A stretch of 24,623 bases of DNA, from positions 1-24,623 of the IMG/VR virus record IMGVR_UViG_3300037234_000372; one strand, written 5' to 3'. This DNA comes from a virus. The position numbers were made by a program, and so were the translations under genes. Under the pieces are notes generated by a model, which was not told the DNA's origin, made no database searches, and saw nothing but the letters and a program-made list of their open reading frames with translations. This document shows, in pieces, positions 1 to 24,623 of this stretch; the first letter of the stretch is position 1; the number at the start of each line of letters is the position of its first letter.

Positions 1-2
1 CC

Positions 3-119
3 AAGCTGGACGATGCGTTCTGGCAGCACGGTAGGTGGGGAGAATGGGAAGACAACTTCAAGAAGGCTAGAGAGATCATGACGGAAGCAAACATAAGGAT
101 CATAGATCATGTCATTTGA
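3..119 (+). CDS. C-terminal end of an unidentified protein (partial, start outside window)
   Basis: An open frame runs from the left edge to a TGA at 117-119 and encodes the last 38 residues of a protein (begins [20 protein letters not shown], ends IIDHVI). The other two forward frames stop at 31-33 and 79-81, so this is the only one that reads through. The piece is rich in Trp and charged residues and has no recognisable motif. It overlaps the ATG of the large glycosyltransferase gene by 11 bp, which marks it as the preceding gene of the same operon. Operon context suggests another sugar-related enzyme, but that is inference only. Confidence 0.6.
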
Positions 120-3100
120 CCAGCAAGGTAACTGGATAGGCAAGACGCAGGAAGAGCTAGATGGTTTCGAGGATACCCTCAACCAAGATGCATACGAGAT
201 CCCGCAGGAACTACAAGAGCAGTTCAATGCGCTAGGGATGCAGGTGCTAGAAGGTAATAGTGCTCTAGTTAAGTCCAACAAGAACACTAAGGCCTCCTTC
301 TTGAACCTCCTAGCCAAGGGAGTGAAGCCAGCGGACATCATCATCCCTGTATACGGAGGGCTGCATGTCCTGATTGACTGCCTCAACTCCATTCAGGCTA
401 GAACCCTATGGCCTCACAAGATAATCTTAGTAGACGACTGCTCACCTGATGAGGATACCAAGAACTTTCTAACTACCTGGGCTGAGGCTAACCCAGAGCA
501 TACCGTCCTGTTCAATAAGAAGAACAGAGGGTTCGCCGCCACAGTGAATCGTGGTATAGAACACGGAGATGGGGCTTATCTTTGCATCCTTAATTCGGAT
601 GTGGTTGTCACCCCTGGCTGGTTGTACAAGCAGATCATGGCGCTTGAGGCTAGCCCCCTGAACAAGATCGTCAACCCTTGCACCAACAACACGGCCGAGA
701 TCGCTATCCCTATGCAAGAGGGCTACGACTACAACGATATGAACCGGGCATTCGAGAGACTATCTTCTCATGCCTACCCGGAGATCATGCCGACAGGGTT
801 CTGCTTTACTATGGAACGTTCTCTCATCAATGAGATTGGATCCTTTGATGAAGGGTACGGCTCCTACGGAGAAGAGACAGACCTCTGGATGCGCTGCGTC
901 TCTCGCATCTCTAATGGGCAGGTGTCTAACTGGCGGGCTGTGCTCGCAGACGACACCTATATCTTCCACGAGAGAGGCACATCGTTCGGCGTCTTGGGTA
1001 CTGAGGAACATATGGCCTTTCGTAAGGCAGGGTCAGCTAGGTTCCATAGCATCTGGCCCGGGTTCAAGGCCCTCTTTCGTACCTACAATTTCAAAAAGAG
1101 TCTTGCTGCTTTGAGGTCTCCTATCGGAACAGAGCTTATCAAGAAACAGAAGCCTCGGTATAAGATATGCTTCGTGGTCTTCAGTACAGAGAACTGTGGT
1201 GGCATGAAGGTAATAGCTGACACCGTTAACTGCCTCAATGAGATAGGGGTAGAGGCTAAAGTAGCACACATCAAACGCGAGACGGAGATGAAGAAGAACG
1301 TATTGCCTTCACTACGCAGCGAGCCTATCGTATTCGATGGGTACTCTGACTTCGTTACCAACTTCGAAGCGAGAGTGTTCTCAGACGGCATAGTGGTAGC
1401 AGGCACAGGCGAGCTGATGGGAGCCGTGGCAGCGGTAACAACTGACAACCCTAAGCTCACCTCTTTGCATTTCTCTCAGAGTGATGACGTGTCTATCGCT
1501 CCCACTACCTCCTTGAGGAAGAGCATAGCCTCAGCTAACAGGCTGGCTGACTATACCATTACCAACAGCAAGTGGACAGCAGCTAAGATGGCTAAGAAGC
1601 ACAAGGTTAGCGGTAGCATATCGGTCGGGTACGACAACCTAATGTTCTTCCCTCATGGTAGGGACAAGGGTGACGATAGACCTACAGTGCTGGTGTCTCT
1701 AGGCAACAAAGTCTATCCCTTCAAGGGGCACGATCGCGGCGTGGATATGTGCGAGCACCTATACAAGATGTGTAAAAAGGATAAGAAGGAGATCCGTATC
1801 CTAGCCAACGGTGTGGATGCAGTGCAGGGTGCTGAGTTCATCATAGGGCTGGGTGTGTTGAATCAGTCTAAGTTCGCCACTATACTAGGGACAGAGGTAG
1901 ACGTGTACTGTGACCCTGCCCACAACCATAGCTATGGGCTACCTACCCTTGAGGCAATGGCTTCGGGTGTTGTACCTGTGTGCTGGAACAACAAGGGTGT
2001 AACTGAGTACGCTACCCATGACCGAGATGCCATCATCCTAAACAATAAGACGGCGCCCGAGGTCATGGCTGAGCGCATCTACAACCTCCTCTTCAATGAA
2101 CCTAAGAGGATGGAGCAGCTCAGGACTGAGGGGTTGAAGACAGCAGCTAAGCTACCTAGAGCAGATGGAGTACTAGAGTTTATAGAACTCCTAGAGAATG
2201 CACTCGACCTCAAGTTTGAGCCTAAGAACATCGCAGTCATCACGCCTCACCTCCGCAAGTACGGTGGGCCTACTACTATACTAGACACGGCTAACCTACT
2301 ACAAGAGGCAGGCCACAATGTTGCGCTATATACCATCTACCCTGACATAGATCCGGCCATCCAAAGGACAAGTAAGGTACCTATCCGGGTGGACTGGAAG
2401 AACATCCCGCCTTGTGACGTGTTGATCTCCAACTCAGACAACCCTCACAACGATATGTTCCTAGAGATGGCACACATCAAGAAGAAGGTGATGCTCAAGC
2501 TGTCCCACAACGAAAGGTTCAAGGAGTTGGAAACCAACTCACTCAACCTAGAGTGGGATGCTATAGCCACCAGCACCGGCTGGTTGCGGAAGGCATGCAA
2601 TACAGTAACGGAAGGTTGGGACTACAGCACAGGCCACAACGTTAAGCGTGTAGGCTGGTACCACTACGGCCACTCACAGTTCGCTCAGCTCACTCACCAA
2701 AGGAGCTACGGCAACAACAAGGTAGGAATAACTATAGGAACCTTGATCCACCAGCACCCCCTAAAGGGTACTAACGAGGCTCTTGTTGTCATGGAAGCAC
2801 TGCTTAAGAAGCACCCCGGTGCGATTCGTATGGTGGGTGTAGGTGAAGTCCCTGGCTTTGATAAGACTAAGCCTCCGTGGTTGAACTACGTAGCTGGGCT
2901 CTCTAGAGAGGATATGTCTCGTGTGATGTCACAGGTAGACATTTGGTTGGTGGCATCCCACACCGAAGGGTTGGGCCGCATGACCCTAGAGGCTATGTCT
3001 AGTGGGTGCGCCATCGTATCTACTGACACACAGGCTGAGTTCCTCAAGGATGGACAGAACTGCATGCTCGCTAAGGTAGGAGATGTTCAGGGCTTGACTA

Positions 3101-3237
3101 ACTGCTGTGACAGGCTGTTCAATGCTGCGCCACTGAAGGCGGATCTAATACAGAATGGGCTAGCGACAGCCAAGAAGGCAGCGGACCCCACAGATTATAT
3201 CACTAACTGGAACAAGGTCATAGGAGATTTGTTTTGA
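109..3237 (+). CDS. Three-domain glycosyltransferase (GT2-GT4-GT4 fusion)
   Basis: This 1042-residue protein carries three glycosyltransferase modules, so it could add several sugars in sequence to one acceptor in the host cytoplasm. Residues 1-70 are a helical leader. Residues about 75-340 are a GT2 (GT-A fold) domain with IIIPVYGG at 77-84, the nucleotide-binding Asp pair at 109-110, an NSD metal-binding motif at 162-164 and EETD at 255-258. Residues about 350-695 form a GT4/GT-B domain (GGMKVIADT near its start; [10 protein letters not shown] near 611-620). Residues about 705-1042 form a second GT4 domain ([23 protein letters not shown]) with a canonical E-x7-E pair at Glu953 and Glu961. 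In the middle domain the first Glu of that pair is His607, while the second (Glu615) is kept, so this domain may be altered or inactive. Fold assignment is confident; sugars and acceptor are unknown. The gene overlaps its neighbours on both sides. Confidence 0.9.
3222..3226 (+). promoter_or_regulatory. Ribosome binding site for the TTG-started small gene
   Basis: AGGAG lies 7 bases before the TTG at 3234. It sits inside the last codons of the large glycosyltransferase gene and supports a non-ATG start for the next reading frame, which has no nearby ATG. Confidence 0.6.
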
Positions 3238-3401
3238 ATAGAGATGAAGCTTTTGAAAAGCTAGTAGAAGCGGTAGACAAAGCCGGGACTGCTCAGTTCG
3301 ATAACGTAGATGCTGCCTTCAACGTGGCAGCGCAGGCTCTTAACTATATCATGGACAACATCAAGGAAGAAGATGAATCCGAGACTAAAACTACTGATTG
3401 A
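3234..3401 (+). CDS. Small acidic helical protein, TTG start
   Basis: This is a 55-residue reading frame that starts with TTG in a 4-bp TTGA overlap with the stop of the large glycosyltransferase gene. An AGGAG lies 7 bases upstream. The product ([20 protein letters not shown] at residues 2-21) is amphipathic and helical, with an acidic, polar tail ([12 protein letters not shown]). It has no Cys, membrane segment or known motif. It fills the stretch that would otherwise be empty between two glycosyltransferase genes, and it overlaps the next gene by 29 bp. Coding character and ribosome binding site support it being real; function is unknown. It is easy to miss because it lacks an ATG. Confidence 0.62.
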
Positions 3402-3561
3402 GGATGTGAGGCGCACGCATATCCCGTTGTTCATTAGGCCTACCTACGGAACGGATAAGGCAGAGGCGTACTGCTACGGGTGCAAGGGGTTGGAGTTTGA
3501 TTGTCCTGTCTTGAAGGCAGCAAAGGAGTTGGAAGATGACGACCAGAGCAATAGCAGTTAG
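3373..3561 (+). CDS. Small Cys-containing protein, possible zinc knuckle
   Basis: This 62-residue protein begins [21 protein letters not shown] chose the ATG at 3373 because AAGGAAG lies directly upstream; the frame stays open to 3310, but that extension reads as non-coding overlap. Its core is CYGCKGLEFDCPVLKAAKEL, a CxxC followed by a third Cys. That resembles the many small phage proteins with a C-x2-C...(P)C metal-binding knuckle. It overlaps the upstream gene by 29 bp and the following GT2 gene by 26 bp, so translation of all three is probably coupled. No specific function can be assigned. Confidence 0.6.
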   Translation: MNPRLKLLIEDVRRTHIPLFIRPTYGTDKAEAYCYGCKGLEFDCPVLKAAKELEDDDQSNSS

Positions 3562-4282
3562 CACATACAATAGGGCCTCTCAGATAGGTGAGCTGCTTGA
3601 GGGCATCCTTACTACTATGCCCCCTGACACAGATGTATTCGTGTGCGATGATGGCTCTACTGATGGCACCATCAACGAGGTGCTAGAGTTCCCCAACGTC
3701 CAGCTCTACTCTGCTACTAATATGGGGGTGGGTGTCAACAAGACACGGTGCCTGTACTTCCTGAAGAACTACCACTTCAGCTGCCTACTTGAGGATGACC
3801 TTGTGCCTATAGAGCCGCACTGGTTTGAGACATACGAGACAGCGTCCAAGCTGATGGATGTCCACCACTTCTGCCGCGTGCAGGGCAAGGAGATCCCTGA
3901 GACTATGCCTTCATTCACGGAGTATATGAAGTCTACTATGAACGCCACCCCTATCTATTCGGCCTCTCCAAGAGGTGACCTAACCTTCATAACGAGGCGC
4001 GTTATTACACAGGTTGGTGGCCTTAACCCTCTGTTCCAGGGCGTAGGCTACGCTCATGGTGAGTGGTCAGCGCGGGTAGCTAAGGCAGGGCTTATCTCTC
4101 ACCCTCTCCACTGGATTGACATCGCCGAGGCGCGCGACAAGTTCAAGCAGGTAGGAGACACGGAAGGTGGGCGCTGGGAAGATGACCCTATTGAGATCAA
4201 GAAGCAGATGCAGTACAACAAGAGAGTCCTACGCAACCTGAATACACAGGACTACATCCATAGCCCCTTGAGGATCGTCTGA
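3536..4282 (+). CDS. GT2-family glycosyltransferase
   Basis: This 248-residue protein is the size of a single-domain GT2 (GT-A) enzyme, which transfers a sugar from a nucleotide-sugar donor. The N-terminus AIAVSTYNRASQIGELLEG is the usual first strand and helix. VCDDGSTDGT at 36-45 is the nucleotide-binding motif (Asp38, Asp39). LLEDDLV at 84-90 is in the position of the metal-binding DxD (Glu86-Asp87-Asp88). A GYAHGEWSARVAKAG stretch near residue 175 fits the acceptor-side ED/W region of such enzymes. AGGAG is placed about 8 bases before the ATG. The start overlaps the previous gene by 26 bp, and the stop shares one base with the next ATG (TGATG). Donor and acceptor cannot be read from the sequence. 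Confidence 0.85.
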   Translation: MTTRAIAVSTYNRASQIGELLEGILTTMPPDTDVFVCDDGSTDGTINEVLEFPNVQLYSATNMGVGVNKTRCLYFLKNYHFSCLLEDDLVPIEPHWFETYETASKLMDVHHFCRVQGKEIPETMPSFTEYMKSTMNATPIYSASPRGDLTFITRRVITQVGGLNPLFQGVGYAHGEWSARVAKAGLISHPLHWIDIAEARDKFKQVGDTEGGRWEDDPIEIKKQMQYNKRVLRNLNTQDYIHSPLRIV

Positions 4283-5199
4283 TGGCCAACATCATCCTAG
4301 GGCGCAGGCTTCCTCTGGACAAGAGAAACAACCCGATTGTCTCCTACTCTGACAGCACAGAGCAGGCGCTCTTAGACCTCGGTCACACGGTAATCCCTAT
4401 GGGAGAGGGCTACGCTTCTGAAACTCTAGACGAGCTACCCGGTGGCATAAAGACACACGCTGACTTCTTTCTCGACCTTGACTGTGGGCGTAACAAGCAA
4501 GGTGACCTAGCCTTCCAGACCGAGAAGCCTTTCCTCCCTTCAGCCGTGAGATACATAGACACCCACGGCCACCCCAGCCTGCACAAGAGACAGGCTGAGT
4601 TCTACGACCATGTGTTTTTTGCTGTATGGGATAGGCGAGACCTATTTGCTAAGCACCCTTCGGCCCACTGGTGTCCTAACGCTAGCGATGCCAAGTACTT
4701 CGACAAGATGATTAAGCCTGAGGCCCACGGGTCTCGTCCTTTTGACGTAGGCTTCTTCGGTAGTAAGGGAGGGATAGACAGGGCTGATATCCTCAAGGAG
4801 ATTTGTGAACGCCACTGCTGGGCAGTTGACATCCGGGACATTGGGAAGAACCGCAGCCGCTGGCCTGCCACAGCTGAGGCTATGGCCCAGTGCAAGGTGC
4901 TGTTCAACAAGGGACAGAAGCACGACGGACCCAACCAGCGAGTGATAGAGTCCATGTTAATGGGCCGTCCCTTGGTGAGTGACAGGGACGATCGGGATGG
5001 TATGTCTAAGCTGTTTGAGATAGGAGAGCACTACCTTAGCTACGATTCAACCACCGAGCTGGCAGACAACCTGGGCTGGTGCCTACGTGAGCCGTCCTTG
5101 GCTGCATCTATGGCTGACAGAGCATTCAACTTGGCGCTAGAGAAGCACCAAGTCAAACACAGAGTAGAACAGATACTGGAGGTGTGTGGTGTCAAGTGA
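4282..5199 (+). CDS. CgeB/GT4-like (GT-B fold) glycosyltransferase
   Basis: This 305-residue protein looks like a short GT-B enzyme of the CgeB / Glyco_trans_1_2 type. The N-terminal half has a Rossmann-like start (ANIILGRR, then LLDLGHTVIPMG). The middle has the typical FDVGFFGSKGGIDRADILKE at about 153-172, a strand-loop-helix seen where CgeB-type proteins begin their C-terminal domain. The C-terminal nucleotide-sugar region reads VLFNKGQKHDGPNQRVIESM and then GRPLVSD, followed by LFEIGEHYLSYDSTTEL, which matches the family pattern of a conserved Arg/Glu helix, a Gly-Pro turn and a final acidic loop. No membrane segment is present. It is coupled to the preceding GT2 gene by a 1-bp TGATG overlap. 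The family call is good; the substrate is unknown. Confidence 0.72.
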   Translation: MANIILGRRLPLDKRNNPIVSYSDSTEQALLDLGHTVIPMGEGYASETLDELPGGIKTHADFFLDLDCGRNKQGDLAFQTEKPFLPSAVRYIDTHGHPSLHKRQAEFYDHVFFAVWDRRDLFAKHPSAHWCPNASDAKYFDKMIKPEAHGSRPFDVGFFGSKGGIDRADILKEICERHCWAVDIRDIGKNRSRWPATAEAMAQCKVLFNKGQKHDGPNQRVIESMLMGRPLVSDRDDRDGMSKLFEIGEHYLSYDSTTELADNLGWCLREPSLAASMADRAFNLALEKHQVKHRVEQILEVCGVK

Positions 5200-5428
5200 A
5201 CGCTGCGATATGGGGCTCCCTGATTTCGGTTTGGAATGTCTGCGTCCTAAAGGACACTTTAGTCATACCTGTCCTTGCTTCTCCATTTATAGAGATCCAA
5301 AGGATGCCTTCTTTGGTATGGGAGTTTACATAGATCATAACAGTAGTGGGATGTTCGACTGTGAGACATGGTTGGTTGATGATGAGTTTCCTGATGACAT
5401 TATACTGGAGGTGAGTGGCATTGAGTAA
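5189..5428 (+). CDS. Small Cys/His-rich protein, probable zinc binding
   Basis: A 79-residue protein of unknown function. Two consecutive GTG codons (5186 and 5189) could start it. I prefer 5189 because GGAGG at 5178-5182 is then 6 bases away rather than 3. Residues near the N-terminus read CDMGLPDFGLECLRPKGHFS and then HTC. This C...C...GHxxH pattern is common in small phage proteins with a compact metal-binding fold. The rest is acidic and aromatic (ETWLVDDEFPDDIILEVSGIE). It overlaps the CgeB-like gene by 11 bp and the next glycosyltransferase by 14 bp. Metal binding is inferred from the residues only. Confidence 0.6.
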   Translation: MSSERCDMGLPDFGLECLRPKGHFSHTCPCFSIYRDPKDAFFGMGVYIDHNSSGMFDCETWLVDDEFPDDIILEVSGIE

Positions 5429-6182
5429 GATTGAAGGGCTGACCCCTACCATTCTAGTGATGAACGATCAGTACTGGCTTCCTTACGCCTTAGAGTCTCT
5501 CCGAGGTAGGTTCCACCGCTACGTGATCTACGATGCAGGCTCCGAGGATGGCACAGAGAACATCATCGACTGGTTCGTAGAGACAGAGGATGCCGAGTTC
5601 TTCGTACGCAAGCTGCCATTCGCCGTCCCTGCTATCCAAGGGTGCTACCGCAACTCCATGCTAGTGGAGGCAGAGACAGATTGGACGTTCATGGTGGATG
5701 CGGACGAGGTGTACCACCCTGACAGCTTGGACAACCTGATCGAGAGGATCACTCCTAAAACTGATCATAGTCGCATAGGAGTTATGGTAGAGAAAACCCT
5801 GTACGGGGTAGTTAGGCGCACTGAGATGGCTACGAACTTGATCCACCGCTATTCAGAAGTACGCACACACCACCGCATGTACCGCCGCGGCGCGTACTTC
5901 ACAGGCACCCACCCAGGAGAGGTACCTAAACCTAAGCAGAACAAAAACAACGAGTTTCACATGGACAATGTGATGTGCTGGCACTTCCACAACGCTCTAC
6001 GTTCGCCCTTGGAGGGGTCGGTACCGAAGAGGCTAGATAGAAAGTCACAAGGCACGTACCACCCAGGAGAGCTTGAGACTTTCGATCTGTTGGAAGAACT
6101 GCCTATCTTGCGGGAGCCGATCAACAACTTCCCAGTTAGCCCTGACTTGGAGAGGTTGCAGCATGTCGCTCGTAAAATGTAA
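5415..6182 (+). CDS. GT2-like glycosyltransferase
   Basis: This 255-residue protein has GT-A fold signatures. TPTILVMNDQYWLPYALESL forms the first strand and helix, YDAGSEDGT at 39-47 is the nucleotide-binding loop, and FMVDADEVY at 92-100 supplies the DxD metal site (Asp95-Ala-Asp97). An HRMYRRGAYFTGTHPGEV stretch and a CWHFHN motif lie in the acceptor half, resembling GT2 enzymes that glycosylate proteins or lipopolysaccharide. The start is uncertain: GTG at 5415 lies only 3 bases after GGAGG (5407-5411), while an in-frame TTG at 5421 is 9 bases away and may be the real one. The 3' end overlaps the next small gene by 20 bp. It is the last enzyme of the glycosyltransferase operon. Confidence 0.8.
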   Translation: MALSKIEGLTPTILVMNDQYWLPYALESLRGRFHRYVIYDAGSEDGTENIIDWFVETEDAEFFVRKLPFAVPAIQGCYRNSMLVEAETDWTFMVDADEVYHPDSLDNLIERITPKTDHSRIGVMVEKTLYGVVRRTEMATNLIHRYSEVRTHHRMYRRGAYFTGTHPGEVPKPKQNKNNEFHMDNVMCWHFHNALRSPLEGSVPKRLDRKSQGTYHPGELETFDLLEELPILREPINNFPVSPDLERLQHVARKM

Positions 6183-6357
6183 GTGCGGTAGGTACACCCA
6201 GAATGGGTTCCTCTGCACTAACTGTCAGAAGGACGCCTCGATCGACACATCCTACTATGAACCTGATGTCGTAGAGGATGAAGAGGAACTCGATGAGCTA
6301 GGGTTCACTATCATTGACAGCTTAGAAGGGTACGACGATGAAGAGGAAGACGATTAG
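6163..6357 (+). CDS. Small zinc-ribbon-like protein with acidic tail
   Basis: A 64-residue protein starting at the ATG at 6163, with GGAGAGG about 7 bases upstream; the open frame further upstream is overlap with the glycosyltransferase. The N-terminal 25 residues hold four cysteines in CKCGRYTQNGFLCTNCQ, a CxC...CxxC pair typical of a small zinc ribbon. The remaining 40 residues are strongly acidic (DVVEDEEELDELG, then YDDEEEDD at the end), suggesting a basic binding partner or DNA mimicry. It is the last gene of the forward operon. Its TAG stop overlaps the stop codon of the converging gene. Function unknown. Confidence 0.65.
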   Translation: MSLVKCKCGRYTQNGFLCTNCQKDASIDTSYYEPDVVEDEEELDELGFTIIDSLEGYDDEEEDD

Positions 6358-6731
6358 AAGTCTATCTCGTACTCAGGATTCTTCCGCACACCCGAGTCGT
6401 CACACATAAGGTTCCATGCCTTCTCGATAGACGAAGCATGCTTGTCTAGCAGATCCCATTCCATTTTCATATAGTAACACTTGAGGTGACCGTACTTGAA
6501 GTCGCTGTCGCTCTCAGCCCTTTCAAGGCAGGATTTGTAATGGTTGAAGGTATGCACCATCCCGTCGTACAGGAAGGTATAGATCTCATCTAGGCCATCG
6601 CACGGCATACCTAGGTATGCTCTCACTAGGTTGGGATCGGAGTGATCGTCGCGCGGCGGGTCAACAATAGCTCCTGCTACCACAGCCATGCTCAGTATAC
6701 CCACCCCTACTATGATAGCCAAGATCTTCAT
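6354..6731 (-). CDS. Membrane-anchored or secreted four-cysteine protein (paralogue 1)
   Basis: A 125-residue protein with a hydrophobic N-terminus (ILAIIVGVGILSMAVVAGAIV, about 3-23) acting as a signal peptide or membrane anchor, and a soluble domain holding Cys44, Cys68, Cys85 and Cys110. The cysteine spacing (C-x23-C-x16-C-x24-C) and residues around it match the upstream neighbour at 6728-7078, so the two are paralogues. If exported, the cysteines could form two disulfides. The ATG overlaps the previous stop in ATGA, preceded by AGGTGAAG. It is the last gene of the virion operon. Position after the ejection-protein gene makes a lysis or envelope role conceivable, but nothing in the sequence proves it. 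Confidence 0.7.
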   Translation of the reverse strand: MKILAIIVGVGILSMAVVAGAIVDPPRDDHSDPNLVRAYLGMPCDGLDEIYTFLYDGMVHTFNHYKSCLERAESDSDFKYGHLKCYYMKMEWDLLDKHASSIEKAWNLMCDDSGVRKNPEYEIDF

Positions 6732-7078
6732 TCTTCACCTGTGTAGGTTGAGCATTCTTTAGCGTTGAAGACATCCACTATCGCATTGCTTTGGCCTTGT
6801 AGAAACTGCCCGTGTTGCTTGATGAGAGCGCAGTGCAGCAGCCCATATCCGTTGTCAGCAGGCGAGTCAGCATAGGCTATACAACCTTGCCAGTAAGCGT
6901 ACACGTCTTGTAGTAGTGTGTGGTTGAAGTTGTACCCTTCTACTAACTCTTCGCACGTCAGATCCTCAAGCAGCCAGTCACCGTTGAAGTCCGCGCTATT
7001 GGACCGCATGGCCACTAGAAATAGGATAGCCAACACACATGTAATTCCAAGCGCACATACTAGTAACCTTTGAACCAT
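6728..7078 (-). CDS. Membrane-anchored four-cysteine protein (paralogue 2)
   Basis: A 116-residue protein with an N-terminal membrane segment (RLLVCALGITCVLAILFLVAM, about 4-24) and an exported domain with Cys42, Cys66, Cys83 and Cys109. The spacing C-x23-C-x16-C-x25-C is almost identical to that of the downstream gene. Shared positions include C-[DE]-x-L-x-E-x-Y-x-F after the first Cys and YGxLxC before the third. I start it at the ATG at 7078, which has AAGGGAG 5 bases upstream. A GTG at 7093 is possible but lies inside the end of the preceding gene and lacks a site. The pair probably arose by gene duplication. Whether they act as a heterodimer in the envelope, in lysis or in exclusion of other phages is not known. 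Confidence 0.7.
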   Translation of the reverse strand: MVQRLLVCALGITCVLAILFLVAMRSNSADFNGDWLLEDLTCEELVEGYNFNHTLLQDVYAYWQGCIAYADSPADNGYGLLHCALIKQHGQFLQGQSNAIVDVFNAKECSTYTGEE

Positions 7079-7079
7079 C

Positions 7080-10000
7080 TTATCTCCCTTCACCCTTCAT
7101 ACGTTGTGCATTTCTTAGAGCTTGCAACAGTTGTTCTCTTGCCTTGCTGCGGTACCCACCTGCCATCTTCCCTGCTCGTTGTAGCCTCTCTATAAGCTCA
7201 TTCTCGCTCCAGCCTCTCAGGCCGGGAAGCTGACCTAGCTGCTCAACGTGTCGCTCTAGCCACTCCGTGTACTTATTCTGTGCCATTACAGGGCTGTGCA
7301 GGTATTGTTCGGTGTAGGTTCCTTGGATGTCTGTTAGGATATCGACCACATCCTTCTCATTCCCTTCGCTGGTGTGGAAGTCAAGGTTCTTAGACAGATG
7401 GTTTCTCACCTTGGTCAGGTGCTTCTCAGCTAGCTGCTCATTCGCCAGCTGCTGCTCACCCGTGGCTGAATACGACTTGAAGATACCCACGTTGTTCAAT
7501 AAGAAGTCGGTGGTCATGTTGCCAGGGCGTCCCGTCATCGGATCGATGGCGTTGCCTGTGTCTATCAGCGCTTTCGAGATGTTGGTGAGGCCAGTCGGTT
7601 CACCCCACAGCGGGACATCAGGAGTCGTCAGCCTAAAGCCGTACTTCTGAAGGAAAGGTGGGGCCATGAACCCAAGGATACCAGCTATAGTCTTGCCAAC
7701 CCCACCCTCTATAGGCTTACCGTTACCGTCTTCACCTGTGAACGCCTGCACCATAGGCTTGAGGATGGCCAGCGGGTCAGCGGGCATCTGTTCCAACAAA
7801 CCTGCCGCATCCCTCCAGGGGAGTGCTCCGGTTCCAGCGAAGTCAGTGGAGGTGCTCTTCAAGAAGAACGTGGAGTGAGGAAGGAAGTCAAGTAGCGCAC
7901 CACGCATCTGGTTGCCGTGCTCCTCGTCCGTCCCTAGTGCCATTCCGAGGCCTAGCCCAACACCTCCGACGCCAGCACCTATGTATGCTTTCTTGGCTAT
8001 AGCTGCCCCGGCCTTGGCACCGGCCATGGCACCCTTGGCACTCCGAGCACCTGCCGCTCCTAATGCCGCTCCTGCTACAGCACCAACCACGCCACCAGTA
8101 CCTGCGCCACCTATCCCTGCCAGAGACTTACCAGTTCCGACTACGGTGGTGTACTTCTGTGCCCAGGTAGGTAGCTGCTTCTTGATGCCTGATACTTCTT
8201 GAGGGTCACCGGCGAAGCCCATGCCACTCATTATAGTCTGGGAGATCTGGGGCGCTCTCAACCAGGGGATCATGCGGAGGGGGTGATCCATCAGGTTGTT
8301 CTTAGTAATACGCATGGCCTCAGCCGGGAACGTGGCCCACGGGAAGGCGAACTTACGACCATACTTGATGGCAGACCCAACGGTTCCATACATGGGAAGC
8401 CTACGGGCCACCTCAGTTACGGCAGCTTTGCGGGTGAGGCCTTGGCCTCGGAGGTGCATGAAGTACGTCATCTTAGGGATCATGTCCTCAGCCAGATAGG
8501 CCTTAGTCATCTGGTCGAACCACTTCGCTTTGCCTCTGCCTTGGGCAATATCCTTTGCACTTAGGAACTTGTCGATGAAGCCCTTGGTGAAGTACTGCTC
8601 TTTTCGGAGGGCATCCCTCAGCCGCAGCAGGTGTGCCGAGCCTTCCACACTCTCAAAGGCTGACTCTTCCATTAGCTCTTTGACTGCGGGGTCGGTTAGC
8701 TCATCCAGCATATTAAATTCTTTGCCACCAGTGCGAACCTTTCCAAGGTTGATTCCCTTGAAGCGGTCTGCTCCTCTGAGCCCTGCGGCGTTAGCGGCCT
8801 TAGTCATTTTGGCATAGTCGTTGAATGTGTGGGTCATCTCACCCATCAACTTCAGGTTCTTGGGGGCCATCGAGTTGAAGCCAGCCTGATACAGGAACGA
8901 GATATTACCTGTCAGGTTCTGGAAGTGGGTGGCTGGATTCAGGGCCGTCTTCATGGTCTTGTAGATGGTTGTCATCACGTCCATCATATTACCAGTGATA
9001 CGGTCACCCTGGAACATCATCCCTTCCTTGCCGAAGATACCGTCGAACACATTCCTATCAATCCAAGGGAGATCCGCCTCATCTAGCCCTGTCTTCTTGG
9101 CGATCATACGCTTCAGGATTGCCGTCGGTCCTTCACCTGCGGTGTCCATCCGAACAAACCCTAGCTTATGCATCTTACGAGAGTCGAACCCCAAGCTCTC
9201 TACCTTGGCGAGGCTCCAAACCTTATCGCCCTCTTTGGTTAGCATATCAGTGACGAACTGGTAGTTGGTGTGAAGGATACCATCATTGATGTACCCTTGC
9301 ACGGTCATCTCAGCGGGATCAGTGATAAGCTCACCCGCCTCCAACCGTCCGAAGATGTCAGTGTGATCCCCACCTCTATGCTTCAGGGTATTGCTGGTAA
9401 GCCTGGGTTTGTTAGCAACCTTGACAGCGATGGTTGTGAACTCTTCCTCATTTACAGGATTGAATACTGTTGTCTCACCAAATATTCCCTTCTCTTGCTC
9501 CTTGACCAGACCTTTAGCTCGGGTCTTCGGAGCGCCCTTCGGGGGCTTGATGGGAATGAGGTGGGTAGTAGTAGCACCGATGCCTAAGTCAGGGGTGCCC
9601 TTGCTAAGTGCCGGAAGATGAGCAGGGCCTACCCTCATGTATGTATCTTGAGTGATGAACCCACTCTCTAGCATCTCGTCCTGTCGCTTACGTGCTGCGG
9701 TGAGATAGAAGTCAGCCCACTCCTTGTTCTTGGCTGACAGCTTACCAAACCTACCAGCAGCCTTGGCTGCGAGGCCAGCCCCCGGTGCAATCTCCCCAAG
9801 GATGTAGCCATAGATGGCATCTTGCTGCTCGATACCGGGCATCTCACGTAGGATGGTACCCATAGTATCGTTCTGCCACAGCCTCTGGTGCATGTCATGG
9901 AACTGGTTCTTGATATCACCATTCTTAGCGTCTTGGATCATACCATTATAGGTCTGAGAGAACCTCTTATCAAACGAGTGCCGCATCGACTCCATCTTTG

Positions 10001-10730
10001 TAAGAGGGATGGTGTCTAGCCCTGCTACTTCGTTCGCCCTATCCGCCCGAAGCTTCATCTTTCGGTAGCTTTCGTTACTGAACTCTTGCTTACGGAGCAT
10101 ATGGATGACATCGTCGTCAAGTTCTGAATAGCTCTTCAAGTTCTTGAACCTATCAGGGTCTAGCATAGCTGAGATCTCTTGGCCTTCTTTTCCTAGCCCC
10201 TTGCCAAGCCACCTATCTATCTCCACCTTCTCGGCTGTGGTCCCTGCTCTCAGTGCGGTGAGACCCTTACCAACCCTCATAGTAGAGCGCGCCGCTAGCG
10301 TAGCAGGCAGCACTATCGTCCCAAGGAGGGAGGTGGTAGCGAGGGCGTTAACCCAGAGCGGTTCTTCTGACCACTGCTGTTGGAGGTTGTCTATGCTCCA
10401 TGACCAGCCCTCGGCATCGTGGGCGATGCCAATGACGGCGGCTTCAGGCCCGAACAGGAAGTCGAAAGTCTTAGTAGCCATACCATCTTGGGGGTCTTTG
10501 CTTAGGCGGGAGGATACCTGCCTAATGCTGACGGGCTTGTCGGGGTTACGAGGTTCGAAGTTCGTTATACCTGCGCGGGGAGGCAAGGGCTTAGAGCTAA
10601 AGATAGAAGGGCTCCTAACCTGCTTGTCCTTTTTGAACAGGCCAGCTGCCTCATCTTTCTTACTACCGATTTGGCCCCGGCGAGGCGCTACATAACCCTG
10701 CTCTGTAGTCCAGTCACTACCTTGTCCCAT
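7080..10730 (-). CDS. Very large internal virion / DNA-ejection protein (T7 gp16-like by position)
   Basis: A 1216-residue, mostly helical protein that ends the tail/ejection gene set. Length and gene order (after gp14- and gp15-like genes) match the large ejectosome protein of podoviruses (T7 gp16 is 1318 residues). These are carried in the capsid and injected to help DNA cross the envelope. A hydrophobic stretch lies at about 122-147 (WVNALATTSLLGTIVLPATL). A long Gly/Ala-rich segment lies at about 872-933 (GVVGAVAGAALGAAGARS and GAGVGGVGLGLGMALG), suited to membrane insertion. TALNPATHFQNLTGN near 595-610 resembles the 'large polyvalent protein' (LPD38-type) domains found in giant phage ejection proteins, but this is a tentative match. 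No lytic transglycosylase motif was recognised. AGAGGAT precedes the ATG. Confidence 0.7.
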   Translation of the reverse strand: MGQGSDWTTEQGYVAPRRGQIGSKKDEAAGLFKKDKQVRSPSIFSSKPLPPRAGITNFEPRNPDKPVSIRQVSSRLSKDPQDGMATKTFDFLFGPEAAVIGIAHDAEGWSWSIDNLQQQWSEEPLWVNALATTSLLGTIVLPATLAARSTMRVGKGLTALRAGTTAEKVEIDRWLGKGLGKEGQEISAMLDPDRFKNLKSYSELDDDVIHMLRKQEFSNESYRKMKLRADRANEVAGLDTIPLTKMESMRHSFDKRFSQTYNGMIQDAKNGDIKNQFHDMHQRLWQNDTMGTILREMPGIEQQDAIYGYILGEIAPGAGLAAKAAGRFGKLSAKNKEWADFYLTAARKRQDEMLESGFITQDTYMRVGPAHLPALSKGTPDLGIGATTTHLIPIKPPKGAPKTRAKGLVKEQEKGIFGETTVFNPVNEEEFTTIAVKVANKPRLTSNTLKHRGGDHTDIFGRLEAGELITDPAEMTVQGYINDGILHTNYQFVTDMLTKEGDKVWSLAKVESLGFDSRKMHKLGFVRMDTAGEGPTAILKRMIAKKTGLDEADLPWIDRNVFDGIFGKEGMMFQGDRITGNMMDVMTTIYKTMKTALNPATHFQNLTGNISFLYQAGFNSMAPKNLKLMGEMTHTFNDYAKMTKAANAAGLRGADRFKGINLGKVRTGGKEFNMLDELTDPAVKELMEESAFESVEGSAHLLRLRDALRKEQYFTKGFIDKFLSAKDIAQGRGKAKWFDQMTKAYLAEDMIPKMTYFMHLRGQGLTRKAAVTEVARRLPMYGTVGSAIKYGRKFAFPWATFPAEAMRITKNNLMDHPLRMIPWLRAPQISQTIMSGMGFAGDPQEVSGIKKQLPTWAQKYTTVVGTGKSLAGIGGAGTGGVVGAVAGAALGAAGARSAKGAMAGAKAGAAIAKKAYIGAGVGGVGLGLGMALGTDEEHGNQMRGALLDFLPHSTFFLKSTSTDFAGTGALPWRDAAGLLEQMPADPLAILKPMVQAFTGEDGNGKPIEGGVGKTIAGILGFMAPPFLQKYGFRLTTPDVPLWGEPTGLTNISKALIDTGNAIDPMTGRPGNMTTDFLLNNVGIFKSYSATGEQQLANEQLAEKHLTKVRNHLSKNLDFHTSEGNEKDVVDILTDIQGTYTEQYLHSPVMAQNKYTEWLERHVEQLGQLPGLRGWSENELIERLQRAGKMAGGYRSKAREQLLQALRNAQRMKGEGR
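7084..7090 (-). promoter_or_regulatory. Ribosome binding site deciding the start at 7078
   Basis: AAGGGAG on the minus strand lies 5 bases before the ATG at 7078. It is within the last codons of the large internal virion protein gene. It favours the ATG at 7078 over the upstream GTG at 7093. Confidence 0.55.
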
Positions 10731-10738
10731 ACTATCCT

Positions 10739-12433
10739 CTAGATTTTAATGTCAAGCGCTTCGCCTTCGGCGCGCTCTTCTTCCGGGAAGAGTCCGGCAT
10801 CGTCTGCCCTCTGCGGGTACACGTCCTCTCCGAACTCACTAAGGAAGTCGGGGATAAACTTGCCAGCAAGGCTCTTAGCTGCTCGGCCTGTCGCACCAGT
10901 AGCCCGTCTGCGACGAGCAGCACCGGAGGGGGCCGGTCCAACCTCAAGGAACTTAGCAGCAGCCTTCTTAACAGAGTTCTTGATAGCAGCGACATAGGAC
11001 TTAGTAGCCTTTTTGTCTGGATCAGCAGTGAGACCTCTAAGCTCCTTCAGATACGAATCGTCCTGTAGGTCTTTTCCTGTCGTCATAGCGTGAGGGAGCC
11101 ACTCGTTAACGACCCATCCAGCAACCTGATCCTTGTCCATACCAAATCCCTCTTCAGACTCAGCGTACCTTTGTCCAGCATCAAGAGAGAGTGCTTCCCA
11201 CTGCTTCTTGTACTGTCTAGTTTCCTTAGGGTTAGGAGCAGTCGTGATGGCCATCTTAACCGGCTCCTTCGGCGCGGCGAATAGACCTCGGCTTTTCTGG
11301 TCAGCTTCAACATCAAGATTTGAAGTATCCACGTCACGTCTAAACTGTTCTCCACCTGCCTCTTCTAGAGCAGCACCAAGTATCAACTGCTCGATCTCGG
11401 CGTGTCTCTTTCGAAGCATGTCTTCTTGCCATGCCAGCACCTCTTTCGAGTGTGCATTATCATCTGTGATGGCGGGGTTTCTATTGCGCCAATCCGTAAT
11501 ATATTGCTGTACGATCGGCGGCCCTAGACGCGCCATAGCGGGTGCTATTAGCTCCTGTCCTTCTGCTGTTCGAACATACGCCTCCATACCCGGAGCGCCT
11601 TCTCCTGTCATAGCTTCCTCAAGAGATTTGTACGGCTTACGTTCGGTCAGCGAACGCTCTTGTACCCTAGCTTGAGCGGTGTTCAACCTTGAAGCTGCCT
11701 GTCGCCCTTCTATCTCAGACTGAGCCTGAGCTGTGGACATGTCAGGCTTCTTGAACTGCGACTGGAGCATGGCAGTGGCGCCTTGCATCATCTGGGCGAT
11801 CATGTTATCTACGATGGGGTTGTTGGCGTACTTGGTAGCCGCTGACTGCATCAGACTGATGTGTGCTTCGGTCGCCTGGTTAGCCATATCTCCTTCTAAC
11901 TGTGCCCGGTACCTTGCTGCCTTCACTTGGTCAGCAGGGTTAGTGAAGTCCAGCATCACAGGGGTTCCGTCTTCCTCATGCCACCGTCCGTTCGTGAGCT
12001 TCTTGCCTAGATACTTGCCTTCTACTAGCAGCTTACCCATATTCTCTTGGAAGGGATCAAGTAGTTCTTTCTTGAAGTTCTCAAACTCGGCTGCGTGCCA
12101 ACGATTCTCAAGGGCACCAGCAACCTGCTTTCCACTCTCAGTCCAGTTATCAAGATAGCCCTCATCAGGGCGCATGCCTCTAGGGGTGTACCCGCCGCCC
12201 TCAAACGCCTTACCGAAGGATCGGAATGCGCTCTCCGTCATAGCACCAGACAGCCCTCTAAATACTTCTTTGCCTGCTCCCTTTAGGTGTCTCATTCCAC
12301 GGTCGTGGAAGCTCTCGGGTGCCGGTTGTCCCTTAGGCCCAGGGACTAGACCCTTTTCTTTGATCTTGCTCATAGCTAGGCGATGCTGTGCATCTTTCAT
12401 CTTCTGTGCGTTTAGTTCTTCTTCTGTCGGCAT
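10739..12433 (-). CDS. Internal virion protein (T7 gp15-like by position)
   Basis: A 564-residue, highly helical and charged protein without a signal peptide or membrane segment. It starts MPTEEELNAQKMKDAQHRLA and has long Gln/Ala-rich helices (QATEAHISLMQSAATKY; AQAQSEIEGRQAASRLNTAQ). A basic stretch lies near the C-terminus (GAARRRRATGATGRAAKS), ahead of an acidic end. It lies between a gp14-like gene and a gp16-sized gene, separated by 12 and 8 bp, which is the gp14-gp15-gp16 order of podovirus ejectosomes. On that basis it is probably an ejected core protein that forms a periplasmic tube. The family assignment is by context; no diagnostic motif was seen. AGGAG precedes the ATG. Confidence 0.6.
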   Translation of the reverse strand: MPTEEELNAQKMKDAQHRLAMSKIKEKGLVPGPKGQPAPESFHDRGMRHLKGAGKEVFRGLSGAMTESAFRSFGKAFEGGGYTPRGMRPDEGYLDNWTESGKQVAGALENRWHAAEFENFKKELLDPFQENMGKLLVEGKYLGKKLTNGRWHEEDGTPVMLDFTNPADQVKAARYRAQLEGDMANQATEAHISLMQSAATKYANNPIVDNMIAQMMQGATAMLQSQFKKPDMSTAQAQSEIEGRQAASRLNTAQARVQERSLTERKPYKSLEEAMTGEGAPGMEAYVRTAEGQELIAPAMARLGPPIVQQYITDWRNRNPAITDDNAHSKEVLAWQEDMLRKRHAEIEQLILGAALEEAGGEQFRRDVDTSNLDVEADQKSRGLFAAPKEPVKMAITTAPNPKETRQYKKQWEALSLDAGQRYAESEEGFGMDKDQVAGWVVNEWLPHAMTTGKDLQDDSYLKELRGLTADPDKKATKSYVAAIKNSVKKAAAKFLEVGPAPSGAARRRRATGATGRAAKSLAGKFIPDFLSEFGEDVYPQRADDAGLFPEEERAEGEALDIKI

Positions 12434-12445
12434 CTTATCTCCTAG

Positions 12446-13663
12446 TTAAAAGATCTTGTCCCATATGTTTTTAACGCCGCCAGTGAAGGCATCGCGTCGA
12501 TCCTGGCCTACATCACCACTACCTGACCCGTACCTATCAGCGATCGTGGGGTCGTCGCTTTGATCGCCGCCAGCATAGGTCGCTGGCTTTCCGTCATTAA
12601 GATAGTTGAGACCAGACTTCAGAACATCTCCCATGATACCACCATCGCTGCTGCCTCCGTAGGCTGAGGTGCCTCTACCTGTGTACCCCTTGTTCGGTGC
12701 GCCACCAAACATCTGGCCGAGAGCAGATCCTACCTCACTACCCCCAATCGCACCTCCGGAGAAGTAGGTAGCAACCGCTGCGGGGACCAGCTTGACCAGA
12801 CCTTCAACGAAGTTCTCGCCGAAGTTCACAGGTTGCTGGGTCATCTTGGTGTCATAGGCTTGCATGATAGCTGTGTTGGCTAGTGAGCTAGCTTGTATCT
12901 GCATAGCCGTCGTGCGCTGCATGGCGTCACGATATGAATCATTGACCAGCGGTAGCCCAGCCATGAAGCTCTGGGTTCCTGCTGCTACACGGTCAGCGTT
13001 CTGTCGGACGGAGTCGAAGAGAGCAAGGTTGGCTTGCCATGTCTCTTGGACTCTAGTTCTCATTGCACGCTCACCAGCAGCCAGCTCTTGTACTTCGTAC
13101 ATGGCTGCTCGTCGGGCGGTACCGCCCTTGGCGTATTGATTCTTGAGCTTCCGGACGGTGTCACGGAGCTGGAGGGCTGAGCCCTCGTTGATGGTACCTA
13201 GTACAGAGTTTTCCAGCATGTCCCAGGCAGGGCCTTCTCGATTGAGAAGCTGCTCGGACTCTCTTACTCGCTGGCTCTGAATACGGAACTGTGCTGTATT
13301 AGCGATGGAGTTGGCATACGACTCGGGGTCGAGGACGCCTTCTCTGGCCACGCTTAGGATGCTGTTCTTGGCCGGGTCATTCGGGCCTAGGGAACGGAGA
13401 TCCTGATCGGGCTGGGAGAGCCCTAATCCACTCGTGTCGAAGATGGACCCAGGGTCATCTACGTTTCTTTGGTTCTGGTAGTCGGTATTGAATAGGTTGT
13501 CCGAGCCCAGCATACTCCAGACGCCCATCTTTGACTGTTCAGCAGCCATGTCTCTGGCTTGCTGAGCGGATACTGCCTCTGCTGCCCTGATAGCAGCATG
13601 CTGCTGGCCACCTGCTGCTTCTTTTGCCTTTCTAATACCTTTCTTGTTTGAGAATATAGCCAT
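12446..13663 (-). CDS. Internal virion protein (T7 gp14-like by position)
   Basis: A 405-residue protein. Residues 1-270 are Ala/Gln/Arg-rich helices (AAIRAAEAVSAQQARDMAAE; RMQ-type repeats around Arg/Glu). Residues about 280-315 form a hydrophobic, glycine-rich segment (FVEGLVKLVPAAVATYFSGG, then AIGGSEVGSALGQMFGG). The last 80 residues are Gly/Ser/Asp-rich and probably disordered. T7 gp14 (196 residues) and its relatives form the outer-membrane pore of the ejectosome and have the same helical-plus-hydrophobic design. This one is longer. It is the first gene after the only intergenic gap, which carries a promoter-like sequence, so its transcription may be boosted separately. GAGAGG precedes the ATG. 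Confidence 0.62.
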   Translation of the reverse strand: MAIFSNKKGIRKAKEAAGGQQHAAIRAAEAVSAQQARDMAAEQSKMGVWSMLGSDNLFNTDYQNQRNVDDPGSIFDTSGLGLSQPDQDLRSLGPNDPAKNSILSVAREGVLDPESYANSIANTAQFRIQSQRVRESEQLLNREGPAWDMLENSVLGTINEGSALQLRDTVRKLKNQYAKGGTARRAAMYEVQELAAGERAMRTRVQETWQANLALFDSVRQNADRVAAGTQSFMAGLPLVNDSYRDAMQRTTAMQIQASSLANTAIMQAYDTKMTQQPVNFGENFVEGLVKLVPAAVATYFSGGAIGGSEVGSALGQMFGGAPNKGYTGRGTSAYGGSSDGGIMGDVLKSGLNYLNDGKPATYAGGDQSDDPTIADRYGSGSGDVGQDRRDAFTGGVKNIWDKIF

Positions 13664-13698
13664 ATTTTCCTCTCTATTAAAGCGCAGTCTCCTACATA

Positions 13699-13727
13699 AT
13701 TATAGGAATTTCCTCAACTATTTGCAA
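13699..13727 (-). promoter_or_regulatory. Sigma70-like promoter before the ejection-protein genes
   Basis: On the minus strand TTGCAA (13727-13722) and a perfect TATAAT (13704-13699) are separated by exactly 17 bp. This lies in the 64-bp gap at 13664-13727, the largest gap of the virion operon, and is AT-rich compared with its surroundings. Transcription would start near 13692, about 28 bases before the ATG at 13663. The -35 element matches four of six consensus bases. It would give the internal virion protein genes their own promoter used by host RNA polymerase. Confidence 0.5.
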
Positions 13728-16247
13728 CTACAGGTGTTTCCCTGGATAAGTCCAATCTGACTGTGTGGTCCCATTCGCCCCATCAGGGCTCACGATGTCA
13801 TTGATGGTGGTATTCTCAGACCAAGATTCCCCGCTCGGACCACCTCCCGGACCGATGGCGAGCATGGTAGCCTGGTCGTAAGTCTCATCAGGATAGTTGC
13901 TCTGGTACACCGCATTATGCCGCCGCCACACCCATGTCTCTCTCGGGTAGGCAATTTCGCTTATCCTAGGCTTGTCCTCACCAGCGACTTCGCCGATAGC
14001 AGGTTCCTCGGAGCAGAAGTTAAGATCTTCTCCCCACCTGTAGTTGCCGATATCTCTCACTACCTCACTGCCGATAGCGAACTCCTCTTCAATCTGACCG
14101 AACAGCCAGTAGTGAACTAGGTTCCCGCCGAATGTACCATTCCTCCAGTTAACATTACCATTCCCCCCGTTGTACAAGGAGTTGATATAGGCGAGGGTAC
14201 CATTTTCTCGATGAGGTTGGCGATCTGGCATCTCTTCTCCGATCTTATCTCCGTACTTGTATACCCAGCTCCAACCATACTGAGGGTCAGGAGGTTGTCC
14301 TATACCAGGGTAAGGGTAACCGTTAACAAGAGAGTCTGTTCTACCATAGGGACCGATGGGAGGTATGTCCATTCTATTGCGATTGCTCTCACCCAACCCC
14401 GGAGGAGAGTCACTGTCGATACAAACGTTCCATAGCCCTGCTCTGTTGAAGTAATTATTTGACCCGGCCTGGATGTAACCAGAACCATAAGGTCTAGTGT
14501 ATCTACAAAGACCGGTACCCAGGGTTCCTACAGTATGTAGGTTCTTGTTATCGCTGTTACAGAATACACGTTTGCCGGTAGAGTTATCCGTCTGCTCCGC
14601 TGTACCCCCAGGATAGCCTTCATCATTCATCTGACGTAAGCAACCCATACCATTAATATGAAACCCTGCGGGTTGGTCTTCAATTTGAGGATCGTGAGGC
14701 ACAATGTTCATGTACACCCTCAGCTTGGGGATAGCAGTATCAGCTTGAACCTCGCCTCCTTCAAAACAAACAACAATGAATATCCATCCATTGTTCCTGT
14801 TGTCTAGGTCGGCTCTCCAAGGTTGGTGTGTACTCTGACCAAGACTACCATCATTCCATACGCCTGCGTAGTGTGAGAATGATGCGATCTGCTGTGTGTC
14901 AGTTGCATCAGTTACATTGACTGTTACCCAATGACGCATTACAGGATTCGGAGGATTAAACCTACTATCGATGGTGATCTGGATCCTTCCATACTGCCTA
15001 TCATCGCCTCTCATAGGCCTTCTCTCATAGAGATATGCTATCTGGTTTGTGTTAGCGATGGCGTTACGGTCTTCTGTGTCTAGCGGTGTCTCTGCTAGCT
15101 GCTCGCTGAAGTTTCTATGGTTAATTCTTACCCAACACGCATAAGACCAATTGTTCCCTATCATCCCTTGACCCGGCTGACTGACACTCCAGATATGCCG
15201 AACCGCGTGTGCAAGCCAGACGCCAGCGCTGCGGAAGTAGTACCCCAACATGGAAGGCCACCAGCTATTATGATTCGTCGCCCCATGTATCTCTGAAGAC
15301 CCACCGTCCCAGGGGTCACTAGGTACAGCATCGCCAACTCCAGCGAACCCTGACCAGATGGTTAGAGAGAGGTTCACTTCGTCATCTTCTATCGTTCGGT
15401 TGGTAGCTTCAAGGAAGAAGGTTCGGGTAGTGTTCTCCCAGTCAGTGGTAATAGGGATAGGGTCGAACATAACCGATTGGGATGTCTCAAAGCTACCGTT
15501 ACGCCCATCGATAGACTCCGCTCGGGTAATAGCCCCTCCTCTAGCGAACCCATCTAGGTCTGCCCCCGACTCTGTAGCCGCGTACAAGACTATAGTCTGG
15601 TGCAAGGTTGCGGTGTGAGGGCTGAACACAGCGTTCTCGTCAGGCATACTCCACAGCCTGAACACTACCTCGTTGTTGCGCTCTCCTGCTATGTACTTGT
15701 CGAGAATGACAGACGCCCAATTATAGATGTGGTACCCCTTTAGTAATTTGATATGGTCTTGGACTAGGGTGCCTACCTCAGTGGGGCCATTCTTAGCTCC
15801 CTCTAAGGACATGAATTCAGAGGCCAGCTTAAAGGTGATAGTCTCTAGGATAGAGGAGGCTCCATTCCTACCAACCGATTTGACCTTAGCCGTGTAGTTT
15901 CCGTAGTCTCCTTTGAAGGTGTAGTAGTTAGTGAAGGAGGACTTAGTGACGCTGATTCCTGTATCGTCGTTTACGATCTCTATAGAGTACCGTAGATGTA
16001 TGTCAGAGTCAGGAGCATCCCAAGTGAGCTTCAGAGACTTGGCAGAGGTCTCGGCAAGTAGTCTTGTCGGAGGGTATAGGACTCTATCTGTCTGGTTCCT
16101 AGATGGCTCGAAAGGGTTAGATGCCTGCCTATTGTTTAAGGCTACATCCATCAAGGCACCTATCCGCATCATCAGAGCCTTCTCGTCGGGCGGAAGACCC
16201 TTCAACCTAGCAAACCTATGAACAATAGTGTTTCTTCGTCTAGCCAT
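13728..16247 (-). CDS. Tail adhesin / fibre protein with FN3 and lectin-like regions
   Basis: An 839-residue protein rich in Trp, Asn, Gly and Tyr. I use the ATG at 16247, which has AGGAG 7 bases upstream and shares one base with the previous stop (TAATG); the frame stays open to 16286. Residues 1-60 are a basic helical N-terminus (MARRRNTIVHRFARL) that may dock on the tail. Residues about 62-155 form a fibronectin type III domain (LKLTWDAPDSDIHLRYSIEI to NYTAKVKSVGRNG). The remainder resembles a LamG/ConA-type lectin fold (NNWSYACWVRINHRN, WIFIVVCFEGG, LRVYMN and finally LVHYWLFGQIEEE). It is the third and largest of three consecutive FN3 proteins and is the best candidate for the receptor-binding protein. 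No depolymerase motif was recognised. Confidence 0.68.
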   Translation of the reverse strand: MARRRNTIVHRFARLKGLPPDEKALMMRIGALMDVALNNRQASNPFEPSRNQTDRVLYPPTRLLAETSAKSLKLTWDAPDSDIHLRYSIEIVNDDTGISVTKSSFTNYYTFKGDYGNYTAKVKSVGRNGASSILETITFKLASEFMSLEGAKNGPTEVGTLVQDHIKLLKGYHIYNWASVILDKYIAGERNNEVVFRLWSMPDENAVFSPHTATLHQTIVLYAATESGADLDGFARGGAITRAESIDGRNGSFETSQSVMFDPIPITTDWENTTRTFFLEATNRTIEDDEVNLSLTIWSGFAGVGDAVPSDPWDGGSSEIHGATNHNSWWPSMLGYYFRSAGVWLAHAVRHIWSVSQPGQGMIGNNWSYACWVRINHRNFSEQLAETPLDTEDRNAIANTNQIAYLYERRPMRGDDRQYGRIQITIDSRFNPPNPVMRHWVTVNVTDATDTQQIASFSHYAGVWNDGSLGQSTHQPWRADLDNRNNGWIFIVVCFEGGEVQADTAIPKLRVYMNIVPHDPQIEDQPAGFHINGMGCLRQMNDEGYPGGTAEQTDNSTGKRVFCNSDNKNLHTVGTLGTGLCRYTRPYGSGYIQAGSNNYFNRAGLWNVCIDSDSPPGLGESNRNRMDIPPIGPYGRTDSLVNGYPYPGIGQPPDPQYGWSWVYKYGDKIGEEMPDRQPHRENGTLAYINSLYNGGNGNVNWRNGTFGGNLVHYWLFGQIEEEFAIGSEVVRDIGNYRWGEDLNFCSEEPAIGEVAGEDKPRISEIAYPRETWVWRRHNAVYQSNYPDETYDQATMLAIGPGGGPSGESWSENTTINDIVSPDGANGTTQSDWTYPGKHL

Positions 16248-17128
16248 TACTCTACTCCTATCTCTAATACGTTTAGGTGGCACCACTCTACCACCGTAGA
16301 GTCCTGTGTCCTCGGGGTTCCGTTCTCTTTGGTAGTCAGATCCCAGGCAAGCAGCCTAATCACTAAGCGATTGCCCACAGGAGGATGATTCACTGGGAAT
16401 GGCCCTATGTTCTGAGAGTTGTAGTGCTCTCCTAGTGAGATCCTTGCGTACTCCGTGCTGTCGATAGTAGATCCATTAGGATCAACCGTGTCTATCCACA
16501 CAGAAGTTTGGATCTTACCATCTCCGAACATAGCTATGGCTGGGTCAGCATACGCTGTTAGGAAACCCCATACCATGCTGGTGCCATTAGAAGTAGCGGG
16601 GGTGAAGTCTAGTGTTGTGCCGGTGCCTCCTAATAGCGTGTGCTGTACCGCCCCTTCCAATTTAGTGTAGAACCCTTCTGCTGTATGCGCCCTAATTTCA
16701 AACTGTTCTCCAGTTATGGTTGCTACGTCTGAATAGGGTGTTGATGTACCATCTCGTCTAACCCCCCGTACTCTAACGTATTTTGAAGACGATAATCCCT
16801 CGACAATGATATCATTTCCGAACGTCGTAATCGTAGTGAAGACTGAAAAGTTACTGAACGTTGAGATGTTAGCCTCGTAGAAGTTTATCCTCTGGTCAGG
16901 CAGAGCTACCCAAGAGATCTGTGCCCCTTTGATTCCCTCAGACACAGTTAGCTGCGGGATAGGTAGCATTTGATCTGGTTTCCTCTTCAGCAGCCGAAGC
17001 GATTCATCTAGGCTCGTCATCTCTTTGGAGTTCTGAAGATCCGCGAAGGCCCTCTCTAGCTCCATCCTTTGCGAGCCTCTAAGGTTCGTAAAGAACTTAG
17101 CGAACGATCGTAGGAATTCACCAGCCAT
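16247..17128 (-). CDS. FN3-domain tail protein
   Basis: A 293-residue protein with a helical N-terminus of about 55 residues (RMELERAFADLQNSKEMTS). A fibronectin type III domain follows at about 58-140 (GAQISWVALPDQRINFYEAN, then KYVRVRGVRRDGTSTPYSDV). The C-terminal half is beta-rich (MVWGFLTAYADPAIAMFG; RLVIRLLAWDL) and could be a jelly-roll or carbohydrate-binding domain. Its layout (short helical head, one FN3, beta domain) matches both neighbours, so the three probably assemble into one tail appendage. It is coupled on both sides by 1-bp TAATG overlaps. Its own ribosome binding site is weak, so its translation probably depends on the upstream gene. Confidence 0.65.
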   Translation of the reverse strand: MAGEFLRSFAKFFTNLRGSQRMELERAFADLQNSKEMTSLDESLRLLKRKPDQMLPIPQLTVSEGIKGAQISWVALPDQRINFYEANISTFSNFSVFTTITTFGNDIIVEGLSSSKYVRVRGVRRDGTSTPYSDVATITGEQFEIRAHTAEGFYTKLEGAVQHTLLGGTGTTLDFTPATSNGTSMVWGFLTAYADPAIAMFGDGKIQTSVWIDTVDPNGSTIDSTEYARISLGEHYNSQNIGPFPVNHPPVGNRLVIRLLAWDLTTKENGTPRTQDSTVVEWCHLNVLEIGVE

Positions 17129-18165
17129 TATTCGTCACTCACAAGAGATTCAAAGATGTTAAAGTTCTTCAGTGATACGTTTGCATCCTGACCATAGGTG
17201 AAGCTAGTGCCCCCATCAGGGACAAAGTCGTTTGCGAACGAGTTGTGGTCCGGTATCATCCTAGCCTGTAGCCGTAAGGTGTAATCTCCCGGCTCTAGGT
17301 TCGAGAACTTTTGAACGAACGTCCCTCTCCTAGGGTTCGTCCACGTCCCTGGTATATCCAATGGTGTCTCGTACCCATCTGTAGTAACCTTGAAGGAGTA
17401 GAAGCCAGACATGGAGTACGCGTTACTAGAGCTGTAAGTAGTGGCGAAGAACACCTGCCCTTTCTGAACGAACTCAGACTCATCAGGCGGTAGCTCCATC
17501 CACTTGAACTCAACATCACTCCACTCAATGTTCCCTTCATTCGTAGGGTCATTCCAGTTACGTAGCACCTCTACGTCGTAGTCTACGGAGTAGTACGCCT
17601 TGCCACCGATAGCTGTATAATCCCTCTCCCAGCACGTCGTCCACGGATTGCCATTGGCGGTACTGATCCTTCGTATCCTCTCTGTCCCATCGTACAACCC
17701 ATATGACTGAGCGAAAGGTGTCTCTACTACTTTGTTCTCTGACCACGGCCCCACCTCTCCGTTCTTGGTGACAACCCTGATCCTCAGGTAGTACGTGGTC
17801 CCCTCTGCCAGCTGGGACCAGATGTAGAAGACCTCAGGAGTCTGGAACTGGTCGAAGTTGTAGAACCCTGAGGTGGCGCTTAGCTGCAGCTCGTAGAACA
17901 GGAGGTTCTTCAATCCTCTAGGGGGCTCAAAGAACACCCTCACCTCTTGGTAGGACGACTCCACTGTGATGTCCTGAGGTACGATCTTAGGCACGAACTC
18001 AGAGAACGTCCGCTTAGGAGACTGCTCCACCTGAGCAGCCAGGGAGATACCCACGGCCTGCTCAAGGTGACCCAGGAACAATTTCAATTGAGAGACCCGT
18101 CCAGCAGGCCATTTCCTCAGCCGAACCTCGGCATTCAGCGAGTGTGCTTTCCCTACGTACGCCAT
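17128..18165 (-). CDS. FN3-domain tail protein
   Basis: A 345-residue protein. Residues 1-60 are helical and basic (AEVRLRKWPAGRVSQLKLF). Residues about 62-155 are a clear fibronectin type III domain (ITVESSYQEVRVFFEPPRG, then TYYLRIRVVTKNGEVGPWSE). Residues about 160-345 are a second beta-rich domain ending in a region with GDYTLRLQARM near 300, of a jelly-roll type common in phage tail decorations. It directly follows the nozzle gene with a TAATG overlap and no visible Shine-Dalgarno. It is first of the FN3 trio and so may be the part nearest the tail tip. The FN3 call is good; location in the virion is inferred. Confidence 0.66.
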   Translation of the reverse strand: MAYVGKAHSLNAEVRLRKWPAGRVSQLKLFLGHLEQAVGISLAAQVEQSPKRTFSEFVPKIVPQDITVESSYQEVRVFFEPPRGLKNLLFYELQLSATSGFYNFDQFQTPEVFYIWSQLAEGTTYYLRIRVVTKNGEVGPWSENKVVETPFAQSYGLYDGTERIRRISTANGNPWTTCWERDYTAIGGKAYYSVDYDVEVLRNWNDPTNEGNIEWSDVEFKWMELPPDESEFVQKGQVFFATTYSSSNAYSMSGFYSFKVTTDGYETPLDIPGTWTNPRRGTFVQKFSNLEPGDYTLRLQARMIPDHNSFANDFVPDGGTSFTYGQDANVSLKNFNIFESLVSDE

Positions 18166-20690
18166 TACGCGATCGTATCGTCTACGTCGATCTCTACAGC
18201 CAGGGCAGGCTGGACATGGTAGAAGAACCTCGACGCCAACAGCTTCGTATATACATCCTTCTCAGCGTTCTGCCAAGTAAGACGTACATACTCTCCCGGT
18301 GTGGTTTCTCCCGAGGGAATACGCTGTCGTATGAGTGAGTTGTTTAGTCCGAACTGCATAGACAAAGTAGCACTGTCGAGGGCTAGGGTCTGTGAGATAC
18401 CCCTTGCTGTCTCCACGATGGCTGTCCAGATACAGGCGTCGTCGTTTCCGATCCTCATCTCTACGGTATGGGGTGCGATCCTACCTGTGGCTAGCTCTAC
18501 TTCGCCACCTAGGTTACCAACCCTCATGTAGTGGGTCCGGATCTGAGTGTCGATAGCGTATGTAACGCCCTCAGCATCCACCCAATTCTTAGACGAGTCA
18601 TTGAACAGCCGATAGATCATTCCGTCAGCCCCTCCTGCCAAGATTTGGAAGTCTCCATTCGAGTCTTCTATCTCTGTAGCGTCGAGGAAGTTCAGGTTGG
18701 CTTCTGTCGGGGTTACCACCTCGGACCAATACCCTTGACCTACCTCGTCAATGGGGTACTGATAGCAGAAGATCGAGTCATACTCACCTGCAGCGTTAGG
18801 GTTGAACTGGAGGATCATATTCTTAGCTCTACTATGGACGGTGTGGATCAGCTCAATGTTGACCTTATCGATGTTAGAGTCGTACTTGTCACGGATAGGC
18901 TCACTGATCTTGCTGGTCTCGCTGAGGTCGAAGAGCCGCATTCCGTCACGGTCAACTGAGAAGCCGATAAGACGTGCTGTTCCAGCAGCCCTACGACCTA
19001 CGCAGCCCATGCCCTGTACGATCTTATCAAAGGAGAAGTCAGGGTTATCACCGATCACCTGCCACTTACCTGTCTCGGTCTCAACCACCAGCCCTGCATA
19101 GGTCTCGTACATAGCCGTGATCTTCGCATCCATGTCTAGAGCGTTGATAAGCGGGAAGCTCTCGGGCTCATCGTCCTCAGAGTAGTACAGGGTGTACGGG
19201 TTCTGGGGGTCACCTGCCATGAACAACGTCTTCTTCCACTTCTTCACGATGCCACACTTGGGAGGCACGGAGTTGTCGTCGGAGTAATCCCCGGCCTGCG
19301 GGGCTGTCTCGTTGCTGAGGCTACCATCCGCAGTGGTGTCCGTGTACGTGGTGGTCACGTTGTCAAGGATCTCGTCAAGGTACAGCCAGACAGAACCATT
19401 ACCTACCGTTCGGTAGATCCGCCGAGCAGTGACTTGCAGATCTGTAGACACCGGGATCCTAGTGAGGTCAATTTGTCCATGATCAGCAGCAGTAACGTTA
19501 ACGCTTTTAGGCCCAGCATTACTGCGCTGCCCATACTTACTAACATAAGTAACCTTGTAGCTATATACACCCGTGAGGTCTCCGACTCCTGTTGGATTGG
19601 CAACCACCGCTCCTTCGTCCCTCTTTTGGTACCTATCGATCCGGAGGTTGTTAACGGTCGTTTGCGCGGTCTGGAGGTAGAACTCAAACCGTGTGCTCTT
19701 GACAACTTGATCCTCGGGGTAGAAGTGCCCGAAGTGTGTCCCTGCTGGCGCGCTGTATTGTGTCCCACCGGGAGCCCCCGCTGTGAAGTCTAGGTTAATC
19801 TTGTTCCACCCCTCTCTCAAGCTACCGTTAGAGAAGTCGAACTGCCAGTTGTTGGTAGTGGTCACCACGTCAGGGCTCACATAGACAGATAGCACAGGGC
19901 CGTCGGTCTGGAACCCATGGTTCGTTGGGTTACTAAGGGAGGCCGTGAGGGTACCACGAGGGATATACGTGAAGAAGGATACCCTGTTGGCGATAGCCTC
20001 TGAGTTGTCTCTCTCATCTCCTTGGACAAAGAACTCACCGTGGGCCTTTTCAATGTTGAATACATCGGAGGCGTAGAAGACAGCGTTCAGCTTGACAGCT
20101 GCCCCATCCCAGGTCACATCTCCTGGCGTAGCGTTGGTCTGGTCAGAGGTTACACACCAAGCAGGGACCCAAGAGGAGGCGTCATCGAACTCATCAACGA
20201 CTGTCTCTTCAGAGCCGGGAGCCGTCACTCCCCATTGAGTTATCACTGCACCATCATACTTGATGAGCTGATCCCCTTCCCCTACGCGGTCGGGGTTGTA
20301 GTTGGTGATGAACATGAAGCGGTCCATCATATCAGATGTGTGGTATAGGTCTGCGGTTCGGCCTGTTAGGAGAGTGGTGATAGCACCACCATCTACTCTG
20401 CCCAGAGTAGTACCGGCTGCTACCAGTGTCTGTCTTAGGATGGTACCGTCGAGGTCAGCTGACTTGTAGAACTCTATCCAAGAGATATTCTTAGCTACTG
20501 CGTTCTCTGTGTAGGGTTCACTAAGTACACGAGAGCTACCTCGTATCTTGGAGATAGCACCGTACTCCTCAAAGAAGTCTACATTCTGGGCGATTGAAAG
20601 CTGCTCAGCCTGTAGCACCTCAGGGGTACTCTTCGTGTATAGACCTTGAAATCCTTTGATGTCAAGATACGGTATTCGTTCTCTACCCAT
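18165..20690 (-). CDS. Tail nozzle / tail tubular protein B-like
   Basis: An 841-residue protein that follows the adaptor gene, the usual place of the short-tail nozzle (T7 gp12, 794 residues; P22 gp10; SU10 nozzle). The N-terminus DIKGFQGLYTKSTPEVLQAE and then QNVDFFEEYGAISKIRGSSR is the typical 'all residues listed then aqNvd...G...kR.G' opening of this group. Residues about 165-350 look like an inserted jelly-roll (DDASSWVPAWC to NNLRIDRY). Residues about 370-460 are an FN3-like repeat (GVYSYKVTYVSKYGQRSNAG). After that the beta-propeller blades appear (TLFMAGDPQNPYTLYYSEDD; AGLVVETETGKWQVIGD; GFSVDRDGMRLFDLSETSKI). It forms the channel below the adaptor ring. The start overlaps the adaptor stop in TGATG. 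Confidence 0.75.
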   Translation of the reverse strand: MGRERIPYLDIKGFQGLYTKSTPEVLQAEQLSIAQNVDFFEEYGAISKIRGSSRVLSEPYTENAVAKNISWIEFYKSADLDGTILRQTLVAAGTTLGRVDGGAITTLLTGRTADLYHTSDMMDRFMFITNYNPDRVGEGDQLIKYDGAVITQWGVTAPGSEETVVDEFDDASSWVPAWCVTSDQTNATPGDVTWDGAAVKLNAVFYASDVFNIEKAHGEFFVQGDERDNSEAIANRVSFFTYIPRGTLTASLSNPTNHGFQTDGPVLSVYVSPDVVTTTNNWQFDFSNGSLREGWNKINLDFTAGAPGGTQYSAPAGTHFGHFYPEDQVVKSTRFEFYLQTAQTTVNNLRIDRYQKRDEGAVVANPTGVGDLTGVYSYKVTYVSKYGQRSNAGPKSVNVTAADHGQIDLTRIPVSTDLQVTARRIYRTVGNGSVWLYLDEILDNVTTTYTDTTADGSLSNETAPQAGDYSDDNSVPPKCGIVKKWKKTLFMAGDPQNPYTLYYSEDDEPESFPLINALDMDAKITAMYETYAGLVVETETGKWQVIGDNPDFSFDKIVQGMGCVGRRAAGTARLIGFSVDRDGMRLFDLSETSKISEPIRDKYDSNIDKVNIELIHTVHSRAKNMILQFNPNAAGEYDSIFCYQYPIDEVGQGYWSEVVTPTEANLNFLDATEIEDSNGDFQILAGGADGMIYRLFNDSSKNWVDAEGVTYAIDTQIRTHYMRVGNLGGEVELATGRIAPHTVEMRIGNDDACIWTAIVETARGISQTLALDSATLSMQFGLNNSLIRQRIPSGETTPGEYVRLTWQNAEKDVYTKLLASRFFYHVQPALAVEIDVDDTIA

Positions 20691-21379
20691 CAGCTATCCC
20701 GATAGTGAGTGCGAAACGGAGTTACCTTATTAGAGGAAACCATTCGGTTATCAATGAATCGTTCCCAGGTCATCTCCCATTCGGCACGTAGTCGCAGCAC
20801 GCTTCTCAGCCTGCCTTCTTCCTGCGTCTGCTCCTGATCAAACAGGGTCACCGCTGTATCAAGCACTAGGATCTCATCCAGCATCGTGGGGAAGTCCGAG
20901 TGCAATTGGTCTTCATCTGCTGTCAGCTCCGTGGGGGTGATAGCATACTCCATGCGGATCTGTCCCGGCGTGCCCACAATAGGGGCAGGCTCAAGGACGA
21001 AGCCACTACCAATGGATCTATATGTAGGGTTGTAGGAGTCTCCTGCTCCTTCAGGCGCGGGCTTAGCACCATAGTGACGCTCTTGCCGCTGGATGGGTAC
21101 GGTGCGCCCATCAGTACGAACCAGCTCCATCTTGAAGAGCCGTTCAAAGCTGGTAGGCCAAGCGTATCTCTCTTGGTTAGAGACTGAGTCTCGGGTAGCC
21201 ACCACGGTGAAGTACCCTTCGAAGGCCATGATTAGCTCAGCTGCGCGCCTCCGATAACATGAGTTGAACACCTGCTTGATGAGATCATCACTCCAAAAAC
21301 TCTTTGCAGCGGTCTCTTCACCTACGTATCTACGCACCCTGACAATGAAGTTAGCCAGTGTGCCGGTCAATTGGGCCAT
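20690..21379 (-). CDS. Head-tail adaptor / tail tubular protein A-like
   Basis: A 229-residue protein of the size and position of T7 gp11 (196 residues) and SU10-type adaptors, which form the ring between portal and nozzle. It opens with a helix (LANFIVRVRRYVGEE) and then FWSDDLIKQVFNSCYRRRAA, the usual 'W-x-D-x-x-L/I-x-x-x-(I/F)-N-x-x-x-x-x' helix. AWPTSFERLFKMELV is the typical LP/WP-x-x-(F/Y)-x-R-(L/M) strand. It ends with a helix rich in Glu and Arg that could pack into the ring. The ATG has AAGGAG about 10 bases upstream. The last base of its stop is the first of the nozzle ATG, so the two proteins are probably made in a fixed ratio. Confidence 0.7.
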   Translation of the reverse strand: MAQLTGTLANFIVRVRRYVGEETAAKSFWSDDLIKQVFNSCYRRRAAELIMAFEGYFTVVATRDSVSNQERYAWPTSFERLFKMELVRTDGRTVPIQRQERHYGAKPAPEGAGDSYNPTYRSIGSGFVLEPAPIVGTPGQIRMEYAITPTELTADEDQLHSDFPTMLDEILVLDTAVTLFDQEQTQEEGRLRSVLRLRAEWEMTWERFIDNRMVSSNKVTPFRTHYRDS

Positions 21380-21401
21380 ACTCAGTCTCCTTTATGAGGA
21401 G

Positions 21402-22079
21402 TTAAAGATCTTCAATACTCTTTAGCCCCACGTCCGAGTCATCAAGGGGCCTAGAAGTACGAGACTTGTTCTTCTGACCACTATAGCTCACGATCTTCTC
21501 CATCATGGGGTTCGTGGGCGCTGTGATTCCTCGGCTCATGTTGTCCCTGGCGTTCTTCAGAAGCCAGGCATTCTCTTCTTGAACGGCTTCGAACCCTTCT
21601 TGCTGCGCGTCTTGCATCTTTATCTGTGCAGCTTCCTGTTCGTCCCGCGTAAGTCTGTTCCAGGCGATGTCTCCGTACTTGTCACGGAACGTCTTCTGGA
21701 TATGCAATCTACTGACCAGCAAACCAAGCCACTGGTCATGCTTAGACTCTACCCGAACCACATGTGCCCATCCGTGGGGCTCACAGAGCCTCCACACATG
21801 CCACGCGCCTTCGGGGATCGGGGCTCCGTCACCATCTGTGGTGACAAAGCCCCATACCTCTTCGCCGTGTTCTCGGTGAATGGTGAAACGTGGATCCTCT
21901 AGCTCACCCTCATACTGATTCATCATGTCGTCCCATATCAAAGCGAACTTGTGATGAACCAGATACAACTTCTCGTCGATAGACTTTAGATCGTCCATAA
22001 ACCAAGAAGGTAAGTCTTTTCCAGGGATGCATTCCCTGGCCTTAGAGTTACTAGGTCGTAGCGTAGTAGGTAGTTTCAT
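21402..22079 (-). CDS. Hypothetical phage protein next to the adaptor gene
   Basis: A 225-residue protein I do not recognise. The N-terminal third is helical with a WFMDDLKSIDEKLYLVHHKF stretch and many charged residues. The middle is beta-rich with several tryptophans (EEVWGFVTTDGDGAPIPEGA, then WHVWRLCEPHGWAHV). The C-terminal part is a long helix (DEQEAAQIKMQDAQQEGFEA) followed by a polar, probably flexible tail. It lacks a signal peptide and membrane segment. Position between small virion proteins and the adaptor is consistent with a structural or assembly role. GGGGGAGAAG precedes the ATG. Confidence 0.6.
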   Translation of the reverse strand: MKLPTTLRPSNSKARECIPGKDLPSWFMDDLKSIDEKLYLVHHKFALIWDDMMNQYEGELEDPRFTIHREHGEEVWGFVTTDGDGAPIPEGAWHVWRLCEPHGWAHVVRVESKHDQWLGLLVSRLHIQKTFRDKYGDIAWNRLTRDEQEAAQIKMQDAQQEGFEAVQEENAWLLKNARDNMSRGITAPTNPMMEKIVSYSGQKNKSRTSRPLDDSDVGLKSIEDL

Positions 22080-22107
22080 CTTCTCCCCCGAGATTATGTA
22101 GTGTTTC

Positions 22108-22479
22108 TTAGTATCCGTAGACTGTGATCACAACACCAATCCCAGTGATACCGTGCGCGTCACGCAGGGTAATGGTCTTGAAATTGGCATTCGATTCCAG
22201 CGAGTTCACTTCGACAGAATAGATTGCCGCAGTGGCATTCGCGTCAGACGCTGGTGTCACGATAGCGAACAGCGGATGAGCCAACTGGCTTTTGAAAGTA
22301 TCATCAGCCTTGAAGTCATCCCCCGCCGCGAGCTGGAATAGCAGAGTCTCAGTCTTGTAGGGTCCATGTGTTGAAACGAAACGTACAAACGCTTCGGTGT
22401 TCGTTCCGGCCGTGCCCAAGTGGTTCGGGGCGGCCGAGGTTGCAGCAATTTGAACTAGAGTTCTTTCGCCAGCCATCAT
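22108..22479 (-). CDS. Small virion-like protein, possible distant relative of the 130-residue trio
   Basis: A 123-residue, mostly beta protein (TLVQIAATSAAPNHLGTAGT at 7-26; ending GIGVVITVYGY). The first of two ATGs overlaps the stop of the upstream zinc-ribbon gene in ATGA, so I use 22479; the second (22476) is 3 bases later and equally well placed behind AGGAG. Low charge and many Thr/Ala/Val residues resemble capsid decoration proteins. The final strand (VVITVYGY) is similar to VVVLAYGD, TIVAFGD and TLVVFGD in the three upstream paralogues, hinting at a divergent fourth copy. Not enough similarity is visible to be sure. Confidence 0.6.
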   Translation of the reverse strand: MMAGERTLVQIAATSAAPNHLGTAGTNTEAFVRFVSTHGPYKTETLLFQLAAGDDFKADDTFKSQLAHPLFAIVTPASDANATAAIYSVEVNSLESNANFKTITLRDAHGITGIGVVITVYGY

Positions 22480-22601
22480 TTACTCCTTTTCTTATACTCA
22501 TCCTGGCGCTTCTTGCGGCAAGGGGCACAGTACTTCGGTGCCTTTCCCTGAGGGCGAGCCCTCTTGATAGGGATACCGCAGTCAGCGCAGCGGAGAGTCA
22601 T
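22476..22601 (-). CDS. Mini zinc-ribbon protein (41 residues)
   Basis: A 41-residue basic protein with two CxxC pairs: MTLRCADCGIPIKRARPQGK followed by APKYCAPCRKKRQDEYKKRS. Cys5, Cys8, Cys25 and Cys28 are ideally placed for a single zinc site. The gene starts 4 bases after the stop of the last 130-residue paralogue and ends in an ATGA overlap with the next gene, so it is well embedded in the operon. The net charge is strongly positive, which fits nucleic acid binding. It could act as a regulator or as a minor capsid-associated protein, but neither can be shown. No clear Shine-Dalgarno is present, so translation is probably by coupling. Confidence 0.65.
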   Translation of the reverse strand: MTLRCADCGIPIKRARPQGKAPKYCAPCRKKRQDEYKKRSK

Positions 22602-22605
22602 TTAG

Positions 22606-22998
22606 TTATACTAGTTCCGGATTCGAAGAGTCACCATACGCCAGAACCACGACAGCAAACGCTTCACTGTCATTTGCTTCTACCTGTGTGGACGCATCAT
22701 CAACGAGTAGCAATTTTCCTTCGTTTCCTGATTCAGCAATATACACCCCAAGGTTAGGGATCGTCGCAGTCGGGACCAAGTTGAGAGAGTGATACACATT
22801 GCAACCAACAACGAGAGTATCGATCTTTGAAAGACCAAGCTCCAGTGCTGTTAGCACGATACCACCTGTGTTGTAGGTACCCGTAATCTCAGCGACTACT
22901 TCAACTTTGCTGTTTGAGGCAATACCCGTGAGGGAGTGACCGCCACCAGCAAATCGACTTTTGATAAGTGTCTTAACGTCAAAATCACCATCAGCCAT
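22606..22998 (-). CDS. 130-residue virion-like protein, paralogue C
   Basis: A 130-residue beta-rich protein, last of three tandem paralogues. Conserved positions with the two upstream copies include MADGDF at the start, GGGH near 18-21, ASNSK, TGTYNTGG, LGLxxID, ASTQxEA and AYGDS, ending PELV. Repeats of this type (low charge, Gly/Thr/Ala-rich, no signal peptide) are typical of abundant capsid decoration or minor head proteins, which fits the position in the operon. GGAG lies upstream of the ATG in the 15-bp spacer. A Cys near residue 65 (VVGCNVYHS) is not shared with the other copies. Confidence 0.72.
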   Translation of the reverse strand: MADGDFDVKTLIKSRFAGGGHSLTGIASNSKVEVVAEITGTYNTGGIVLTALELGLSKIDTLVVGCNVYHSLNLVPTATIPNLGVYIAESGNEGKLLLVDDASTQVEANDSEAFAVVVLAYGDSSNPELV

Positions 22999-23013
22999 TT
23001 TGTGTCTCCTTTA

Positions 23014-23406
23014 TTATGTGAGTTCCGGTGCGGCGGCAGAATCACCAAACGCTACGATGGTACATGAGAACGTTTGAGAGTCTGTTGCCTCTGCCTGTGT
23101 GGATGCATTGGTATGAAACATCAACAGCCCATTACTACCAGACACAGCAAGATACTGTCCTGTATGAGGGTCTGCGGCACCCGGTGCATTGAGGGTATTC
23201 GGATGGACTTGACTTACAAGAATTGCATCAATCGTTGTAAGGCCAAGAGAGGTCGCATACACTGCGACACCACCGGTGTTGTAGGTACCTGTAACAGATG
23301 CCACAACGCGAGTCTTAGAGTTGGAAGCAGCACCTAGAATAGTGTGCCCGCCACCTTCAGCTCGATCTTTAGCGAGTACTTTAACTACGAAATCGCCATC
23401 AGCCAT
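23014..23406 (-). CDS. 130-residue virion-like protein, paralogue B
   Basis: A 130-residue protein, the middle copy of the tandem trio, starting MADGDFVVKVLAKDRAEGGG and ending in FGDSAAAPELT. TRVVASVTGTYNTGG is shared almost fully with the first or third copy, and the 15-bp spacer and the end of the gene are near-identical in DNA to those of the neighbour copy. It differs mainly in the middle region (about 62-85), as expected for exposed loops. AAAGGAGA lies in the 15-bp spacer before the ATG. A structural virion role is likely; head or tail location is not shown. Confidence 0.72.
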   Translation of the reverse strand: MADGDFVVKVLAKDRAEGGGHTILGAASNSKTRVVASVTGTYNTGGVAVYATSLGLTTIDAILVSQVHPNTLNAPGAADPHTGQYLAVSGSNGLLMFHTNASTQAEATDSQTFSCTIVAFGDSAAAPELT

Positions 23407-23421
23407 TTTATTTCTCCTTTA

Positions 23422-23814
23422 TTATGTAAGTTCCGGTCCTTCTGCTGAGTCGCCGAACACTACAAGCGTAGTAGAAAAAGCAGTCTCAGCCGCCTCTGCT
23501 TGTGTGGTCGCGCTAGTATTCAGAATGAGCAGCCCTTCAGCTCCAGAACGAGCAGCATATGCTACCCGGTTAGGTGTGCCACCCGCGGGTGCTGTATCAG
23601 CATCAACAAATGTGTTCGCACCACTAAAGATAGCATCAATAGTTTCGAGTCCAAGATCTGATGCTTTCAGTGTAACCCCGCCCGTCGCGTAAGTCCCTGT
23701 AATAGAGACTACAATGCGAGTCTTGTTGTTCTTGGGCTGACCATTGATATTACGCCCGCCTCCATCAATTCTCGCGGCAGAGAGTGTTCTAACATCGAAA
23801 TCGCCTGCGGCCAT
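23422..23814 (-). CDS. 130-residue virion-like protein, paralogue A
   Basis: First copy of the trio, again 130 residues: MAAGDFDVRTLSAARIDGGG at the start, TRIVVSITGTYATGGVTLKA in the middle, and FSTTLVVFGDSAEGPELT at the end. It is the most divergent at the amino acid level (for example NPKNNK-type changes at about 26-31 and a longer Ala/Pro-rich loop near 72-80), although its length and the spacing of conserved blocks are unchanged. AAAGGAGA precedes the ATG. It lies 12 bp after the DUF1353-like gene. Confidence 0.72.
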   Translation of the reverse strand: MAAGDFDVRTLSAARIDGGGRNINGQPKNNKTRIVVSITGTYATGGVTLKASDLGLETIDAIFSGANTFVDADTAPAGGTPNRVAYAARSGAEGLLILNTSATTQAEAAETAFSTTLVVFGDSAEGPELT

Positions 23815-23826
23815 ATCGTTTCTCCT

Positions 23827-24222
23827 TTAATCGTTGTCAAGCATCCACTGTGGTTGCTTGATGTTGTGTCGGCACCGATCACCTTCCTCAGCGCCGCAGC
23901 TATCCCAGGAACCCCAGTCTCCTCCAATCCGTACTCCTATGTAGAGTATGATCGGTGCGAGATTGAGCCACCAGGGAAGTAGCTCTCTTGCATGCTTACG
24001 TAGCGCTTTGTCAGCAAAGGCTCTAGCCTCATCGGTCATAGAATCTTTGCTGTGACAGCGCGTGCAATAGTGCCAATCGTGAACCCTACCTGAGATCCAC
24101 AACTGCCATCTTCGGTACATCCAGTCAGGAAAACCACCAGAGAGACCATCATCCACAAAGTCAGGATAATCTCTGCTGATGACGCTCATGTAGAATGCAA
24201 CCTTCTCGATTGCCCAGCTCAT
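23827..24222 (-). CDS. Trp/Cys-rich protein with a DUF1353-like HD motif
   Basis: A 131-residue protein with RVHDWHYCTRC near residues 46-56, an Ala-Asp helix (EARAFADKALRKHAREL) and then WWLNLAPIILYIGVRIGG and a WGSWDSCG end. DUF1353-type phage proteins show HDxLY, a helix with a conserved Ala-Asp, a hydrophobic helix and a (V/I)R-x-x-G element in the same order, so this is a tentative match. The CTRC and the CGAEEGDRC pairs could bind metal. The hydrophobic stretch near 83-95 could contact a membrane. The ATG overlaps the previous stop in ATGA. Function is unknown even for the family. Confidence 0.55.
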   Translation of the reverse strand: MSWAIEKVAFYMSVISRDYPDFVDDGLSGGFPDWMYRRWQLWISGRVHDWHYCTRCHSKDSMTDEARAFADKALRKHARELLPWWLNLAPIILYIGVRIGGDWGSWDSCGAEEGDRCRHNIKQPQWMLDND

Positions 24223-24488
24223 GGTGTGGGTACCACACCTTTGACAGCGCCCTTAGCCAAACCTTCAGCTAGCTTGCCAGCGTTGTCACTGAAGCCTGTA
24301 TCCTTGGTGTCGTACAGTATGTCTACACAGTCGTTGACCACTTCTTTCTCGGTCTCGCCTGTGCCGAACACGGTGGACTTCACCTCGGCACACAAGGTGC
24401 CGTTAGGATAGTAAAACTTGTCGTGTGAGTGAGCACACCCGAAGGTGAGCCCAAACACACACAAGATGATTATTGCTGCAAATCTCAC
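24219..24488 (-). CDS. Small lipoprotein-like secreted protein
   Basis: An 89-residue protein with a hydrophobic signal (FAAIIILCVFGLTFG) directly before Cys18 (sequence FGLTFGCAHSHD). This resembles a lipobox, although the residue at -3 is Thr and at -2 Phe, so lipidation is uncertain. Two further cysteines (Cys33, Cys54) follow. The C-terminus is a short Gly/Ala/Lys helix (GKLAEGLAKGAVKGVVP). It starts with GTG, overlapping the stop of the upstream gene (GTGA). In size and design it resembles Rz1-type outer spanins or lipoproteins that block superinfection, but the location among virion genes is unusual for spanins. Confidence 0.55.
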   Translation of the reverse strand: MRFAAIIILCVFGLTFGCAHSHDKFYYPNGTLCAEVKSTVFGTGETEKEVVNDCVDILYDTKDTGFSDNAGKLAEGLAKGAVKGVVPTP

Positions 24489-24622
24489 GTATCGGCTTTG
24501 AAATTAACCATGCCGTCGTGGCGCGAAACAACGATGTATTCCGTACCAACCGTAGCACCATCAATAGCCACGTTGTTCTTATCAGATGTCAGATAGAACG
24601 TAGGATCCGCCGTACGATATGC
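24485..24622 (-). CDS. C-terminal end of an unidentified protein (partial, start outside window)
   Basis: On the minus strand an open frame enters from the right edge and ends at a TGA at 24487-24485. It gives 45 residues (begins AYRTADPTFYLTSDKNN, ends GMVNFKADT). The alternating polar and hydrophobic pattern (VAIDGATVGTEYIVVSRHD) suggests beta structure. Its stop overlaps the GTG of the lipoprotein-like gene by 4 bp, so it is the upstream member of the same operon and probably a virion protein. Confidence 0.5.
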   Translation of the reverse strand, partial: AYRTADPTFYLTSDKNNVAIDGATVGTEYIVVSRHDGMVNFKADT

Positions 24623-24623
24623 G

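Follow-up and report, generated by a model that had tools for sequence, protein, structure and literature searches.

The GT A111/114R of chlorovirus PBCV-1 (GT, glycosyltransferase) consists of three domains of about 300 amino acids each, is conserved in all chloroviruses and has been credited with three of the five core sugars of the capsid N-glycan (PMC7826918). Among bacterial viruses, GTs of mycobacteriophages put glycans on capsid and tail-tube proteins (Freeman et al., 2023, as cited in PMC12619734 and PMC11256854), phage Maravista carries two putative GTs near its genome end (PMC11256854), and the moraphages, a lineage of uncultured phages, count four GT orthogroups among their core genes (PMC12619734). 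The locus described here lies on a fragment from an uncultured virus, 24.6 kb long (the window, i.e., the whole stretch of DNA analyzed) and holds six GT modules in four proteins between positions 109 and 6182, ordered as GT2-GT4-GT4, GT2, CgeB-like GT-B and GT2 according to Pfam. From 109 to 6357 every gene is on the plus strand and overlaps the next one by 1-29 nt, and ribosome-binding-like sequences stand ahead of most starts. An initial annotation had already read six modules in four enzymes and a one-strand, overlapping block with four mini-genes; both statements were borne out, the former by Pfam and, for GT3x and the CgeB-like protein, by AlphaFold2, the latter with refined starts:

1..119, plus strand: 3' end of a dCMP deaminase gene preceding the cassette, complete in relative L003 (2012-2497; PF00383, 4.2e-22)
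109..3237, plus strand: GT3x, three-module glycosyltransferase of 1042 aa (Pfam, AlphaFold2, Foldseek, 39-sequence alignment)
3234..3401, plus strand: mini-gene m1, 55 aa, TTG start, 4-nt overlap with GT3x; dN/dS 0.34 against L003, similar ORF 3' of GT3x in L005, L006 and L009
3373..3561, plus strand: mini-gene m2, 62 aa, Cys-containing; ribosome-binding-like AAGGAAG upstream, similar ORF in L005 and L006
3536..4282, plus strand: GT2a, single-domain GT2 (Pfam GT2, 2.6e-8; phrog_2456, 4.2e-24)
4282..5199, plus strand: CgeB-like GT-B glycosyltransferase (Glyco_trans_1_2, PF13524, 7.1e-18; AlphaFold2 GT-B fold; Foldseek PimA, 3.7e-12)
5186..5428, plus strand: mini-gene m3, at most 80 aa, lineage-specific, kept in L003; the ATG at 5210 is the more likely start
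5421..6182, plus strand: GT2b, a GT2 with GmaR and SunS as closest solved relatives (PF00535/PF13704; GT2, 1.5e-7)
6163..6357, plus strand: m4, 64-aa Cys4 (CxC...CxxC) mini-protein with acidic tail, final cassette gene, recurring across the clade (alignment)
7080..10730, minus strand: putative large ejection/internal virion protein, 1216 aa, convergent to the cassette, its role read from its place in the tail module

The GT2b start is most likely the TTG at 5421, since the protein of the nearest relative begins MSKIEGL. While m1 and m2 recur in L005 and L006, m3 was recognized in the nearest relative L003 only (dN/dS 0.38, on few changes), and other ORFs take its place in L009. Transmembrane segments are absent from all cassette proteins. 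From 6354 onward the genes run leftward and encode two small proteins, each with a hydrophobic stretch at the N-terminus, the 1216-aa protein and the tail/ejection module.

The four cassette enzymes are identified from their sequences as GTs: PF00535, PF13692, PF00534 and PF13524 scored above the curated cut-off for the respective proteins, so that the domain searches kept them within the GT families proposed in the initial annotation. In GT3x an N-terminal GT2 (residues 77-243, 2.6e-22) is followed by two GT4-type domains, PF13692 and PF00534 matching two stretches each (the best at 873-1017), and the modules are delimited as GT2 (GT-A) at about 75-300, a GT4 variant (GT-B) at about 350-700 and GT4 (GT-B) at about 707-1041. 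Its AlphaFold2 model (mean pLDDT 86.8) comprises one GT-A and two GT-B units, and that of the CgeB-like protein (89.5) a complete GT-B fold whose top Foldseek match is PimA; the matches for the modelled proteins as a whole include BshA, PglA, PimA, a capsule multienzyme and polypeptide GalNAc-transferases. The catalytic residues are essentially invariant. In the 39-sequence alignment of GT3x these are DD, NSD, E255, K886, E953 and E961, with K886 and E953-x7-E961 intact in the third module, while the second module is a variant GT4 in which His607 replaces the first Glu of E-x7-E in 38 of the 39 sequences. D38 D39 and E86 D87 D88 are invariant in GT2a (34 sequences), as are D40, D95, D97 and E98 in GT2b (24 sequences), where the DxDE motif is kept. 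Profile matches of GT2b to GmaR (1.4e-9) and SunS (8.5e-7) lie over its N-terminal domain, accompanied by a weak NCBIfam match to the SunS family; they relate GT2b to the GT-A nucleotide-binding domain of these protein glycosyltransferases but are confined to about 110 N-terminal residues, the acceptor-binding parts not being shared. PADLOC returned no defence-system match.

The viruses carrying the cassette are podovirus-like. In the relative G002 the capsid protein scored above the cut-off for NCBIfam capsid_maj_Podo and the portal for P22_portal, a terminase is present, and capsid, portal and terminase occur in the same records as the GT genes. The ends of G002 overlap by 87 bases and one gene spans the junction, so that its map is closed, at 119,512 bp. 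An integrase-family gene is found in G002 and relatives, so temperate growth is possible. Megablast and protein searches of 50,697 phage records left the window, GT3x, the CgeB-like protein, GT2b and the tail protein without a close relative, and GT2b and the CgeB-like protein without any sequence match; the top capsid match was Microbacterium phage Shocker, at 28%. No cultured member is consequently available for use. Among 84,980 species genomes the cassette occurred in one, on a MAG contig of 119.6 kb that also carries a capsid gene. Deltaproteobacteria were considered as host on the strength of this MAG and rejected as too weak a case, the single contig being itself of phage-genome size.

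Scans of viral contigs gave 51 loci for GT3x and 24 for the CgeB-like protein, and 31 examined contigs hold all four GT genes (the first gene of L065 being cut by the contig start). Gene order and strand are identical in all 31, down to about 40% identity, with spacing within the block reaching 3.2 kb where other genes are inserted. The m4 gene follows GT2b in 26 contigs; among the other five, three stop at or within about 110 bases past GT2b, and L051 and L052 seem to lack it. The ejection-protein gene is convergent to the cassette in 25 of the 25 contigs where it was detected. To escape the circularity of GT-based searching, contigs were also sought through the capsid protein: of those inspected, none runs beyond the ejection gene without the cassette and the others stop before that point, and G029 (near-identical to part of G004) and G036 carry the cassette although absent from the GT search results. 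The block thus belongs to the core gene set of a clade of uncultured podoviruses and is not accessory cargo, which a single window could not have revealed.

The degree of conservation is comparable to that of structural genes. Median pairwise identities are 77% for capsid, 55% for portal, 51% for TtA-like, 42% for TtB-like and 27% for ejection proteins; 52%, 47%, 45% and 43% for GT2a, the CgeB-like protein, GT2b and GT3x, respectively; and 39%, 37%, 36% and 34% for helicase-like, polymerase-like, RecA-like and SMC-like proteins, whose labels are read from sequences rather than from profile searches, the gene sets spanning differing numbers of genomes. The GT genes are thus better conserved than the putative DNA polymerase, RecA-like and ejection genes. 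Distances of GT3x track those of the TtB-like tail protein (Spearman 0.84), the ejection protein (0.82) and the helicase-like protein (0.86). Those of GT2a and the CgeB-like protein track other genes poorly, their values with GT3x being 0.14 and 0.53, perhaps as a result of saturation or exchange. Against the 91%-identical relative L003, dN/dS is below 0.4 for the four GT genes and the mini-genes, with values of 0.16-0.38 for the GT genes.

Inteins tend towards the active sites of needed proteins, and in two relatives (L054 and L060) an insert of about 390 residues, which contains homing-endonuclease domains, splits GT3x precisely at the GEE|(T/S)D motif of its GT2 module. Read by eye, the insert has M as first residue, junctions N|S and N|T, and candidate Trp, Cys and Thr of the triplet (Trp B:12, Cys F:4, Thr G:5) that, with a non-nucleophile first residue, is the hallmark of class 3 inteins (PMC5222942). 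No splicing-motif profile was among the matches listed for the insert, which we consider a probable class 3 intein.

As to sugar donors, the initial annotation had looked to the host or to genes outside the window, and relatives now lend substance to the second source: a UDP-glucose-dehydrogenase-family protein and an NDP-sugar epimerase/dehydratase occur in 6 of 18 related phage records each, outside the stretch matching the window. The 119.5-kb relative G003 has neither, and its donors would therefore come from the host or from unrecognized genes. Further carbohydrate-type genes lie outside the cassette, many of them in a second island, and encode Sulfotransfer_4 proteins, methyltransferases, extra GT2s, a hexapeptide transferase and a nucleotidyltransferase. 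The combination of a fixed cassette with a variable island suggests that the core of the glycan is conserved and its decoration differs between lineages.

We propose that this core operon builds an oligosaccharide whose probable carriers are one or more virion proteins, a reading to which we give an even chance of being correct. Synthesis would take place in the cytoplasm of the host, either ahead of particle formation or in the course of it. The first sugar would be attached by GT2b or by the GT2 module of GT3x and the later ones, in a set sequence, by the remaining modules; the mini-proteins would presumably have some part in the process. In some lineages, donors or tailoring of the chain would be provided by the second island (epimerase, extra GTs, sulfotransferase, methyltransferases, hexapeptide transferase). 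The length of up to about six steps given in the initial annotation is a fair upper bound if each module performs one step. Of the three targets listed there (virion, host surface and DNA), the virion is favored because GmaR and SunS are the nearest solved structures to GT2b and because conservation parallels that of virion genes, and the absence of transmembrane segments fits a cytoplasmic acceptor. Weighing against the virion are the GT2b match itself, which covers the nucleotide-binding part and leaves out the acceptor region, the position of the cassette with nucleotide-metabolism genes on the early-type strand, apart from the virion genes, and the poor agreement of GT2a and CgeB-like distances with those of other genes.

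As for the acceptor, mycobacteriophage glycans sit at C-termini, for which reason the capsid C-terminus (TGLxxPTY-like, 42 sequences) was considered; it was rejected, since this near-invariant end may be structural. Among the structural proteins of the window no Ser/Thr-rich stretch stands out enough to name an acceptor.

Peripheral cytoplasmic GTs also make host surface glycans. The main rival to the virion reading is that the cassette modifies or builds such a glycan (O-antigen, capsule or an EPS unit), with superinfection exclusion or lysogenic conversion as its purpose. In its favor, conversion of the O-antigen by phages is a familiar phenomenon, the GT2 and GT4 modules have their likes among EPS, capsule and Pgl enzymes, and G002 and relatives bear an integrase-family gene. 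The integrase does not adjoin the cassette, however, and the occurrence in one of the species genomes, on a phage-sized contig, is unlike a typical prophage. The cassette moreover comes without flippase, polymerase, GtrA-like or other membrane partner: the scan of its proteins disclosed no membrane flippase or GtrB-type partner beside a GT, as seen in O-antigen conversion (Gtr) systems, and similarity to phrog_841 (GtrB) was weak and at the GT2 level only. Conversion genes vary with host serotype, so near-universal conservation would be unusual, and we regard this explanation as unlikely.

The location of the cassette 3' of genes for dCMP deaminase, ThyX, dNMP kinase and similar nucleotide enzymes, together with the existence of phage DNA glycosyltransferases, would agree with glycosylation of hypermodified bases in phage DNA. 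Nevertheless, the upstream genes also make ordinary nucleotides, ThyX yielding ordinary dTMP, and PF00303, the thymidylate-synthase family that includes base hydroxymethylases, was detected in one of 20 records and is absent from the 119-121-kb genomes G002-G004. Since 19 of the 20 records lack this family, one of them a closed genome, DNA glycosylation by known routes is improbable; TET/JBP (PF12851) was found in no record, a result of little weight as the positive control of that search was silent.

An equally low probability is assigned to the synthesis of a small glycosylated metabolite or of a glycosylated peptide with m4 as acceptor. BshA/MshA-like folds act on small molecules, SunS-like enzymes act on Cys in small peptides, and m4, a protein with four Cys whose gene overlaps that of GT2b, almost always closes the block; yet its Cys pattern reads as a zinc-binding knuckle, it was not found in L051 and L052, both with all four GTs, and six modules are many for a small metabolite. 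Finally, although the PHROGs category usually lists phage GTs as moron or auxiliary genes, a chance gathering of accessory GT genes in one phage is very improbable, the set being present, collinear and highly conserved throughout the sampled clade.

Returning to the virion glycan, we advance more tentatively, at somewhat below an even chance, the idea that the clade depends on a self-made one: a core chain would be built in every member by the six-module, four-enzyme cassette, with lineage-specific tailoring (sulfation, methylation, sugar epimerization) from the second island, as a required particle part and the bacterial-virus counterpart of the chlorovirus capsid-glycan pathway. Phage GTs are usually treated as optional cargo, whereas in this clade a set of several enzymes is kept about as constant as the head-tail module among phages with only about 37% of residues in common between their putative polymerases, and two of these phages have a probable intein in an active site of the set. 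Required glycosylation in bacterial viruses thereby becomes a concrete, testable proposal, and the cassette offers a compact natural enzyme set for stepwise glycan assembly. A literature search, with most subscription papers outside its coverage, returned no specific description of such a GT cassette and no specific report of an intein in a phage GT.

The GT families themselves are familiar ones; what appears new is their fixed arrangement as a core block. The best whole-length fold matches of GT3x are the capsule multienzyme 8qoy and giant-virus multi-GT proteins, giant-virus GTs being the nearest multi-module matches in the viral structure library; full-length TM-scores are nonetheless low (about 0.2-0.3), and the likeness is therefore one of modules, not of the whole arrangement. 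With the mycobacteriophages, as cited above, the cassette would share phage-encoded GTs for virion proteins, in a fixed block of six modules as compared to the two putative GTs of Maravista. The moraphages, likened by description only, are jumbo phages with contractile tails, and the available text on them describes no fixed cassette. Functionally, the closest system is that of chlorovirus A111/114R, likewise a virus-encoded three-domain GT conserved group-wide, but one that belongs to a eukaryotic algal virus, whereas the present cassette joins its GT2-GT4-GT4 protein with three further operon enzymes; the likeness drawn here is one of proposed function.

Between the glycosyltransferase (GT) cassette on one side and the gene for the putative ejection protein on the other lie two small genes, and further along the window a tandem array is found:

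6354-7093, minus strand, two small overlapping genes
22606-23814, minus strand, three tandem 130-aa paralogues

Both small proteins contain Cys and carry a hydrophobic segment at the N-terminus, and a family search returned no match for either. The paralogues had no match in Pfam; in related podovirus-like phages similar proteins are encoded downstream of the capsid gene, in four copies in G030. These proteins may decorate the head, and they are candidates for the acceptor of the glycan.

Among these relatives, a variable carbohydrate island lies close to the terminase gene in G002 and G003, encoding an epimerase, a sulfotransferase, methyltransferases, additional GT2 enzymes and a hexapeptide transferase. 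The loci discussed here are:

L081:16000-20000 and L082:1-5700, carbohydrate island of G002
L092, carbohydrate island of G003
L096:15692-17056, minus strand, UDP-glucose-dehydrogenase-like gene of G004
L060:6807-11153, three-module GT gene with insert
L054:3943-8343, three-module GT gene with insert

The G004 gene continues into NUMOD4 and HNH domains, which suggests invasion by a homing endonuclease. On the cassette-bearing contig of a Deltaproteobacteria MAG (the contig to which L119 belongs), the capsid gene (L187 and L188) is interrupted near codon 20 by a ~0.9 kb insertion, possibly an intron. In L060 and L054 the GT gene carries an insert of ~390 aa that keeps the reading frame, includes a LAGLIDADG homing-endonuclease domain and falls exactly within the GT2 active-site motif; it is probably a class 3 intein, here within a phage glycosyltransferase.

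Follow-up and report, generated by a model that had tools for sequence, protein, structure and literature searches.

The window analyzed in this study is the whole 24,623-base virus record from IMG/VR. At the end of a structural operon on its minus strand, a gene encoding 1216 aa is followed by two small genes, here named A and B (Table 1). Gene A begins 1 nt past the stop codon of the 1216-aa gene and is preceded by GGGAG, and genes A and B overlap by ATGA. This tight spacing suggests that the three genes are translationally coupled. A previous reading of the letters without database searches (the sequence-only reading) had placed A and B at the positions given in Table 1, both on the minus strand, and had put them at the operon end. 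Both points were confirmed, with A and then B closing the operon. No excess of promoter or terminator signals was seen at positions 6000-7400. Plus-strand genes, one zinc-ribbon-like and others glycosyltransferase-like as named by reading the sequence, point towards A and B. The zinc-ribbon-like gene is kept at the same place in most relatives, and its stop overlaps the B stop; in G002 an insert between B and this convergent gene (about 4725-4790 of L002) carries a repeated ACGCAAG...CTTGCGT hairpin-like element.

The large protein contains no cysteine in any of the 19 rows compared (503-1518 aa, two of them partial). A glycine-zipper stretch like that of SlyB was detected with E 0.0027 when the profile of distant relatives was used and with E 3 when the window's own profile was used, and PHROG matches bearing on the role of the protein were weak and mixed. 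From the gene order, the absence of cysteine and the glycine-zipper stretch, it is presumed to be an ejection protein. The two genes preceding the large gene are also Cys-free in G001, G002 and G006.

Table 1. Features of the A/B locus in the window and of related loci in other contigs
Feature	Position	Strand	Remarks
Gene A, anchored four-cysteine hairpin protein (predicted)	6728..7078	-	ATG start, 116 aa
A leader, 20-residue apolar segment, predicted uncleaved N-in anchor	6992..7078	-	hydropathy
A core, predicted helical hairpin	6731..6991	-	C42, C66, C83, C109; alignment and model
Gene B, secreted four-cysteine hairpin protein (predicted)	6354..6731	-	ATG start, 125 aa
B leader, predicted cleavable signal peptide	6669..6731	-	cleavage between AGA and IV; site rule
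B core, predicted helical hairpin	6357..6668	-	C44, C68, C85, C110; alignment and model
1216-aa Cys-free presumed ejection protein	7080..10730	-	directly upstream of A/B in operon; gene order, partner locus in relatives found
Small zinc-ribbon-like gene, CxCGRYT..GxxCxxC	6160..6357	+	convergent, overlaps B end; neighbour outside A/B module
Two-Cys exported proteins with HH(K/R)xGHQ	L026 9608-9895; L033 6264-6536; L034 9931-10191; L035 9585-9845; L048 9265-9567		
Putative lysis cassette: lipoprotein, M15-like peptidase, TM-coiled-coil protein	G006 92.9-93.8 kb		just before large terminase, about 64 kb from A/B
Region with putative lysis cassette	L045 12961-16775 = G006 92.96-96.78 kb		

Homology, leaders and predicted fold of A and B

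The cysteines of A are spaced C-x23-C-x16-C-x25-C and those of B C-x23-C-x16-C-x24-C, and the two proteins align without gaps up to the third cysteine, both as described by the sequence-only reading. All four core cysteines are present in each of 16 family rows, where the first spacing is always 23, the second 15-16 and the third 24-26. This alignment omits L017 (A truncated at the contig start, a near copy of G001 where readable), L023 (A truncated at the contig end) and L027 (protein identical to that of L024). Two motifs, ExYxF and YGxLxC, had been proposed as conserved. Within the family rows the F of the first is invariant and its Y near-invariant, as are the G and L of the second, but the E of ExYxF does not belong to the conserved set.

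A direct BLASTP comparison of A with B aligned 102 residues at 24% identity (E 2e-8, single comparison). The Smith-Waterman score of the two cores is 79, which was reached by none of 2000 free shuffles of the B core (maximum 51), none of 2000 with the four cysteines fixed (maximum 55), and none of 2000 with both the cysteines and the hydrophobic/polar pattern fixed (maximum 70). Comparison of five-row profiles of A and B by hhalign yielded probability 79 and E 1.5e-5. With the A HMM, the B proteins of the window and of the four relatives nearest to it are matched at E-values between 1e-7 and 3e-6, and the G006 B copy at 2e-4; no significant match (E 2) was found to the B of G001, the most diverged B copy. 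In most genomes the A and B HMMs each match the other family. Similarity between A and B is therefore beyond chance, and they are homologous, paralogous proteins. The profile comparison, which had been suggested as a check, links the two, and an old duplication with low remaining identity, as had been supposed, is supported.

The leaders differ between the two proteins according to rule-based readings of seven copies of each. All seven A leaders contain an unbroken run of 20 apolar residues, with 19-residue hydropathy maxima of 2.81-3.04, and a conventional cleavage site just past this run is absent in six; only G005 has one, between TGA and DF. All seven B leaders have an A-x-A or A-x-S signal-peptidase site at the expected place. 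The cores behind the leaders are acidic, with net charges of -4 to -15. By these rules export is predicted for both proteins, as had been claimed, but a membrane anchor, which had been assigned to the whole pair, holds for A only: A alone looks membrane-anchored, and B has the features of a soluble protein of the periplasm whose leader is cleaved off. The predicted export also bears on the reading that A and B are part of the virion or assist the folding of the ejection protein. They adjoin the presumed ejection gene and are probably coupled to it in translation, but the leaders would carry the cores across the membrane, away from cytoplasmic assembly, and next to a large protein free of cysteine the cysteine-bearing cores seem to have another fate. 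We consider this reading very improbable.

Structures were predicted by AlphaFold2 with the 16 family rows, with mean pLDDT of 81.1 for B and 81.2 for A. Both models are antiparallel helical hairpins, with helices at residues 44-74 and 81-109 in B (core pLDDT 92-95) and at 42-70 and 79-106 in A. For the register of the hairpins, i+j is about 155 in B and about 149 in A, with turn centres at 77.5 and 74.5, respectively. In B this places C44 opposite about 111 (C110) and C68 opposite about 87 (C85); in A, C42 lies opposite about 107 (C109) and C66 opposite 83 (C83). Two nested disulfides, C1-C4 and C2-C3, are thus probably formed, as judged from the register of the models. A helical hairpin with nested C1-C4 and C2-C3 pairing is known from CHCH or twin CX9C proteins. 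The likeness to the pairing predicted here is an analogy of layout only, since the CX9C spacing of 9 contrasts with 23, 15-16 and 24-26 in all 16 rows, and A and B are secreted phage proteins by prediction.

Fold searches of PDB gave nothing at E <= 0.001 for B (best 0.78) or A (best 0.43), nor did BFVD for B (best 0.77), and the best VIA match (Z 9.7) was a designed hairpin. The fold matches are generic hairpins, a common arrangement, and carry no information on function. RI, SieA and CHCH chains were not among the fold matches listed. The cysteine layout had also called to mind the Rap1a/Tai immunity proteins; Pfam was empty for them up to E 10, and no Rap1a/Tai was among the generic hairpins listed.

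Distribution, fusion and exchange at the large-gene locus

Proteins A and B, alignments of both and the large protein were used to scan the viral_contigs collection. A total of 21 distinct contigs with a relative of the large gene were found, duplicate loci of one contig being counted once. Complete A and B follow the large gene directly in six of them (G001-G006), and in one A is truncated by the contig end (L023). A single gene is found in three contigs of two lineages (L024, L027 and L028) and a small ORF with two cysteines in seven (L026, L030, L033, L034, L035, L048 and L053, the last with three Cys in total and no clear leader). L058 has a lipoprotein with four further cysteines, and the remaining three have no small gene (L029, L032 and L031). 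Small Cys-containing ORFs lie right after the large gene in 17 of the 21 contigs, nearly all of them bearing an export leader. All A/B relatives found in viral_contigs sit at this locus, the large gene itself being absent from one fragment, L017, with part of A and the whole of B. A profile search across 18 of these records located A/B nowhere else in them, with two matches each in six records, one each in four and none in eight.

Outside this collection no confirmed relative was obtained by searches of genome_contigs with two alignments, by megablast of the whole window against INPHARED, or by tblastn against INPHARED with A, B, the 1216-aa protein, a 229-aa protein and a two-Cys protein. No free-standing A/B copies were found in other phages or genomes in viral_contigs, genome_contigs and INPHARED. 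Pfam (E up to 10) and PADLOC gave no match for A or B, NCBIfam just two for B, far below cutoff and without meaning, and PHROGs one weak match of A to an unknown family (E 0.013). A sequence search of PDB gave one weak match for A (E 0.081) and none for B. The sequence-only reading had recognized no family for A and B; their family is new to the libraries searched, and the phage lineage has no isolate in INPHARED.

Five of the two-Cys proteins (Table 1) carry HHKxGHQ or HHRSGHQ behind the leader, a possible metal site as read from the motif, and they mostly end in C-x-E/D-V. Homology of A/B to the distant two-Cys proteins is not supported, with an hhalign probability of 1.1 for a two-Cys alignment without L030. 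The common place and the cysteine pair are an analogy only.

The single genes are fusions of A and B. A gap-aware pairwise alignment of L024 with L020 revealed a 320-base deletion which joins the A leader to the B core in frame, and in L028 a leader of the A type is likewise joined to a core of the B type, but at another junction. In the large-protein tree, the rows with a pair and those with a single gene form one clade (100/100), and the two single-gene lineages are sister to different pair lineages, those of G006 and G001, both at 100/100. G5 and G9 are partial in this tree and several of the distant rows form long branches; it has no rows for L027, L032 and L023. The simplest reading is that the A core was lost twice independently, the A anchor and the B core being kept each time. 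Both copies had been said to be kept, which is the case in the six relatives where both are fully readable but not in the three of 21 contigs, from two lineages, which carry one fused gene. Loss of one copy in close relatives, named beforehand as a finding against the pair, was thus observed, and the paralogy stands. The distribution shows that the A core is dispensable and that the B core is kept in every pair-clade relative where it is readable.

Comparison of the window with G003 displays a sharp contrast within the locus. Nucleotide identity is 61.6% in the large gene (pS 0.69), 92.7% in the A core (pS 0.31) and 94.6% in the B core (pS 0.20); at the amino acid level it is 97% in the A/B cores and about 52% in the large protein. 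In 60-base windows centred in the leaders, identity drops to 58-83%. Identity between the window and G002 is mostly 85-100% over this stretch except for one part of the large gene and the ends, with 41% at the B leader. The B leader is hypervariable, with 24% aa identity to G002 versus 96% for the B core. Between G003 and G004 the A leader is 86-93% identical, against 33-61% for most of the A core and for the large-gene end. The A/B cores of close pairs are under purifying selection, with dN/dS of 0.02-0.36. The low synonymous divergence of the cores between the window and G003 means that they were exchanged and not just kept by purifying selection. These patterns show separate exchange of A/B leaders and cores by recombination. 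Such exchange is not unique to the A/B locus, since three other window genes are unusually G003-like, those of a lipoprotein (96% aa), a 225-aa protein (93%) and a 131-aa protein (87%), compared to 28-81% for the other long genes.

The gene of the lipoprotein, an exported one (24219-24488), and its 131-aa neighbour (23827-24222) look like another exchanged small module, and the G002 copy has a lipobox-like FGC. Four successive ORFs of 130-131 aa lie at 22606-24222. Three of the ORFs, at 22606-23814, look like tandem paralogues, and their G002 counterparts begin MADGDF or MAAGDF.

The swapping of cores between phages with strongly differing proteins of their own would also fit a role of A and B, common to phages of one host, in inhibiting a component of the host envelope (periplasmic enzyme, chaperone or receptor), as would the unusual similarity of the lipoprotein (24222-24488) and its neighbour between the window and G003. 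We consider this unlikely, as the searches of other phages and genomes yielded no free-standing copies, the reading leaves the link with the large gene unexplained, and the fold search suggests no target.

Candidate roles in the envelope of the infected cell

Lysis, envelope protection and superinfection exclusion had been offered by the sequence-only reading as possible functions, and the latter two fit best. Our favoured reading, to which we give a probability of just under 0.4, is by analogy that A and B serve superinfection exclusion or envelope guarding and work like SieA of phage P22. According to the account in PMC10883804, SieA is encoded by the phage, resides in the inner membrane and blocks injection, escape mutations lie in the ejection proteins 16 and 20, and SieA acts on phages with very divergent ejection proteins; the model of its authors is that SieA interferes with the conduit built by the ejection proteins. 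An inner-membrane location is likewise predicted for A, by hydropathy and the missing cleavage site, but not for B, and the target class described for SieA is that presumed for the gene upstream of A. As described there, SieA differs in being expressed from a prophage, whereas A and B are two small predicted cysteine hairpins. Pfam, PHROG, NCBIfam and PADLOC scans of A/B did not name the SieA family. Superinfection exclusion proteins of long-tailed phages, namely those of TP-J34 and Tuc2009 and HK97 gp15, are covered in the same account, with escape from TP-J34 and HK97 exclusion mapped to tape-measure or tail genes (PMC10883804). As presented there they differ from A/B in host or architecture, and no homology to them was found.

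Under the exclusion or guarding reading, A and B would presumably be expressed late and would reach the envelope of the infected cell by export. In each, an export leader at the N-terminus would precede an acidic hairpin of antiparallel helices. Two nested disulfides would clamp this hairpin, C1-C4 at its open end and C2-C3 close to the turn, and they would form only after export. The leader would hold A in the inner membrane and B would be freed into the periplasm. The two probably act at the same place, the outer face of the inner membrane, and may interfere with the conduit through which incoming phages deliver DNA; the upstream gene is presumed to encode a protein of this class. Action at the inner membrane or periplasm is suggested by the position after the presumed ejection gene, the predicted export, the anchored and free partners, the fusions, and the exchange of segments. 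The two independent fusions of A anchor and B core are counted for A-B cooperation, although with n=2 chance is possible and the A start beside the large gene may favour such an outcome. The exchange of segments agrees with an interaction module exposed to changing selection.

Several observations stand against the exclusion reading. Pfam, PADLOC, NCBIfam and the fold searches revealed no homology of A and B to exclusion proteins, in sequence or in structure. Late expression is presumed from the place of the pair at the end of a structural operon, but virulent phages often express their exclusion genes early. That the upstream gene encodes an ejection protein is itself a presumption, the distant two-Cys proteins show no sequence homology to A/B, and three of the 21 contigs have nothing small at this place. 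Further, the A/B cores do not track the large protein, as the comparison with G003 indicates; this objection is weakened by the action of SieA on phages with divergent ejection proteins. A more specific version is unlikely in our estimation: a two-part envelope guard, previously undescribed, in which the anchored hairpin A and the free hairpin B, locked by disulfides, would form a plug or decoy against incoming DNA-delivery conduits, with leaders and cores separately exchangeable and the system twice collapsed into a one-piece tethered form. Searches of the literature found no paper that links superinfection exclusion with a phage ejection protein, a signal peptide and cysteine, and none on periplasmic disulfide helical hairpins of uncultivated phage. 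Small exported phage proteins mostly have no known role, and the old pair, its fixed place, the two fusions and the leader/core exchange make for a testable hypothesis on phage protection of the infected-cell envelope.

Two readings would assign A and B to lysis. Two-component spanins (Rz/Rz1) are encoded by overlapping gene pairs, one product being anchored at its N-terminus and the other being an outer-membrane lipoprotein with a lipobox cysteine; lysis requires them, and they span from the inner to the outer membrane. A as the inner-membrane and B as the outer-membrane subunit would agree with the overlap of the genes, the end position in the structural operon, and the N-terminal transmembrane anchor predicted for A in all seven copies. 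However, the window pair has no lipobox: neither the B leader nor the predicted start of mature B contains cysteine, and Cys 8 and 14 of the A leader, in LLVC and GITC, lie within the apolar run. The core is modelled as a hairpin rather than one long coiled coil, two lineages keep the B core without that of A, and G006, a relative, has a putative lysis cassette of its own near the terminase. The spanin-like function proposed earlier is thus disfavoured, and we regard it as extremely improbable.

Alternatively, A and B may regulate the timing of lysis like the T4 antiholin RI, as small secreted helical proteins which bind the holin from the periplasm, perhaps upon superinfection. As described in PMC8385771, the signal peptide of RI is cleavable, and the protein works from the periplasm on holin T. 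B resembles this small secreted periplasmic protein by prediction only, with a signal peptide and a soluble helical domain, and the late position, small size, secretion and helices of the pair fit. In contrast, A/B had no RI family match in Pfam or PHROGs, no holin was identified, and in G006, the one complete-looking relative, they lie away from the putative lysis genes. We judge this reading unlikely.

The lysis cassette is a putative one, read from the sequence of G006 and not seen in the window. The large terminase beside it matches PF03237 (E 1.4e-8), and its TM-coiled-coil protein has a weak Rz-like match in PHROGs (E 0.05). The motif of the M15-like peptidase was read by eye, with no match in Pfam, PHROG or NCBIfam; its tblastn matches (best E 8e-10) are microvirus and Salinibacter phage regions, unannotated or labelled 'hypothetical protein'. 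Both G006 and G007 are about 119 kb, G006 having 119,470 bases with end repeats of at least 100 bases, and genomes of the window lineage may be near 120 kb.
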